Assembly: GCF_947496775.1 (NCBI RefSeq)
Contig: NZ_CANMDU010000004.1
Location: 62,001 to 126,000 of the forward strand
Source of the DNA: an uncultured Maribacter sp.
Lineage (GTDB): Bacteria > Bacteroidota > Bacteroidia > Flavobacteriales > Flavobacteriaceae
Direction of reading: 5' to 3'
Length of the DNA: 64,000 nucleotides
Under the pieces are notes generated by a model. It searched no databases, had not been told where the DNA came from, and worked only from the letters and a program-made list of their open reading frames with translations. Below, in pieces: positions 1-64,000 of the stretch (within the stretch, counting starts at the first letter, position 1; every line of letters starts with the position of its first letter). A program made the translations under genes and the position numbers.

Positions 1-312
1 ACGCCAAGCTGCACCCATACACACTCTAGAACTACCTGATGATTTTGCTCTAAGTGCTTGTGCCTTTACTTGGGGTACTGACATTAAATCGTTCCCATCA
101 ATATCCGTATGATATCTTGCAGCCTGTGGACAATACCCACAATCTTCGGAACATCCACCTGTTTTTATAGATAGTAAAGTAGAAACTTGAATTTCATTAG
201 GATTATGCTTCTTACGATGAATAGTAGCAGCATCATATAACAATTCCATTAACGGTTTATTATATATTTCTAAAACTTCTTCTTTTGTCCAATTATGTCT
301 TACTTCACTCAT
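1..312 (-). CDS. bioB: Biotin synthase BioB, N-terminal part (cut by window edge)
   Basis: This is the first 104 codons of biotin synthase, the radical-SAM enzyme that inserts sulfur into dethiobiotin to make biotin. Translating the minus strand from the ATG at 312 gives MSEVRHNWTKEEVLEIYNK, followed by the radical-SAM cluster motif GGCSEDCGYCPQAARYH, whose CxxxCxxC cysteines bind the 4Fe-4S cluster. The frame is open to base 1, so the rest lies outside the window. The gene is downstream of the flotillin pair rather than inside the main biotin operon (bioF to ketosynthase, 2867-7686). It has its own candidate promoter box at 333-340. The family call is secure; only the 3' part is missing. Confidence 0.96.
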   Translation of the reverse strand, partial: MSEVRHNWTKEEVLEIYNKPLMELLYDAATIHRKKHNPNEIQVSTLLSIKTGGCSEDCGYCPQAARYHTDIDGNDLMSVPQVKAQALRAKSSGSSRVCMGAAWR

Positions 313-332
313 AACAGCTATATTTAACTTTA

Positions 333-340
333 CAAAAATA
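333..340 (-). promoter_or_regulatory. Candidate -7 box (TATTTTTG) for bioB
   Basis: The minus strand reads TATTTTTG, an exact match to the Bacteroidota -7 consensus TANNTTTG, 20 nt upstream of the bioB ATG. No convincing TTG -33 element is visible at the usual spacing, so this rests on one half of the promoter and on position. Confidence 0.45.
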
Positions 341-511
341 ATGTATTCCAATGTTAAAAATACATTTCCTTGGTTATAAATGGCCAAATGCAAATAATCT
401 CTAGCCTTTATTGTACTATTTAAGAGGCAAAATTACTACGATTCGTATTCTATTTTACTGATATTTCTCATAGAACCAAGCTTATTTTTTAAACAATAAT
501 TTTATCTTAAC

Positions 512-545
512 TAAAAAACCTAGCCGATTTCTAAATCAACTAGGT
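512..545 (-). terminator. Rho-independent terminator after the flotillin gene
   Basis: The hairpin has outer arms ACCTAG/CTAGGT and an inner GATTT/AAATC stem. On the minus strand it is followed by a T run. It lies just after the stop of the flotillin-like gene and before bioB, so bioB is probably transcribed separately. Confidence 0.7.
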
Positions 546-573
546 AATTATATACATATAAATAGCTTTTATA

Positions 574-2214
574 CTATTCTTTAGAATCTTCTTTTTCCGA
601 TTCTTTTTTGCTCGACTGTTCTTCTACTGCAACAGTTGCATCAACGACATCTTTTCCTTTTAAATATTCTGGTAATTGCATGCCAGCCATGTTAAACATT
701 TCTTGCAATGGAGGAACAGATTTGTACATTCCAGAAATAAAATTAGCAGTAGATCCTTTTCCGTCTGCAGTTTTTGCTCCAGAATCCCATACAGTAACTT
801 TATCTATTTTAATGTTTTTAATTGCTTCTGCTTGCGTTTTCACCAATTCTGGTAATTTATCTGCAACTAAAAGTAGAACGGCATCTTTAGGATTATCTCC
901 TGCGGCCTTAACAATTTCATCTAAACCAGCAGCTTGTTTGGTTAATACTTCATACAAACCTTTTGCTTCTGCCTGTGCTTTAAATAAAATAGCATCTGCT
1001 TCACCTTTTGCTATTCTTCTAAGGTTTTCTGCTTCTGCTTCTGCATCAATCTCAACTTTTCGTTTATCAATTTCAGCTGGAACAATTATATCAGCTAATT
1101 GCGAGCTTCTCTCTCTTTCTGCTCTAGCAGATTCTGCCAATTGCTCAGCTGCATATGCTTCTTCTAAAGCTTTAGCTGCCTGCACTTTTTCTGAAGCAAT
1201 TGCTCTTTTTTCAGCTTCAGCTTCTTTTTCTCTTCTTAAAGCATCAGACTCTGCTATAGAAATTTTAGCGGTATTCTCTCCATCAATAGCTTTTGCATTA
1301 GCTTCAGAAGTTTTAATTCTTTCATTTTTTAAAGCTTCTGCTTCCCCTATTTTTGCTAAGGCTACAGCACTAGCAGTTTGTACCCTCTCATTCTGATTTG
1401 CATTTGCCTCACCAATTTTTGCCTCAGCATTTGCAGCTGCCACCTGAGTTCTTTCTGTTTGCATCGCATTTGCTTCTCCAATTTTCGCTTTAGCATTTAA
1501 TTCTGCCACTTGTGTTCTTTCATCTTGTACGGCATTAGCCTCACCAATAGAACCATCTCTAGTTTTTTCTGCTACAGATTTACGCGCAGCGTTTATAGCA
1601 TGTGCAGCCGCTTCTTTACCAAGTGCTTCAATATAACCAGACTCATCTACAATATCTGTAATATTTACGTTGATTAATTTAAGACCAACTTTCTTAAGTT
1701 CCGATTCTACACTTTTAGATATATTGGTTAAAAACTTGTCTCTATCAGAATTTATTTCTTCTATATCCATAGAAGCAACAACCAAACGCAATTGACCAAA
1801 AATTATCTCCTGAGCTAACTCTTGTATATTATCTTGATTTAAGCCTAACAAACGTTCCGCTGCATTTTGCATAATTCCAGGTTCTGTAGAAACCCCAATT
1901 GTAAATCTAGAAGGCACATTTACTCTAATATTTTGCTTACTTAGGGCATTTATTAAGTTCACTTCTATAGATATAGGTGTTAAATCTAAAAATTCGTAAT
2001 CCTGAATAACGGGCCAAATAAAAGCTGCTCCACCATGAACACATTTTGCCGAATTACCTCCGCCTACCTTTCCATAGACGACTAGAATTCTATCGGACGG
2101 GCAACGCTTATATCTGCGTATAAATGAAATAATAATGATAAAAAAGAAAAGAACAGCAAAACCTAAAGTAAGTAATGATGCGCTGCCTCCTAATTGTAAT
2201 GGTACTAATAGCAT
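574..2214 (-). CDS. Flotillin-like SPFH/band-7 membrane scaffold protein
   Basis: A 546-residue flotillin (FloT/YuaG-like). The N-terminus has one hydrophobic segment (about residues 12-32), followed by an SPFH domain (about 40-200). A long Ala/Glu-rich coiled-coil tail follows, and the C-terminus is acidic and lysine-rich. Flotillins oligomerise on the cytoplasmic membrane and organise membrane microdomains. The tail contains four tandem 22-residue units, each beginning IGEA (residues 223, 245, 267, 289). The gene lies 4 nt downstream of an NfeD-like OB-fold membrane protein, the same partnership as YuaF-YuaG in Bacillus, so both probably act in one complex. The long ORF on the opposite strand is a compositional shadow of the Ala-rich tail. 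Confidence 0.93.
   Translation of the reverse strand: MLLVPLQLGGSASLLTLGFAVLFFFIIIISFIRRYKRCPSDRILVVYGKVGGGNSAKCVHGGAAFIWPVIQDYEFLDLTPISIEVNLINALSKQNIRVNVPSRFTIGVSTEPGIMQNAAERLLGLNQDNIQELAQEIIFGQLRLVVASMDIEEINSDRDKFLTNISKSVESELKKVGLKLINVNITDIVDESGYIEALGKEAAAHAINAARKSVAEKTRDGSIGEANAVQDERTQVAELNAKAKIGEANAMQTERTQVAAANAEAKIGEANANQNERVQTASAVALAKIGEAEALKNERIKTSEANAKAIDGENTAKISIAESDALRREKEAEAEKRAIASEKVQAAKALEEAYAAEQLAESARAERERSSQLADIIVPAEIDKRKVEIDAEAEAENLRRIAKGEADAILFKAQAEAKGLYEVLTKQAAGLDEIVKAAGDNPKDAVLLLVADKLPELVKTQAEAIKNIKIDKVTVWDSGAKTADGKGSTANFISGMYKSVPPLQEMFNMAGMQLPEYLKGKDVVDATVAVEEQSSKKESEKEDSKE
1285..1548 (-). repeat. Four tandem 66-bp coding repeats in the flotillin tail
   Basis: Residues 223-310 of the flotillin consist of four 22-residue units beginning IGEANAVQDER, IGEANAMQTER, IGEANANQNER and IGEAEALKNER. 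A 22-residue period equals two 11-residue (hendecad) turns, as expected for a straight or right-handed coiled coil. The repeats are diverged, so they are not a recent expansion. Confidence 0.85.
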
Positions 2215-2218
2215 AAGG

Positions 2219-2797
2219 TTATTTATTTAATAATTCAACAATTAATATTCCGTTATTGGTAACTTCTTTTACTTTAACTACATCTCCTTGGACTAAATCT
2301 TTATCTTCTTCGGTTAAAGCCTCTAACTCTCTTAAAGTACCCTGCACTGTAATACTTACTTTACCAATTTTTGATCTTTTATTTCCTATTGTTAAATACA
2401 CTTCTCCTATCTGATTTAAAGCATTATTTAATTTTAAAGTTCCACTACTTTGTAGCTTTCCTAAGTAGTAAAATATAGAAGCCATGGCAAACATCATTAA
2501 TAAACCACAAAGAATAGATATCGTTATTGTAAGTGATTTAGACAGACCAGCATCTAAACAAGATATTCCAGACCACCCAAAAATGGTAAAGAAACCCATT
2601 AAGTTTTTAAAAGATAAAAATTGAAATCCTATTCCCGTATCACCATCAATATCTGCATCTAAATCACCATCCATCCCATCTGTATCGCCACCTACCAATG
2701 TAAGTATTACTAATATGATAAAAATAACAGAGGACACCCCGGCAATAGACCAATAAATTTTCTCAAAAAGGGATAACGCAACAAACCATTCTTCCAT
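2219..2797 (-). CDS. NfeD-like OB-fold membrane protein, flotillin partner
   Basis: A 192-residue membrane protein with a hydrophobic helix near residues 14-36 and an Asp/Gly-rich loop (GDTDGMDGDLDADIDGD). A second hydrophobic region follows (about 58-110), then a C-terminal soluble beta domain (about 122-192) with the look of an NfeD/YuaF OB-fold (GEVYLTIGNKRSKIGKVSIT). NfeD-family proteins are encoded beside flotillins and work with them; here the stop is 4 nt before the flotillin start. The acidic loop could bind divalent cations, but that is inference. The short gap to the upstream ketosynthase gene (69 nt) leaves open read-through from the biotin operon. Confidence 0.82.
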   Translation of the reverse strand: MEEWFVALSLFEKIYWSIAGVSSVIFIILVILTLVGGDTDGMDGDLDADIDGDTGIGFQFLSFKNLMGFFTIFGWSGISCLDAGLSKSLTITISILCGLLMMFAMASIFYYLGKLQSSGTLKLNNALNQIGEVYLTIGNKRSKIGKVSITVQGTLRELEALTEEDKDLVQGDVVKVKEVTNNGILIVELLNK

Positions 2798-2866
2798 AAA
2801 TTTTAATATTTAGGTTAGCAATTCTAATATAGAACATTTTTTGAAAAACGATAAGAAAAATCTCTC

Positions 2867-4018
2867 TTATTTAGAAAGTAAAACAGAAACCGCATTGCCA
2901 CCAAAACCAACGGCATTGACCATTATTTTATTAATTTTTGATAAACGACTACTTTCTATAAATGGAACACTAATAAACTCCTGATTTGTAAGCATTAGTA
3001 CAGCAAACTCTAAACTCAAAGCTCCTGAAGCACCAAAAGTATGTCCTATTTTCCATTTATTAGTAGTTAAACATGGTACTTTGTTACAAAAAACTTTTTC
3101 TATTGCCCTTATTTCCGATACGTCCCCTTTAATAGTCCCAGGAGAATGCATCACAATTACATCTACCTCATCAGGGTTTGTATCGCCCAAAGCCATACGC
3201 ATAGAACGCTGAAAACATTCCGCATCTGAAGAAATAGAAATGTTATGTTGTAGTATCTCAGTAGCATAACCAACTCCCGTTACAACTGCAAGTGCATTTT
3301 CTGTAATTCCCTTTTCTAAACAAGCTACAGAAGCGCCTTCTCCCAAAATCATGGAATTCCGGTTCTTTTCTAAATTTAAAGCTTGACAGGGATATTCTCC
3401 TTCATTATTAGAATATATTTTTAAAGCTTTTATTTGGGCTAAAGTGAAAGGTGTTAATGGCGCTTCACTACCCCCAACCATAAATTTATTCGCCATCCCA
3501 CTTTGTATCCAAGCCACACCGTTAAGCAAAGAATGAAGTGCCGTAGAACACGTAATAGAGTGCGATATTTCTGGTCCCTGTGTTTGCAAATCATGTGCTA
3601 TCCAAGAAGAAATATTTCCTAAAGTAGTAGTAGGCGAACTTAAAGTAGATGCTGTATTTTCGGTAATAAAATCTTCATGATATTTCTCGAACAATGCCGT
3701 TGCGCCACGAGACGAACCCATATTTATACCAAAATTATCCTTGGACTTCCATTCTGCCATTTCCATTGCATCTCTAGAAGCTAATAATGCATATAGAACT
3801 GTATTATCTAAATTTTTATACTTATTGTCAGATTCCTTTAAAGTCCTTACCCGCGCTCTACTCTCTTCCGATAAAGAAGATACCCATTCCTCATTAGAAC
3901 CAAAGACTTTTTTGGCAAAAAAATGATTAGGGTTTTTATAATTACCCCATACTTTCTCCATAGAATCTCCCAAGGGAGAAATAGAAGTAATAGCGGTTAT
4001 GGATATAGGTTTAATCAA
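2867..4018 (-). CDS. FabF-type beta-ketoacyl-ACP synthase in the biotin operon
   Basis: A 383-residue thiolase-fold ketosynthase related to FabF/KAS II. The Cys-His-His triad is intact: Cys157 in SITCSTALHS, His291 in VMHSPGTIKGD (HSPGT replaces the usual HGTGT), and His326 in NKWKIGHTFGASG. It condenses acyl groups with malonyl-ACP. The gene begins 3 nt after the bioA stop, so it is translationally coupled to biotin genes. Known pimelate routes need a chain-building ketosynthase, and no bioC or bioH/bioG is visible here. A dedicated role in pimeloyl-ACP synthesis is therefore plausible, but inferred only from context. It is clearly FabF-like rather than the FabH-like BioZ type. Confidence 0.9.
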   Translation of the reverse strand: MIKPISITAITSISPLGDSMEKVWGNYKNPNHFFAKKVFGSNEEWVSSLSEESRARVRTLKESDNKYKNLDNTVLYALLASRDAMEMAEWKSKDNFGINMGSSRGATALFEKYHEDFITENTASTLSSPTTTLGNISSWIAHDLQTQGPEISHSITCSTALHSLLNGVAWIQSGMANKFMVGGSEAPLTPFTLAQIKALKIYSNNEGEYPCQALNLEKNRNSMILGEGASVACLEKGITENALAVVTGVGYATEILQHNISISSDAECFQRSMRMALGDTNPDEVDVIVMHSPGTIKGDVSEIRAIEKVFCNKVPCLTTNKWKIGHTFGASGALSLEFAVLMLTNQEFISVPFIESSRLSKINKIMVNAVGFGGNAVSVLLSK

Positions 4019-4021
4019 ATA

Positions 4022-5296
4022 TTAAATAATTTCTAAAACACCTTTAATAGTGTTATATATTTTCTGCATCTGCTCTTTAGATACAACATAAGGAGCCAAA
4101 ATATAAATAGTGTTTCCTAGTGGTCGCAAAAATACTCCATTATCCATAAAATAATGGAATAACTTGTCCCTTAAATTACCATAACGCTCCATTTTTACAT
4201 TTAAATCTAGAGCAAAAATAACGCCACATTGTCTTGTCGTTGCCACCTTAGGATGGTTCTTTATTTCTTCATTAAATTTTTGATGAGATAGAACTATACG
4301 CTCTATATTTTGCTGCATTTCTTTAGATTGCAGTAATTCTATTCCTGCTAAAGCAGCGGTACAGGCAATTGGATTTGCTGTATAGGTATGTCCGTGAAAT
4401 AATCCTTTAGAAATTTCATCACTATAAAAAGCATCGTAAATCTTTTGCGTACAACTTGTAATTGCCATAGGTACTAAACCAGCGGTTAGCGCTTTAGACA
4501 TGCATAAAACATCTGGTTTTACAGGAATGTAATCCGAGGCGAAATTTTTTCCAGTTTTCCCAAAACCTGTCATTACCTCATCAGCAATTGTAATTACATT
4601 ATGCTGCTTTAGCACAGTTAATATCTTACTCAAACCATCACCGTCATGCATTTTCATGGCGGCTGCCCCTTGTACTAAGGGCTCATAAATGAACCCAGCT
4701 ATATCGGCCTTTTTTAATCTAGTAAGCAAGTTTCTTATTATACTATCTATATTTTCTTCTGTAGGGACAGGAATACGCTCTACTTCAATAAAAAAATCTT
4801 CGAATGGGCCATTATAAACAGAAAGCCCTGAAACAGACATAGCCCCAAAAGTATCTCCATGAAAACCATCTTCGAAAGCGAGCATTACATTCCTTTTATT
4901 CCCAAGGTTAAAATGATATTGCAAGGCCATTTTAATAGCAATTTCATTGGAAGTGGAACCATTATCTGAGAAGAATATTTTTTCTTGATTCTCTGGTAGA
5001 ATCTTCATAAGAGCTTCCGACAAAAGTACAGCTGGCTCATGAGTAAAACCACTAAACACTACTTGGTCCAATGTCTGCATTTGCTCGTAAGTCTTATGTA
5101 CTATATAATCATTACAATGGCCATACATGCAGGTATACCAAGAAGCTATTCCGTCTATATATTCTTTACTATCCTCATCATACAGCAAAGCCCCTTTAGC
5201 CTTTACTATACCTAACATATTAGAATGCAATTTGTGCTGCGTTAACGGATGCCACAAATGTTTTTTGTCTCTTTGAGATAGATTTTTTTCTGCCAT
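4022..5296 (-). CDS. bioA: Adenosylmethionine-8-amino-7-oxononanoate aminotransferase BioA
   Basis: A 424-residue class III PLP aminotransferase that converts 7-keto-8-aminopelargonate (KAPA) to 7,8-diaminopelargonate using S-adenosylmethionine. The N-terminal LWHPLTQH signature and SWYTCMYGH are typical of BioA rather than generic class III enzymes. ADEVMTGFGKTG (238-249) carries the PLP-binding aspartate, and CMSKALTAG carries the Schiff-base lysine, Lys268. The length is normal. It is followed at once by the ketosynthase gene and preceded, after a 229-nt gap, by bioD. That gap may carry a second promoter. Confidence 0.97.
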   Translation of the reverse strand: MAEKNLSQRDKKHLWHPLTQHKLHSNMLGIVKAKGALLYDEDSKEYIDGIASWYTCMYGHCNDYIVHKTYEQMQTLDQVVFSGFTHEPAVLLSEALMKILPENQEKIFFSDNGSTSNEIAIKMALQYHFNLGNKRNVMLAFEDGFHGDTFGAMSVSGLSVYNGPFEDFFIEVERIPVPTEENIDSIIRNLLTRLKKADIAGFIYEPLVQGAAAMKMHDGDGLSKILTVLKQHNVITIADEVMTGFGKTGKNFASDYIPVKPDVLCMSKALTAGLVPMAITSCTQKIYDAFYSDEISKGLFHGHTYTANPIACTAALAGIELLQSKEMQQNIERIVLSHQKFNEEIKNHPKVATTRQCGVIFALDLNVKMERYGNLRDKLFHYFMDNGVFLRPLGNTIYILAPYVVSKEQMQKIYNTIKGVLEII

Positions 5297-5445
5297 TACA
5301 TTTAATAATTAAGCTTACACCTAACAAAAATCAAAAGAATTACTTTAACTATCCTCTTTCAAAATTCATTTGGCATTATATCTATTCTGCAAAGATGGGA
5401 AATAATCGTTTACCGCTTAGCTCATAAAACCGTAATATCCATGCT

Positions 5446-5467
5446 AATCACAAATAAATCACAAATA
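5446..5467. repeat. Two tandem copies of an 11-bp repeat upstream of bioA
   Basis: AATCACAAATA occurs twice head to tail in the 229-nt gap between bioD and bioA, the only sizeable gap inside the biotin operon. It is about 150 nt upstream of the bioA ATG. It could be a regulator site or chance in AT-rich DNA. Confidence 0.4.
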
Positions 5468-5525
5468 AAAAACAGAAATGTATTTTTCTTATTAGGAAGA
5501 CACAATAGACTACTTTTATATTCTA

Positions 5526-6143
5526 TTAAATAGTCCTTAAATTTTCTCTAAACAAATTAGCATATTTTTGAATTACTTCTTTGTTAAATTCTTTTTCTTC
5601 GTTGATTCTCCCTATAATAGTAGCCCCAGTTTTTTGGGCAATAATATCTTCTGTGGTAGGATGTTCGTCTCCACTAAAAAGTATGGCAACATTAAATCCT
5701 TTTTGTTGTAATGCCGAAACAGTAAGTAAAGTATGATTTATACTCCCTAAATAGTGCCGAGACACCACCACCACTTTGTACTCCGGATTAATAATATCGA
5801 ATATCGTGTCTTTATCATTTAAAGGAACTAACAAACCACCTGCACCTTCTATAACCAAATGATTATCTGTTTCTGGAGTAACAATATTTTCTAAGTTTAT
5901 TACCAAACCATCAATTTCCGCCGCGGCATGTGGACTCATAGGGGTTTTTAGAGCATAACTGTTTGGAAATATTTTCGTCTTACTATTAGATATAAACTCT
6001 ATTATTTTATGACTATCGGAATACTCCAATTCTCCTGCTTGCACTGGCTTCCAATAATCTGCCTGTAACGCTTCTACTATTATAGCTGAAGCCACCGTTT
6101 TACCTACTTCAGTAGATATTCCGGTAACAAATATTTTTTGCAT
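5526..6143 (-). CDS. bioD: Dethiobiotin synthetase BioD
   Basis: A 205-residue ATP-dependent carboxylase that closes the ureido ring of dethiobiotin from diaminopelargonate and CO2. The P-loop GISTEVGKT is at residues 8-16. KPVQAG and EGAGGLLVP are the expected substrate and nucleotide motifs. The ATG is directly adjacent to the stop of the upstream DUF2007 gene, so translation is likely coupled. The length is normal for the family. Confidence 0.96.
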   Translation of the reverse strand: MQKIFVTGISTEVGKTVASAIIVEALQADYWKPVQAGELEYSDSHKIIEFISNSKTKIFPNSYALKTPMSPHAAAEIDGLVINLENIVTPETDNHLVIEGAGGLLVPLNDKDTIFDIINPEYKVVVVSRHYLGSINHTLLTVSALQQKGFNVAILFSGDEHPTTEDIIAQKTGATIIGRINEEKEFNKEVIQKYANLFRENLRTI

Positions 6144-6527
6144 TTATTCTGGTTTAGTTATCATGCCGCATTGAAGGCATTTGTATTTTCTTTTTTCAAA
6201 AAAAGGAAACAGCTTATAAAATAAACTTTTTCTGGAATAGTATACCTCGGATTTTTCTGCTTTACAATTTGGGCATTTTATTGCATCTCCATTAGTATCT
6301 AATGCATAAGCACGTATATCGTCGTAAATTTCTTGAGCCCTATCCTTATCCTTAGCATATACTTGTAGTTTTACACCACCAATGGCATTGCTAATTATTG
6401 GGTCGGAGTTTAGTGTATTTTCATCTCTTAAAAAAACAGGTATTCCTTCGGATTCCAATTTCCCCTTAATAATTTGCACATCAGCTGCAAACTCAAAAGA
6501 CCCCAAAATATAAAATTTATCTTCCAT
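6144..6527 (-). CDS. DUF2007 domain protein with C-terminal zinc ribbon
   Basis: A 127-residue protein with two parts. The N-terminal domain (about 1-75) fits DUF2007, a small ferredoxin-like fold annotated as a putative signal-transducing domain. The C-terminal zinc ribbon has CPNC and CLQC knuckles about 30 residues apart. The gene is sandwiched between bioF (1 nt gap) and bioD (0 nt gap), so it is co-translated with biotin enzymes. No catalytic role in biotin synthesis is known to me. A regulatory or protein-binding role is possible, or it may be a passenger. The fold call is good; the function is unknown. Confidence 0.82.
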   Translation of the reverse strand: MEDKFYILGSFEFAADVQIIKGKLESEGIPVFLRDENTLNSDPIISNAIGGVKLQVYAKDKDRAQEIYDDIRAYALDTNGDAIKCPNCKAEKSEVYYSRKSLFYKLFPFFEKRKYKCLQCGMITKPE

Positions 6528-6528
6528 A

Positions 6529-7686
6529 TTATTTTAAACAACCACTCAGGATTTGCAACACCAAACCAATTTCTTCTTTAGAGTTCTGAGCATGCAAACA
6601 AAATCGCAGTCTTTCTTCTCCTTCCGGAACTGTCGGAGATAAAATTGCTTTTACATTAAAGCCTTTGTCTTGTATTTTTCCCGCCACTTTTTTTACATTT
6701 TCATTCCCCGGAATAAGACAACATTGAATGGCAGAATTGCTCGGTAAGAATAAGGCTTGTATTTTTAAGTCTTTCGCCTTTTTTTTAAAATGTACAACGT
6801 TTTCTAATAGGCGTTTTCTTGCTTCTACTCCTTCGCTTTCTACAATAAACTTAAAAGCTGCCGTAATTGTTCCAACGGAATGAGGAGGCAAGCCTGTTGT
6901 ATAAATAAAACTACGAGAAAAATTTACTAGATATTCTTTTAATTTTTCACTTCCTAAAACTGCCGCTCCATGACAACCCATAGCTTTTCCAAATGTAACT
7001 ATACGAGCAAAAACATCTTTACACGCCTTATGTTGTTGCACAAGACCTTCTCCATTTTTACCAAAAACTCCAATAGCATGAGCCTCATCTATTACTAAAT
7101 GGCATTTGTTTTTCTTTGTAAAACTTAATAAAGCATCTATATCGGGAGAGTCACCATCCATGGAAAAGATAGATTCTGTTACCACATATACTTCACCTGT
7201 AAATTCTTTAGAAAGAGCTTGAGATAATTTTTCTTCTAAATCTATTAAGTCATTATGTTTATACTTATACTTTTTAGCATTACTTAATAAAATACCATCA
7301 CGTATACTGGCATGTATAAATTCATCAAACAAAATAATATCTTCCCTTTGCGGAACAGCACTAAAAAAACCCAAATTAGCGTCGTATCCTGAGTTAAATA
7401 CTAATGCACTTTCTACCTTAAAAAAAGTACTTAAATCGTATTCTAAATCTTTATACAAATTATGATTACCAGAAATAAGTCTGGAACCTGTAGCTCCATT
7501 TTGAGAAATACCTTTATTTAATAACAATTGAAAGGTATTTGCATACAAAGTATCATTGGTAGCAAAACCTAAATAATCGTTCGAAGAAAAATCAACCAAA
7601 TTACCATTGCTTGGCAAACTTCTAAGAGCATCTTCTAGCTCTCTCTTTTTTAATTTGGTGCCTAAGTTAGAGGGGAAATTACACAT
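6529..7686 (-). CDS. bioF: 8-amino-7-oxononanoate synthase BioF
   Basis: A 385-residue alpha-oxoamine synthase that condenses pimeloyl thioester with alanine to make KAPA, the first dedicated biotin-ring step. DFSSNDYLGF, GATGSRLISGNH, VIDEAHAIGVFG and TFGKAMGCHGAA are family hallmarks, with the PLP lysine at Lys234. It is the first gene of the operon bioF-DUF2007-bioD-bioA-ketosynthase. There is no other in-frame Met near the N-terminus, so the ATG at 7686 is the only sensible start. That start is only 4 nt from a perfect -7 box, which implies a leaderless or near-leaderless mRNA. Confidence 0.95.
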   Translation of the reverse strand: MCNFPSNLGTKLKKRELEDALRSLPSNGNLVDFSSNDYLGFATNDTLYANTFQLLLNKGISQNGATGSRLISGNHNLYKDLEYDLSTFFKVESALVFNSGYDANLGFFSAVPQREDIILFDEFIHASIRDGILLSNAKKYKYKHNDLIDLEEKLSQALSKEFTGEVYVVTESIFSMDGDSPDIDALLSFTKKNKCHLVIDEAHAIGVFGKNGEGLVQQHKACKDVFARIVTFGKAMGCHGAAVLGSEKLKEYLVNFSRSFIYTTGLPPHSVGTITAAFKFIVESEGVEARKRLLENVVHFKKKAKDLKIQALFLPSNSAIQCCLIPGNENVKKVAGKIQDKGFNVKAILSPTVPEGEERLRFCLHAQNSKEEIGLVLQILSGCLK

Positions 7687-7690
7687 GCCT

Positions 7691-7698
7691 CAAATTTA
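7691..7698 (-). promoter_or_regulatory. Candidate -7 box (TAAATTTG) for the biotin operon
   Basis: The minus strand reads TAAATTTG, then four bases, then the bioF ATG. It matches TANNTTTG exactly. If used, transcription would start at or within a base or two of the start codon. No clear TTG -33 element was found. Confidence 0.5.
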
Positions 7699-7749
7699 CT
7701 ATCTTTTCTTGTCATGTAACAGTTCTAAAATAGAGATATTATAAGTATT

Positions 7750-8316
7750 TTATTTTGATACTGTAAAATTTAAAAGTAACGGGTTTGCTTCGGATATGAT
7801 ATGGTTTAATCCTACTCTAGGCTTATCTGTGTTATATGCACTTGAAATGTACATATAATCAAAGTCTAACTGATACTCCCCTTCCTCTTTTAGAATAATT
7901 CCTATTCTGGATTCGTAAGTATCCTTATTACTATTTAAAATTGCAGATGGCTGGCTATAATCACCAATCAACCCCTTCTCGGCAATTATATATTGATCGT
8001 CAATATTTACCCCTTCGTAGATATCCGAAAAAGCAGAATACTTAAGTAGTCCAAAACTATAGGTAAACTCATCTACACCGGATGTCTCATATATATCCAA
8101 AAGATTAGAATACCCCTCTTCTTCTAGATATCTACTAAAATTAAGTTCAAAAAATAGTGTATCACCAACTATATAATTTGCCTTGTTCTCTACTTTTATG
8201 GCATCTTTTATTTCCACTTCTACATTATTCCAGTATACATCATCGTCTGGTGGTGAGCATTGCATACCTAAAACTGCTAAAAACAACATCGAAAACCCTA
8301 TGATTACTTTTTTCAT
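7750..8316 (-). CDS. Hypothetical lipoprotein
   Basis: A 188-residue protein of unknown function. It begins with a lipoprotein signal peptide (hydrophobic core, then LGMQC with the lipidated Cys20), followed by the acidic SPPDDD stretch common after Bacteroidota lipid anchors. The rest is soluble, rich in Tyr, Asp and Glu, with a beta-sandwich flavour. It lies 9 nt downstream of a small outer-membrane barrel gene, so the two probably form an envelope pair. I recognise no domain. Confidence 0.75.
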   Translation of the reverse strand: MKKVIIGFSMLFLAVLGMQCSPPDDDVYWNNVEVEIKDAIKVENKANYIVGDTLFFELNFSRYLEEEGYSNLLDIYETSGVDEFTYSFGLLKYSAFSDIYEGVNIDDQYIIAEKGLIGDYSQPSAILNSNKDTYESRIGIILKEEGEYQLDFDYMYISSAYNTDKPRVGLNHIISEANPLLLNFTVSK

Positions 8317-8325
8317 TATTTCTTT

Positions 8326-8898
8326 TTAAAATCTGTATCCAACTTTTACACCTGTTCTAACCAAACCTACATCAAAAAACAAAACGTCTATAAAATTTGT
8401 TCGTATACTAATTTGCGCTTCTATAGACATTCTTTTCTGAAATGTTAAAAAACGATATCCGTAACCAGTACCTAGGCCTATGTTTTTAATCTCTTGCATG
8501 CCATATTCATATATACCATATCCTAAAGCATTATTTTTTCTATTTATACCACTATCCGCTTCTCCTATATTATAGCTGCCAAAAATTTCTAAAAAGTGAC
8601 TTCTATTTTGTGTTCCGTTTATGTAAAAACGTACATAAGGATTAACCTCATAATTTACCTTGTAGTTACTATACCCTTCAATAGTTTCTAAATTAAGCTT
8701 CTGATGAGGACTATTATATTTAACACCTCCCACCCCAAAGGAAAAATATTTATTTAGTGTTCTCTCATAATTAAGCTCCGGACTTCCTAAAAACGCATAA
8801 CTTAAATTAAACGATAGTTGATTTTTATGTACTTTTTCTTCCTGAGAAAGCAAAGGTATAGAAATCAAAAAAGCGCAAACAATCAAAAAAATCTTCAT
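8326..8898 (-). CDS. Small outer-membrane beta-barrel protein
   Basis: A 190-residue protein with a Sec signal peptide (MKIFLIVCAFLISIPLLSQ). Alternating polar/hydrophobic strands follow, such as KNQLSFNLSYAF and YGYRFLTFQKRMSIEAQ, and the C-terminus is VGYRF ending in Phe, as expected for a BAM substrate. The length suits an 8-stranded barrel. It is co-oriented with the following lipoprotein gene. Function is unknown. Confidence 0.72.
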   Translation of the reverse strand: MKIFLIVCAFLISIPLLSQEEKVHKNQLSFNLSYAFLGSPELNYERTLNKYFSFGVGGVKYNSPHQKLNLETIEGYSNYKVNYEVNPYVRFYINGTQNRSHFLEIFGSYNIGEADSGINRKNNALGYGIYEYGMQEIKNIGLGTGYGYRFLTFQKRMSIEAQISIRTNFIDVLFFDVGLVRTGVKVGYRF

Positions 8899-9016
8899 TC
8901 AGAACTATTATTTTTATTTAAGGTACTACAATAAGGCAAAGGTTGCTTTTCAAATGTTATTAAATGAATAAAAAAAACCTTAAAACTATTTTTTTAAAAG
9001 TACTATTTTTATCTCT

Positions 9017-9556
9017 ATGAATGTTACGTACCATAAAGCTTCTACTATAAAAGAATTACAGCAAATAATTGCATTACAAAGCGAAAACTTACATGCCAAC
9101 CTAACTGAGGAAGTAAGACAACAGCAAGGTTTTGTTTCTGTCTCACATACTTTAAAAATTCTCCAAGAAATGAATAAGGTGTGTCCCCATACTATTGCTA
9201 AATCAAAACATAAAGTAATTGGCTACGCTTTATGCATGCATCCATCATTTTCTGATGATATTTCCCTTTTAAAACCAATGTTCGTAGAAATAAACTCTCT
9301 AATTCCTAAGCCAAAAAACTTTATGGTAATGGGTCAAATTTGTATTGACAAAGAATTTCGTGGTAAAGGTGTTTTTAGAAATTTGTACAAAAAAATGAAG
9401 GAAGACGTTCTAAACGAGTATCATTCTATAATTACGGAGGTAGATTCCAAAAACTTACGCTCACTTAATGCTCATACGTCTGTTGGATTTAAACATCTTA
9501 AAACCTATAACTCTTTAGGGCAAGATTGGAAATTACTTATTTTAAGAAACAGTTAA
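9017..9556 (+). CDS. GNAT-family N-acetyltransferase
   Basis: A 179-residue acetyltransferase. GQICIDKEFRGKGVFRNLYK contains the acetyl-CoA pyrophosphate-binding motif A (RGKGVF). ITEVDSKNLRSLNAHTSVGFKH matches the C-terminal GNAT pattern with N..A...Y/H and GF. The substrate is unknown. It is a single-gene unit, divergent from the barrel gene and ended by a strong hairpin at 9576-9608. Confidence 0.88.
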   Translation: MNVTYHKASTIKELQQIIALQSENLHANLTEEVRQQQGFVSVSHTLKILQEMNKVCPHTIAKSKHKVIGYALCMHPSFSDDISLLKPMFVEINSLIPKPKNFMVMGQICIDKEFRGKGVFRNLYKKMKEDVLNEYHSIITEVDSKNLRSLNAHTSVGFKHLKTYNSLGQDWKLLILRNS

Positions 9557-9575
9557 GCAACTCTCCTAGAAAACA

Positions 9576-9608
9576 AAAGAGCCATACAAAACTTGTATGG
9601 CTCTTTTA
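9576..9608. terminator. Bidirectional terminator between GNAT gene and atpC
   Basis: A perfect 15-bp stem (AAAAGAGCCATACAA / TTGTATGGCTCTTTT) with a 3-nt loop separates two convergent genes. It is flanked by A and T tracts, so it can terminate both the GNAT gene (plus) and the atpD-atpC transcript (minus). Confidence 0.9.
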
Positions 9609-9625
9609 AATATTATAGTTGAAGA

Positions 9626-9904
9626 TTAATCCGCTAATACAATAACTTTATTATCCTTCATTTCTATTGTACCACTAATAATTGGCAAAATAGTTCTCCC
9701 TTTGTCATCTTTAGAGAATTTACTTTGGTATTCCTCTTGGATAGTTATATTACCATCTACCTTAACATTACCTCCCTGTAATAAAGAAACAATAGGTGCG
9801 TGATCTTTTAACATTTCAAACTCTCCATTAATACCTGGAACCGTAACTGAAGTTACTTCTCCGGCAAATAAAGTTGCTTCTGGCGATACAATTTCTAAAT
9901 ACAT
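9626..9904 (-). CDS. atpC: F1F0 ATP synthase epsilon subunit, short form
   Basis: A 92-residue epsilon subunit of the F1 sector. It matches the N-terminal beta-sandwich (SPEATLFAGEVTSVTVPGINGEFEMLKDHAPIVSLL) but ends where the C-terminal two-helix inhibitory domain of longer epsilon subunits would begin. Short epsilon subunits are usual in Bacteroidota. It follows atpD by 71 nt. Confidence 0.96.
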   Translation of the reverse strand: MYLEIVSPEATLFAGEVTSVTVPGINGEFEMLKDHAPIVSLLQGGNVKVDGNITIQEEYQSKFSKDDKGRTILPIISGTIEMKDNKVIVLAD

Positions 9905-9975
9905 TTCTTTTTAGTTATTGGTTGATGATTGATAGCATTTTCGACAAACCAAAAACACTATTAACTGTCAACTAT

Positions 9976-11487
<1,512 letters not shown>

Positions 11488-11536
11488 CTACGTGTTTATG
11501 TTTATTCGGACTTAAAATCCTTCGTTTTTCAGGCTG

Positions 11537-11544
11537 CAAAGATA
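11537..11544 (-). promoter_or_regulatory. Candidate -7 box (TATCTTTG) for atpD-atpC
   Basis: An exact TANNTTTG match on the minus strand, 53 nt upstream of atpD. It continues as TATCTTTGCAGCC, a context frequently seen at Bacteroidota start sites. Confidence 0.55.
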
Positions 11545-11592
11545 TGTTTTTCAATCTAAAATGAAAACTACTTTATATTCTTTTTTAAACAT

Positions 11593-11626
11593 AAAAAAAG
11601 AGCAATATTTCTATTGCCCTTTTTTA
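11593..11626 (-). terminator. Terminator after the SGNH-hydrolase lipoprotein gene
   Basis: Hairpin with arms around AGCAATA / TATTGC and a TTTC loop, ending on the minus strand in a T run. One A-C mismatch on the plus strand becomes a G-U pair in the minus-strand RNA, which fits termination of the upstream minus-strand gene. Confidence 0.75.
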
Positions 11627-11644
11627 TTTCCTATTTATTATTTA

Positions 11645-13306
11645 TTACTGTAGTGTTGGAGAGTAATTAGTTGGGTAATCTCCTACATTAACAAAATTTC
11701 CTGATGCCTCAAAATTAGAGCCGTAAGTAGCATCTATAGCTCTCATAAATTCATTTGCAAGTAACGCATACCCCCGTGCCGTTGGATGTACTCCATCAAG
11801 AGAAAAAGCACTACCTGTTACTAAGTTAGATGTTAATGTAAATTCTCCACTAGTAATTCCTTCATCTGCCAATTGATTGAGTAATTTGTTAGCGTCTACA
11901 AAAGCTAAACCTGCTTGATTGGCAGCTCCTTCAATAATAGCATTAAATGCCACTGTTGCAGTAGCAATTTCTTCTTGCTCGCTTGGCAAAAGAACCCATT
12001 TATCTTCTAAAGGTAAAGATATACCCTCAACCGCAAATTGACCAGCTAAAGCTGACGGTAAATTTTGTGATACTAAAAATGCAGCAAAATCCTCATTAAT
12101 AGTCCCTATAATTGAAGAACTTGGAAGCACCAATAAATCATCTGCATTTGCTTGTCTTGCTTGCCCATAAACTAAACCTAATAAATCAGCTACATTATCA
12201 GAAGCTGCAGCTGGTAATCCAAAAGATTGAACAAATAAAGGAAATGTTGGGCTCATTTTTAATACCCCAGCAATTTGAGTAGATAAATTTGTTAAACTTT
12301 CATCATTAATCACAACTGCGCTAGCTGCCGTTTCTGAAAAAACAATTTGGCGGTCAGTGGCATTTGGTACACCTTGACTTTCTAAAAAAGTAAACACTTC
12401 ATTTATCTGACTAAAAATTCCGTTTAATGTTGGAATTAACGGCCCAAAAGAATCATTTGTAGGATCTAATGGATTATATGGTACAGTAGTAAAATGTGGT
12501 ATACTTGTAACATTTGGGATATTAGCCACAACACCTTTAGTCCCTCCCTCTGTAAGCGAAGCGATTAAAGCGCCATAAGTACCATCGAAACCAAATCCTG
12601 GAGCACCAGATACTGGTGTTATAGGATTTGAACCATCACCGCCTGTTGTAGCATATCCTAATATATCATTATTTCCTATCCATAAAGAAAAGAAACTAGG
12701 TGATTGCGCCATAGCATCTGCTAAAACTGTAGTTCCAGGGCTAGATGCCATTCTCACAAAAAAGGGATTAGCCAAAGGTGGGTCTAATGATAAACCTTCA
12801 ATATTTCCATATCCCGGAGCCAAAAGATGAAAACTCTTAGCTCCTGGTACCCCCATATTATTAAAAGGGCCTGAAGGATTGTTTAAAACAATATCCGTAG
12901 TCACTGCAACCGGTCCAATTAAAGATTCTAGCCCAACTGGACCTTCCCCTCCAAAAACAAGCCTCGGATTGAAGCCTGGCAATCTATTTCCACCCACTGC
13001 AAGACCTCCTAAATTATCGCTAGTTAATGGTTGTATAAAGTTTCCTCCACCAACTAATGCAAATTTTTGAGATAATATATTAGGTAATGAATTTTCCTGA
13101 GCAGCTCTAAATAAAGTATTGTCTGTAAAGCCAGCAGTAAAAGAAGCTCCCAAAGCAACATAATTAGAAAAATCTGCAGTACCTGCAGTAAGTTCAGGAA
13201 GTTCCGCAACTTCTTCTATAGTATTTAAGTCTACATCTTCTATATCATTACAAGAGACAAAAAAGATTATTACTGAAGCTAAAAGTATATATTTTATATT
13301 TTTCAT
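11645..13306 (-). CDS. SGNH/GDSL-family hydrolase lipoprotein
   Basis: A 553-residue surface or periplasmic lipoprotein (signal peptide ending FVSC, lipidated Cys19) with an SGNH hydrolase domain. Block I is YVALGASFTAG, with the nucleophile Ser55 in GAS rather than GDS. Block III is SLWIGNNDILGY (Asn213), and block V is DGVHPTARGY (Asp504, His507). Such enzymes cleave ester bonds in lipids or acylated carbohydrates. The gene is 10 nt downstream of a TonB receptor, so the pair probably hydrolyses and imports a common substrate. Long Gly/Pro-rich insertions between the blocks account for the large size. Confidence 0.88.
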   Translation of the reverse strand: MKNIKYILLASVIIFFVSCNDIEDVDLNTIEEVAELPELTAGTADFSNYVALGASFTAGFTDNTLFRAAQENSLPNILSQKFALVGGGNFIQPLTSDNLGGLAVGGNRLPGFNPRLVFGGEGPVGLESLIGPVAVTTDIVLNNPSGPFNNMGVPGAKSFHLLAPGYGNIEGLSLDPPLANPFFVRMASSPGTTVLADAMAQSPSFFSLWIGNNDILGYATTGGDGSNPITPVSGAPGFGFDGTYGALIASLTEGGTKGVVANIPNVTSIPHFTTVPYNPLDPTNDSFGPLIPTLNGIFSQINEVFTFLESQGVPNATDRQIVFSETAASAVVINDESLTNLSTQIAGVLKMSPTFPLFVQSFGLPAAASDNVADLLGLVYGQARQANADDLLVLPSSSIIGTINEDFAAFLVSQNLPSALAGQFAVEGISLPLEDKWVLLPSEQEEIATATVAFNAIIEGAANQAGLAFVDANKLLNQLADEGITSGEFTLTSNLVTGSAFSLDGVHPTARGYALLANEFMRAIDATYGSNFEASGNFVNVGDYPTNYSPTLQ

Positions 13307-13316
13307 TTGATGTTTC

Positions 13317-16121
13317 TTATAAGTTATTTATTGTCCATGACACATAATACATAGAGCCTATAAAGCCTGTTCCGACTGCTGTAAAGTATTCATCACCCAA
13401 AATATTGGTTCCACCTAGTTTGAAAGTAGATTTAATACTTGGAATAGTATAATTTATTTGTGCATCAAGGTTATGATATTCTGGCACTACCCCTTGAGCA
13501 AAAGTTGCTTCCCAAAAATAATCGTCACTAAATTTGTAAGATACATTAAACCCAAAATTCTCAAACAACTCAGCATTCCCAAAAGTAGCTTTGAATTTAT
13601 GTTCTGGAGTATTAAAGTTCAACATTAAATCTGGATTTGATTCTCTATCGAAATCTAGTTTTGTATATGTGTAATTTCCTCCTAAATCAAAATTACCTAA
13701 CACCTTCATTGTTAAACCCAAAGATGCTCCATAGGAATTAACATTTGCATCGGAATTCGTATAGGTGCTATAAGGTTGAAAATCTCCATTTGATATAGCC
13801 GCAACAGAAAGTGCTCCGTCACCAACCGTTCCATAATATGGTGCAATTACCACTTCTTGAGAAATGAAATCTTTATAACTATTATAATAGGTACTAAAAT
13901 CTACTATTAATTTATCCATCTTTCCTCTATAACCTATTTCAAATGAGGCTACTTGTTCTGGCTTTACAATATCTGGGTTGGCAATCTCTAAATCTGCAGG
14001 ATTTCCTGTTTCTCCAAGTTTATTCACAGAACTTAAGGAATAAGAATTATTGTAAGCAACAGCCCCTGTTTGAGTAACGCTTGCTGGCTGCCCTATAAGC
14101 TGACCGGCCCCACTTACTGTATAATCTCTTGTATACCTATCAAGGTTATTCGGAGCTGAACCAACTAAAATAGCCCTTCCTGCATCTAAACCTATAAAAA
14201 GATCCTGAGTAGTAGGGTTTCTAAATCCTGTTTGAACTGAAGCCCGAATATTATGGTCTCTATTTAATGTTAAACCGGCAGAAATTCTTGGAGAATAGAA
14301 ACCATCAAAAAATTCTGATTTATCATATCGTACAGAACCAGTCAATTTTAAACTTTTATCACCTGCTAATTCAATCTTTTTTTGAATCTGCGTGTAAATT
14401 CCAAACTCAGAATAATTTATCGGCCCATCAAGGTCTGTGTAAATGGTTCCTGAAGAATTTAAACTATACTCTCTAAAAGACCCTCCAAGTTGAATATCTG
14501 CAAAATCTATTAGATGACTAAAATTATAATTAGCATCTGCATGATAGTATTTTGAGGCATCTTGAAACTTGGACCCTGTACTAAGATCAGGGTCATTTAT
14601 ACTTTTATTAAATGCTGCTTGAAATTCTGGTGTACCAGGAAGAAAACGACCGGATTCTGCTGTTGCTCTACCTGCTGCATGTGCAGCTTCATCAGTTGCA
14701 CCTGCTAGAGTAGCCTGAAGATATGCGCCTGTATATTCTCCAAACCATGTATTATCATCTTTCCATGCTCTGTTGATATTGATTCCTGTAAAAACCATAT
14801 CATAAGAATTCCCCGCTTTATCACCAACTAAATATCCACGGACAAAGAAATTATCATTCCTTATTTCTAGTTTATGCTGTTCTTGAAAAAAGTTATCTAT
14901 ATTATACCTGTTAGTTCCTTGATAAATTGTAGAACCCGTTCCTACTTTACCTACATAAGACAGTTCTAAACTTTTACCTTCAATAGGCCTATAATATAAA
15001 CCCCAATCGGCTTTAATGCTTTCGGCATTATAATTAGTAAGGTCGTTTTCATTATAACCTGTTCTACTAACTTCTACTGAGGGAATTAAAGCATTTGCCC
15101 CTGCTGGTATGCGCCCAAGCCCTTCTAACGTAACGGCTACATCTTTAATATTTGTAGCAACTTCATCTCCATATACATTAACACCATCGTAATTTAAATC
15201 GTTTGCTCTTGTTCTTCCTGTAGTGACAAAATTATTTCCATCTTTACCTTCTAAATTATTTGCTGCCCAATCTGTTCCTTGTAAGTATCCAAAATTAACT
15301 TTGACCGCAAACTTATCACTAAACTTATGTGCTGCTCTAATACCTAAATCCGTATATGCATTATCACCTGCAGCTTTTTGAGAAGTTATACCTCTTTTTA
15401 CAGAAGCACTAATACCCTGATAATCAAAAGGGCTTTTACTCCTCATAAATAAAATTCCATTAAAAGCATTTGCTCCGTATAAAGCAGAAGAAGCTCCTGG
15501 TAATAATTCTACACTTTGAACATCAGTCTCAATCATTCCCACTAGGTTACCTATTGGAAAGTTTAAAGCTGGTGTTGAATTATCCATACCATCTACCAAT
15601 TGCATAAAACGTGTGTTAGCAAAACTGGCAAAACCTCTAGTATTTACAGATTTGAAAGTTAAACTATTGGTATTAACATCCACCCCTTTTAAATCTTCCA
15701 GGCCGCCATAAAAATCTGTGGAAGCTGTATTTTTAATTTCATTAAGACCAAAACGCTCTACTGTTACTGGCGATTCAAAAATACGTTCTGGCGTTCTTGA
15801 TGCTGATAAAACAACTTCATCCAAAAATGTTTGCGCTTCATTTAGAGTTACAGTAACGGTCTCATTTTTCGATGTAATTTTTACCAAACCTTCTGTATAT
15901 CCTAGACTTGTGATTTTTAACTCAAAAGGAGGGTTTTCAGAAGTTTCTAAAACAAAATTACCATCAAAGTCTGCAACGGTACCTATAGATTTCCCAGCTA
16001 TTACAATATTTGCTCCCGGAATAGGGTTTGCATTTTCATCTGACACTTTTCCTTTAATGACGGTTTGTGCATAGCTACCCATTCCAAAAAAAAGGAAGGA
16101 TAAAAAGAGTAATTTTCTCAT
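13317..16121 (-). CDS. TonB-dependent outer-membrane receptor (hydrolase-linked)
   Basis: A 934-residue receptor. It has a signal peptide (MRKLLFLSFLFFGMGSYAQ), a carboxypeptidase-regulatory-like domain (about 22-105; KGKVSDENANPIPGANIVI) and a plug domain (about 115-235; GVDVNTNSLTFKSVNTRGF and VELLPGASSALYGANAFNG). A 22-strand-type barrel follows. There is no SusD partner, so it is not a SusCD pair. Its partner is the SGNH-hydrolase lipoprotein 10 nt downstream, which suggests uptake of a lipid or an esterified compound. The substrate cannot be read from sequence. No exact TANNTTTG box was seen upstream. Confidence 0.93.
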   Translation of the reverse strand: MRKLLFLSFLFFGMGSYAQTVIKGKVSDENANPIPGANIVIAGKSIGTVADFDGNFVLETSENPPFELKITSLGYTEGLVKITSKNETVTVTLNEAQTFLDEVVLSASRTPERIFESPVTVERFGLNEIKNTASTDFYGGLEDLKGVDVNTNSLTFKSVNTRGFASFANTRFMQLVDGMDNSTPALNFPIGNLVGMIETDVQSVELLPGASSALYGANAFNGILFMRSKSPFDYQGISASVKRGITSQKAAGDNAYTDLGIRAAHKFSDKFAVKVNFGYLQGTDWAANNLEGKDGNNFVTTGRTRANDLNYDGVNVYGDEVATNIKDVAVTLEGLGRIPAGANALIPSVEVSRTGYNENDLTNYNAESIKADWGLYYRPIEGKSLELSYVGKVGTGSTIYQGTNRYNIDNFFQEQHKLEIRNDNFFVRGYLVGDKAGNSYDMVFTGININRAWKDDNTWFGEYTGAYLQATLAGATDEAAHAAGRATAESGRFLPGTPEFQAAFNKSINDPDLSTGSKFQDASKYYHADANYNFSHLIDFADIQLGGSFREYSLNSSGTIYTDLDGPINYSEFGIYTQIQKKIELAGDKSLKLTGSVRYDKSEFFDGFYSPRISAGLTLNRDHNIRASVQTGFRNPTTQDLFIGLDAGRAILVGSAPNNLDRYTRDYTVSGAGQLIGQPASVTQTGAVAYNNSYSLSSVNKLGETGNPADLEIANPDIVKPEQVASFEIGYRGKMDKLIVDFSTYYNSYKDFISQEVVIAPYYGTVGDGALSVAAISNGDFQPYSTYTNSDANVNSYGASLGLTMKVLGNFDLGGNYTYTKLDFDRESNPDLMLNFNTPEHKFKATFGNAELFENFGFNVSYKFSDDYFWEATFAQGVVPEYHNLDAQINYTIPSIKSTFKLGGTNILGDEYFTAVGTGFIGSMYYVSWTINNL

Positions 16122-16254
16122 TCTGTTATTAATTAAGTTACTTAGTCACTGACAAGTTACCAATTTTTTTAAATTGACACTAACAAAATCGAATAAATTA
16201 TGCATGCATAGTAAATTATTTGTAAAATATGAGGCATAAAAATGCTGTATTCAC

Positions 16255-16291
16255 AAAAAAAGGGCTTCAGCAAACGCCAAAGCCCTTTTTT
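16255..16291 (-). terminator. Terminator after glmS
   Basis: Arms AAAAAGGGCTT / AAGCCCTTTTT enclose a 12-nt loop just after the glmS stop. The A tract on the left gives a T run in the minus-strand RNA; the right-hand T run may also stop plus-strand transcripts. Confidence 0.85.
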
Positions 16292-16309
16292 AATTATTTA
16301 ATATTTAAG

Positions 16310-18154
16310 TTATTCTACAGTAACTGATTTTGCCAAATTACGTGGTTGATCTACATTACAGTTTCTCATAACTGCAATATGATAAGATAACAACTGTAAC
16401 GGTATAGTCGTTAATAAAGGTGTAAGGCTTTCCAAAGTCTCCGGAATTTCTATTACATGATCCGCAAGTTCTTTCACCTGCTCATCTCCTTCTGTTACAA
16501 TAGCAATTATTTTACCTTTTCTTGATTTTATTTCCTGAATATTACTAACCACCTTTTCATAGTGCCCTTTCTTTGTGGCAATTACAAATACCGGCATTTG
16601 TTCATCAATTAAAGCTATAGGACCGTGTTTCATTTCTGCCGCCGGATACCCTTCCGCATGAATATAACTTATTTCTTTTAGCTTTAATGCCCCCTCTAAG
16701 GCTACAGGGAAATTGTACCCTCTACCTAAGTATAAACAATTTGTCGAATCTTTATACACTTCTGCTACTGTCTCTACTAAATCATTGGAAAGTAATGATT
16801 TTTCCACTTTAGCAGGTATAGTCTCTAATTCTGATAAATATTCATGGAACTTCGATTGTGAAAATTCTCCTTTTTCTTTGGCTAATTTTAACGCAATTAA
16901 AGTTAATACTGTTATTTGTGTAGTAAATGCTTTTGTTGATGCAACCCCAATCTCCGGACCAGCATGTGTATATGCTCCTGCATCTGATTCTCTAGCTATA
17001 GATGACCCTACAACATTACAAACACCAAAAACAAATGCCCCTTTTTCTTTCGCTAATTTAATAGCCGCAAGAGTATCGGCTGTTTCTCCTGATTGAGAAA
17101 TGGCTATTAATACATCTTTATCCGTTATTACCGGGTTTCTATATCTAAACTCCGATGCGTATTCTACTTCTACAGGGATTCTTGCTAAATCTTCGAAAAT
17201 ATACTCCGCAACTAATCCTGCATGCCATGAAGTTCCACAGGCTACAATTATTATACGATTCGCATTTACAAATTTTTCTATATTTTGATCAATGCCCGCC
17301 ATACGAATGATACCTTGGTCTGCCAAAAGTCTTCCTCTGTACGTATCCATGATTGCTCTTGGCTGCTCGTAAATTTCTTTTAACATGAAGTGATCGTAAC
17401 CTCCTTTTTCGATCTCCTCAAGGTTCATTTGTAATTCTAATATATTTGGGTAAGCTATAGCATCATTTTTTATTTTTCGAAGCTTAATTTCTTTGCCTAG
17501 TCTTATAATAGCCATCTCTTCATCCTCTAAGTATACCGCATTATTGGTAAACTCAATAAAAGGAGAAGCATCTGAAGCGATAAAAAATTCATTCTCACCA
17601 ACTCCAATTGCTAATGGGCTTCCCAATTTGGCAACAACAATTTCATCTGGCTTTTTCTTATCAAAAACAGCTATGGCATACGCCCCCACTACTTGATTCA
17701 ATGCAATCTGAACTGCTTTTCCAAGTTTTACATCTTCTGTTTTCTGAACTTCTTCAATTAAATTAACCAATACTTCTGTATCTGTATCGGATTGAAAAGT
17801 ATACCCCCTATCTTTTAAAGCTTGCTTTATAGACTCATAATTTTCAATAATCCCATTGTGGATTATTACTAAATCACCAGAATTAGAATAATGCGGATGA
17901 GAGTTAACATCATTCGGAACACCATGTGTTGCCCAACGTGTATGACCTATTCCTAAACTACCTGCTTGAGAAATTTCTTTTGCTTTACTCCTTAAATCTT
18001 CTACTTTTCCCTTTGTTTTGGAAAGGCTTATATCATTACCATCGAAAAGAGCAATTCCCGCACTATCGTAACCTCTGTACTCTAAACGTTCTAATCCCTT
18101 TATTACTATTGGAAATGCGTCTCTATGACCAATATACCCTACTATTCCACACAT
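16310..18154 (-). CDS. glmS: Glutamine-fructose-6-phosphate aminotransferase GlmS
   Basis: A 614-residue enzyme that makes glucosamine-6-phosphate, feeding peptidoglycan and LPS synthesis. The N-terminal glutaminase starts MCGIVGYIGHRDAF with the catalytic Cys2. Two SIS sugar-isomerase domains follow (IIIVACGTSWHAG, ISQSGETADTLAA, FLGRGYNFPVALEGALKLKE in shorter pieces). It ends DQPRNLAKSVTVE, the family signature. It is a single-gene unit with its own promoter box and terminator. I see no glmS ribozyme upstream. Confidence 0.98.
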   Translation of the reverse strand: MCGIVGYIGHRDAFPIVIKGLERLEYRGYDSAGIALFDGNDISLSKTKGKVEDLRSKAKEISQAGSLGIGHTRWATHGVPNDVNSHPHYSNSGDLVIIHNGIIENYESIKQALKDRGYTFQSDTDTEVLVNLIEEVQKTEDVKLGKAVQIALNQVVGAYAIAVFDKKKPDEIVVAKLGSPLAIGVGENEFFIASDASPFIEFTNNAVYLEDEEMAIIRLGKEIKLRKIKNDAIAYPNILELQMNLEEIEKGGYDHFMLKEIYEQPRAIMDTYRGRLLADQGIIRMAGIDQNIEKFVNANRIIIVACGTSWHAGLVAEYIFEDLARIPVEVEYASEFRYRNPVITDKDVLIAISQSGETADTLAAIKLAKEKGAFVFGVCNVVGSSIARESDAGAYTHAGPEIGVASTKAFTTQITVLTLIALKLAKEKGEFSQSKFHEYLSELETIPAKVEKSLLSNDLVETVAEVYKDSTNCLYLGRGYNFPVALEGALKLKEISYIHAEGYPAAEMKHGPIALIDEQMPVFVIATKKGHYEKVVSNIQEIKSRKGKIIAIVTEGDEQVKELADHVIEIPETLESLTPLLTTIPLQLLSYHIAVMRNCNVDQPRNLAKSVTVE

Positions 18155-18196
18155 ATTATTAAATTTATTGAAAGGTGTTTCTTATTTATTTTGGCG

Positions 18197-18204
18197 CAAA
18201 TCTA
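18197..18204 (-). promoter_or_regulatory. Candidate -7 box (TAGATTTG) for glmS
   Basis: An exact TANNTTTG match on the minus strand, 42 nt upstream of the glmS ATG. Confidence 0.5.
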
Positions 18205-18331
18205 TAGGATATAAAATAAAAAATAGGAATAAAATAGATATACAACACATTATTCCTACAAATTACTATTTCCCAAGATTAACTATCTTAAAAAACGCAG
18301 CTTTACTGTTCTTAGTATTTCGTAAACTTAC

Positions 18332-20185
18332 TTAATTAGCTTCACTATAATGAATCTCTAACTTTAACTTCATATCTTCTGAAGAAGGGTGGTTTGCATA
18401 TAGTACTGTTCCTAAAGGACTAATTATAGAAGAAATAGGAAGCTCCTGATCAACGGCGTTAACTTTTGCCGTTAAAGCACCTGCTATATTAATATTTGGT
18501 GTAGTTGTTAATCCTAAGGTAACATTTGCAGAATCTCGTTGTATTATATTATTAATATGATCAGTAATTCGTATGGAGTACTTATCTCCAGAACTTGATT
18601 CTTCTAAAAAACCATCATGATTTAAATACTGTCCAAAAGGAGAATCTGTATCTGGCGAAAATTCATTGAATGCATTATACACCCCTTGATTAGTCTCCGT
18701 ATTAAACAAATATAACCTCGTCGGTTTTTCTTCGCTTATATTTCCGGATGCCGTTTCATCTACATAAAAAACTAACTTTGCTTCATTGATAATCCAATTA
18801 TTAGCTTTTATCTCATTAATTATTGATGTACTTATAGCCTGATCTGTACTAAACAAATTAATCTTACCATAAGTTCCTGAACCGCCTTTTATGTAAATTT
18901 TTTCCGCTTGCTCAGTAGCCGCTAGAGCATTTGTTATTTCCGTCGGATACTCCTCGTTAACAAAAGTATTTACGGCATTAGCTGTAAAACCACTCCCTAT
19001 AAAGGAAAAAGTGTAATCTTTTTTTCTTTTCTCATCAGGAGTATCATCTGAAGTATCCGATATAGTGCCATTTGTATTATAAAAAAGGTACTCATAAGTC
19101 ATCGTAATACTTGCTTTTGACAAATCTAAAAGCATCATTATATCATCCCCAGCATTTAATGACAAATGCAATCCTCTTATATACTCTTTAAAATTAGATT
19201 GATTCATCAACTCTGAACTACCCTCCTTATCAATAATATTATTCTGAAAAAAATCAGTATCTAAAGGAATTCGTATTCCAGGACTTAATTTTGCAAATGT
19301 TTTAGATTCATCTATATCATCTGTAGAAGCATCATCCTCTTGCGGAATAAGTATTTCTTTATCTTTAACAGTTTCCTGCACGCTTGCTAACTCTTCTAAT
19401 GCAAAAGAAGAATAATCTATATTAGAGTAGTATTTTTCTACCTCTGTAAAATTAGTTTGTGGATCATAATCTCTTAAATAAAATGTAGACCTTTTTACTG
19501 TTAAAGTAAAGGGCACATTTTTATTTCCATAAATACTATCTAAATCTATCTGTCTTGCAAAATTATTTTTTATTATTTCTTCTTTAGGATCCACATCATT
19601 TATTCCGTCTGAATCCGCATCAACACTTCCTGAGTCTAAAGGGTCTGTTCCCTGTTGTGTCTCCTGAATATTACTTACCCCATCTAAATCGCTATCATTA
19701 TCAGGATTTTCTTTATCCGCTTCTTCCAATTCATCTATAACCCCATCATTATCGGTATCCGACGTTAATGAATTAGTTAAATAAGGAATATACAAATACA
19801 CTTCTGTAACAGTTTCATTTTCATCAATAGTAGTAATTGCAGCATCTGCGTTATCTTTAGAATCTTCGTTATCTTGGCTTAGAATACCAAAAGATGGGTT
19901 TTCTGTAGATAACTGAATTTGAGACATTATCTGAGCTTCTGTTTTACCAAAAATAGGGTCAGAAAAATTTCCTAATTGATAAACACTTAACTTATTCGTT
20001 TGTACTGCGTCTATATCCGTGTTAAACGCAAAAACATCATATACCTCTGTTCCTGTAGAAAATGGTTGCCCACCGATTACACTATCACCTATAGTAGTTA
20101 ATTCTTCTTCGCATGAAGACAAAATCAATAAAACAAACAAAGAGCCCACCAAAGCAGGAAACCGCAATCTATGTAATAAATTCAT
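18332..20185 (-). CDS. DUF4270 lipoprotein with a thrombospondin-3-like acidic insert
   Basis: A 617-residue lipoprotein (signal peptide ending LILSSC, lipidated Cys25). It matches the Bacteroidota DUF4270 family by its N-terminal pattern: EEELTTIGDSVIGG, VYDVFAFNTDIDAVQTN, YQLGNFSDPIFGKTEAQI. Residues about 141-200 form an Asp-rich, calcium-binding-like stretch (DTDNDGVIDELEE, DSDLDGVSNIQETQQGTDP, DADSDGINDVDP) resembling thrombospondin type 3 repeats. The gene begins 5 nt after the GT5-like gene, so the two form an operon. The function of DUF4270 is unknown to me; an outer-membrane structural role is possible. Confidence 0.88.
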   Translation of the reverse strand: MNLLHRLRFPALVGSLFVLLILSSCEEELTTIGDSVIGGQPFSTGTEVYDVFAFNTDIDAVQTNKLSVYQLGNFSDPIFGKTEAQIMSQIQLSTENPSFGILSQDNEDSKDNADAAITTIDENETVTEVYLYIPYLTNSLTSDTDNDGVIDELEEADKENPDNDSDLDGVSNIQETQQGTDPLDSGSVDADSDGINDVDPKEEIIKNNFARQIDLDSIYGNKNVPFTLTVKRSTFYLRDYDPQTNFTEVEKYYSNIDYSSFALEELASVQETVKDKEILIPQEDDASTDDIDESKTFAKLSPGIRIPLDTDFFQNNIIDKEGSSELMNQSNFKEYIRGLHLSLNAGDDIMMLLDLSKASITMTYEYLFYNTNGTISDTSDDTPDEKRKKDYTFSFIGSGFTANAVNTFVNEEYPTEITNALAATEQAEKIYIKGGSGTYGKINLFSTDQAISTSIINEIKANNWIINEAKLVFYVDETASGNISEEKPTRLYLFNTETNQGVYNAFNEFSPDTDSPFGQYLNHDGFLEESSSGDKYSIRITDHINNIIQRDSANVTLGLTTTPNINIAGALTAKVNAVDQELPISSIISPLGTVLYANHPSSEDMKLKLEIHYSEAN

Positions 20186-20190
20186 TCAGA

Positions 20191-21000
20191 TTATTTTAAA
20201 ACTTCTGTGTCATAAAAATTAGCATAAGCTTCTTCAAACTCCTGAAGAGGTACAAATGGTAACACTGGTTTTTCTAGGTTGGATATATGGTTTTGTAAAT
20301 CTTCTGGAATTTCTTCCGCTGCTAAAATAACCGCATCAGAATAATCTACAGCTACCTTTAACAAATTATTATAATTAGGCTGCTTTAAAAAGCTAATATC
20401 TTCTTCTGGTACTCCGTCAAAAGCAATTTTAGAAACCATACCTTCATCTAACTCCCCATCAAAACCTTGTCCATAAACGGATGTAACTATTTTACTATCT
20501 GCAAACAATGGTTCATCAGCATAATATTTTTTTAAGTACAATGGTAATAAAGATGCCATCCATCCATGTACATGAATGATATCCGGAGTCCAATTTAATT
20601 TTTTAACCGTTTCGACAACACCTTTGGCAAAGAAAATAGCTCTTTGGTCGTTATCTGGAAAAAGATTACCATCTGTATCTGCAAATGTGGCTTTTCTTTT
20701 AAAATATTCTTCGTTATCAATAAAATATACCTGTATGCGTTCTTTTGGAATTGAAGCTACTTTGATTATTAATGGCATATCCATATCATTAATTACCAAG
20801 TTCATTCCAGAAAGTCTAATTACTTCATGTAATTGGTGTCTTCTTTCGTTAATATTTCCATACCTAGGCATAAAAATTCTAATTTGTCCACCATTGCTGT
20901 TAACCATTTTTGGTGTTTCATACGACATTAAGGAAACTTCATTCTGTGGGAGATAAGGGACTAACTCAGAAGAGACAAACAATACCTTTTTACCATTCAT
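20191..21000 (-). CDS. Single-domain glycogen/starch synthase-like (GT5 N-terminal) protein, probably non-catalytic
   Basis: Residues align with the N-terminal Rossmann domain of GT5 glycogen synthases: KKVLFVSSELVPYLP, then RIFMPRYGNI, DNDQRAIFFAKGVVE and DIIHVHGWMASLLPLYLKKYY. It ends there at about 269 residues, whereas glycogen synthase needs a second Rossmann domain of similar size. The ADP-glucose-binding KTGGL motif after SSExxP is also absent, replaced by PQNEVS. I start at the ATG at 21000 (MNGKKVLFVSSE); the 13-codon upstream extension looks like leader. It is co-transcribed with the DUF4270 gene and divergent from panC. Catalysis of glucan synthesis is unlikely; the real function is unknown. 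Confidence 0.88.
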   Translation of the reverse strand: MNGKKVLFVSSELVPYLPQNEVSLMSYETPKMVNSNGGQIRIFMPRYGNINERRHQLHEVIRLSGMNLVINDMDMPLIIKVASIPKERIQVYFIDNEEYFKRKATFADTDGNLFPDNDQRAIFFAKGVVETVKKLNWTPDIIHVHGWMASLLPLYLKKYYADEPLFADSKIVTSVYGQGFDGELDEGMVSKIAFDGVPEEDISFLKQPNYNNLLKVAVDYSDAVILAAEEIPEDLQNHISNLEKPVLPFVPLQEFEEAYANFYDTEVLK

Positions 21001-21075
21001 ATAGTAAATATTTTTATTTTTTTGTGAACGTAGGTGCAAAATTACAAAAATTATAGAGATTACAGGTATTTATAG

Positions 21076-21083
21076 TAAGTTTG
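21076..21083 (+). promoter_or_regulatory. Candidate -7 box (TAAGTTTG) for the panC operon
   Basis: An exact TANNTTTG match, 20 nt before the panC ATG, in the short divergent gap between panC and the GT5-like gene. Confidence 0.5.
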
Positions 21084-21103
21084 CTGCCTATTAAATTAAA
21101 CCT

Positions 21104-21949
21104 ATGTTGGTAATTACAACGAATACTGAATTAAATTCCTTCTTGGGAACAATAAAAAAGAAACTTAATTTAGGACTTGTTCCAACTATGGGAGCACTTC
21201 ACAGCGGTCATATTTCTCTAGTGAAGAAAGCTATAAACGAAAATGATTATGTAGTTGTTAGCATTTTTGTAAACCCAACGCAATTTAACAACAAAGAAGA
21301 TTTAGAAAAATATCCACAAAATCTAGATGAAGACATAAATCTTTTATATACCGTTTCTGATAAAATTATTATTTACGCCCCTCCGGTTTCAGAAGTGTAC
21401 CAAAACAAAATAGCCCCGAAAAAATTTAATTTTCAAGGCTTAGACTTGGTTATGGAAGGAGAGTTTAGAGATGATCACTTCGATGGAGTTGGCACCATTG
21501 TAGAAATGCTACTAAATCTTATAAAGCCAAATAATGCCTATTTTGGGGAAAAAGATTTTCAGCAATTACAGATAATAAAAAAACTAACCGAAATACAAAA
21601 TATTCCAGTTAACATAATTGGTTGCCCTATCGTAAGAGAACCTCATGGATTGGCAATGAGCTCTCGGAACGAAAGGCTGCCGTCGCAAATTAGAAAAGAG
21701 GCATCTATTATTTATAACACTTTAAAAGCTGCCAAAGAAAAATTTGGCACGAAAAGTGCAAAAGTAATTAAGGAATGGGTTATTAAAACAATTAATGATA
21801 ATCCTAATTTTAAAGTAGAATATATAGAAATTTCAGATGTGCAAACCTTACAACCTGTAATAAGAAAACAAAAAGGCAAAAAATACAGAGCTTTTATTGC
21901 TGCGTATACTGTCGATGTTAGACTTATAGATAATATTGCACTTAATTGA
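21104..21949 (+). CDS. panC: Pantothenate synthetase PanC
   Basis: A 281-residue enzyme joining pantoate and beta-alanine with ATP. VPTMGALHSGH (His33, His36) is the nucleotidyl-transferase HxGH motif; FVNPTQFNNKEDLEKYP, MEGEFRDDHFDGVGTIV and AMSSRNERL (KMSKS equivalent) are family signatures. It is the first gene of a plus-strand operon with panD 13 nt downstream. Confidence 0.98.
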   Translation: MLVITTNTELNSFLGTIKKKLNLGLVPTMGALHSGHISLVKKAINENDYVVVSIFVNPTQFNNKEDLEKYPQNLDEDINLLYTVSDKIIIYAPPVSEVYQNKIAPKKFNFQGLDLVMEGEFRDDHFDGVGTIVEMLLNLIKPNNAYFGEKDFQQLQIIKKLTEIQNIPVNIIGCPIVREPHGLAMSSRNERLPSQIRKEASIIYNTLKAAKEKFGTKSAKVIKEWVIKTINDNPNFKVEYIEISDVQTLQPVIRKQKGKKYRAFIAAYTVDVRLIDNIALN

Positions 21950-21962
21950 TTAATTTTGTCTT

Positions 21963-22313
21963 ATGCAAATAGAAGTTGTTAAATCCAAAATTCACCGTGT
22001 TAAAGTAACAGGTGCCGACTTAAATTATATTGGTAGTATTACTATTGATGAAGATTTAATGGACGCCGCTAATATTATTAGAGGTGAAAAAGTACAAATT
22101 GTAAACAATAATAATGGAGAGCGTTTAGAAACATACGCAATACCTGGTCCTAGAAAAAGTGGAGAAATTACTTTAAATGGAGCTGCATCTAGAAGAGTTG
22201 CTGTTGGTGATGTTTTAATCTTAATTACCTACGCAAGAATGGATATTGAAGAAGCAAAAACATTTAACCCATCTCTGGTTTTTCCCAATGAAGAAAACAA
22301 TCTCCTAATTTAA
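21963..22313 (+). CDS. panD: Aspartate 1-decarboxylase precursor PanD
   Basis: A 116-residue pyruvoyl enzyme making beta-alanine, the substrate of PanC. The self-cleavage site is Gly24-Ser25 (YIGSITID), the canonical position. [19 protein letters not shown] and [11 protein letters not shown] match the family. It lies between panC and a flippase-like gene, both within a few nucleotides. Confidence 0.98.
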
Positions 22314-22315
22314 TT

Positions 22316-23278
22316 TTGAACAGAAAATTAAAAAAAAATTTAAAAACAATACTTCCAATTGCACTGGGAGTATTTTTAATATGGTATTCATACAATGCCA
22401 CCTCTCCTGAAGATAGAACCCAAATAATTAAATATATTAAGGAGGCTGACGTATTTTGGGTTGGTCTATCTGTAATTATAGGAATTTTAAGCCATGTTTC
22501 TAGAGCCATCCGTTGGAACTACTTATTGGAGCCATTGGGGTATAAACCTAAGCTAACAAACAACGTACTCATAATCTTTTTATCTTATTTTGCCAATGCC
22601 CTTATAATTAGGTCTGGTGAAGTATTACGACCAACAGCTTTAGCCACTTATGAGAATGTTCCATTTGAAAAAGGTCTTGGGACTATCGTTACAGAAAGGA
22701 TTATTGATGTGGTAATGCTACTTTTTCTAATTTTAATAGCTTTCTTACTTCAAACCAAAATTATTCTTGAAATTCTAGAAGAAAATGGTATTGGTTTAGT
22801 TGGTTCTATTAGCATTCTTCTTATTGGTATTTTAGGTCTTTTTATTGCTATCAAAATTATTTCAAAATCTAAGTCTTCCGTAGCCCTAAAAATAAAAACC
22901 TTTTTAAAAGGAATTCAAGATGGGGTTCTTAGTATTTTTAAAATGAAACATAAATGGGCCTTTATTTTTCATACATTATTTATATGGTCTGCCTATATAG
23001 CTATGTTCTGGGTCATAAAATTTACCGTTTTAGAAACTATAGATCTTTCTATTAGTCAAATTTTAGTTGCCTTTATTGCTGGTGCCTTTGCCATGTCGGC
23101 CACCAATGGCGGTTTGGGATTATTTCCAATTGTCGTAAGCAAGGTCCTTGTCGTTTTTGGCATAAGCTCCATATCTGGAGATGCATATGGGTGGATAATG
23201 TGGATTGCACAAACATTAATGCTTGTAGTCTTTGGAACAATATCTTTTCTTGTATTACCGTTATTAAATCGAAAATAA
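22316..23278 (+). CDS. Lysylphosphatidylglycerol synthase TM-region/flippase-like membrane protein
   Basis: A 320-residue polytopic protein of the YbhN/UPF0104 type. It matches the membrane (flippase) half of MprF without the aminoacyl-transferase half: SHVSRAIRWNYLLEPLGYKP, IRSGEVLRPTALATYENVPFEKGLGTIVTERIIDVVML (in shorter pieces), and a C-terminal AMSATNGGLGLFP. It starts at a TTG codon 2 nt after the panD stop. There is no nearby ATG in frame, so translation is likely coupled. The substrate, a lipid or isoprenoid-linked molecule, is unknown. Confidence 0.87.
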   Translation: MNRKLKKNLKTILPIALGVFLIWYSYNATSPEDRTQIIKYIKEADVFWVGLSVIIGILSHVSRAIRWNYLLEPLGYKPKLTNNVLIIFLSYFANALIIRSGEVLRPTALATYENVPFEKGLGTIVTERIIDVVMLLFLILIAFLLQTKIILEILEENGIGLVGSISILLIGILGLFIAIKIISKSKSSVALKIKTFLKGIQDGVLSIFKMKHKWAFIFHTLFIWSAYIAMFWVIKFTVLETIDLSISQILVAFIAGAFAMSATNGGLGLFPIVVSKVLVVFGISSISGDAYGWIMWIAQTLMLVVFGTISFLVLPLLNRK

Positions 23279-23308
23279 ATACTTTTTCGAAGTACCAAAA
23301 CCAGTATA

Positions 23309-24451
23309 ATGAAACATTTTTTTGCAATTTTTGCACTTCTACTCTGCGTGGGTGTCAATGCCCAAGTAAAACAAGAAATATTTGAATCTTTTAAACTTCA
23401 AGAAAGACGAGATGTTTTGTATTATTTTCCCGAAGATTATGATACTGAAAAAAAATACCCAATTATAGTAGTACTTGATGCAGAGTATTTGTTTGATCAG
23501 GTAGTTGCAAATTCTAAATTCTACAGTAGATTTCATGGAATGCCACAAAGTATCATTGTAGGCATAAACCAAAGTGAAAATAGCATTAGATTTGATGACT
23601 GTGCTTTTGATCAAGAGAATGGTTTACCAACAGAGAAAGGAAAAAAATTCTTTGAATTTATAGGAATGGAATTAATACCGTACCTAGAAACCAGTTACTC
23701 TGCAGCTCCTTTTAAAATGATTGTAGGGTATGATATAACTGCCAATTTTGAAAACTTCTACTTATTCAAAGAAAAATCTTTATTCAATGCCTACGTAAGT
23801 ATATCGCCAACATTAGCTCCTGAAATGGAATCTAGAATCCCTACTCGTTTAGGCGCTATAGATCAAAAAATATTTTATCAAATTATTGTAGAAGCAGACA
23901 AAAGCAAAAACACTACAAAAATTTCTGCCTTAAATAAAGCTCTAAAAACCATAGAAAAAGAATCTCTTCATTATTTTTATGATGAATACCAGAACGCGGA
24001 TCATATCTCCATTGCTACATATGGTATAGGAAAAGCTTTTGATAATATTTTTGGGATGTTTAAACCCATTAGCACCAAAGAATATAAATCTAAAATACTA
24101 ACCTCTGAAGACCCAGTTTTCGATTATTTAAAGAACAAATATCAAGGAATTGAAGATTTATTTGGTTTCAAGAAAACTGTAGATTTAAATGACATAATGG
24201 CAATATATGCAGGAACACGTAAGAAAGAAGATTTTGAATCTTTAAAACCATTATCTGACTTATGTAAACGTGAATTCCCAAATACAATGCTAGGTTTTTA
24301 TTTTGAAGGAGAATATTATGAACAAATGGGAGAACCTAAAAAGGCATTACGAACTTTTGAAAAATCTTTTGGAATGGAAGAAATAGACTTCTTAACCAAA
24401 GAAATGGCTCTAGAAAAAATTGATGCTTTAAAAGCAGATTTTGGCTACTAA
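23309..24451 (+). CDS. Secreted alpha/beta-hydrolase (esterase-fold) protein with Ser-to-Asp at the nucleophile
   Basis: A 380-residue protein with a signal peptide (MKHFFAIFALLLCVGVNAQ). It has the Fes/esterase-D-like alpha/beta-hydrolase fold: KKYPIIVVLDAEYLFD and SIIVGINQ early, and a C-terminal His232 in NADHISIA. At the nucleophile elbow, where the family has GxSxGG, it reads IVGYDITANF, with Asp142 in the serine position and no glycines after it. Classical serine-esterase activity is therefore unlikely. The C-terminal 100 residues look helical and TPR-like (YYEQMGEPKKALRTFEKSF). It is the last gene of the panC operon, ending in a terminator before radA. Confidence 0.82.
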   Translation: MKHFFAIFALLLCVGVNAQVKQEIFESFKLQERRDVLYYFPEDYDTEKKYPIIVVLDAEYLFDQVVANSKFYSRFHGMPQSIIVGINQSENSIRFDDCAFDQENGLPTEKGKKFFEFIGMELIPYLETSYSAAPFKMIVGYDITANFENFYLFKEKSLFNAYVSISPTLAPEMESRIPTRLGAIDQKIFYQIIVEADKSKNTTKISALNKALKTIEKESLHYFYDEYQNADHISIATYGIGKAFDNIFGMFKPISTKEYKSKILTSEDPVFDYLKNKYQGIEDLFGFKKTVDLNDIMAIYAGTRKKEDFESLKPLSDLCKREFPNTMLGFYFEGEYYEQMGEPKKALRTFEKSFGMEEIDFLTKEMALEKIDALKADFGY

Positions 24452-24473
24452 AATAAAAAACAAATTACTTATT

Positions 24474-24517
24474 AAATGCAGCTTTGAACCTAAAAATTCG
24501 GAGCTGCATTTTTTTTT
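24474..24517 (+). terminator. Terminator after the panC-panD-flippase-hydrolase operon
   Basis: Arms AAATGCAGCT / AGCTGCATTT with an 18-nt loop, followed by a run of T. It separates the operon from radA. Confidence 0.85.
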
Positions 24518-24563
24518 AATTTAAACTTTAAACTACCTTTAGACCTAAACTCTAATTTAGGCA

Positions 24564-25925
24564 ATGGCTAAAACTAAGACTGCATATTTCTGTCAAAATT
24601 GTGGTACGCAATATGCAAAGTGGGTAGGACAATGTTCTGCTTGTAAAGAATGGAATACTGTTGTAGAAGAAGTAATTCAAAAAGAAGAAAAAAAAGATTG
24701 GAGAACACCTACTAATACTTCTAAAAGAATTGCAAAACCCTTACGGGTAAATGAAATTAGTACAGAAAAAGAAATACGTTTAAATACCTTTAATATAGAA
24801 TTCAATAGAGTTCTAGGTGGCGGACTTGTTCCTGGGTCACTTGTTCTCATAGGAGGAGAGCCAGGGGTTGGTAAAAGCACTTTGCTTTTGCAAATAGCGC
24901 TAAAATTACCTTATAAAACACTATACGTATCTGGCGAAGAAAGTCAGAAACAAATTAAAATGCGCGCAGACCGTATTAACCCTCAAAGCGAAAATTGTCT
25001 TATACTAACAGAAACTAAAACTCAAAATATATTCAAGCAAATTGAAGCTACAGAACCAGATATTGTAGTTATAGATTCTATACAAACCTTACATTCCGAT
25101 TATATTGAATCTGCCGCTGGAAGTATTTCTCAAATTAGAGAATGCACCACAGAACTTATAAAATTTGCTAAGGAAACCAATACCCCTGTTATTCTTATTG
25201 GTCATATTACTAAGGATGGTTCTATTGCAGGGCCTAAAATCTTAGAACATATGGTAGATACGGTGCTTCAATTTGAAGGCGACAGAAACTATGTATATCG
25301 CATTTTAAGATCTTTAAAAAATCGCTTTGGCTCCACTGCAGAGCTTGGTATTTATGAAATGCAAGGTAGTGGTCTAAGAGAAGTAAACAATCCGTCAGAA
25401 ATATTAATCTCTAAAAATGATGCTGGCTTAAGCGGTACCGCTATAGCCTCAACAGTAGAAGGTCTACGACCATTAATGATAGAAATTCAGGCTCTTGTAA
25501 GTACCGCAGTTTATGGAACACCACAACGTTCTACCACTGGTTATAATGCCAAGAGATTAAACATGCTCCTAGCTGTATTAGAAAAAAGAGCAGGCTTTAG
25601 ATTGGGAGCAAAAGACGTCTTCTTAAATATTACAGGGGGTATATCTGTAGATGACCCAGCTATTGATTTAGCAGTTATAGCAGCCATTCTTTCTAGCAAT
25701 GAGGATATTCCTGTGGAAAAAGAGATGTGTTTTGCAGCAGAAGTTGGCTTAGCAGGTGAAATAAGGCCCGTACAACGGGTAGATCAGCGTATTTTGGAGG
25801 CCGAAAAATTAGGTTTCACTTCGATATTTGTGTCTAAGAACAACAAAATTACGGTAAAAAAAACAGGAATTAACATCATCCTAGTTGCAAAAATAGAAGA
25901 TGTAGTTAACCATTTGTTTGGTTAG
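24564..25925 (+). CDS. radA: DNA repair protein RadA (Sms)
   Basis: A 453-residue RecA-like ATPase acting in branch migration during recombinational repair. It has a zinc finger (Cys10, Cys13, Cys24, Cys27), Walker A GGEPGVGKST (98-106, preceded by LVLIG), the RadA signature KNRFG (252-256) and a C-terminal Lon-like domain (DPAIDLAVIAAILSS, AEVGLAGEIRPV). Full length. The stop codon region overlaps a possible 32-codon ORF on the other strand. Confidence 0.98.
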   Translation: MAKTKTAYFCQNCGTQYAKWVGQCSACKEWNTVVEEVIQKEEKKDWRTPTNTSKRIAKPLRVNEISTEKEIRLNTFNIEFNRVLGGGLVPGSLVLIGGEPGVGKSTLLLQIALKLPYKTLYVSGEESQKQIKMRADRINPQSENCLILTETKTQNIFKQIEATEPDIVVIDSIQTLHSDYIESAAGSISQIRECTTELIKFAKETNTPVILIGHITKDGSIAGPKILEHMVDTVLQFEGDRNYVYRILRSLKNRFGSTAELGIYEMQGSGLREVNNPSEILISKNDAGLSGTAIASTVEGLRPLMIEIQALVSTAVYGTPQRSTTGYNAKRLNMLLAVLEKRAGFRLGAKDVFLNITGGISVDDPAIDLAVIAAILSSNEDIPVEKEMCFAAEVGLAGEIRPVQRVDQRILEAEKLGFTSIFVSKNNKITVKKTGINIILVAKIEDVVNHLFG

Positions 25926-26020
25926 TTTTTGCTATTAAACATCCTAGCCAAAACCATTAAAACTACTACTACTATTAGTATTAAAGCCAACTGCCATATT
26001 CCAACTTTTAGTGCAAACAT
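25922..26020 (-). CDS. Putative 32-residue single-pass membrane peptide
   Basis: The minus strand from the ATG at 26020 encodes MFALKVGIWQ, then a strongly hydrophobic run (LALILIVVVVLMVLA), then a basic tail RMFNSKN. It starts 9 nt after the stop of the aldo/keto reductase gene and its stop codon overlaps the end of radA by 4 nt. The clean amphipathic-hydrophobic-basic pattern and close spacing favour a real small membrane protein. There is no homology evidence. Confidence 0.5.
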   Translation of the reverse strand: MFALKVGIWQLALILIVVVVLMVLARMFNSKN

Positions 26021-26029
26021 ATTACAAAT

Positions 26030-27067
26030 TTAAGGTGCAGGATTAGGTATTTTATTATGTATTGCTTCAATTTCCTCTAGAATCTCATTAGTTAAAACAA
26101 CATCAATACTGTCCATATTTTCTTTTAACTGCTCCAAGCTCGTGGCCCCTATAATATTACTAGTTAAAAAAGGTCTTGTATTTACAAAAGCCAAAGCCAT
26201 TTGGGACAATGACAAATCGTTTTTTTTAGCCAAATTAAAATACGCTTCTGTTGCTTTAGATGCTGTTTCTCCAATATATCTATTATAGTTAGGAAATAAT
26301 GACAAACGAGAACCTTCTGGTCGTTTTCCTCCAATATATTTACCACTTAAAGCACCAAAACCCAAAGGAGAATACGCTAATAAGCCTATATTCTCTCTCA
26401 TGGATATTTCGGATAAGCCAACCTCAAATTGCCTATTTAATAAGCTATATGGGTTTTGAATCGTTATTGTTCGCGGTAAATTATGAACTTTATGTTCTTC
26501 TAGAAAGCGCATAGTCCCCCACGGCGTTTCATTAGATATACCTATTTGTCTTATTTTCCCTTGATTAATTAAATCTTGAAGCGTTTCAAGAACTTGATGA
26601 AAATTATCTTGCCAATGATCTTTTATATCTGGTGTAAATTGTCTTTGTCCAAAGTAATTAGTAGTTCTTTCTGGCCAGTGCAATTGGTATAAATCTAAAT
26701 AATCTGTTTTTAAACGAGATAAGCTTCCTTCTACAGCTTCTATAATTGCTTCTTTCGCAAAACCATTGGAACGAATAAATTTAGTATAATCCCCATTCCC
26801 TGCAATTTTAGTTCCTAATACTATCTTGTCTCTATTACCAGTTTCTTTAAACCAATTTCCAATTATTTTTTCTGTATGCGCATAACGGTCTTTATGTGCT
26901 GGCACAGGATACAACTCTGCGGTGTCAAAAAAATTAATGCCCTCCTCTTTGGCATAATTCATTTGATCAAAACCTTCTTTTTCAGTATTTTGCCTACCCC
27001 ACGTCATGGTTCCTAAGCAAATTTTACTTACTTCTATTTCTGTATTTGGAAGTTTCGTGTATTTCAT
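26030..27067 (-). CDS. Aldo/keto reductase (Tas-like)
   Basis: A 345-residue NADP(H)-dependent oxidoreductase. The catalytic tetrad is visible: Asp48 and Tyr53 (FFDTAELYPVP), Lys87 (LGTKIAG) and His130 (LDLYQLHWPER). ISNETPWGTMRF, YSPLGFGALSGKY and IIGATSLEQLKEN are typical of the Tas subfamily. The substrate is unknown. A -7 box lies 33 nt upstream. Confidence 0.94.
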   Translation of the reverse strand: MKYTKLPNTEIEVSKICLGTMTWGRQNTEKEGFDQMNYAKEEGINFFDTAELYPVPAHKDRYAHTEKIIGNWFKETGNRDKIVLGTKIAGNGDYTKFIRSNGFAKEAIIEAVEGSLSRLKTDYLDLYQLHWPERTTNYFGQRQFTPDIKDHWQDNFHQVLETLQDLINQGKIRQIGISNETPWGTMRFLEEHKVHNLPRTITIQNPYSLLNRQFEVGLSEISMRENIGLLAYSPLGFGALSGKYIGGKRPEGSRLSLFPNYNRYIGETASKATEAYFNLAKKNDLSLSQMALAFVNTRPFLTSNIIGATSLEQLKENMDSIDVVLTNEILEEIEAIHNKIPNPAP

Positions 27068-27362
27068 AATTATAGTATCCTGCTAAATTTTTGAAGCCCC
27101 AAATTTAAGAATTAATTAATAGCATTCTATTTTTAAATTTTTTACCTAGTTACCAAACAAAATGTAAGACTCCATAATAAAAAAGCAAACACAATTTACT
27201 AAACATCTCTAATCTCCTTTGGGTTATACCCTCATCGACGAACAGATTATCTTTTATAAATACTAAAAACCAAAAAGAAACGTTATTTATAAGCTTATAC
27301 CCTAAAATACCCCCAAAAAAAGTCTATGAGCATAAGTCAACCAAACAACTAAATACCTACTT
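27068..27362. other. Intergenic region between aldo/keto reductase and the giant adhesin gene
   Basis: About 295 nt between divergent genes. It holds the aldo/keto reductase promoter box near its left end. The direct repeat TTATACCCT occurs at 27224-27232 and 27295-27303; the first copy is preceded by GGG and so forms a small GGGT/ACCC hairpin. No exact TANNTTTG box is visible for the giant gene, so its promoter is unidentified. No RNA gene or further ORF was seen. Confidence 0.5.
27100..27107 (-). promoter_or_regulatory. Candidate -7 box (TAAATTTG) for the aldo/keto reductase gene
   Basis: An exact TANNTTTG match on the minus strand, 32 nt upstream of the ATG at 27067. Confidence 0.45.
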
Positions 27363-30300
27363 ATGAATACGTTAAAGAGTTCTTTACGCCATAAAAAAGC
27401 GTTAACCCTAATCGTCTTGGGGTTAGTCATGTCTTCTCTTTTTGGATACGTTCTACCTACCATTTTTAATCCAGAAAACCAAGATTCTGTTGATAAAGAA
27501 AATATTGCAATACTTGCAAATACACATCCGCTAACGGGTATTTCGGATAATGTAGTATTCTGCTCTAATGACAATAGAGAATTACATGAAATTTACTTAT
27601 GTGGCGCTACTGATGAAAGACTTTTAAACCTTACTATTCCTAATGTAAAACAAATTATTTGGGCAAAATTAGATGACATAAGTTGTAGCGCTTCTCAAAA
27701 TAATTGTCCTAATACCTCTCCAAGTTGTACATGGAACCAATTAGCGACAAATCCGCAATACAATGTAACAGAAGGAGGAGAATATAGAATTTTTATTCAA
27801 TATACAGACAATACAACGGAACGTTTTTATTTTAATGTCTATGCAAACGGACTTAACCCTAATGCCGTTGTAACCAATATTGATTGTGGTAATCCTGGTA
27901 ATATAACCGTAAACAATGTTCCCAATAGCTACGAATACAGTATTAATAATGGAGCTTCTTGGCAAGATTCTAATATCTTTCCAATCAACACGGTAAGTAC
28001 GTACAACATACAATTAAGAAATAAAAACATAACGGATGGCTGTGTTTTTGAATTAAATGATGTTACCGTAAACAATAACAGTTTTAATGCAACATCTACC
28101 ATTTTACCAATAACTTGTAACACAACTAAAGGAGGAATTAAAATAGATTTAACGGATGCATCATCGAGTTATATATATGAAATTAGTCAAGGAGGAAGCC
28201 CAATAGGTTCTTCTGGACCAACATCTAGTAATACATATACTTTTACCGATTTAAATTCTGGAGATTACGACATAAATGTAACTTTATCTAGTGTATCTAG
28301 TTGCTCTTGGACGGCATCTATTACTGTCCCAGTTTTTACTCCCATACAACCTAACGCTGTTGTTACTAAAAACATTGATTGTACAGATGGTGTTATAACT
28401 GTTGCTCCAACAGGAGGCACAGCGCCTTACGAGTATAGCTTAGATGGCGGTACAACTTATAATGCATTTACTTCTGGAAATCAGTCCAATATTCCAATTA
28501 CTACTGCAGGGGCATATACAGTAACGGTTAAAGATAATAGTGGTTGCGAAATTGATTCTTCTCCCGTTACTATTATTACAGAACCAGAAATAACATACAC
28601 CGTAACCCCAAAAGCAATTACTTGTAATGGTACAGATGATGGCAGTATAACCGTTGACATAACGAATTCTCAAGGATATTCTACCACCTATAGCATAGAT
28701 GGTAGCACTTTTCAAACATCTAATGTTTTTAGCAATTTAGCTAGTGGGTCTTATACTGTAACAATTAAAAAAGAAAAAGCCGGTGGTTCTTGTGATGTTA
28801 CTACAAGTTCCGTAACCGTAAATCCAAGCACAGCTTTCACAGCTTCAGCTTCTGTTACACAACAAATAAGTTGTTCAAGTGGTTCTGCTACAATAGAAGC
28901 TTCAGTTACTGCAGGAGGAACTGCTCCTTTTGAATATAGTACAAACGGTGTGGATTTTCAAGCTAGTTCTACTCTAACTGGTTTAGGCGCGGGTACATAT
29001 ACCATTACGGTTAAAGATGCTAATGGTTGTACCACCACAGTAAACCAAACAGTAAACGGAGGATCTAACCCAACAAACCTAAATTTTTTAACTAGTGGAG
29101 TAGATTGTTCTACTGGAGAAACAGATGTACAAATTACTATTGAAAATGGTACAGGACCATATACTTATAAAATTACAGCTCCATCCACTATAAATAGTCC
29201 AGGGGATACTTTTACTGCATTAGCACCGGGAACCTATACCTTTGAGGTAGATGATAACGGTTGTAAAATAGTTAGAAACTATACTGTTTCAGAACCTATT
29301 CAATTTACTGCGAATACCTCTGTGAAAAAACACGTTTCTTGCTTTGCAGTTAGTACTGCCGACGGAGAAGTTGAAGTGGATATAACTAATTTTAACACTT
29401 CCTTTGATGTAATCGTAGAAAATAGCTCTGGAATAAATACTGGCTTAGGTGTTACCGGAGCTACAACGTCTCCTATTATTATATCTGGTTTAGCTGCAGA
29501 TACATATACCATAAAAATTAGTGATGAATCTGGTCCTTGTCAATTCGAACAAACTCATACAATAGAAGCCCCAACATCTGCTTTAAACTTAGACTCATAC
29601 AATGTCTCTGATATGAACTGCGGCTCTCCGGGTTCTATCACTATAGAAGCTTCAGGTGGGTGGGGAAATTATAATTATTCTGTAAAACAACCAGATAATA
29701 CTACAACAGCTCCGCAAAGCAATAAAACCATAACTGGTTTAACGCAAATTGGAACACATACTATAATATTAAAAGATATTAATGGTTGCGTAATAGATAC
29801 ACAAACTTTTGATTTACAAAATAACGGCGGTCCTATTTCAATAGTAGACCAAAGTGCATCTAATTACTGTTACAGTAGCACTACTAAAGGAGAACTTAAA
29901 ATAGATGTTTCCGGAGGCGAAGCTCCGTATTTTTACACAGTAAACAACGGAACTCCAACGCCAATTACTGGAGGTACTTTTACGTTAAGCAACTTAACTC
30001 CTGAAGATTATATTATAAAAGTAATTGGTGGTAATGGATGCGAAACTATTGTAGCAGACACTAAAATTGCTGGGCAATTATTTGCACTTGCTGAAATAAC
30101 AAAACCTTTGGGTTGTGGTACTTCTCCCGACGCGGTTATTAACGTTGATGCTCAAGAAGGTTACCCGAATCCTGATTACACCTTTGAAGCTAGTACAGAT
30201 GGAGGAAGTACATATAGTACTATCACTATGCCATTCTCCACTTCAGCAGCAGCAACATATACTTTTAGAGTAACAGATAGTAAAGGTTGTTTTACAATAA

Positions 30301-33300
30301 CAGATCCTGTTACAACAACTATAGCCCCAACTCTAATTCCGAACCATAATCAGTCTCCTACTGCTTGCGGTAAAGCCGGAACAGGCTCAGTAGAATTAGG
30401 GGCTTCTGGAGGAACTCCTCCTTTCCTATATAGTTTTAATGGTAGTGCATATACTACGCAAACTGTATATACTAATTTAGATGCACAAGCATATAACTAT
30501 GGTATTAAAGATGCATTAGGTTGCGAATTAACAGGTTTAGAGGTAATTGTAGGTGCAGAAGCTGCCATCACAGCTGACATTACAAAAACGGATATAACAT
30601 GCTCTGGAACTAAAACAGAATGGGGAAATACCAATGTAACTAATGTTCAAAATGCAACTGGGTTAGTAACTATAAGGTTAATACGAGTAAATGACCCTAT
30701 TAAACATGCAGCAGGCACGGCTAGATATTGGACATACAGAGAGTATAAAAATGTAGATATGTCTGACCCAACAGATGATTATGATATTCGTATGTATTGG
30801 CCACATCATTTTTATGTTGAAATAGAAGATGAAAAAGGATGTATATACGAATCTGATTTATACGAAATTGAGCAACCTCCTTTACCATGGATACAAAAAC
30901 CTGAAACTGATTTAGAGCAATCTTGTGCTAGTGGAGCTTCTTTTGAGATTGAAGTAGGAGGTGACCCTGCAGATTCTTCAACATTACCTGGAGAGGAATT
31001 AGTTGGTCCATTTCAGTACCGTATATGGCCTTATGATGAAAATAATCCTCCAGCTTGGAGAGAATTTAACGATCCTTCTAACCCTGTTTTAGGATTAGAT
31101 TCTGACCCTGTCGGATTTGAAAGAGATTTAAGAGTTAGTGGACTTTTATTTGGTGTACATTATGCCATTGTATTAAAAGATATGAATACAGGTTGTCAAC
31201 GTTGGCGAAGTCTGGGTGTTGTTCATACCCCAGAAGCTCCTAATAATAACATAGATGTAATTTCAACTCCGCAAAGTTTATCTTGCTTTACGGGTTCAGA
31301 TGGTGAAGTAAAATTTACCATAAAAGGAGCAGGAGACAACGATTTAGATGGAACACAGACAGTAAGTTGGAATATTAGGCATACAAGTGATAGAGGATCT
31401 GTACACGATTCTCACCCTTGGATACCCTCTTTTAGAAGAAGTGGAACAGCTAATGATGGAGGATCTGGTGGAGATATTGAAATTGATTTAACTGGATTAA
31501 AATTAGCTTGGTATGTAGTAGAAGTAACTACAGAGGCTGGATGTAAATCTGGTAATAGGTTCTTAATCTATAGACCTAAATCTAAACTAAAATTAGAACT
31601 AGATCAATATGTTGCACCCACTTGTAATATAGGTGCTCAGATAGCAGTAACTGCTAAAGGAGGGTGGGATAATGAAAAATACTTTAACATCCGAAATAAG
31701 TTATACCAAAACTGGCATGAATATGAGTATGCCTTAGTTTTAGATAGTAAAAATGTAACTGACCTAGATGTTTCTTGGGGGGCTAGTAATACCTGGACAA
31801 ATGTTGTGCCAACAGCTTATGATGGTGTAAACAATATATACCGAGCTTATGTTCGCGACGGTGGCGGTTGTATTGAAGGATTAGGAACACCAATTACTAT
31901 TACCCAAGACCCTGAACCTATTATAGATACTATAGATGTTACCGACAGATGTACCTCCACAAATGAGTTGTATAATGTAGTTGCAACACTAACACAACCT
32001 GGTACTAACCCTACAAATACAAACCCAGTTTATATTTGGGATGGCGAAGTTACTACTACAGCTACAAAGACTATGGGTCCAGGAAACCATACCTTAGTGG
32101 TTCGCGATGAGAATGGTTGTTCAGATACGCAAAACATTCATATTTATCCGCAACTAGTGGCTAAATCTAAAATTACCAAGACTGTAGATTGTGATGTCTC
32201 TTTGGATAATGGAGAAATGTTAGCTTCTGCTTATGGTGGCTCAGGAAATTTTGAATTTACTATTAGTCCTATTCCTGCATCTTATGCTTCTGGTGAAGAA
32301 ACAAATACTACAGGAATATTTACAAGATTAGAACCTGGCGTAAACTATACATATACAGTTACTGATTTAGATAACAGTTGTGTTCTTGCTCCCGAACATA
32401 TTTCTCCTGCATTAGAATTAATAATGCCTGTAGACCCACAATTTGAGCCAGATACAACCGTACCTGTTACTTGTTTTGGAGATACCGATGGAAAAATTAT
32501 TATAAAACAAATAGACGGTGTAGATAACTTAGATGTAACTTATGAGTATAGTATTGATGGCGGAACAACCTACCAAACTTCTAATCTATTTGATGGATTA
32601 GCAGCTGGTTCTTATAATGTAGATATTCGTTCCGCAAAAAATTGTATTCAAAGTCTAACAGGCATAACGGTAGGTGGTCCATCTGCCCCAATTTCTTTAA
32701 CTACTCCAACAGTATCTGCTTTTGCATGTACTGCAAATAATAAATTAGGAATGGCAACCATAGACGCAACTGTTTCTGGCGGCACAGCACCATATAAATT
32801 TAGCTATAATGGTAATAGTTTTAGCTCTATTTCAGGAACAGCAATTTCTTTTGATATTCCTTACAAAACCACATCTCAAAACATTGTTTTAGATGTTATA
32901 GATGCTAATGGATGTCCAATCCAAGAAAATATAACAGTTGATGCAGCAACTAAAATTTCTGCTACTATAACAACAACAACTCCAATGAATTGTGCTACTG
33001 ATGGAGTATATGAAATTAACGATCTTACAAGTTTTACGAATTATAGTATTGTAGAACAGCCAAGTGCTTCGGCTTATGTAACTATTGTTGGAACAACTGT
33101 TACCATTGAAAAAGGGCAACCAAATACATATTCATTTTTAGTTACAGATAATGATACTGGTTGTACTACGAAAGTACATATTGAAATAGCTCCTTTTAAT
33201 ACTATAGAGGTAAGTGCTTCTAAAGTAAATGACATTACTTGCCATGGAGAATCTAACGGAGAGCTTTCTTTTGAAGTTTCTAGTTTTGGTAGTGGCGGAT

Positions 33301-35786
33301 TTAGTTATGAGATTTATAATGTAAATAATACAACCACTCCTATACATTCTGTAGCTAGTAGCACACTTACTACACCTATTTCTTATAGCTTATTACCAGC
33401 AGGCACATTTGTGGTTGTAGCTACGGATAACGACACTGGTTGTCATGTAAAATCAGAACACATATCTATACAAAGCCCTTCGGAGCCTTTAGATTTTACC
33501 TATGCCATAACCCATGATTTAACTTGTTCTCCAGGTATGGATGCGCAAATTACAGCAACACCGCAAGGTGGCTGGGGTACATACGAATTTGAATTAGTAA
33601 ATGCGGATTCTGGTACAACATTACAATCTTTTGATGCTAATAATGTATTTAGCGGATTAACATCTGTTATAAATTATGAATTAACCATAAGAGATGCAAA
33701 TGGCTGTAGTAATGTTACAAAAACAATTACTATAGACCCAATAGACCAAATAGTAATAGACCCAGCTAATCCAACTTCAATAGAAACAACTAATCCTTCT
33801 TGTACAGAGGCAAATGATGGAGAAATTACTGTAGTTGCTACTAGAGAGTTTGGTAATGGACACACTAATTTCCAATACATTTTAACGAATATAACAACAG
33901 GAATTAGTGGTTTACCACAATCTAGTAATATTTTTTCTAATTTATTAGAAGGAGACTATTCTGTAACTGTAGTAGATGGTTATGGTTGTGACACTACAAC
34001 TGCGACTATCTCTTTAACCGACCCAACGGAAATAGAAATTGACGGTATAATAAGCCAAGAACCTAACTGTGATCCTAATTCAGGAGAAATTACAGTATCC
34101 GCTAGCGGTGGTGTTTTAGGTACAACGTACGAATATAGAATTATAAAACCCGCTGCAGATGCAACTACTTGGAGTACACAACAAGTATATAGTTCTTTAG
34201 CTCCAGGAACTTATGAGTTTTTAGCTCGCGATAGTGACCCTGCAAAACATTGTGTTTCCCCTATTTCCGTAATACGAACCATAAATGTCGTAGAACCTTT
34301 AGGTATAGCAGTAAATGATGATAATACAATTATCAACTGTAATGGCGAAATGGATGCCGTTTTAATTGCAGAAGCAACTGGAGGTTTAGGTGGTTACCAA
34401 TACCAACTAGAAGTTAACGGAACTTTACAAGGAGTTCCTCAAGACTCTGGTACTTTTGAAGGATTAGGACAAGGAAGCTATAGAATTTTAGCAACTGGAG
34501 GTACAAATTGTTCAGAATATTCTAGAACAGTAACTATATCAGAGCCAACTCTATTAACTGCTTCTGTTGCCAACAAACAAGATATTAAATGTTTTGGTGA
34601 AGAGGATGGCAGTATAGAGATTAGTGTAAATGGCGGTGTTTCGCCATACCAATATATTATTTCTTCTAGTCCTGAAAAATCTGTAAATACGAATCTATTC
34701 GAGGAACTTCCAGGCGATACATATACTGTAATAGTACAAGATGCAAATGGTTGCGAAGTTACTGTAAATAATATCGTAGTAGATTCTCCAACGGCTGCCT
34801 TAGATGCGACTATTACTAGAGTTGAAGATGAGGTGTGTTCTAGTGATGACAATGGCGTAATAGAAATAAATATTACTGGAGGAACAGCTCCATACGAATA
34901 TAATCTTACTGGTCCAACAGATGCATATTCTGCTATCGGCAGTTCTACATTACTATTAGATAATTTAGACGGTGGTTTTTATGAAATCTATATTAAAGAT
35001 GCTAATGACTGTCCGTTTGTACTAGTACAAGAAGTAAAAGTAGGTTCTAATCTCTCTTCAGAAATAGAAACTATTAATGAATGTATCGATGGTGTTCCTG
35101 CTTACGGAGTTTCTGTAATATTCGATGATAACACTTTAGATACCTCAGAAATTGTGTTCGATTTAGATGATTCTACACCTAATAACCCTGATGTAACAAA
35201 TGCACAGTCTGATGCTAATTTCTCTAATATTACTTCTGGAAACCATACCATTAGTATAGTACATTTAGGTACTGGTTGTATTGAAGTTAAAAACTTTAAT
35301 ATCGAAGCGCAAGAACGATTAGTTTTAACCACTAAATCTGGCGGAATTAATGAAATAGTCTTAGTAGCGACTGGTGGTGATGGTAACTACACTTATTACT
35401 TTGACGACGAAGTTAACACTACTGGTTCTATGTTCATAAACCATACTGCTGTATATACTGCTAAAGTAATTGATGGTAAAGGTTGTGAAACTACCCTAGA
35501 GATTCCTATGGAATTTATAGATATTGAGATTCCAAACTTCTTTACACCAGATGGTGACGGAAACAATGATACTTGGGTCTTTAAAAACGTAGAAGGATTC
35601 CCTAATTTATGGGGTGCTATTTACGATAGATACGGTAGACAGGTTAAGTACTTTGTAAAACAAGGAAACTGGGACGGATCATACAACAATGTAGATTTAC
35701 CTGCAGGAGATTATTGGTACGTTATTAAACTAAATGGAGAAAATGATGATCGCGAATTTGTTGGTCATGTTACCATATATAGGTAA
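27363..35786 (+). CDS. Giant SprB-repeat surface protein with T9SS type B sorting domain
   Basis: A 2807-residue secreted protein. It begins with a hydrophobic signal segment (about 13-32; LTLIVLGLVMSSLFGY). Most of the length is a long array of SprB-type beta modules, each with the pattern ITCNGTDDGSITVD ... YSIDG ... F..L..G.YTVTIKD.NGC. Residues about 2723-2807 form the gliding-motility-associated C-terminal (CHU_C) domain, starting IPNFFTPDGDGNNDTWVFKN and ending FVGHVTIYR, the type B signal for type IX secretion. SprB-like proteins are carried on the cell surface, often as adhesins moved by the gliding motor. Residues about 1080-1530 are far less regular and rich in Trp, His and Arg. No SprF/PorP-type gene follows. 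A strong terminator ends the transcript. Confidence 0.95.
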   Translation: MNTLKSSLRHKKALTLIVLGLVMSSLFGYVLPTIFNPENQDSVDKENIAILANTHPLTGISDNVVFCSNDNRELHEIYLCGATDERLLNLTIPNVKQIIWAKLDDISCSASQNNCPNTSPSCTWNQLATNPQYNVTEGGEYRIFIQYTDNTTERFYFNVYANGLNPNAVVTNIDCGNPGNITVNNVPNSYEYSINNGASWQDSNIFPINTVSTYNIQLRNKNITDGCVFELNDVTVNNNSFNATSTILPITCNTTKGGIKIDLTDASSSYIYEISQGGSPIGSSGPTSSNTYTFTDLNSGDYDINVTLSSVSSCSWTASITVPVFTPIQPNAVVTKNIDCTDGVITVAPTGGTAPYEYSLDGGTTYNAFTSGNQSNIPITTAGAYTVTVKDNSGCEIDSSPVTIITEPEITYTVTPKAITCNGTDDGSITVDITNSQGYSTTYSIDGSTFQTSNVFSNLASGSYTVTIKKEKAGGSCDVTTSSVTVNPSTAFTASASVTQQISCSSGSATIEASVTAGGTAPFEYSTNGVDFQASSTLTGLGAGTYTITVKDANGCTTTVNQTVNGGSNPTNLNFLTSGVDCSTGETDVQITIENGTGPYTYKITAPSTINSPGDTFTALAPGTYTFEVDDNGCKIVRNYTVSEPIQFTANTSVKKHVSCFAVSTADGEVEVDITNFNTSFDVIVENSSGINTGLGVTGATTSPIIISGLAADTYTIKISDESGPCQFEQTHTIEAPTSALNLDSYNVSDMNCGSPGSITIEASGGWGNYNYSVKQPDNTTTAPQSNKTITGLTQIGTHTIILKDINGCVIDTQTFDLQNNGGPISIVDQSASNYCYSSTTKGELKIDVSGGEAPYFYTVNNGTPTPITGGTFTLSNLTPEDYIIKVIGGNGCETIVADTKIAGQLFALAEITKPLGCGTSPDAVINVDAQEGYPNPDYTFEASTDGGSTYSTITMPFSTSAAATYTFRVTDSKGCFTITDPVTTTIAPTLIPNHNQSPTACGKAGTGSVELGASGGTPPFLYSFNGSAYTTQTVYTNLDAQAYNYGIKDALGCELTGLEVIVGAEAAITADITKTDITCSGTKTEWGNTNVTNVQNATGLVTIRLIRVNDPIKHAAGTARYWTYREYKNVDMSDPTDDYDIRMYWPHHFYVEIEDEKGCIYESDLYEIEQPPLPWIQKPETDLEQSCASGASFEIEVGGDPADSSTLPGEELVGPFQYRIWPYDENNPPAWREFNDPSNPVLGLDSDPVGFERDLRVSGLLFGVHYAIVLKDMNTGCQRWRSLGVVHTPEAPNNNIDVISTPQSLSCFTGSDGEVKFTIKGAGDNDLDGTQTVSWNIRHTSDRGSVHDSHPWIPSFRRSGTANDGGSGGDIEIDLTGLKLAWYVVEVTTEAGCKSGNRFLIYRPKSKLKLELDQYVAPTCNIGAQIAVTAKGGWDNEKYFNIRNKLYQNWHEYEYALVLDSKNVTDLDVSWGASNTWTNVVPTAYDGVNNIYRAYVRDGGGCIEGLGTPITITQDPEPIIDTIDVTDRCTSTNELYNVVATLTQPGTNPTNTNPVYIWDGEVTTTATKTMGPGNHTLVVRDENGCSDTQNIHIYPQLVAKSKITKTVDCDVSLDNGEMLASAYGGSGNFEFTISPIPASYASGEETNTTGIFTRLEPGVNYTYTVTDLDNSCVLAPEHISPALELIMPVDPQFEPDTTVPVTCFGDTDGKIIIKQIDGVDNLDVTYEYSIDGGTTYQTSNLFDGLAAGSYNVDIRSAKNCIQSLTGITVGGPSAPISLTTPTVSAFACTANNKLGMATIDATVSGGTAPYKFSYNGNSFSSISGTAISFDIPYKTTSQNIVLDVIDANGCPIQENITVDAATKISATITTTTPMNCATDGVYEINDLTSFTNYSIVEQPSASAYVTIVGTTVTIEKGQPNTYSFLVTDNDTGCTTKVHIEIAPFNTIEVSASKVNDITCHGESNGELSFEVSSFGSGGFSYEIYNVNNTTTPIHSVASSTLTTPISYSLLPAGTFVVVATDNDTGCHVKSEHISIQSPSEPLDFTYAITHDLTCSPGMDAQITATPQGGWGTYEFELVNADSGTTLQSFDANNVFSGLTSVINYELTIRDANGCSNVTKTITIDPIDQIVIDPANPTSIETTNPSCTEANDGEITVVATREFGNGHTNFQYILTNITTGISGLPQSSNIFSNLLEGDYSVTVVDGYGCDTTTATISLTDPTEIEIDGIISQEPNCDPNSGEITVSASGGVLGTTYEYRIIKPAADATTWSTQQVYSSLAPGTYEFLARDSDPAKHCVSPISVIRTINVVEPLGIAVNDDNTIINCNGEMDAVLIAEATGGLGGYQYQLEVNGTLQGVPQDSGTFEGLGQGSYRILATGGTNCSEYSRTVTISEPTLLTASVANKQDIKCFGEEDGSIEISVNGGVSPYQYIISSSPEKSVNTNLFEELPGDTYTVIVQDANGCEVTVNNIVVDSPTAALDATITRVEDEVCSSDDNGVIEINITGGTAPYEYNLTGPTDAYSAIGSSTLLLDNLDGGFYEIYIKDANDCPFVLVQEVKVGSNLSSEIETINECIDGVPAYGVSVIFDDNTLDTSEIVFDLDDSTPNNPDVTNAQSDANFSNITSGNHTISIVHLGTGCIEVKNFNIEAQERLVLTTKSGGINEIVLVATGGDGNYTYYFDDEVNTTGSMFINHTAVYTAKVIDGKGCETTLEIPMEFIDIEIPNFFTPDGDGNNDTWVFKNVEGFPNLWGAIYDRYGRQVKYFVKQGNWDGSYNNVDLPAGDYWYVIKLNGENDDREFVGHVTIYR

Positions 35787-35798
35787 ATAATAACCCAT

Positions 35799-35847
35799 AT
35801 TATATATAAAAAAGCACAGCAAATTACTGTGCTTTTTTATATATAAT
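35799..35847. terminator. Strong bidirectional terminator between giant adhesin gene and exonuclease III gene
   Basis: A perfect 21-bp stem, core AAAAAAGCACAG / CTGTGCTTTTTT extended by TATATA on both sides, with a 7-nt loop. It sits between two convergent genes. Confidence 0.92.
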
Positions 35848-35860
35848 AATTTCTGTTCAA

Positions 35861-36628
35861 TTAACTCGCTTCTATTTCAACCAAAATAGGACAATGATCA
35901 CTATGTTTAGCATCTGATAAAATTAAGGCTCTTTGCAATTTCTCTTCTAAAGAAGAACTTACCATACCATAATCTAAACGCCATCCTTTATTATTATTTC
36001 TTGCATTAGCTCTATAACTCCACCAAGAATAATTATCTGGCTCTTTATTAAAATGCCTAAAACTGTCAATAAAACCACTATTCATAAAATTACCAATCCA
36101 TTCTCTCTCTACAGGTAAAAAACCTGAGACATTTTTATTACGAATAGGGTCATGTATATCTATAGCTTCATGGCATATATTATAATCTCCTAAAACAATT
36201 ATATTGGGGCGTTCTTTTTTTAACTCATCTATATAAATTTGAAAATCTGCCATATATTTTAGCTTAAATTCCAAACGATCCATATTAGTTCCGGAAGGCA
36301 AATACATACTCATTATAGATACATTGCCATAGTCTACACGTAAGTTTCTACCTTCAAAATCCATATAATCAATCCCAGTACCATACTCAATATGATCGGG
36401 TTTTTTCTTTGCTAATACAGCAACACCGCTATATCCTTTTTTTTGGGCACTATACCAATAGTTATAGGCATATCCTGCTTCTGCAAAAACACTTAAATCT
36501 AACTGATCTTCATTTGCTTTTATTTCTTGTAAGCATATTACATCAGGATCTGCGGCCTGTAACCATTCTATAAATCCTTTTTTTAAGGCAGCTCTTATGC
36601 CATTTACATTGTACGATATAATCTTCAT
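35861..36628 (-). CDS. xth: Exodeoxyribonuclease III / AP endonuclease
   Basis: A 255-residue endonuclease/exonuclease/phosphatase-fold enzyme of base-excision repair. Motifs in order are YNVNGIRAALKKGF, CLQEIKA (metal-binding Glu35), GYSGVAVL, LGDYNICHEAIDIH and SDHCPILVEI. Length and order are normal for Xth. It is divergent from the small barrel gene at 36733, sharing a 104-nt region that holds repeated ATCCTAT elements. Confidence 0.96.
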   Translation of the reverse strand: MKIISYNVNGIRAALKKGFIEWLQAADPDVICLQEIKANEDQLDLSVFAEAGYAYNYWYSAQKKGYSGVAVLAKKKPDHIEYGTGIDYMDFEGRNLRVDYGNVSIMSMYLPSGTNMDRLEFKLKYMADFQIYIDELKKERPNIIVLGDYNICHEAIDIHDPIRNKNVSGFLPVEREWIGNFMNSGFIDSFRHFNKEPDNYSWWSYRANARNNNKGWRLDYGMVSSSLEEKLQRALILSDAKHSDHCPILVEIEAS

Positions 36629-36655
36629 AGGTTTTCTTCTGTGCTTAAAAATAAT

Positions 36656-36706
36656 AAAATAGGATTTAGTGGATCCTATATATTTAAAAATATAATATCC
36701 TATTTT
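36656..36706. promoter_or_regulatory. Three ATCCTAT elements (one inverted) at the xth / barrel divergent promoter
   Basis: AAAATAGGAT (36656-36665) is the exact inverse complement of ATCCTATTTT (36697-36706). A further ATCCTAT lies between them (36673-36679, within GGATCCTATA). The right-hand copy overlaps the -7 box of the barrel gene, so a protein bound there could block transcription. Confidence 0.5.
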
Positions 36707-36708
36707 TG
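36701..36708 (+). promoter_or_regulatory. Candidate -7 box (TATTTTTG) for the barrel-rluA pair
   Basis: An exact TANNTTTG match, 24 nt before the ATG at 36733 and inside the right arm of the repeated ATCCTATTTT element. Confidence 0.5.
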
Positions 36709-36732
36709 CATTTTTAATTTTAGAATTAAATA

Positions 36733-37248
36733 ATGAAAAAGATATTTGCTTTAATTGTATTATTAGGTGCTTTTAATTTTTTATCCGCCCAAGGTTACTC
36801 AGAAAATAACCATGAGATTAAGTTTAATGTTGGTCATTTTTTAGCTACTTCTACAATTGGTTTTGCTTACGAGCATTATATAAACGAAGATACTAGTATT
36901 GGTGGTGATATTTATTTTGACAATAAAGCAACAGATTACAATGGTAATTTTGGACTTGGGGCTAACGTAAGAGCTTATTTTGGTTATGAACCAAGAAGTG
37001 GTTTTTTTGCGGAAGCTTTTGGCTTATACTATACCGGAGAGGACGATGTTCTAGATGACAATTTAGGACAAAGAAATGTAGATTATAGCACTTTAGCTCT
37101 TGGTCTAGGAGGTGGATTTAAACTAGTTACTTTTAGTGAAAGATTTACTGTAGAGACGTATGGCGGATTTGGAAGGAATATGAGCCCCAAAGATTTTCAA
37201 AATACATTTATGTTTAAAGCCGGCCTATCTGTCGGATTCCGATTTTAA
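36733..37248 (+). CDS. Small outer-membrane beta-barrel protein
   Basis: A 171-residue protein with a signal peptide (MKKIFALIVLLGAFNFLSAQ), short amphipathic strands (IGFAYEHYINEDTSIGGDIYF, ANVRAYFGYEPRSGFFAEAFGLYY in shorter pieces) and a C-terminal SVGFRF ending in Phe. It suits an 8-stranded barrel. It is too short for SprF/PorP (about 300 residues), so it is not the missing partner of the giant adhesin. RluA-family gene follows 2 nt downstream. Confidence 0.78.
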   Translation: MKKIFALIVLLGAFNFLSAQGYSENNHEIKFNVGHFLATSTIGFAYEHYINEDTSIGGDIYFDNKATDYNGNFGLGANVRAYFGYEPRSGFFAEAFGLYYTGEDDVLDDNLGQRNVDYSTLALGLGGGFKLVTFSERFTVETYGGFGRNMSPKDFQNTFMFKAGLSVGFRF

Positions 37249-37250
37249 AA

Positions 37251-38126
37251 ATGTCTTCTCTAAATATTCTAGAGTCGCACACCGTTAAAATTTTAAAAGA
37301 ATCTTTGCGATTACAAGAATACGGTGTTGGGATATTTAAAACTATTACTACAAAATCTGCTTTAAAAAAAAGTCTTAAAAAAGAACTTATTCTTGTCAAT
37401 GGAAAAATAGCCACCACGGCAACTTTTATTAATGGTGGCGAAATAATCACTCTATTAAAAGACATAAAAGCTACAACGCATCATAAAAAAATTAATCTTT
37501 TTTTAGAAGTGGTTTATGAAGACGAATATTTGGCGGTAATTAATAAACCTCCAGGTATTCTTGTTAGTGGTAATTCTTTTAAAACAATTGCTAATGCATT
37601 GGAGCAAAACATAACTGCAAGTAATTTACTCGATGCGGTTAAACCCAAACCTGTACACAGATTAGATTATCCTACAACTGGTCTACTACTCATAGGTAAA
37701 ACAAGTTCTGGTATTATTGCTTTAAATAAATTATTTGAGAATAAAAAAATAACTAAATCTTACATAGCCATTACTATAGGAGAAATGCAAGGTTCTGGTG
37801 AGATTACAGAACCTATTGACGGCAAAAAAGCCACATCAAAATACAACGTAATTAAAAGGGTTAATTCTAAAAGATTCGAATTCTTAAATTGGGTAGAATT
37901 AACTCCTGAAACTGGAAGAAAACACCAACTTAGAAAACATTTATTTAGTATAAACAATCCTATTTTAGGAGACCAAACCTATTTTCTAAAAGGTTTAAAA
38001 TTACAAGGTAAGGGGTTATATTTACACGCATATTCCTTAGAATTTATTCATCCTTTTACCAGGGAAAAAATTGTTATCAGAAAAGACCCTCCCATAAAAT
38101 TTCATAACATTTTTGAGAAAAAATAA
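37251..38126 (+). CDS. RluA-family RNA pseudouridine synthase
   Basis: A 291-residue enzyme that isomerises uridine in rRNA or tRNA. The N-terminal part resembles an S4 RNA-binding domain (about 18-70; LKKSLKKELILVNGKIATTATF). The catalytic motif VHRLDYPTTGLLLIGKT carries Asp139. ETGRKHQLRKHL and LGDQTY are further RluA signatures. The exact target cannot be told. It is cotranscribed with the upstream barrel gene. Confidence 0.92.
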   Translation: MSSLNILESHTVKILKESLRLQEYGVGIFKTITTKSALKKSLKKELILVNGKIATTATFINGGEIITLLKDIKATTHHKKINLFLEVVYEDEYLAVINKPPGILVSGNSFKTIANALEQNITASNLLDAVKPKPVHRLDYPTTGLLLIGKTSSGIIALNKLFENKKITKSYIAITIGEMQGSGEITEPIDGKKATSKYNVIKRVNSKRFEFLNWVELTPETGRKHQLRKHLFSINNPILGDQTYFLKGLKLQGKGLYLHAYSLEFIHPFTREKIVIRKDPPIKFHNIFEKK

Positions 38127-38160
38127 GAGGCTATATACCTACAGCCTCTTATAAATTTTT
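38125..38160 (+). terminator. Terminator between the rluA-family gene and glyS (convergent)
   Basis: Arms AAGAGGCT / AGCCTCTT with a 10-nt loop, then an AT-rich stretch ending in five T. The stem begins at the stop codon. Confidence 0.65.
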
Positions 38161-38176
38161 AAACGAAATATGTGTT

Positions 38177-39721
38177 TTACTTCATTTTTAAAAGCCAAGA
38201 CCTCATATCTACTTCCTTAGAAATAATACCTTTTAAATCTGCAATTGCTACTCTTTCTTGCTCCATAGAATCTCTATGACGTATAGTAACCGTATTATCT
38301 TCTTTAGTTTGGTGATCTACTGTAATACAAAAAGGAGTACCGTTGGCATCCTGTCTTCTATATCTACGACCTACAGCATCTTTTTCATCATACTTTACAT
38401 TAAAATCCCATCTTAAATCTTCGATAATGGCATGTGCAATATCTGGAAGACCATCTTTTTTAACCAACGGTAATATTGCTGCTTTTGTTGGTGCTAAAAC
38501 AGCAGGTAATTTTAATACAGTTCTAGTTGTATTATTTTCTAACTCTTCTTCCTGCAAAGAATTAGAAAAAACTGCTAAAAACATACGATCTAAACCTATA
38601 GAGGTTTCTAATACATAAGGAACATAGTTTTTGTTTAGTTCTGGATCAAAGTATTGTAATTTTTTTCCAGAAAACTTCTCATGACTTCCTAAATCAAAAT
38701 CTGTTCTAGAATGTATTCCTTCTAATTCTTTAAATCCGAATGGAAATCTAAATTCTATATCTGCTGCTGCATCTGCATAATGAGCTAGTTTTTCATGATC
38801 ATGAAAACGATAATTATCCTCTCCCATTCCTAAAGAAAGGTGCCATTTCATTCTATTCTCTTTCCACTTTTCATACCATTCTTTTTGTGTTCCTGGCTGA
38901 ATAAAGAATTGCATTTCCATTTGCTCAAACTCACGCATTCTAAAAATAAATTGTCTTGCAACAATTTCATTTCTAAAAGCTTTACCCGTCTGTGCTATTC
39001 CAAAAGGAATTTTCATACGACCACTTTTCTGAACGTTTAAGAAATTCACGAAAATACCCTGCGCTGTTTCCGGACGTAAATATAAATCCATTGCGCTTTC
39101 CGCATTGGCTCCTAGTTTGGTGCCAAACATTAAATTAAATTGCTTTACATCTGTCCAGTTTTTAGAACCAGACATGGGGCAAGCAATATCTAACTCTTCA
39201 ATAAGTTTTTTAACATCAACTAAATCTTCTTTTTCTAAAGATTGTCCCAGTCGTTTTAAAATACCCGTTGCTTGCTCTTGGTACTCAACTACTCGTTGGT
39301 TTGTTTCCAAAAATTGTTTTTTATCAAAAGAATCTCCAAAACGCTTTGCCGCTTTTTTTACTTCTTTTTCTATTTTGTTTTCAATTTTTGCAACATAGTC
39401 TTCTACCAAGACATCTGCCCTATATCTTTTTTTAGAATCTTTATTGTCTATTAAAGGATCATTAAATGCATCTACATGCCCTGATGCTTTCCATGTAGTT
39501 GGGTGCATAAATATTGCAGCGTCTAAACCTACAATATTATCATTTAGTTGTACCATGGCTTTCCACCAGTACTCTCTAATATTTTTTTTAAGCTCTACTC
39601 CGTTCTGTCCGTAATCGTAAACAGCACTTAATCCATCATATATTTCACTAGACTGAAATACGTATCCATATTCCTTTGCGTGAGAGATTACCTTTTTAAA
39701 ATTGTCTTCTTGTTTTGCCAT
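38177..39721 (-). CDS. glyS: Glycyl-tRNA synthetase, single-chain class II type
   Basis: A 514-residue class II synthetase. MFGTKLGANAESAMDLYLRP and ETAQGIFVNFLN precede motif 2 (FGIAQTGKAFRNEI, QFIFRMREFEQMEMQFF). ETSIGLDRMFLAVF is motif 3, followed by an anticodon-binding domain. This is the single-chain (alpha2) form. The product is certain; GlyS is the usual symbol for this form in Bacteroidota. A perfect -7 box ends 4 nt before the ATG. Confidence 0.97.
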   Translation of the reverse strand: MAKQEDNFKKVISHAKEYGYVFQSSEIYDGLSAVYDYGQNGVELKKNIREYWWKAMVQLNDNIVGLDAAIFMHPTTWKASGHVDAFNDPLIDNKDSKKRYRADVLVEDYVAKIENKIEKEVKKAAKRFGDSFDKKQFLETNQRVVEYQEQATGILKRLGQSLEKEDLVDVKKLIEELDIACPMSGSKNWTDVKQFNLMFGTKLGANAESAMDLYLRPETAQGIFVNFLNVQKSGRMKIPFGIAQTGKAFRNEIVARQFIFRMREFEQMEMQFFIQPGTQKEWYEKWKENRMKWHLSLGMGEDNYRFHDHEKLAHYADAAADIEFRFPFGFKELEGIHSRTDFDLGSHEKFSGKKLQYFDPELNKNYVPYVLETSIGLDRMFLAVFSNSLQEEELENNTTRTVLKLPAVLAPTKAAILPLVKKDGLPDIAHAIIEDLRWDFNVKYDEKDAVGRRYRRQDANGTPFCITVDHQTKEDNTVTIRHRDSMEQERVAIADLKGIISKEVDMRSWLLKMK

Positions 39722-39725
39722 TTGG

Positions 39726-39733
39726 CAAAAATA
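39726..39733 (-). promoter_or_regulatory. Candidate -7 box (TATTTTTG) abutting glyS
   Basis: The minus strand reads TATTTTTG, four bases, then the glyS ATG. An exact TANNTTTG match at a spacing that implies a leaderless mRNA. Confidence 0.5.
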
Positions 39734-39755
39734 GAATTTTAAGCTAAAAAAATGT

Positions 39756-40652
39756 TTATTTTAACTGAAATTCTGATGTAGATAATAATCGTTCGTCTTC
39801 AAAAACATTTATAGTATACATTCCTGGTTGTAGTGAACCTCCTGGAATAGAAATAAAATCGCATACTGGTGTTTCGGCTCCGTTAAAAATAAGTTCTACT
39901 CGCTTGCTATAAACATTCCCATTTACATTTATAGTATTAGCATTATCCTCTATTACTTGTTTGTTTGGGTCTAAGAACTGAAAATAAAGTACTTTTTCTT
40001 TATTCTCTTCTTCTGAATTAGCCGCGATAGTTACACAACCTCGCAACTTTTCTATTATAGACGCTTTGTTTGTTTTAATAGGTTTTCCTCCTCGTAATCT
40101 AAAACCGCTTCCCGTAGGCTTCTGTAATTTTAGATAATTCTTAGTTTTTAATTCCTTATTTAACTCTAATATTTTCTTACGTTGTAGTGCTTCTGCTTCT
40201 GCCAAAGAACTACTTTTTCCTCTTAAAATTTCTATCTGTCGTCTAGATTCTTCATACTTTTCTCCAATAAGCATATTGTTATACTTAAGAAAGTTATTTT
40301 TTAACTTAAGGCTGTCATTTTTAGACTCTAGTCTTCTTAATTCCGTTTTAAATTCTCTCAGTTTTTCTACAGTAAAATTTAATCTTCCAACGGAATCTAT
40401 TAATTGCTGTACCTTATACTTAGAATCTTGTAACTCTATTTCATTAACCTCATTAAGTGCAGAAAGTCTATCCACATCTGCTTTCATAATGGTTAAATCT
40501 TTTACTAAAAGGTCTTTTTCTTGCTCTAAATAACTAATATGAGTTTTAGATTGCGCATAACTGTAGTAAAAGGCTATTAGTATTCCTATTACTACCGCTA
40601 CCATAGCAGCAAGTATTACTTTATAATTTATTTTATTATCTTGACTGTCCAT
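39756..40652 (-). CDS. Membrane-anchored coiled-coil protein of unknown function
   Basis: A 298-residue protein with a short cytoplasmic N-terminus and one transmembrane helix (about 12-33; KVILAAMVAVVIGILIAFYY). A long coiled coil follows (about 38-170; LEQEKDLLVKDL, LRRLESKNDSLKLKNN), then a small C-terminal beta domain (about 195-298; EKVLYFQFLDPNKQVI, GMYTINVFEDERLL). The topology puts the coiled coil and beta domain in the periplasm. It lies upstream of glyS (34 nt) and divergent from comF. I recognise no named family. Confidence 0.78.
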   Translation of the reverse strand: MDSQDNKINYKVILAAMVAVVIGILIAFYYSYAQSKTHISYLEQEKDLLVKDLTIMKADVDRLSALNEVNEIELQDSKYKVQQLIDSVGRLNFTVEKLREFKTELRRLESKNDSLKLKNNFLKYNNMLIGEKYEESRRQIEILRGKSSSLAEAEALQRKKILELNKELKTKNYLKLQKPTGSGFRLRGGKPIKTNKASIIEKLRGCVTIAANSEEENKEKVLYFQFLDPNKQVIEDNANTINVNGNVYSKRVELIFNGAETPVCDFISIPGGSLQPGMYTINVFEDERLLSTSEFQLK

Positions 40653-40696
40653 CAGAACAAAGTGGTCTTTAAGTAGGTTAATAAAAAACTTGAGAT

Positions 40697-41401
40697 TTGT
40701 TGTACTCTAAGCTCCCAAATATACTAAATGATATCAACACCCTCCTATTCCCCATAGTGTGTTTTGGTTGTAATGCACGATTAAATAGAGGAGAGAAACA
40801 TTTATGTACCGTTTGTCGAAACCAAATACCACTCACCGACTTTACATTTAACGAAGAAAATCCGGTAGACCGTATTTTTTATGGACGAATTAACATAAAA
40901 AAAGCGAGTTCCTTTCTATATTTCACGGAAATAGGAATCGTTAAAAATCTTATTCATAACTTAAAATATAAAAATCAAGAACAGATCGGCGTTTTTATTG
41001 GAGAGTGGTATGGTCAAATATTAGCTGAAAATAATTTTCTAAAGGATATTGACTATATTATACCTGTACCCCTACACTCAAAAAAACTAAAAAAAAGAGG
41101 CTACAATCAGGTTACTAAATTTGGAAAATCTTTGGCCAAGTATTTAAACGCCATTTTTTTAGATACTATTCTAATAAAAACCGAAAATACCAAAACGCAA
41201 ACAAAAAAGGGACGTCTTAGAAGGTGGCATGAGCAAAAAAATCTTTATCATTTAACAAATCCTTTGGTTCTTGCTAATAAAAAAATTCTTTTATTAGATG
41301 ATGTTATAACTACAGGAGCAACTATGGAAATTTGTGCAAAGACCTTACAAGAGGCTCCAGGCGTAACAATATATATTACAAGCATGGCTGTAGTATTGTA
41401 A
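40697..41401 (+). CDS. comF: ComF-family phosphoribosyltransferase-like protein
   Basis: A 234-residue protein of the ComF/GntX family linked to DNA uptake or processing. It has a zinc finger with Cys22, Cys25, Cys37, Cys40 (CFGCNARLNRGEKHLCTVC) and a C-terminal PRPP-binding loop ILLLDDVITTGATMEIC. The start must be TTG (40697 or 40700): an in-frame stop lies just upstream and there is no early in-frame ATG. Confidence 0.92.
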   Translation: MLYSKLPNILNDINTLLFPIVCFGCNARLNRGEKHLCTVCRNQIPLTDFTFNEENPVDRIFYGRINIKKASSFLYFTEIGIVKNLIHNLKYKNQEQIGVFIGEWYGQILAENNFLKDIDYIIPVPLHSKKLKKRGYNQVTKFGKSLAKYLNAIFLDTILIKTENTKTQTKKGRLRRWHEQKNLYHLTNPLVLANKKILLLDDVITTGATMEICAKTLQEAPGVTIYITSMAVVL

Positions 41402-41452
41402 TTTCTAATTTCATTAAATATGTTGTTTCTTTGTTTCTAATATTTTAAAGTA

Positions 41453-43069
41453 ATGTTACAACGTTTTTTAGCCTACTTTTTTTTCGCCATTATAATTGCT
41501 GCATTTTATCAATGTGCTAGAAGAGGAAGTCCTACCGGAGGTCCAAAAGATATAGAAGCTCCCATTTTGGTGAAAGCGGAACCTGAAAATATGAGTATCA
41601 ACTTTTCAGAAAACAAAATACGCCTCTATTTTAATGAATATATTAAACTTAAAGACGTTCAAGAACAACTTATTATTTCTCCTCCCTTAAAATATATTCC
41701 TGACTTATCTCCGCAAGGTGGAGCTAGTAAATATGTTGAAATAACTATAAAAGATACGTTAAAAGAAAATACGACTTATACTCTAAATTTTGGAGAAAGT
41801 ATTGTAGATAATAATGAAGGTAACCCAAATCGTTTTTTAACCTATGTTTTTTCTACTGGTACTTATATTGATTCTCTAGAGGTCAAAGGAGTTGTAAAAG
41901 ATGCCTTTAACAAAGACGCCGACACTTTTATTAGTGTTATGCTGTATGAAATTGATAGCGCATATACAGATTCTACTATTTTTAAAAGACCACCGAATTA
42001 TATTACAAACACCCTAGATAGCACCATAATCTTCAACTTAAAAAATTTGAAAAAAGGGAAGTACGCTCTTTTTGCACTTAAAGATGAAGCCAAAAATCAT
42101 GTTTTTGACCAAAACACGGACAAAATTGGCTTTATTAAGGATACCATTACTATACCTACTGATTCTATTTTTCTTTTAACTCTTTTTAAAGAAGTGCCTA
42201 ATTTTTCTATGGCTGTACCCTCTTTAATGTCCAAAAATAAAATTACTTTTGGGTACTTTGGAGATGGAGAAAATAGCATTATTAAGCCAATATCTGTTAT
42301 TCCAGATTCTGTACAAACCATGTTCCAGAAAGAGCCCAAAAAAGATAGTATTAATTTTTGGTTTACACCATATGAAATGGATTCTTTACTCTTTACGGTA
42401 ACCAATGAAAAATATAAAACACTAGATACTTTTAAAATAAAGAATAGAAAAATTGCTCAAGACACCCTTGTTTTATCAGCAAATCACAGGGGAAACATTA
42501 ATTTTAATGATTCATTTCTACTTGTAGGAAACACTCCTTTAATTTCAATGGACTCTTCTAAAATTAAAATGATGGATAAAGACTCTTTACCTGTTAAATT
42601 TTCTGCTACACTAGATACGCTTGAAAATGCCTTAGCAATCGATTTTATAAAAAACCCGGAAGAAAGCTATCTTATTGATGTTCTTCCTGGTGCTATAACA
42701 GATTTTTTTAATAGCACAAATGACTCCTTAACCGTTGGTTTAAAAACGAGAAGTTATGCAGATTTTGGAAACCTAAGATTGTCTATTGAAGGCAATAATT
42801 TAGAATTTCCTCTTATTGTACAATTAACAAATGAAAATGGGGAAGTACAAAGGGAAATTTACGCATTAGAATCACAAGTTTTTGAATTTAACCATTTAAA
42901 ACCCGCAAAATATTTAGCACGTGTTCTTTTTGACACTAACGCAAATAAAAAATGGGATACAGGTAATTACTTGTTGCAAATAGAGCCGGAAAAAGTAAGC
43001 TATTATCCCGTTCCTATTGAAGTTAGAGCTAATTGGGAGTTAGAACAAACTTTTACTGTATTAGATTAA
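41453..43069 (+). CDS. Ig-like (Big_5) domain lipoprotein
   Basis: A 538-residue lipoprotein (signal peptide ending AAFYQC, lipidated Cys21). It has the Bacteroidota start pattern RGSPTGGPKDIEAPILVKAEPEN (shown in part) and a Big_5-type Ig-like domain (about 36-135; IRLYFNEYIKLKDVQEQLIISPP, ENTTYTLNFGESIVDNNEGN, in shorter pieces). The remainder is beta-rich. It is probably on the periplasmic or outer face. Its last 17 nt overlap the end of the convergent amidase gene, so no terminator separates them. Confidence 0.85.
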   Translation: MLQRFLAYFFFAIIIAAFYQCARRGSPTGGPKDIEAPILVKAEPENMSINFSENKIRLYFNEYIKLKDVQEQLIISPPLKYIPDLSPQGGASKYVEITIKDTLKENTTYTLNFGESIVDNNEGNPNRFLTYVFSTGTYIDSLEVKGVVKDAFNKDADTFISVMLYEIDSAYTDSTIFKRPPNYITNTLDSTIIFNLKNLKKGKYALFALKDEAKNHVFDQNTDKIGFIKDTITIPTDSIFLLTLFKEVPNFSMAVPSLMSKNKITFGYFGDGENSIIKPISVIPDSVQTMFQKEPKKDSINFWFTPYEMDSLLFTVTNEKYKTLDTFKIKNRKIAQDTLVLSANHRGNINFNDSFLLVGNTPLISMDSSKIKMMDKDSLPVKFSATLDTLENALAIDFIKNPEESYLIDVLPGAITDFFNSTNDSLTVGLKTRSYADFGNLRLSIEGNNLEFPLIVQLTNENGEVQREIYALESQVFEFNHLKPAKYLARVLFDTNANKKWDTGNYLLQIEPEKVSYYPVPIEVRANWELEQTFTVLD

Positions 43070-43829
43070 AAGCATCGCGATCTTCTAAAAACTTAAGCTT
43101 ATTTCTTGTTTTTTCTAAATGAGTTTTACTTAGAGTAGCATACAGCACTTCTTCTTTATCAGAAAAAGCTAATGTTTTTCCAAGACAATCATAGACAGCA
43201 GAATGTCCAGAATATTGGTGTCCAGAGTTATCGGTTCCAATACGGTTTACACCAATACAATATGCCATATTCTCTATAGCTCTAGCTTTTAATAAACTGT
43301 CCCATGCCAAAACTCTTGGCTTAGGCCAATTGGCTACATAAATTAGCAAATCATAATTTTCTGTATTCCTTGCCCAAACAGGAAAGCGTAAATCATAACA
43401 TATTAATGGACAAAAACGAAACCCTTTGTAGTTGATTATTAATCGGTCTTTTCCAGACTCGTACACTTTATTCTCACCAGCCAAAGTAAAAGTGTGTTTT
43501 TTATTATAATACCAAAATTCTCTGTTTGGGGTTACAAAAAACAGCCTATTATAATTTTTATTTAATTCCGAAAAAACAATACTCCCAACTATTGCTACAT
43601 TATTTTCATAAGCAACTCTTTGCATCCAAGCAATAGTTTTATTTCCTTCAATAACGGAAATAGAAGATGGGTTCATAGTAAATCCGGTAGTAAACATTTC
43701 AGGTAGTACAACAACATCCGTATCCACTTTTAAAGCCTCTATTTTATTTTGAATCAAAGTCCTATTTAAGTTTGGCTCTTCCCATTCTAAAGGAATCTGA
43801 ATCAAAGCTATATTTAGTTCTACATTCAT
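43053..43829 (-). CDS. Nitrilase-family amidase (YafV/omega-amidase type)
   Basis: A 258-residue carbon-nitrogen hydrolase. The Glu-Lys-Cys triad is in place: Glu44 (VLPEMFTTGF), Lys111 (YNKKHTFTLAGE) and Cys144 (FCPLICYDLRFPVW). The KHTF and AGE pattern is that of YafV/Nit2-like omega-amidases, which hydrolyse alpha-keto acid amides such as alpha-ketoglutaramate. The 3' end overlaps the convergent Big_5 gene. Confidence 0.92.
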   Translation of the reverse strand: MNVELNIALIQIPLEWEEPNLNRTLIQNKIEALKVDTDVVVLPEMFTTGFTMNPSSISVIEGNKTIAWMQRVAYENNVAIVGSIVFSELNKNYNRLFFVTPNREFWYYNKKHTFTLAGENKVYESGKDRLIINYKGFRFCPLICYDLRFPVWARNTENYDLLIYVANWPKPRVLAWDSLLKARAIENMAYCIGVNRIGTDNSGHQYSGHSAVYDCLGKTLAFSDKEEVLYATLSKTHLEKTRNKLKFLEDRDAFNLIQ

Positions 43830-43945
43830 TTTTAGTTATTTAAAAAGTCTACGGCCAATATATACCTTTTTTTAACCCCTGATTTTTATCATTATAAAAA
43901 TAGAAGAATAAAGTTAACTTTAAAAAAAGCATTTATAATATTAAC

Positions 43946-43966
43946 GTATTCTAAATCTTAGAATAC
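43946..43966. promoter_or_regulatory. Inverted repeat in the amidase / histidine kinase divergent region
   Basis: GTATTCTAA, three bases, TTAGAATAC: a perfect 9-bp inverted repeat, about 82 nt upstream of the histidine kinase start. There is no upstream gene end here, so it is not a terminator; an operator is the simplest reading. Confidence 0.5.
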
Positions 43967-44036
43967 TGAAAAAAACCGCATTCCAAAACGTAAGATAATT
44001 CTCAAAAAAATAAAGGTTCTCTTTATAAATAATTAC

Positions 44037-44044
44037 TAAATTTG
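44037..44044 (+). promoter_or_regulatory. Candidate -7 box (TAAATTTG) abutting the histidine kinase gene
   Basis: TAAATTTG, three bases, then the ATG at 44048. An exact TANNTTTG match implying leaderless transcription, which argues against the TTG at 44042 being the start. Confidence 0.5.
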
Positions 44045-44047
44045 AGT

Positions 44048-45880
44048 ATGGCCACTTCTACAATTACTGAAAATACTTTAAATCAGCTTTTAATTAAAGA
44101 TGCGCCAATTCCTATCGCAACATTAGATACAGAGTTAAAATTCCTGTGGTACTCTCAAAAATGGACTTCTACGCATAACTTAACATGTAATCTTATTGGG
44201 GAAAATTTCTTTTCTGTAATGAACAATATACCCAAGGAGTTCCTTTCTGTTTTGGAAAATTGTTTGTCAGGCAATCCATGTAATTCCGAAGGAAAAAAAT
44301 ACATTGCCGTAAATGGAGATTATATTTGGTTAAAATGGCATATTAATCCTTGGAAAATGGCCAATGGAGAAATTGGCGGAATAATTATTGTGTTAGACAA
44401 TGTTACCCGTTCAAAAAATAAAGAAGAACTATTAAAAGAAGCTCAATTATTTTCAAAAATAGGTGGCTGGCAGGTAAACTTACAGGATTTTAAAGTTTCC
44501 TGGACCAAAATGGTTAACATTATCCACGAAGAACCTTTAGATTATGTTCCAAAAACCTATGAAGAATGTTTTAGCCATTTTAAAGAAGGAGAACATAGAG
44601 ATAAAATATATGAGTTATCTAAAATAGCAATTACTCAAGGTATTCCGTGGGATACTGAAGTTAAAATGATAACGAGAAAAGGTAACGAAGTATGGATTAG
44701 AACGAAAGGACAGGCAGAATTTGTAAATGGAAAATGTATTAGAATTTTTGGAATTTGCCAGGATGTTAATGAAAGAAAAATTGCCGAATTAAAATATAGT
44801 GAACAAGCTAAAAGGGCCCAAAAAGCAACTTCCGCTTCTAATGTAGGAGTATGGGAATTTCAAACCAAAGATAGACATACTATATGGGATGATATGTGTT
44901 TTAAAATTCATCAGGTAGACCCAAAAAAATATGAAAATGCCTACCAAGCTTGGGCTTCTATTATTCATCCAGACGATTTTAACAGAGTAATTGATGAAGC
45001 GTTCTGGGTAAGTAAAGGAGAAGGCAGTGGAGTCATAGAATATCGTATTTTATTACCCGATAAAACTGTAAGGCACCTAAAAGCAGTTGCCACTTTTGTA
45101 ACAGAACAAGAAAAATACAATAACATTGCTATCGGCGTAATTACAGATGTTACCAAAGAAAAAGAGAATGACAAAAGATTAAGAGAATATTCCGAAATTA
45201 CTAGTGACCAAAACGATAGCTTAAGGAACTTTGCCCACATGGTTTCTCATGATTTGCGTTCGCATGCCACCAATTTATCCATGGTAACTGGGTTTTTATT
45301 AGATGAAAGGGATGAAAACGAAAAGTTTAAATTAATGAATATGCTCAAAGAAGCAACAGAGAGTCTAAATAGTACTGTACATAATTTAAATGAGGTTGTA
45401 CAATCTAGCTCCAATGTTTCTGAACAACTAATTCCTATACCATTAAAACCAGCTATAGACACCGTTATAAATAATATTGGAGTCCTATTCAAAGAAAAAA
45501 ATGCCAAAACAATTATTAATGTAGCTCCCACAGTAGAAGTTTTAGCTATTCCTGCTTATTTAGACAGCATATTATTAAACCTTTTTACCAATAGTCTTAG
45601 GTATTCTGAAACGAACAGACCGCCCATACTAAAAATAGATGTAGTAATAAATAAAAAGCACTTAGAACTTACCTTCACCGATAACGGAAAAGGTATAGAT
45701 TTAAACAAATTCGGAGGTAAAATATTTGGTATGCACAAGACTTTCCATAGAAATAAAGATGCCAGAGGTGTTGGTTTATATATAACAAAAAACCAATTAG
45801 AAGCTATGGGTGGAAATATCTCTGTAGAAAGCCAAGTAGGTGTAGGGACTACATTTAAACTAATTTTTAAAACCCAATAA
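44048..45880 (+). CDS. Soluble multi-PAS sensor histidine kinase
   Basis: A 610-residue kinase without signal peptide or membrane helix, so it senses a cytoplasmic signal. It has three PAS-like regions (about 15-120, 130-245 and 255-370; the last two end in the PAC motifs GICQDVNERK and GVITDVTKEK). A dimerisation/phosphoacceptor domain follows with His401 in AHMVSHDLRSHATNL, then an ATPase domain with LLNLFTNSLRYS (N box), FTDNGKGIDL and ARGVGLYITKNQ. I prefer the ATG at 44048 over the TTG at 44042. A receiver-only gene follows 11 nt downstream. Confidence 0.93.
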   Translation: MATSTITENTLNQLLIKDAPIPIATLDTELKFLWYSQKWTSTHNLTCNLIGENFFSVMNNIPKEFLSVLENCLSGNPCNSEGKKYIAVNGDYIWLKWHINPWKMANGEIGGIIIVLDNVTRSKNKEELLKEAQLFSKIGGWQVNLQDFKVSWTKMVNIIHEEPLDYVPKTYEECFSHFKEGEHRDKIYELSKIAITQGIPWDTEVKMITRKGNEVWIRTKGQAEFVNGKCIRIFGICQDVNERKIAELKYSEQAKRAQKATSASNVGVWEFQTKDRHTIWDDMCFKIHQVDPKKYENAYQAWASIIHPDDFNRVIDEAFWVSKGEGSGVIEYRILLPDKTVRHLKAVATFVTEQEKYNNIAIGVITDVTKEKENDKRLREYSEITSDQNDSLRNFAHMVSHDLRSHATNLSMVTGFLLDERDENEKFKLMNMLKEATESLNSTVHNLNEVVQSSSNVSEQLIPIPLKPAIDTVINNIGVLFKEKNAKTIINVAPTVEVLAIPAYLDSILLNLFTNSLRYSETNRPPILKIDVVINKKHLELTFTDNGKGIDLNKFGGKIFGMHKTFHRNKDARGVGLYITKNQLEAMGGNISVESQVGVGTTFKLIFKTQ

Positions 45881-45891
45881 AAACTAATCGA

Positions 45892-46287
45892 ATGGCTAAA
45901 ATTAACTCTGTTTGTATAATTGATGACGATTCTATTTTTGTATATATAGCCAAACGCTTAATGAAAGAATCCAATTTTTGTGAAAAAATTTTAGTCTTTG
46001 AAAATGGAAAACAAGGAATTGAAGGCCTCCTAGAAATAGATAAAAACAAAAAAGAGATGCCTTCTATAATTTTCCTAGACTTGAGTATGCCAATAATGAG
46101 TGGCTGGGAGTTTTTAGATAGCTATGCAAATGCTCAAATATCGAATAAAGATGACTTAAAAATTATTGTAATGAGTTCTTCTATTAATCCTAATGAAATA
46201 GAAATGATTAAGGCTTACCCCATGGTTACGGACTATATAGTAAAGCCAATTACTCCTTCTGATCTTGATAAAATTATTTGCCTATAA
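45892..46287 (+). CDS. Receiver-only response regulator
   Basis: A 131-residue CheY-like domain. The acidic pocket is IIDDDS (10-13), the phosphoacceptor Asp63 is in IIFLDLSMPIMSG, and the conserved lysine is Lys118 in YIVKPI. There is no output domain, so it must signal by protein contact or in a phosphorelay. It is almost certainly the partner of the kinase 11 nt upstream. The insert ENGKQGIEGLLEIDKNKKE before the Asp is typical of Bacteroidota stand-alone receivers. Confidence 0.93.
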   Translation: MAKINSVCIIDDDSIFVYIAKRLMKESNFCEKILVFENGKQGIEGLLEIDKNKKEMPSIIFLDLSMPIMSGWEFLDSYANAQISNKDDLKIIVMSSSINPNEIEMIKAYPMVTDYIVKPITPSDLDKIICL

Positions 46288-46323
46288 CTATTTGTTTTTC
46301 CGTAAGCTTATTCATTTTATTCG

Positions 46324-46349
46324 ACAGATAGTTTTATAAAACTATCTGT
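46324..46349. promoter_or_regulatory. Perfect 26-bp palindrome upstream of the DinB-like gene
   Basis: Two 13-bp arms, ACAGATAGTTTTA and its exact inverse complement, meet without a loop between the response-regulator gene and the DinB-like gene. It is not followed by a T run on either strand. It may be an operator for a dimeric regulator, or an imperfect terminator for the two-component operon. Confidence 0.55.
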
Positions 46350-46363
46350 AATTCAAAAATCTC

Positions 46364-46969
46364 ATGAAAAAATTAATTATTCCTTTTATCCTATTTTCTT
46401 TATTGGCATTTAACGTAGCTCCCGATACCATTTCTAAAGCGGAAAGAAAATTTGGAGTTGCTGAACTCGAAAAAACACAAAAACATTTAAAAAACACCAT
46501 TAAAAACTTATCCGAAGAACAAATAAATTTTAAGCCAACTAAAGAGTCTTGGTCCATTGCAGAATGTTTAGAGCATATTACTATTTCGGAAAATACTTTT
46601 TCAGAAATGTTAACTGGATCATTAAAAACGCCTGCAGATCCAACCAAAAGAGGTGATGTAACTATGTCAGATGATAAACTACTTGCTTTTATAACAACTA
46701 GAGACACCAAAGTTAAAACTTCAAAGTCTTTTGAACCTTCTGGTAAATATGGTTCTTATGAAGAAACTTTGACCAACTTTAATTCGAAAAGAAAAGAAAA
46801 CATAAAGTTTATAAAAAAAACAAAAGAGGATTTACGAAACCATTATGGTAAATTACCATTTGCCACTATTGATGGTTTTCAAATCTTGATTTTCATGTCT
46901 GGACATACAGAAAGACATGTAAAGCAAATGAAAGAAATTAAATCTCATAAAGATTTTCCCAAAAATTAA
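46364..46969 (+). CDS. DinB-superfamily protein with signal peptide
   Basis: A 201-residue four-helix DinB-fold protein. The three metal-ligand histidines of the family are visible: His71 (CLEHITISE), His181 and His185 (GHTERHVKQM). SEEQINFKPTKESWSIAE is the typical early motif. An N-terminal hydrophobic segment (MKKLIIPFILFSLLAFNVA) suggests export. DinB-fold enzymes include thiol transferases and hydrolases; the reaction here is unknown. The large palindrome precedes the gene by 14 nt. Confidence 0.87.
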   Translation: MKKLIIPFILFSLLAFNVAPDTISKAERKFGVAELEKTQKHLKNTIKNLSEEQINFKPTKESWSIAECLEHITISENTFSEMLTGSLKTPADPTKRGDVTMSDDKLLAFITTRDTKVKTSKSFEPSGKYGSYEETLTNFNSKRKENIKFIKKTKEDLRNHYGKLPFATIDGFQILIFMSGHTERHVKQMKEIKSHKDFPKN

Positions 46970-46991
46970 TTTTATCTTAAATATTATATAG

Positions 46992-47018
46992 GCATCTCTT
47001 TTAAAAGAGGTGCTTTTT
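46992..47018 (+). terminator. Terminator between the DinB-like gene and the DUF5689 lipoprotein gene
   Basis: GCATCTCTTTT / AAAAGAGGTGC (one G-T pair) followed by a T run; the two genes converge here. Confidence 0.8.
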
Positions 47019-47085
47019 TAATTTCAAAAGAATACTTTTCAAAATTTCCCCTTATAAATATATACTTTCTTATTGGAACAAAATA

Positions 47086-48459
47086 TTAATTATGTTTTCC
47101 AGGAGTATAATCGTCAGGAGCCATTTGCGGGTTATTTATAGTACCACTACCCCCAGTATCATTAATAATTATCCATTCCGAGGGTGTATAAATAGAGTTG
47201 CCTTTTAATACATTAGATCTTCGCAATGCCCGCCCATCTTCAAATTCATGATTTGTATCAGAACCATCTTGCCCTACAACCCCAAAAACATCTATTATAG
47301 TTCCAAAAGGGTCTAATAGAATAAAATTATCATCTCCATTAGAATCCGCTGGACTATTAGCTCCAACTTCTAAATCGGGTAAAAAACCGTAAATAGAATT
47401 AAAATATTCCGCATTTGGTGCTAAAATAATAGTACTATTTGGCCGTATTTCTAAATCCGATAAATCCACTTCAGAGCTAATTTCTGTATTACTATTTGTA
47501 AATCTTTGAAGTAACCACCCCTTTAAAGATATTACTGTTTCACTTGCATTATATAACTCTATATACCGGCCTGAACTATTATTATCAGGATCTGCCAATT
47601 CAGAGATTAAAATAGCTGTGGATGTAAACTCACCTATATTATCTTTACAGCGTTCTAGAGTAAAGTCAATATCATCTAAACTTCTAATAATTAAATAGTA
47701 ATTTTTAGAATCTCTGGATAGTACACCTGTAATAGAACCTCTTAAGCTTGGTATAATTTGCTCTTGAAAATTGGAATATCCACTATTAAGAACAATTATT
47801 CTGTTATCCTCACAATCTTCTAAAGTACGTCCTGTTTCTCGTTCTTTTTCTGCAAAACTTAAACCCAATATCTCTTTGGAGAACTCTATATCGTTAATAG
47901 TAATTAGTGTATTTAAAAGAGCATTATTTATTTCTGAAATAGTAACCAATTTAGGTTTTAGTTCTTTAGTCTTTGTACAAGATATAAACAAATGTTGTTT
48001 TAAAGATAGTGCTGGTAACCTTCCTATTGATATGTTCCCAAAAGAAGTAAAGACACCTCCAATTTTGTAAAGTCCTTTATTTTTTCCAAAATAAAGTCCT
48101 TTCAGTTTTATCATAATTTTAGAACCTACAGGATAGAACAAATGAGAATCTTGAAGTTCTATTTCTATTTGTATTCCATGCTCTGCACTTTCATATTTAT
48201 CCTGACAATGTAAAACACTAAAAAAATTTCCTTCTTTATCAGATGATACTACAATGGCTTCTAAAATAAGATCTTCTTGAATTTGAAATATCTCATCTTT
48301 ATATTTATTTTTTAAATCTTCTATTGTAATATTTGGTTTTAAACCATCTTCGCATAACCTATTTGGAGTATCAAAGTTTTTATCTGTTACGCAATTACTG
48401 CACAATAAAAAACACCCAAGAAAAAGAATATATATTATGTCATTCTTTATAAAACTCAT
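47086..48459 (-). CDS. DUF5689 / lamin-tail domain lipoprotein
   Basis: A 457-residue lipoprotein (hydrophobic signal, then LLCSNC with the lipidated cysteine). The first half fits DUF5689, an OB-like domain of Bacteroidota surface proteins (ITIEDLKNKYKD, LEAIVVSSDKEGNFFSVLH, with a second copy-like segment SITGVLSRDSKNYYLIIRSLDDIDF in part). Residues about 275-455 form a lamin-tail domain (LISELADPDNNSSGRYIEL, NASETVISLKGWLLQ). Both domains occur with extracellular nucleases and phosphoesterases. It is 12 nt downstream of a TonB receptor gene, so it is likely that receptor's surface partner. Confidence 0.85.
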   Translation of the reverse strand: MSFIKNDIIYILFLGCFLLCSNCVTDKNFDTPNRLCEDGLKPNITIEDLKNKYKDEIFQIQEDLILEAIVVSSDKEGNFFSVLHCQDKYESAEHGIQIEIELQDSHLFYPVGSKIMIKLKGLYFGKNKGLYKIGGVFTSFGNISIGRLPALSLKQHLFISCTKTKELKPKLVTISEINNALLNTLITINDIEFSKEILGLSFAEKERETGRTLEDCEDNRIIVLNSGYSNFQEQIIPSLRGSITGVLSRDSKNYYLIIRSLDDIDFTLERCKDNIGEFTSTAILISELADPDNNSSGRYIELYNASETVISLKGWLLQRFTNSNTEISSEVDLSDLEIRPNSTIILAPNAEYFNSIYGFLPDLEVGANSPADSNGDDNFILLDPFGTIIDVFGVVGQDGSDTNHEFEDGRALRRSNVLKGNSIYTPSEWIIINDTGGSGTINNPQMAPDDYTPGKHN

Positions 48460-48471
48460 TCTACATCCCTA

Positions 48472-51204
48472 TTAAAAACTTATTGCGAAATTTAAAAAAT
48501 ACGTTCTTCCATAACCATACCAATATTTTGGCGCAAAAGAAGGAGAACCGCTTAAATTATCTTTTTTTAATTGTCCGTAATTACCATTTCTACTTTGCTC
48601 ATAACCTCCCGTACGGTATGAAGAATTAAATATATTATTTAGACTTACAAAAACACTTATATATTTCCCATTCCGAAGCCATGATTTTCCTCCTATAGCA
48701 TTTAAAAGATAGAAATCATCCAAAGGCTTTTGAGCTAACAAACGTTCCACATTTTCCTCAGTTGCATCTGCAAATTTTTCTCCTGTTTCCGGATCTAAAG
48801 AAAAGCTATCTGTACGTGTTATTGTAGATATATTTGCGTAATTATCCCCCATATAATTAGCGCTTAAACCTACCCACCAATATTTAGGGTCTCTATAATC
48901 AATTCCCAGTGCTAATGCCTTTTGCGGACCTTGCGCCAGCCTATAATTTTTTAATTTAGCGCTTCCCAAATCTATTCTACCAATAGTATTTATTAATTCT
49001 TCTTCTGCATCTGCTGTATCAAAATTTATGGATACATTTGGGTTACTAGCATAGGTATACTTTGCTAAAGAAAGTACTCCTGTTAATCGTACAGAAGAAG
49101 ATAATTGATACTCCAGCCCTATTTCTGTTCCTAAATGTAATTTATCTACTCCTGTTAATACTTCTTGCACAAAGTCCGACCCAACACCGGCATCTACATA
49201 AAAAAAGTTAACATCTGTAGTATTCCGAAAAAGTGTATGGAAACCTGTAATTCTAGCCGTAAGTTTAGGTAAGCGAATAAAATAACTCATATCTAAACTA
49301 GTTACTTTTTCTTCTTCTAGGTTAGGCACTATTAAATTATTTTCTCTAGGGTTAATAAATATGTTTTGTAGGGTAGGCGGTCTCTCTACAATAGCTCCCT
49401 TTACAGTAATCCAATTTCTACCATTAAACTTATAAGTAAAACCCATTTTTACACTAATAGTAGAAAAAGAAGTTTTTTCACTTTTCCCTAAAGATGAGGT
49501 TATAAAACGTTGATTTTTAAAAAGACCTTCTCTTTGAAAGTTCGAAACAGCATAACTACCAGTAAAAAATGCATTCCAATTTTTGGTTTTATATTTTAAT
49601 TGCCCGAACGCTTTAATTTTTGATGCATTTATAACATAATTATAATTAAAAGTATCTCCCTCAACCCTCTCATTATTTCCATCTACGTTATTGAGAGTAC
49701 CTGAAAAAGCATCAATATCTCTATGAAAATTAGCTCCTAAAAGATCTTCTATTCTTGCATAATTAGTAGAACGCAAGTTTTGATAAAATGCTCCTAAATC
49801 CAAATGTATCTTCTCATTAATATCGAAATTAGTAACACTATTCATTACTAATCTCTTATCCTTTATCACATCATTATACAAAATATACGAAGCTCCGGAT
49901 AAACTATTTAAATTTGCTGTATACAAATTATCCCAATCTATCTGAGGGGTTAATAAAAAATCTTCCTTTGCCTTATTAGCACTATAGAAATTAGCTCCAA
50001 TAGGGCTATTTATGTAAAAGCTTGGTAAATATCTATAATATGTTTTATATGGGTTAGGAGCATTATAATACCCTAATCTACTTTTTGAACGATCACCTAA
50101 CTGATAGAATATGCCAGTATTTATTTGTAGCTTCTCTTTTTTATAAAAATGATTAAATAGTAGTAGCGGTTCTTGAATTTTTCTTTCTCTAGAATTGCGA
50201 TTTTTTCCATTCTGATTTCCCCAATACGGGTTGTATTTATTGCTTGTCATATTAAAAACCTCTTCTGTTATTGCCGAGGAACTTCCTCTTCTATTGGAGG
50301 CTAAAAAAGCAGTAAACAAAAAATGGTGGTTCTTGTTTAGTTGGTATTCCAATGCCCCAAAAACAGAAAAAGCGTCGTACAAAGTACCATTAGCATATCC
50401 GCTTTTAGCCCATCTTCTGGAACTAGATATACTATACGTAATACCTTTATTATTTATTCTAGAAGTATATGTTGCCATAAACCTACCACTATATGTTCTA
50501 TTAGATGTCGAAGAAGATAGCCTTAACCCAGACCGCATATTAGAGGGTCGTGTATCTATATTTGTAGTTCCTAGAATTCCCCCAAAAGTAGAAGAAGCTG
50601 GTGCCAAACCAAATGAAAATTCTTGATTTCTGGTTACATCGTTCAGGCCTCCCCAGTTATTCCATTGCGGTCTTCCGTCTATTAACTTATTCATTGGTAA
50701 TCCGTTAATTAAAACTTCTCCATTTTGAGAATCGTAACCTCTGACTCTAAAAAATGCTTGTCCAAAATCGAATGCTGCTCTATTTAAAAAAATATCTTTT
50801 GTAGCTTGTAAAATCCCGGAGGTAATAGTCTCTCCCTGATCATCTGCCAAATCTGAATCAGTTAATGAAATTAAATTAGTGCTCTTTTCGGCTCTAATAT
50901 CGGGCTCTAAATAAATACTTCCTAAATCTAAGATACCCTTGGGGTATACTATCGGAATATTCTTAGTTACATAATCTTTCGCTACAATTTGTAAAATTAG
51001 GTTTTCTCTGTTTTTTAAGATAATTTGAAAAGTACCATTTTCAGCAGAAAACGTAGAATTACCAGTTCCTACGATTTCAATAAAAACATTTTTTATTACA
51101 TCCTTATTCATCGAAGATTTTACAATTCCTACGACTTTTGAGTGCTCTTGAGCTCCCAAAAATTGTAGCATAAGAAAACCGAGCGAAAAAAGAAAATATC
51201 GCAT
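48472..51204 (-). CDS. TonB-dependent receptor of the putative nuclease locus
   Basis: A 910-residue receptor with a signal peptide (MRYFLFSLGFLMLQFLGAQ), a carboxypeptidase-regulatory-like domain (about 22-95), a plug (about 125-230; DFGQAFFRVRGYDSQNGEVL, NGLPMNKLIDGRPQWNNWGG in part) and a beta-barrel ending AISF. It is co-transcribed with the DUF5689/LTD lipoprotein and divergent from a secreted endonuclease/phosphatase-family enzyme. That suggests import of nucleic-acid or phosphodiester breakdown products, by context only. No SusD gene is present. Confidence 0.92.
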   Translation of the reverse strand: MRYFLFSLGFLMLQFLGAQEHSKVVGIVKSSMNKDVIKNVFIEIVGTGNSTFSAENGTFQIILKNRENLILQIVAKDYVTKNIPIVYPKGILDLGSIYLEPDIRAEKSTNLISLTDSDLADDQGETITSGILQATKDIFLNRAAFDFGQAFFRVRGYDSQNGEVLINGLPMNKLIDGRPQWNNWGGLNDVTRNQEFSFGLAPASSTFGGILGTTNIDTRPSNMRSGLRLSSSTSNRTYSGRFMATYTSRINNKGITYSISSSRRWAKSGYANGTLYDAFSVFGALEYQLNKNHHFLFTAFLASNRRGSSSAITEEVFNMTSNKYNPYWGNQNGKNRNSRERKIQEPLLLFNHFYKKEKLQINTGIFYQLGDRSKSRLGYYNAPNPYKTYYRYLPSFYINSPIGANFYSANKAKEDFLLTPQIDWDNLYTANLNSLSGASYILYNDVIKDKRLVMNSVTNFDINEKIHLDLGAFYQNLRSTNYARIEDLLGANFHRDIDAFSGTLNNVDGNNERVEGDTFNYNYVINASKIKAFGQLKYKTKNWNAFFTGSYAVSNFQREGLFKNQRFITSSLGKSEKTSFSTISVKMGFTYKFNGRNWITVKGAIVERPPTLQNIFINPRENNLIVPNLEEEKVTSLDMSYFIRLPKLTARITGFHTLFRNTTDVNFFYVDAGVGSDFVQEVLTGVDKLHLGTEIGLEYQLSSSVRLTGVLSLAKYTYASNPNVSINFDTADAEEELINTIGRIDLGSAKLKNYRLAQGPQKALALGIDYRDPKYWWVGLSANYMGDNYANISTITRTDSFSLDPETGEKFADATEENVERLLAQKPLDDFYLLNAIGGKSWLRNGKYISVFVSLNNIFNSSYRTGGYEQSRNGNYGQLKKDNLSGSPSFAPKYWYGYGRTYFLNFAISF

Positions 51205-51321
51205 GTTAGATTGGTATGGTTAGTATCAACTTATATTAAATATAGTAATAATCAGATAAATATGTATGAAAAATCTTTAATATAAATAATTTATCGATAT
51301 TTATACACCAATATTTAAATT

Positions 51322-52362
51322 ATGAATTATAGGTATATTCTCTTATTCTTTCTGATATCTTATAATAGTTTTTCTCAAAATAAAAACAACTATCAGATAC
51401 GTACTATAGCCTTTTATAATGTTGAAAATCTTTTTGATACTCTGAACGATTCTCTAAAAAGGGATGATGATAGAACTCCTAATGGAAAAGACCAATGGAC
51501 AAAAAAACGTTATCTAAAAAAAATAGAAAACACCTCTAAAGTAATTACAGAAATAGGTGCAAAAATTACAAATACTTCTCCTGATATTATTGGATTATGC
51601 GAAATAGAAAACTTGCAAGTCATAGAAGATTTAATAAGCCATCCTAATTTAATAACAAAAAATTACGGCATAATACATTTTAATTCCCCTGATGAGCGGG
51701 GTATTGATGTGGCTCTCCTTTATAAAAAGAATATTTTTCTGCCCGATGCCTTTGTAAGTCATAGATTGTTATTAGAAACTAAAGAGGGATATAGAGATTA
51801 CACTAGAGACCAATTGGTCGTAAGTGGTTTTTTAGATAATGATAAAATTCATTTTATTGTAAACCATTGGCCTTCTAGAAGTGGCGGAGAAGTTCGTAGT
51901 AAACCAAATAGGTTAGCTGCTGCAAAACTAAACAAACGAATTATAGATTCAATTTCTAGAACAGAAGTCTTACCAAAAATTATTAGTATGGGCGATCTCA
52001 ATGATGACCCTACGGATGATAGTCTTAAAAAAATATTACGCACCACAGGTAAAAAGAATAAACTAGAAGATGGTGACCTATACAATCCTATGGAGAAACT
52101 GTATAAAAAAGGAGTAGGTTCCTTAGCCTATAGAGATAAATGGTTTCTGTTCGATCAATTTTTCATGACTAAACCTTTAACTGAACCTATAAATAAGCAA
52201 TATACTTTTTGGAAAACTGGTGTATATAACCCTACATATTTGATTACACCAAACGGAAGATACCAAGGATACCCATTGCGAACTTACGCAGGAGGAAGTT
52301 ATACCGGTGGGTATAGTGACCATTTCCCCGTATATATTTATTTAATTCGAAAGATAGAATAA
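51322..52362 (+). CDS. Secreted endonuclease/exonuclease/phosphatase-family enzyme
   Basis: A 346-residue enzyme with a signal peptide (MNYRYILLFFLISYNSFSQ). It carries all EEP motifs: FYNVENLFDT, LCEIENLQV (metal-binding Glu), VNHWPSRSGG, SMGDLNDDPTD, and YSDHFPVYIY with the catalytic Asp-His. It could cleave extracellular DNA, RNA or phosphodiesters. It is divergent from a TonB receptor-DUF5689/LTD operon 117 nt away and probably works with it. It is unrelated in role to the cytoplasmic exonuclease III at 35.9 kb despite the shared fold. Confidence 0.92.
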   Translation: MNYRYILLFFLISYNSFSQNKNNYQIRTIAFYNVENLFDTLNDSLKRDDDRTPNGKDQWTKKRYLKKIENTSKVITEIGAKITNTSPDIIGLCEIENLQVIEDLISHPNLITKNYGIIHFNSPDERGIDVALLYKKNIFLPDAFVSHRLLLETKEGYRDYTRDQLVVSGFLDNDKIHFIVNHWPSRSGGEVRSKPNRLAAAKLNKRIIDSISRTEVLPKIISMGDLNDDPTDDSLKKILRTTGKKNKLEDGDLYNPMEKLYKKGVGSLAYRDKWFLFDQFFMTKPLTEPINKQYTFWKTGVYNPTYLITPNGRYQGYPLRTYAGGSYTGGYSDHFPVYIYLIRKIE

Positions 52363-52364
52363 CA

Positions 52365-52802
52365 TTAAGCCAACCATTGACCCCAAGGGATTCTGCTCAA
52401 TATAAGTACCAAACCTAAACCGTAGAATATAGCAATGCTTTTAAATTTTTTATCTCCTTCTACAAACTTTTTATGACGAGACCAGCCAATTGTAATTAAT
52501 ACTAAAGCAATTATATTTATAAAAGGGTGTTCTACAGCTAATAACCTTGCTGGAGCATTTAAGCCACCCATTCCTAACGCTTGTATTGCTTTTAAGCCAT
52601 TTGCAGAAACGAAATACAGTATTAAACCTACCAAAAGTTGAATATGACATAAAATCATAGCAAATAGGCTTAAACGCAAGTCTTTACCCATAGTAAATAT
52701 TTTTTTGCCAACTAAGCCAATAATAGCGTTAGCAACTGCTAAAAATAAAACTGCTAATGCAACATAAGCTAAATAAGAGTGTAACGTTTTTACAATTTCC
52801 AT
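52365..52802 (-). CDS. Four-helix membrane protein (cytochrome-b-like, conserved in Bacteroidota)
   Basis: A 145-residue integral membrane protein with four hydrophobic helices (about 8-30, 43-66, 90-107, 121-140). Histidines are in helix-end positions: His8 in TLHSYLAYV, His53 in CHIQLLVG, His92 in VEHPFINI. That could ligate heme, as in small b-type cytochromes, but no firm motif proves it. The gene is convergent with the secreted EEP enzyme (2-nt gap) and begins just after the terminator of the second TonB receptor. Confidence 0.72.
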   Translation of the reverse strand: MEIVKTLHSYLAYVALAVLFLAVANAIIGLVGKKIFTMGKDLRLSLFAMILCHIQLLVGLILYFVSANGLKAIQALGMGGLNAPARLLAVEHPFINIIALVLITIGWSRHKKFVEGDKKFKSIAIFYGLGLVLILSRIPWGQWLA

Positions 52803-52842
52803 AGTAATTATTTATTCGATAAAAATAGTGAATTTTCGGCAT

Positions 52843-52869
52843 AAAAAACCCTGCTAAAATGCAGGGTTT
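52843..52869 (-). terminator. Terminator after the second TonB receptor gene
   Basis: Arms AAACCCTGC / GCAGGGTTT with a 6-nt loop. On the minus strand it is followed by a T run. Confidence 0.85.
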
Positions 52870-52891
52870 AATTTTATGTAAAAACTTTTGT

Positions 52892-55618
52892 TTAAAAGTT
52901 AAATCGAACACTTGCGTTCCATGTTCTTCCAAAACCAAAGAAAACTCTATTACTAACATTGATACCATCATAGGTTTCATCACCAGCTTCTGCAAAATCA
53001 TTTGTATCGGATTCAGCAATATAAGTTGTATCAAATAGGTTATTTACATTTACTCTAAAATTTAGTGCGTTTTCTCCTATAGGCAATTTGAAAGAAACAC
53101 CAGCATCAGTTAAGCCAAAAGAAGGAAGTTTCAATGATCCGTTCTCATCGATACGAGTAATATCGAAATCAGCATATAAGTTATCCGCATAGCGATATCC
53201 TAAATCCACAGCTAAGTTTTCTAATATATTATAATTCACCCCCATCGCAGCAGTAAACTGAGCAGCATCACCTACTTTAACTCCATCTAAATTCAAAACT
53301 TGGGTTTGCTCTACACCGTCAATAACAATAGGGGATTGATCGTTGTCAAAAAATGTTGCAGTAATGTTATCTTTATACTCCCAGTTACCGATAGAGACCA
53401 TACCGGTAAATGATAATTTATCACTTGCCTGTAGTCTTGCATCGAATTCTAACCCTGAGTGCACTTGTGTAATACCCAAAATATTTCCTGTTCCTCTAAC
53501 CTCATCAGGTTCGCCTCTATTAAAAGTAGCTGTAACATTATCAAATCTATCTTTCCAACTAGTTCTATACAAGTTTACATTAGCTCTGAATTTTGAACTT
53601 CTATATCCATAACCTAATTCAAAACCAACAATTATTTCATTCGTTAAATCGGGGTTTAGACTATTGCTAAAATTTAAATAAACAGCATCAAATAAAGGTT
53701 GTTTTGAATAATACCCAGCATTAGCAAATAAATTGTGGTTTTCGTTAATATTCCAATTTAAACCACTTTTTACATTACCACCAAGAATGTTTTCGAAATC
53801 TGTTTTTTCTGGAGGTGTTTCTCCAAAAAACTCTTCACGAGCAAAACCTTGGTTCGATAAGGCTCCTTGTATGAAACCAGTAACATCCTCTGTAAAGTTG
53901 TACTCAACTTGAGCAAAAACGCCTAACCAGTTTACAAAGCCAGTATTATAATAATCTATTTTTTCTTCATCATCAATATTACTAAAGACCCACCAAGGAG
54001 CGTCGCCAGCATAAGTTTCCGTAAACAGGTTTGATGCTCCTTCACCTAAAGGGTTATTACGATCATCTGTTTGCTGATAAACATCACCTCCTAATAAATC
54101 ATTTACTCTACGATAGTGAAATCCTTTATATTTTCTGATATCTACCCCAAAATCTATGGTTAATTTATCGCTTATCCGATTGTTAAAATTAGCTAGTAAT
54201 CCATACCAGTTATGAGAATTTATAGATGACCTTCTAGTAATACCATTAGTGTTATTTTCATTTGGGTTTCTATCGCTATTATTAACATATTGACCATCAA
54301 TTTGTTCTCTGGCGTTACCTCCATTAAAATCGGCTACAACTGTTCCACTATTGAAGGCCTTAATATCGTCTACCCGTATTAAACCATCTGCTGTTCTTGG
54401 CAAAGCAAATTGTCTTCTGCCTCCAATTTCACCAATCTCTCCTAATGAACCACCACGACCGAAAGAAGCATATGCGTTAGTTTGTAATGTTGTTTTACTA
54501 CTCAATTCCCAATTCCAACTTAAACTAATAACTGGTTTATGATAAAAATTACCCGCAAACGTGTATTCCTCTCCATCTAAACGTCCCCAACTCTCATTAT
54601 ACCTTCTGTTCGGTTCGCCATCGCCTTTTCCATATTGAATCTGCTGTTCAATAGATGTTGCTCGACCTCTTCTATTGTGCCATTGTGGCGCTCCAGTTAC
54701 CATAAATTCTAAACTATGATCTCCGCTTGTATAACCAAGTCCTACAAAGAAATTATACCCTTCGAAATTAGTACCATCAGCATACATATTACCACCTGTT
54801 CTACTTAAAAGTAAAGAAGTTGAGAAACCGTTTTCTAAAATACCTGAAGAATAGGATGCCAATGTTTTAACATAACCATCATTACCTACAGTAGCACCGA
54901 AAGAACCCCCTTTTGGGTTTTGCGATGTTTTTGTAACAACATTTATGGTACCACCAACAGATGATACTGCAAGTTTAGACGACCCCAAACCTCTTTGCAC
55001 TTGTATAGCAGATGTTACATCTGAAAGTCCGGCCCAATTACTCCAAAAAACTCTACCATTCTCCATGTCGTTTACAGGAATACCATTTATCATTACCGCC
55101 GAATTATTTGTATCAAACCCTCGAATGTTCACACGGCCATCTCCAAAACCACCACCAGACTTAGTAGCGTAGATAGAAGGGGTTGTATTCAATATTTCTG
55201 GAAGTTCTTGAGACCCTAACTTTTCTTGAATTTCAGCGAATTTAATTGTAGAAACTGCGACAGGAGTCTTTCTGTCTTTAGCAATATCCTGAACACCAGT
55301 TACAATAACCCCCTCCAGCTCCTCTGCATTTGGTTCTAAAGAAATAACCCCAATACTACCTGTTGAAGTAAAAGGAACTTTTTTGCTAACAAAACCTATA
55401 TAAGAAACCACTAAAGTTCCAGAGTTTTCAGAAACTTCGATTGTAAAGTTACCATCAAAATCTGTCGATGTTCCATTTGTTGTTCCTTGAACTATAACAC
55501 TGGCACCTGGTAACGGAGAGTTTGTACCTTCTTCTAATATTGTTCCAGAAATAACTGTTTGTGAAAATGCAACAGCAGTCATTAAAAAGGCTGCTAATGC
55601 GATGTACATTTTTTTCAT
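52892..55618 (-). CDS. TonB-dependent receptor (second of the 47-56 kb cluster)
   Basis: About 908 residues. I start at the Met of MKKMYIALAAFLMTAVAFSQ, a clear signal peptide; the open frame extends 15 codons upstream, but that extension is not signal-like. Domains in order: carboxypeptidase-regulatory (TNSPLPGASVIVQGTTNGTS), plug (STIKFAEIQEKLGSQELPEIL, VNIRGFDTNNSAVMINGIPV, both in part) and a barrel ending NASVRFNF. There is no SusD or hydrolase directly beside it. It has its own promoter box and terminator, so it is a single-gene unit. The substrate is unknown. Confidence 0.93.
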   Translation of the reverse strand: MKKMYIALAAFLMTAVAFSQTVISGTILEEGTNSPLPGASVIVQGTTNGTSTDFDGNFTIEVSENSGTLVVSYIGFVSKKVPFTSTGSIGVISLEPNAEELEGVIVTGVQDIAKDRKTPVAVSTIKFAEIQEKLGSQELPEILNTTPSIYATKSGGGFGDGRVNIRGFDTNNSAVMINGIPVNDMENGRVFWSNWAGLSDVTSAIQVQRGLGSSKLAVSSVGGTINVVTKTSQNPKGGSFGATVGNDGYVKTLASYSSGILENGFSTSLLLSRTGGNMYADGTNFEGYNFFVGLGYTSGDHSLEFMVTGAPQWHNRRGRATSIEQQIQYGKGDGEPNRRYNESWGRLDGEEYTFAGNFYHKPVISLSWNWELSSKTTLQTNAYASFGRGGSLGEIGEIGGRRQFALPRTADGLIRVDDIKAFNSGTVVADFNGGNAREQIDGQYVNNSDRNPNENNTNGITRRSSINSHNWYGLLANFNNRISDKLTIDFGVDIRKYKGFHYRRVNDLLGGDVYQQTDDRNNPLGEGASNLFTETYAGDAPWWVFSNIDDEEKIDYYNTGFVNWLGVFAQVEYNFTEDVTGFIQGALSNQGFAREEFFGETPPEKTDFENILGGNVKSGLNWNINENHNLFANAGYYSKQPLFDAVYLNFSNSLNPDLTNEIIVGFELGYGYRSSKFRANVNLYRTSWKDRFDNVTATFNRGEPDEVRGTGNILGITQVHSGLEFDARLQASDKLSFTGMVSIGNWEYKDNITATFFDNDQSPIVIDGVEQTQVLNLDGVKVGDAAQFTAAMGVNYNILENLAVDLGYRYADNLYADFDITRIDENGSLKLPSFGLTDAGVSFKLPIGENALNFRVNVNNLFDTTYIAESDTNDFAEAGDETYDGINVSNRVFFGFGRTWNASVRFNF

Positions 55619-55689
55619 TTTTCTAATGTTTGAATTTATCATTATTGTGCAAATGTGTAGCATTTTTTTATGCTTAGCATTAACACAAC

Positions 55690-55715
55690 GTTAAATTAGT
55701 CATGTCAAATTTAAC
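55690..55715. promoter_or_regulatory. Inverted repeat overlapping the -7 box of the second TonB receptor gene
   Basis: GTTAAATT, ten bases, AATTTAAC: 8-bp arms, perfect inverse complements. The right arm overlaps the candidate -7 box at 55706-55713, the position expected for a repressor or iron/phosphate-type regulator site. Confidence 0.45.
55706..55713 (-). promoter_or_regulatory. Candidate -7 box (TAAATTTG) for the second TonB receptor gene
   Basis: An exact TANNTTTG match on the minus strand, 87 nt upstream of the chosen start, between the pgi terminator and the gene. Confidence 0.5.
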
Positions 55716-55727
55716 ATAATTTTATCA

Positions 55728-55761
55728 TAAAAAAAGCTTGTAACCTTATAAGTTACAAGCT
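55728..55761 (-). terminator. Terminator after pgi
   Basis: Arms AGCTTGTAAC / GTTACAAGCT with a 7-nt loop; the A tract on the left becomes a T run in the minus-strand RNA. Confidence 0.85.
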
Positions 55762-55787
55762 CTTAATAAAATTAATTATTTATGTAG

Positions 55788-57425
55788 TTACTTCTTAAAT
55801 TTTTGCAGTAACTGCAAAGTTGAAGTGTCATGTTTAGCTATTTCTGAACCTTCTATATCTTTTAAAATAGTTCCTGCTAGTTGTTTCCCTAATTCTACCC
55901 CCCATTGATCATAACTAAATATATTCCATATAACACCTTGGACAAATATTTTATGTTCGTACATAGCTATAAGAGCTCCTAATGATTTAGGAGTCAATTT
56001 TTCTATAAGCAAAGTATTGGTAGGCTTATTACCACTAAAAACTTTAAAAGGAAATAATTTCTCTATTTCTTCTAGAGATACATTCTTTGAATCTAATTCT
56101 TCCTTAACTTCTTCCGAAGTTTTACCATTCATTAATGCTTCTGTTTGCGCAAAGAAGTTTGCCATTAACTTGTTATGATGATCCGTTTCTCCATATAAAG
56201 ACTCCTTAAACCCTATAAAATCAGCAGGAATCAATTTTGTTCCTTGGTGAATTAACTGAAAAAAAGCGTGCTGCGAATTTGTTCCCGGCTCTCCCCAGAT
56301 AATGGTTCCTGTTTGGTAGTCTGTTGCATTACCACTGCGATCTACACTTTTACCATTACTTTCCATTATTCCTTGCTGTAAATAAGCAGAGAATCTACTT
56401 AGATATTGCGTATAAGGGATAATGGCTTCTGTATCTGCTCCATAAAAATTATTATACCACACACTTAATAAGGCAAGTACCACTGGTATGTTTTTATCAA
56501 AATCTTCGTTTTTGAAATGTTCGTCCATCTCATTTGCTCCTTGTAGCAAAGCATCAAAATTATCGTACCCAACGGCTAAAGCTATAGAAAGACCTACGGC
56601 ACTCCAAAGAGAAAAACGACCGCCAACCCAATCCCACATAGGAAATACGTTTTCTTCTGAAATTCCAAACTCAGCTATTTTTTCTGCATTTGTTGAAACG
56701 GCAGCAAAATGTTTCGCTATATCTTCTTGTTTTCCGTGTTTTAAAAACCACTTTTTTATGGTGGTTGCATTACTCAATGTTTCTTGGGTAGTAAATGTTT
56801 TAGAAACAATAACAAAGAGTGTAGTTTCTGGATTTAACTCCTTTATAACCTCATGAACATGATCCCCATCTACATTACTAACAAAGTGTAATTTTAGATG
56901 GTTTTTATAAAATTTTAAAGCCTCTGTTACCATTGCTGGTCCCAAATCTGAGCCTCCTATACCAATATTTACTACATCGGTAAAAGTTTTACCCGTAAAG
57001 CCTTTTGCTTCACCAGAAATAATAGTTTCAGTAAAACTTTTAATATGTTCTTTTACTGCATACACTTCTGGAATTACGTTTGTTCCATTTACCAGTACCG
57101 AATCCGTTTTTTTAGCCCTTAAAGCAGTATGCAAAACGGCTCTTCCCTCTGTCTCATTTATAAGGTCTCCGGCAAAATATTTATCAATAGCATCTTTTAA
57201 CTCTACTTCTTTTGCTAATTCTAGTAACAAATCTAAAGTCTCCTGCGACATTCTGTTTTTAGAAAAATCTACTAAAAAATCTTCCCAATGGATTGTATAT
57301 TTTGATGCTCTACTTGCATCACTAACAAATAACTCTTTTAATGTATTTTCTTTATTTGTATTAAAGTGCTCCGTTAATTTTTTCCAAGCCTTAGTTTCTG
57401 TAGGGTTAATTTTTTGTAATGCCAT
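55788..57425 (-). CDS. pgi: Glucose-6-phosphate isomerase
   Basis: A 545-residue glycolytic isomerase. [62 protein letters not shown] and VELGKQLA contain the sugar-phosphate-binding and catalytic residues. Full length. Its start overlaps the end of the M23 peptidase gene by 20 nt, so it is the last gene of a four-gene operon. Confidence 0.98.
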
Positions 57426-58695
57426 TTTCTTGGTTAAGTGTTACTAGTTCTTCTTCTGTTTTTGGATAAGCTGTTTTGTCCAGTTGTTCTTTTTTAGCAC
57501 TAATGAATTTAAAATAATCTGCTCTAAGTTCTTCTGCTAATGGTTCTGCTAATGGTAATTCTTCTTTTAACGGATCTACCTGTCTTCCGTTTCTCCAGAA
57601 ACGATAACATACATGAGGCCCTCCAGTATTTCCCGTCATTCCAATCCAACCAATAACATCTCCCTGCCTTACAAATTGGCCTTTTTTAACATTCTGGTTT
57701 TTCATATGAAGATATTGCGTAGAATAGGTTCCGTTATGCCTAATTTTAACGTACTTACCATTTCCTCCTCTTCTGGTAGATTCTGTAACAGTACCGTCTG
57801 CGGTTGCCATTATAGGCGTTCCTATTGGCGCTGCATAATCTGTTCCTTTATGTGGCCTAAGTTTATAACCGTAATACTTAATTCTTCTTTTTAAATTGTA
57901 CTTAGATGATATACGACTAAATTTAACTGGTGCTCTTAAAAATGTTCTTCTAAGATTATTGGCTAATTCATCATAATAGTCTACCACATTTTTTAAAGAA
58001 TCACTTTCATATGCAAAAGCGTATATTGGCCTTCCATTATGCTCAAAAAAAGCAGATTCAATGGGCCCTGCACCTGCATAAATAGAATCGTTTATATATT
58101 TTTCTTTATAGATAACTTTAAACTTATCTCCTTTTTGTAATCGGAAAAAATCTATGGTCCATGCATATACTTCTGATAAATTATTGGTTACATTGTAATC
58201 TATTCCTTGATCTAATATAGCTTCAGATAATGAAGATTCTATTATGCCTGAAGCCACTCTTTCTACACATTTAACCTCTTTCTTATCTGTATAAGCAATT
58301 ACACTATCTCTTAGATCTACTACTGTATAATTAATACGATCATTTTCATAAATAAATACCTGAGCTGCTTCTAATGTATCTTTGGATTTTAATATGGTAT
58401 ATGGTTTGCCAACTCTTATTTTACGAACATCGAAAGTATCTTTATACTCCTGAGAAATTTTATAAATTTTAGGATACTCTACATGATTTTCGAGCATTAG
58501 CTCTCCGAAACTATCCCCATTTCTAACGGTATCTCGATGCACTTTAAAGTTTTCGAAATTAAAACCAAACTGTTTAACTTCTACTTTTTCTACTTTCTTA
58601 ATTTCTTCTTTTTCAACTAAAGAATTTATTTCTTTCTTATCCTTACAAGCAATGATAACTATCAATGCCAGTATTGCGCCCCAATATTTTTGCAT
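57406..58695 (-). CDS. M23-family peptidase lipoprotein with an HxC variant motif
   Basis: A 429-residue lipoprotein (signal peptide ending VIIAC, lipidated Cys17) with a C-terminal LytM/M23 peptidase domain (about 275-390). Zinc ligands His282 and Asp286 are in [14 protein letters not shown], and His330 is in YLHMKN. The last motif, normally HxH, reads GPHVCYRFW, giving His361 and Cys363. M23 enzymes cut peptidoglycan cross-links. A lipid anchor places it in the periplasm, facing the wall. It follows the dioxygenase gene by 2 nt and overlaps pgi by 20 nt. Confidence 0.9.
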
Positions 58696-58697
58696 TA

Positions 58698-59666
58698 TTA
58701 TTTATTATTTTTTTCTGGATTAAATATATGGTTTACCCATTCTTTACCCCAATCTTTTATTTCTTGATTTGTATATATGGTTGGAAAAAAAATTACTTTT
58801 TGAAAACTAGGCGGCAAAAATTTCTTCCAATTGGTGCCTCCTGTAGCGTCTATATTTTCCTTATCTTTTCTTAAATACCTATGTGCAGAACCCATATGCA
58901 TTAATGGCCAATTTACATTAGCGTTCAAATCTAAAGTTTTTAATGCTTTTATTAACTCTTCGTTTTCTCTATCTTCTTTTGAGAATTGTAAAAATTTATG
59001 ACAAATAGTACTGTCTTTTACTTGTTTAGCTATACGTATTAAACGAGGGGTATATCTATATTCAAATTGCTTTAGAGTTAATGTCTTTTCTCCAGTCTCT
59101 CTATCCGTAGCTCCCCTTTTCCAATATATATTTTCGTAAAGTTCTTCTATACTATTTTCCGAAGAAAATAAATCTCGTTGAGAATGGTGTACCAAATTTT
59201 CCATTGGAGTTGCATATAATTCAATCATTCTATATTGCGCAGATTGAAAACCACTTGCTGGCAGAAGCGCCATCCTATATTTTAAAAATTGTTCTCTTTC
59301 CATTCCTTTAATCATAATTCCAAAGGAAGAGATAAGAGCCTTGTAATAGTTATTAATTCTATTTACTCTATCAATAAAAAAAGAAACATCTTGAGATTTA
59401 TCATCTACTAGTTGTTTCTGTTCGTGTAAAATTAATTTAAAATATAACTCTGTAATCTGATGATACATTATAAATATTTCCTCGTCTGGGAAATATGTTT
59501 TTGGAACCTGTAAACTTAATAAAGTATCTAAATGAATATAGTCCCAATAGGTTAAATAACGTTGGTAGAGCAAGCCGTCTAAATAAGCACTGAGATCCTG
59601 ACCGGAGTCTTTATATTTTTCTTCTAATTTAGAAATTTGGGAATCTATCTGCTCTTTATTATCCAT
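58698..59666 (-). CDS. kynA: Tryptophan 2,3-dioxygenase
   Basis: A 322-residue heme enzyme that opens the indole ring of L-tryptophan to N-formylkynurenine, the first step of the kynurenine pathway. Family motifs are LTYWDYIHLDTLLSLQ, FIMYHQITELYFKLILHE, SGFQSAQYRMIEL, HMGSAHRYL (heme-ligand His) and ATGGTNWKKFLPP. No other kynurenine gene lies in the window. It is tightly packed between a DUF3108 gene (7 nt) and the M23 peptidase gene (2 nt). Confidence 0.95.
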   Translation of the reverse strand: MDNKEQIDSQISKLEEKYKDSGQDLSAYLDGLLYQRYLTYWDYIHLDTLLSLQVPKTYFPDEEIFIMYHQITELYFKLILHEQKQLVDDKSQDVSFFIDRVNRINNYYKALISSFGIMIKGMEREQFLKYRMALLPASGFQSAQYRMIELYATPMENLVHHSQRDLFSSENSIEELYENIYWKRGATDRETGEKTLTLKQFEYRYTPRLIRIAKQVKDSTICHKFLQFSKEDRENEELIKALKTLDLNANVNWPLMHMGSAHRYLRKDKENIDATGGTNWKKFLPPSFQKVIFFPTIYTNQEIKDWGKEWVNHIFNPEKNNK

Positions 59667-59673
59667 TATTACG

Positions 59674-60453
59674 TTAATCCATTATTATTTTAAACTGGTG
59701 CTTAAGACCATTATAACCATCTAAATCTGCTTTAATAGAACCTACTGCTAAATCTGCTTTAATACGAATAGGTATTCTATTATCATCATTCGAGACCCAA
59801 AGAGATAAACTTTCTTGCTCTTTAAATATTCTTCCAGATTGTACTAAAGGTCTAAATTTAAGACATTCTACTTTTCCGTATTTAGTTTTTACTATTTCCT
59901 TTCCTAAATACTTCAATTTAAAATTGAAAACTCCATCGTCATCAAACAACATTTTTAACGTTAAAGCCTCCCCTTTTACCAAATCTGAGGGGTCATAATT
60001 ATTTCTAAGATAATAGAACGCAGATAATAAATCTTGTATACTATCCTGAAGATCAAAATTAAGCTTTTTCTTGTTCTTTTTATCGTTTAATATTGCCTGA
60101 TCTTTTTCATGATCAAAATTTATCTCCACATCTTTCTTATAACCACCTTCATTTATCTTTCTTATAAAACGATAAGGCTTGCCATCTTTTTTATCAAAAT
60201 AAGTTTCATAAGTATCGTCTACCTTAAAAAAAATACTAGCAAAACCAGTAGTTTCTCCATGACCAATAACATGATAAACGGGAACATTGTTAATTTTAGC
60301 AGATTTTACTTGTAAGGTAGCATAACTTGCATTTAGAAAACCATAGTGCATTCTAAATTTTAACCACTCTCCCGGTTTAAATGCAGATTCTTCTTTTTGA
60401 GCACTACTCAAAAAGCTAATAGATAGGCATAAAACAAATATAAATTTTTTCAT
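59674..60453 (-). CDS. DUF3108 periplasmic protein
   Basis: About 259 residues from the Met of MKKFIFVLCLSISFLSSAQ, a clear signal peptide; the 14-codon upstream extension in the open frame is not used. It matches DUF3108 by FKPGEWLKFRMHYGFLNASY, VYHVIGHGETTGFASIFFKV and YGKVECLKFRPLVQSGRIF (each in part). It is a beta-rich, exported protein of unknown function and the first gene of the operon DUF3108-dioxygenase-M23-pgi. Confidence 0.85.
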   Translation of the reverse strand: MKKFIFVLCLSISFLSSAQKEESAFKPGEWLKFRMHYGFLNASYATLQVKSAKINNVPVYHVIGHGETTGFASIFFKVDDTYETYFDKKDGKPYRFIRKINEGGYKKDVEINFDHEKDQAILNDKKNKKKLNFDLQDSIQDLLSAFYYLRNNYDPSDLVKGEALTLKMLFDDDGVFNFKLKYLGKEIVKTKYGKVECLKFRPLVQSGRIFKEQESLSLWVSNDDNRIPIRIKADLAVGSIKADLDGYNGLKHQFKIIMD

Positions 60454-60552
60454 ATGTCTTATTATTTGCGTTCTAAAATTATTAATTATTAGCACATCTT
60501 AATAACTAGTAACAATTACTTAAACAAAATTTGTTCCAAAGTATTGCATAAA

Positions 60553-60580
60553 AAAAGCCCAGTTTTAAAACTGGGCTTTT
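60553..60580 (-). terminator. Perfect palindromic terminator after the patatin gene
   Basis: AAAAGCCCAGTTTT followed immediately by its exact inverse complement. Extra A residues on the left give a seven-base T run in the minus-strand RNA. It lies about 200 nt beyond the patatin stop, so the mRNA would have a long 3' tail. Confidence 0.8.
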
Positions 60581-60607
60581 CCTAAATAACCAACCAAACT
60601 TTAAATT

Positions 60608-60664
60608 ATGAAAAACCAATACTTAAAGTTACAAGGGAACCACCCCTTATGGTTACAAATTTAG
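60608..60664 (+). CDS. Possible 18-codon small ORF
   Basis: ATG at 60608 opens MKNQYLKLQGNHPLWLQI and a TAG stop. The leader AACCAACCAAACTTTAAATT just before it resembles the starts of flavobacterial genes. There is no downstream gene on this strand for it to regulate, and no homology evidence. It may instead be part of an untranslated or non-coding RNA. Confidence 0.25.
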   Translation: MKNQYLKLQGNHPLWLQI

Positions 60665-60778
60665 ATTAAAGAAAGTACCTAATAGCAGTCTTTAACTTAC
60701 TTTAACTCTTCTGTTAACAGTTATTGGTAAAAACGGCTGTATTTTAGGTTTTTTTTAAGAAATATAAGGTGTTTTTTG

Positions 60779-63043
60779 TTAAAACCAGTACCCTAAACTA
60801 ATAAATAAGTGTCCTTTTTTTCCTTCTGGAGACCATGAGTACATTAATTGAATTGGTCCAACAAAAGATTCTAAACCATAGCCTATGCCATAACCAGAAA
60901 AATTAGGAGTTGTAAACCATTCGCCAGTTCTAAAAATATCATCTTCTACATTAGCGTAATTCGCAGCGAGCAATACATGATTTTTAGGAGCAATTTCATA
61001 ATCCAATCTTGCATACGCTTTTACATAACTATTCCCTGGTAAACTTAAAAAATCGTATCCTAAAAATGGCGTAAAACTATTAATAAGATTACCTCCATAG
61101 CCGCCTAGAACATAATCAAAAGTTGCAACAGTAGAAGTTCCTAGCTTAAAACCACCATCTGTTTCCACATTTAGGGCTAACTTTTTTGTTATAGGCCAAG
61201 CCGCACCTATTCTTGCCTTTGATATTGAAAATTCTTTAAAATTTCCCGTAAAATCCGAAGACCATAAATAAAAATGAAAATCACCATTAAAATTTAATCC
61301 TTTGGTTGGAAAATACCTATCATCATATGTATCAAAAACTAGTTGACTGTAGGCACTTAAATAATTGCTTTTTTCAAAAACGGTTCTTTTATCCGAAGAG
61401 GTAGAAAATGTTGCACTTGCAATAGGTTGATTGTCTGATAATGTTCTTGTACTATATTTTAAAAATTTGTGCTCTACTCCCAAGGTAAAGGAGAGCTCTT
61501 CCTTAAGTACAGTTTGCACATATATTTGGTTTGTTAAATCTGTTACATCTATATTTATTCTATTAATGCTTGAAACATCCATAACATCATAATTGTTCTG
61601 AATTAAACTAAAGTCTATCTCTTCATCAAAAGCATTAAATCTTGAGTTAAACCCAAAACTCCAATAAGTTCCCTTATCAATATAATATTGCATATTATAC
61701 CTTACATTATCTCCTAATATAAAATCAAAGGAGGCTACATCATCTTTAGTTAAAAAATTCTTACGCGTAAGATTAATTATTGCGGCACTCTTATACAAAT
61801 CATCATAATGAGCCCCCAATCTTATAAAAGTTTTTGTTGGTTTTTCTTCTAAATTTAAAATAAGATCTTGTCCTATTCCATTTTTTAAAAGCTTAAATCT
61901 ATTGGTGTGAAAATTACCTGTAGCAGATAAATTGGAAATACCTTGTTGCAACTTATCAAAAGTTATTTCTTCTCCCATAGAAAATCTTAACTTTCCTTTT
62001 ACATAGCCTCTTGAATAATTACTACTCCCATCTATAATTAATCTACTAACTATTAAAGTATCTTGTAAGGTTGTTTTTTTTATTACTTTTTTTCTTTCTA
62101 ATTGATTAAAAGCAAGTGTCTTAAGCTCAGAAAACTTTTTTATTGCTGCATTCTTACCTGTTTCGATTATAGCTTCTTGTTTGCCAAAGTCCAAAACAGA
62201 ATATTCTGCAATGTTAGGTTTAATATAAACATCTGTTTCTTCAGACTTTTTTTGCATATCTGTAGCCGCCCTATAATTACTAATTTGAAACAAAACTTCC
62301 GTGGCGGACAGTAATTCATCCCTAGCAGACAGTCCATGTTGCACATCTACACCAATAACTACATCTGCTCCTAATGCTCTTACTTGGTCTATAGGGTAGT
62401 TATTGACTATACCCCCATCAATTAAAAGTTCTCCTTTTACTGAAGCTGGTTCAAAAAGAGACGGTAATGTACCACTTGCCATAATGGCTTCTGGCAAATA
62501 ACCCTTATCCAGAACAACTTCTTTTCCTGTTTCTACATTTGTTGCGATACAAACAAAAGGTTTGGGCAAATCTTTAAAATTTTCAACATCTTTTACATGA
62601 TATAATAAACGTACAAATTCATTATAAATATTTTGTCCTCCAGAATATGCTGTTGGAACAGATATTTTAAAATTATTAAACGGAAGTGTTATGGCATACC
62701 TTTCTGAATCTTCTTTTTCATAAAAAGTTTTGGCACTTCTAGGAAGGTTATCTTGTATTAAGTTACCCAAACTAGTATTTCTAAAAATGGAGTCCAATTC
62801 CGTCGCAGAATATCCAGAAGCATATAAAGCTCCTATTATTGCCCCCATACTGGTACCACCAACATAATCAATTTTTACACCCGCTTCTTCAATAATCTTT
62901 AATGCTCCAATATGCGCCAGACCTTTAGCTCCGCCCCCACTTAAAACCAAACCTACTTTAACATCTTTACGTATTGCTACATCTTGCCCATTAGCAAAAT
63001 TTGCAAAAAGGAACACCAATAATATAATTACTAGTTTACGCAT
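60779..63043 (-). CDS. Patatin-like phospholipase with outer-membrane barrel (type Vd autotransporter-like)
   Basis: A 754-residue protein with a signal peptide (MRKLVIILLVFLFANFANG) and a patatin domain (about 28-225). Its oxyanion loop is LSGGGAKGLAHIGA, the nucleophile Ser65 is in GGTSMGA and the catalytic Asp209 is in IDGGIVNN. A POTRA-like linker follows (about 310-390), then a 16-strand Omp85/surface-antigen-type barrel ending SLGYWF. This order is that of type Vd secretion proteins such as PlpD, in which the barrel presents the lipase at the surface. Its start is 9 nt after the uvrC stop, so it is cotranscribed with uvrC. Confidence 0.92.
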   Translation of the reverse strand: MRKLVIILLVFLFANFANGQDVAIRKDVKVGLVLSGGGAKGLAHIGALKIIEEAGVKIDYVGGTSMGAIIGALYASGYSATELDSIFRNTSLGNLIQDNLPRSAKTFYEKEDSERYAITLPFNNFKISVPTAYSGGQNIYNEFVRLLYHVKDVENFKDLPKPFVCIATNVETGKEVVLDKGYLPEAIMASGTLPSLFEPASVKGELLIDGGIVNNYPIDQVRALGADVVIGVDVQHGLSARDELLSATEVLFQISNYRAATDMQKKSEETDVYIKPNIAEYSVLDFGKQEAIIETGKNAAIKKFSELKTLAFNQLERKKVIKKTTLQDTLIVSRLIIDGSSNYSRGYVKGKLRFSMGEEITFDKLQQGISNLSATGNFHTNRFKLLKNGIGQDLILNLEEKPTKTFIRLGAHYDDLYKSAAIINLTRKNFLTKDDVASFDFILGDNVRYNMQYYIDKGTYWSFGFNSRFNAFDEEIDFSLIQNNYDVMDVSSINRINIDVTDLTNQIYVQTVLKEELSFTLGVEHKFLKYSTRTLSDNQPIASATFSTSSDKRTVFEKSNYLSAYSQLVFDTYDDRYFPTKGLNFNGDFHFYLWSSDFTGNFKEFSISKARIGAAWPITKKLALNVETDGGFKLGTSTVATFDYVLGGYGGNLINSFTPFLGYDFLSLPGNSYVKAYARLDYEIAPKNHVLLAANYANVEDDIFRTGEWFTTPNFSGYGIGYGLESFVGPIQLMYSWSPEGKKGHLFISLGYWF

Positions 63044-63052
63044 AACAACACC

Positions 63053-64000
63053 TTATTTATTAAAGGTTTTAAATATTTTTTTTGCCTTAGAAAAACCAAC
63101 CGACTCTGTTAATTTTTCCATACTTGCCTCTTTTACTCTTTTTACAGATTTAAAAGTTTTTAATAGTTCCTCTACTGTTTTCCCTCCTATGCCATCAATA
63201 GTTTCTAATTCTGAATCTATTGCTGCTTTACTTCTTTTATTTCTGTGAAATGTTATTCCAAATCTATGGGCCTCATTTCTTAATTGTTGAATAATTTTTA
63301 AGCTTTCCGATTTCTTATCTAGATATAAAGGGATAGGATCCTCAGGAAAATAAATTTCTTCTAGCCTTTTAGCAATTCCAATAATTGCTATTTTACCCCT
63401 AAGTCCCAAAACATCTAAACTTTTTAAGGCGGAAGATAATTGCCCTTTTCCCCCATCAATTACAATAAGCTGAGGCAAAGGCTCATCTTCCATTAATAGT
63501 CTCTTATACCTCCTTAAAACCACCTCTTCCATAGAACCAAAATCATCAGGTCCTTCAACAGTTTTAATATTATAATGTCTGTATTCTTTTTTAGACGGTT
63601 TCCCATTCTTAAAAACAACGCAAGCGGCAACAGGATGTGTTCCTTGAATATTACTATTGTCAAAACACTCTATATGCCTTGGCTCAACAGAAAGACGAAT
63701 ATCTTTCTTCATCTGCCCCATAATCCTTTTTGTATGCCTGTCTGGGTCTATTATTTTTATTTGATTAAAGCGCTCTTGTCTATAATATTTAGCATTACGC
63801 TCTGATAATTCTAAAATCCTTTTTTTATCCCCTAATTTAGGAACCGTTATCTTTATTTCCGGAGCAACATCTATCTTAAAAGGAAGATATAACTCCTTAG
63901 ACATTAAGTTAAATCGTTGCCGTATTTCTACTATAGCAAGTAACAATAACTCAGCATCATTTTCTTCTAACTTTTTCTTAATCTCCATAGTATGCGATCT
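63053..64000 (-). CDS. uvrC: Excinuclease ABC subunit C, C-terminal part (cut by window edge)
   Basis: The last 315 codons of UvrC, the nuclease of nucleotide excision repair. IECFDNSNIQGTHPVAACVVF, YNIKTVEGPDDFGSMEEVV (in part), VIDGGKGQLSSAL and NEAHRFGITFHRNKRSK form the UvrC RNase-H-like endonuclease domain. A helix-hairpin-helix tail (IDGIGGKTVEELLKTF, GFSKAKKIF) follows. The frame is open to base 64000, so the real start lies outside; the Met at 63988 is internal. Confidence 0.97.
   Translation of the reverse strand, partial: RSHTMEIKKKLEENDAELLLLAIVEIRQRFNLMSKELYLPFKIDVAPEIKITVPKLGDKKRILELSERNAKYYRQERFNQIKIIDPDRHTKRIMGQMKKDIRLSVEPRHIECFDNSNIQGTHPVAACVVFKNGKPSKKEYRHYNIKTVEGPDDFGSMEEVVLRRYKRLLMEDEPLPQLIVIDGGKGQLSSALKSLDVLGLRGKIAIIGIAKRLEEIYFPEDPIPLYLDKKSESLKIIQQLRNEAHRFGITFHRNKRSKAAIDSELETIDGIGGKTVEELLKTFKSVKRVKEASMEKLTESVGFSKAKKIFKTFNK

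Follow-up and report, generated by a model that had tools for sequence, protein, structure and literature searches.

The window, the whole 64,000-nt stretch of DNA from an uncultured Maribacter sp. analyzed here, carries at positions 20191-21000 of the minus strand a gene for a stand-alone first Rossmann domain of a GT5 glycogen synthase, hereafter half-GT5. Half-GT5 is a single-copy core gene of its class and, judging from its sequence, is probably a neofunctionalized cytosolic pseudo-glycosyltransferase that has given up catalysis and most likely acts as a binder or regulator, by holding a ligand or partner. An activity as glycogen synthase is very improbable, and so is an obligate partnership with the BAM complex, a lipoprotein subunit of which, BamH, is encoded immediately downstream.

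Half-GT5 is a single Rossmann domain

The open reading frame starts with an ATG at position 21000 and encodes a product of 269 amino acids. The only domain found in this protein by Pfam at an E value of 0.001 was Glyco_transf_5, matched over residues 5-237 with 169 bits against a cut-off of 22.7; a second, Glycos_transf_1-like Rossmann domain is absent by both Pfam and alignment, in agreement with the initial annotation, which had described the product as the N-terminal domain of a GT5 enzyme and nothing more. Eleven GlgA-type models of NCBIfam also matched, all far under their own cut-offs (at best 168 bits against 754; TIGR02095, 105.7 against 328.45 bits), the nearest being PRK14098 'starch synthase', and a search with 40 members of the short family found no NCBIfam model dedicated to it. 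Sequence matches in the PDB were GlgA enzymes, with E values of 1e-8 or weaker. The AlphaFold2 model built from 40 aligned members consists of one compact domain (mean pLDDT 95.5, pTM 0.93), for which Foldseek placed starch synthase 4 and bacterial GlgA at the top, the first ten matches having E values of 9e-14 to 5e-11 and query-length TM scores of 0.62-0.73.

Immediately after SSELVPYL, at the site of the canonical KTGGLA, half-GT5 reads PQNEVS (residues 18-23; 20932-20949, minus strand), a replacement that had been noted from the sequence and that is evident in the alignment with 19 canonical GlgA and 19 full-length GT5 of the BamH clade defined below. The R, K and E positions, which have catalytic roles in GT5 enzymes, are likewise not present in the window protein when it is aligned with GT5. 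The 5-nt gap that separates the gene from bamH (20186-20190, minus strand) leaves no space for a second domain. When the C-terminal half of a full-length relative was searched against the source genome, one place only was returned, inside a separate, canonical full-length GlgA on another contig, and the idea that the missing half is encoded elsewhere in the genome was rejected on this ground.

Distribution of half-GT5 and of glycogen synthases

Of 395 genomes of the phylum, 393 contain a sequence, whether short or full-length, that matches the window protein. Among 70 genomes of the window's class with a completeness of at least 98%, exactly one short copy, in a frame of 256-336 amino acids, is present in 69, which makes half-GT5 a single-copy core gene of the class and bears out the earlier proposal of an old, fixed truncation. 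Within the window's order, a match was found in 146 of 158 genomes and in 119 of the 121 good ones; larger genomes without a match are accordingly few (1/70 in the class, 2/121 good genomes in the order). Full-length enzymes are much rarer in the same class sample: a strong full-length GT5 (>100 bits) occurs in 8 of the 70 genomes, and 12 more have a weak GT5 match (41-71 bits) in a longer frame, two of these frames measuring 428-429 amino acids. Nothing else above 40 bits was found in 49 of the 70 genomes, 41 are without any other GT5 match, and GT3 glycogen synthase was found in 8. PF22019, tried as a marker for glgB, matched only 4 of the 70 genomes and was left unused.

This distribution bears on the proposal that half-GT5 is a glycogen-related helper, which would bind glucan or modulate a separate glycogen synthase in the manner of plant STARCH SYNTHASE 5 (SS5), a protein that also has no second domain. 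SS5 has been called a noncanonical, nonenzymatic starch synthase (PMC10801857), and half-GT5, as another and probably nonenzymatic relative of starch synthases, perhaps works like it. The GT5 fold is in keeping with such a role, as is the setting of one half-GT5 gene, at locus L087 (2025-6620), where Pfam identifies glgB, malQ and a gene for a ComA-like phosphosulfolactate synthase just upstream; locus L092 (2555-6325) has open reading frames like the glgB and malQ of L087 in length and start. However, SS5 is a plastid protein engaged in starch granule initiation, its origin is assumed to be separate, and, unlike in its setting, most class genomes are without a strong full-length GT5. The 41 class genomes in which the short protein is the sole GT5 match, the scarcity of GT3 and the presence of half-GT5 in a 263-kb symbiont genome all speak against a glucan role and render the helper proposal highly improbable.

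Genomic neighborhood

The operon-like arrangement of half-GT5 with a DUF4270 lipoprotein gene, recognized in the initial annotation, stands, and the lipoprotein is BamH. It is encoded at 18332-20185 (minus strand) and matches DUF4270 in Pfam with 288 bits and the NCBIfam model BamH_fj with 418.5 bits, just under the cut-off of 420, the best stretch comprising residues 208-617. The window BamH contains an insert of aspartate-rich repeats (DTDNDG, DSDLDG, DADSDG), which we take to resemble thrombospondin type 3 calcium repeats. Next downstream, after a gap of 177 nt, lies glmS (16310-18154, minus strand), an open reading frame named from its sequence rather than from a family search, and on the other side the divergent panC (21104-21949, plus strand; TIGR00018, 260 bits) is followed by panD (21963-22313, plus strand; TIGR00223, 154 bits).

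BamH was described in 2025 as a surface lipoprotein of the Bacteroidota BAM complex (PMC12611786, PMC12578637). For Flavobacterium johnsoniae, the subunits named as copurifying with BamA are five, BamD, BamG, BamH, BamM and BamP, of which BamG and BamH are reported to be O-glycosylated (PMC12611786). In these BAM papers, F. johnsoniae BamH is Fjoh_0823, and the depletion promoter was built from the 100 bp that precede fjoh_0824, which is presumably the half-GT5 ortholog; neither paper mentions 'glycogen' in its main text.

To define the neighborhood among close relatives, we used the best 80 of 592 relatives obtained by a pattern scan of named genomes, mostly Flavobacteriaceae. In this set, BamH is encoded directly downstream of the short gene in 79 of 80 cases (median gap, 14 nt), the locus without BamH being L174, panC is divergent in all 80, and KTGGL occurs in none. 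All 80 genes are short, with no missing domain next door, so that a recent truncation was rejected. At greater distances, 60 loci were compared, namely 21 short-gene loci of the window's class (group A), 19 short-gene loci of other classes (group B) and 20 loci of the best GT5 match in genomes where no short GT5 was seen (group C). A BamH-like lipoprotein, required to lie on the same strand within 2 kb downstream, is present in 18/21, 17/19 and 18/20 loci, respectively; at L098, it lies just beyond the distance rule. Because the BamH profiles were built from the downstream lipoproteins of the same loci, matches were also counted with another group's profile, which gave 14, 16 and 18 loci, and profile-profile comparison linked the lipoproteins of the three groups with E values of 4e-41 to 4e-51. 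As a control, the second, canonical GT5 of such genomes was examined at 20 loci, none of which gave a BamH match. In all four loci tested from groups B and C, the gene after BamH matches BamG (236-261 bits; the cut-off of 250 is exceeded in two).

By contrast, PanC was found in 18 of the 21 group A loci, 0 of 19 in B and 0 of 20 in C, and GlmS, searched with the window query, in 15 of the 21 group A loci and in none of B or C. Hence, the earlier description of the gene as fixed beside panC holds within the class and fails outside it: the deepest conserved neighbor is bamH, not panC. A further gene, for a phosphatase starting with DRDGT, follows GT5 in 17 of the 20 group C loci, in B only at L102 and in none of A; two of these phosphatases gave HAD/GmhB-type matches in a family search.

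Such linkage would be explained if half-GT5 aided the production, modification or assembly of BamH and BamG in free-living Bacteroidota. The adjacency of BamH across the three locus groups and in the best 80 relatives, the position of BamG as the next gene in the four loci from other classes, and the O-glycosylation of both F. johnsoniae proteins are consistent with this reading. However, three class genomes without the adjacency (G002, G007 and G238) encode BamH elsewhere, or possibly a paralog of it, and the reduced genomes considered below tell against the reading more strongly, leaving it unlikely overall. In G007 and G238, the BamH gene that is away from half-GT5 stands directly beside BamG.

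Origin of half-GT5 by domain loss

When 79 first domains were placed in a tree with its root on canonical GlgA (support 99/98), the short proteins, except L102, formed one clade (100/99) nested among the full-length GT5 encoded upstream of BamH. L102 is a short gene inside another, full-length branch (97/94), with the phosphatase and BamH still present, and on the sequence evidence it is a second, independent truncation. L116, counted in group C, is a gene of the short clade with an over-long frame, placed with only 31% of the tree columns filled. L138 was omitted from the tree and alignments, and the column statistics given below omit L102 and L116.

The full-length proteins of the BamH clade represent the ancestor type: they belong to the same clade as half-GT5, have BamH downstream in 18 of 19 cases and hold 16-22 of the 24 signature residues described in the next section. 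They differ from half-GT5 in possessing the second domain, in mostly retaining the catalytic positions and in the phosphatase gene that follows them. With canonical GlgA (PDB 1rzu, 2qzs, 6gne), half-GT5 shares the first Rossmann domain, its fold and descent, but not the second domain, KTGGL or the R/K/E positions. More distant lineages still have a full-length GT5 at this position. Loss of the second domain therefore took place at the locus itself, beside bamH, and on at least two occasions. The computed phylogeny indicates that the forebear of half-GT5 was a full-length GT5, catalytic residues included, already located upstream of bamH (and bamG). The simplest account of the second Rossmann domain is a single loss preceding the diversification of the sampled short clade, plus a further loss in another lineage. 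Subsequently, the substrate-site residues of the remaining domain degraded, and a different set of residues became invariant.

The last helix of the model (residues 252-267; 20200-20247, minus strand) resembles, in the alignment, the C-terminal helix of full-length GT5 and was possibly retained from the full-length parent, in which case the domain loss may have been an internal deletion. Support for this is modest: a shuffle test with a PSSM gave p ≤ 0.05 in 11 of 39 tails versus 4 of 39 in a control stretch, a suggestive result only, given that the sequences are related and that the profile took in 23 of the 38 full-length tails.

Invariant signature and degraded cleft

In the alignment of 40 short members, which extends down to 32% identity, 24 columns are invariant. 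Two signature stretches were delineated from this alignment and from held-out copies, one at residues 41-103 (20692-20880, minus strand), with R41, P45, G48, R53, L57, H58, V60, R62, L63, K80, V81, A82, Q90, V91, Y92, F93 and F100, and the other at residues 116-143 (20572-20655, minus strand), with D116, N117, R120, W137 and H143. The full 24 are present, by definition, in 39 short proteins, compared with 7-13 in canonical GlgA (n = 19) and the intermediate counts of the full-length BamH clade (n = 19). Among held-out copies, all of the best 80 of 592 relatives score 24, and four more distant genomes score 24, 23, 24 and 24; of six extra short proteins scored, L037 and L051 came from genomes already used and stand outside this held-out count. 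Six symbiont copies were also scored: five have 24, and the sixth has 22, with two positions deleted. According to the secondary structure of the model, the signature occupies strand beta2 and the loop after it, the strands of the hairpin and the beginning of the helix that comes next; from this, rather than from model coordinates, we infer that the residues form one face.

The ancestral cleft has fared differently. Most short proteins have changes in KTGGL, in the D of HDW and in the first His of HN..QG, all of which are kept in most full-length proteins of both kinds; in group B, the His of HN..QG is still the commonest letter, at 44%. All eight catalytic positions checked are kept in 16 of the 19 full-length BamH-clade GT5, and L115 differs at one. 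In two other full-length proteins, L114 (6320-7789) and L120 (5734-7260), several catalytic positions are lost, the cleft reading RTSAL in the former and KTTEY, with changed R/K/E positions, in the latter, and the signature counts are 20 and 16; from their sequences, these are possible full-length pseudoenzymes.

Thus, the absence of the second domain, together with the degradation of the cleft residues while a different residue set is invariant, argues that half-GT5 has lost catalysis, and supports the earlier suspicion that the product is non-catalytic and that 'glycogen synthase' is probably the wrong label. The signature face (R41, R53, H58, R62, K80, Q90, N117, R120 and W137) would hold a conserved ligand or a conserved cytosolic partner. 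The ligand is perhaps a phosphorylated sugar or a nucleotide sugar, sugar binding being a guess from ancestry.

The strongest rival to a binding function is that half-GT5 is a true enzyme, the single Rossmann domain having acquired an active site of its own at the signature and, with it, a new reaction. Invariant columns that include R41, R53, H58, R62, K80, Q90, Y92, D116, N117, R120 and H143, under strong purifying selection, would suit an active site; yet many of the invariants are hydrophobic or structural, the ancestral catalytic residues are gone, and no other enzyme family was matched by the window protein in Pfam or by the 40 members in NCBIfam. We therefore regard a new enzyme as a serious but rather unlikely alternative to the non-catalytic binder or regulator.

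Half-GT5 in reduced symbiont genomes

The window's order includes a family with reduced genomes, apparently the Blattabacterium-Sulcia group. Half-GT5 is kept in all 49 symbiont genomes of ~0.5-0.6 Mb, which belong to one genus, one copy having a stop codon inside the match. Among 18 symbiont genomes of ~0.2-0.35 Mb, 3 keep the gene, 1 has a broken remnant and 14 have no match; two of these genomes were covered incompletely, so that absences there are less sure. Half-GT5 is therefore not indispensable everywhere. No BamH was detected in 12 tested genomes of the 0.6-Mb genus or in 9 other members of the family, versus 10 of 11 free-living controls, and BamG was detected in 0 of the same 12 and in 2 of the 9 others (one weakly), versus 11 of 11 controls; a BAM study, too, reports that no endosymbiont gave a BamG match (PMC12578637). 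In the four ~0.6-Mb symbiont loci read, glmS follows half-GT5 directly, and no match to BamH was seen. G607, a member of the same genus as G465, presents the reverse case: half-GT5 has been lost between its two flanking genes, and weak BamG-like matches below the cut-off remain.

Half-GT5 is thus retained in symbionts that yielded neither BamH nor BamG and in which glmS lies directly downstream; this led us to reject an obligate BAM role, and, together with the reverse case of G607, it counts against the aid to BamH and BamG considered above. The proposal of the initial annotation that the job of the protein is tied to the DUF4270 lipoprotein is not supported by these observations. For the non-catalytic binder or regulator that we favor, the operon would only couple the dose of half-GT5 to that of envelope and amino-sugar genes, without a shared complex.

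Four symbiont copies show dN of 0.029-0.085 versus dS of 0.39-0.85. This bears on the notion of a decaying remnant that is kept merely by its place in the operon. The sequence after residue 150 does vary freely, with a mean modal frequency of 0.34 for residues 151-244 and 0.21 for residues 245-269, but the invariant signature, dN far below dS, the presence of one copy per genome in 69 of the 70 sampled from the class and the retention in reduced genomes without the operon partner leave this notion virtually no credibility.

Several candidate processes were considered in the symbiont genomes. A role as a regulator of GlmS was weakened by G465 and by G623, a genome of 263 kb, both of which keep half-GT5 and gave no match to GlmS. 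The BamA-like, OmpH, topoisomerase, MurC-like and MurG-like proteins of G465 (the last two named from sequence) have no match in G623 at an E value of 1e-5, although divergence could hide some, and a role in peptidoglycan synthesis was weakened by the lack of MurC- and MurG-like matches. A link to queuosine, raised by the co-loss of a QueA-like gene, was rejected, as QueA occurs in seven genomes without a half-GT5 match, and it is also opposed by G622, which has half-GT5 and in which QueA was not found. The co-loss profile of genes across four symbiont genomes left no informative partner.

Functional and evolutionary implications

Taken with the full-length parents, half-GT5 suggests that the ancestor would have had two functions, of which catalysis was dropped and the second one kept. 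A more specific version of the binder or regulator reading, plausible but somewhat short of probable, is that a GT-B domain was recruited as a class-wide housekeeping factor, its second function predating the loss of the catalytic half and its signature face serving a process so basic that it persists even in a genome of 263 kb. In either form, half-GT5 probably does a basic cell job, given that it is kept even in some tiny symbiont genomes.

We found no description of the short half-GT5 family among the open-license PMC articles listed by literature searches. The Bacteroides thetaiotaomicron protein BT_4307 is presumably its ortholog there, since Bt4306 is BamH (PMC12578637) and the numbers are adjacent. 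BT_4307 has been called a potential or putative glycogen synthase (PMC10797578, PMC8941943) and cited as a sign of glycogen storage (PMC10797578), which is doubtful on the present evidence. It is also listed among the B. thetaiotaomicron proteins enriched with a vitamin B12 affinity probe (PMC8941943), an entry that may be noise or may point to a ligand. In Porphyromonas gingivalis, an orthogroup labeled 'glycogen synthase' is reported to be under positive selection (PMC10394638) and could be the half-GT5 gene.

A single-copy core gene of an entire class is labeled, probably wrongly, as glycogen synthase and has been read in print as evidence of glycogen storage (PMC10797578), although its product is without the catalytic half and most sampled genomes are without a strong full-length GT5. 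The state of the parent can be seen in the full-length GT5 beside bamH, and the signature offers concrete residues; by the tree, half-GT5 would be a clear case of an enzyme discarding catalysis while keeping a second function. The GT5-BamH-BamG neighborhood, in turn, is a lead on the evolution of the newly described Bacteroidota BAM complex.
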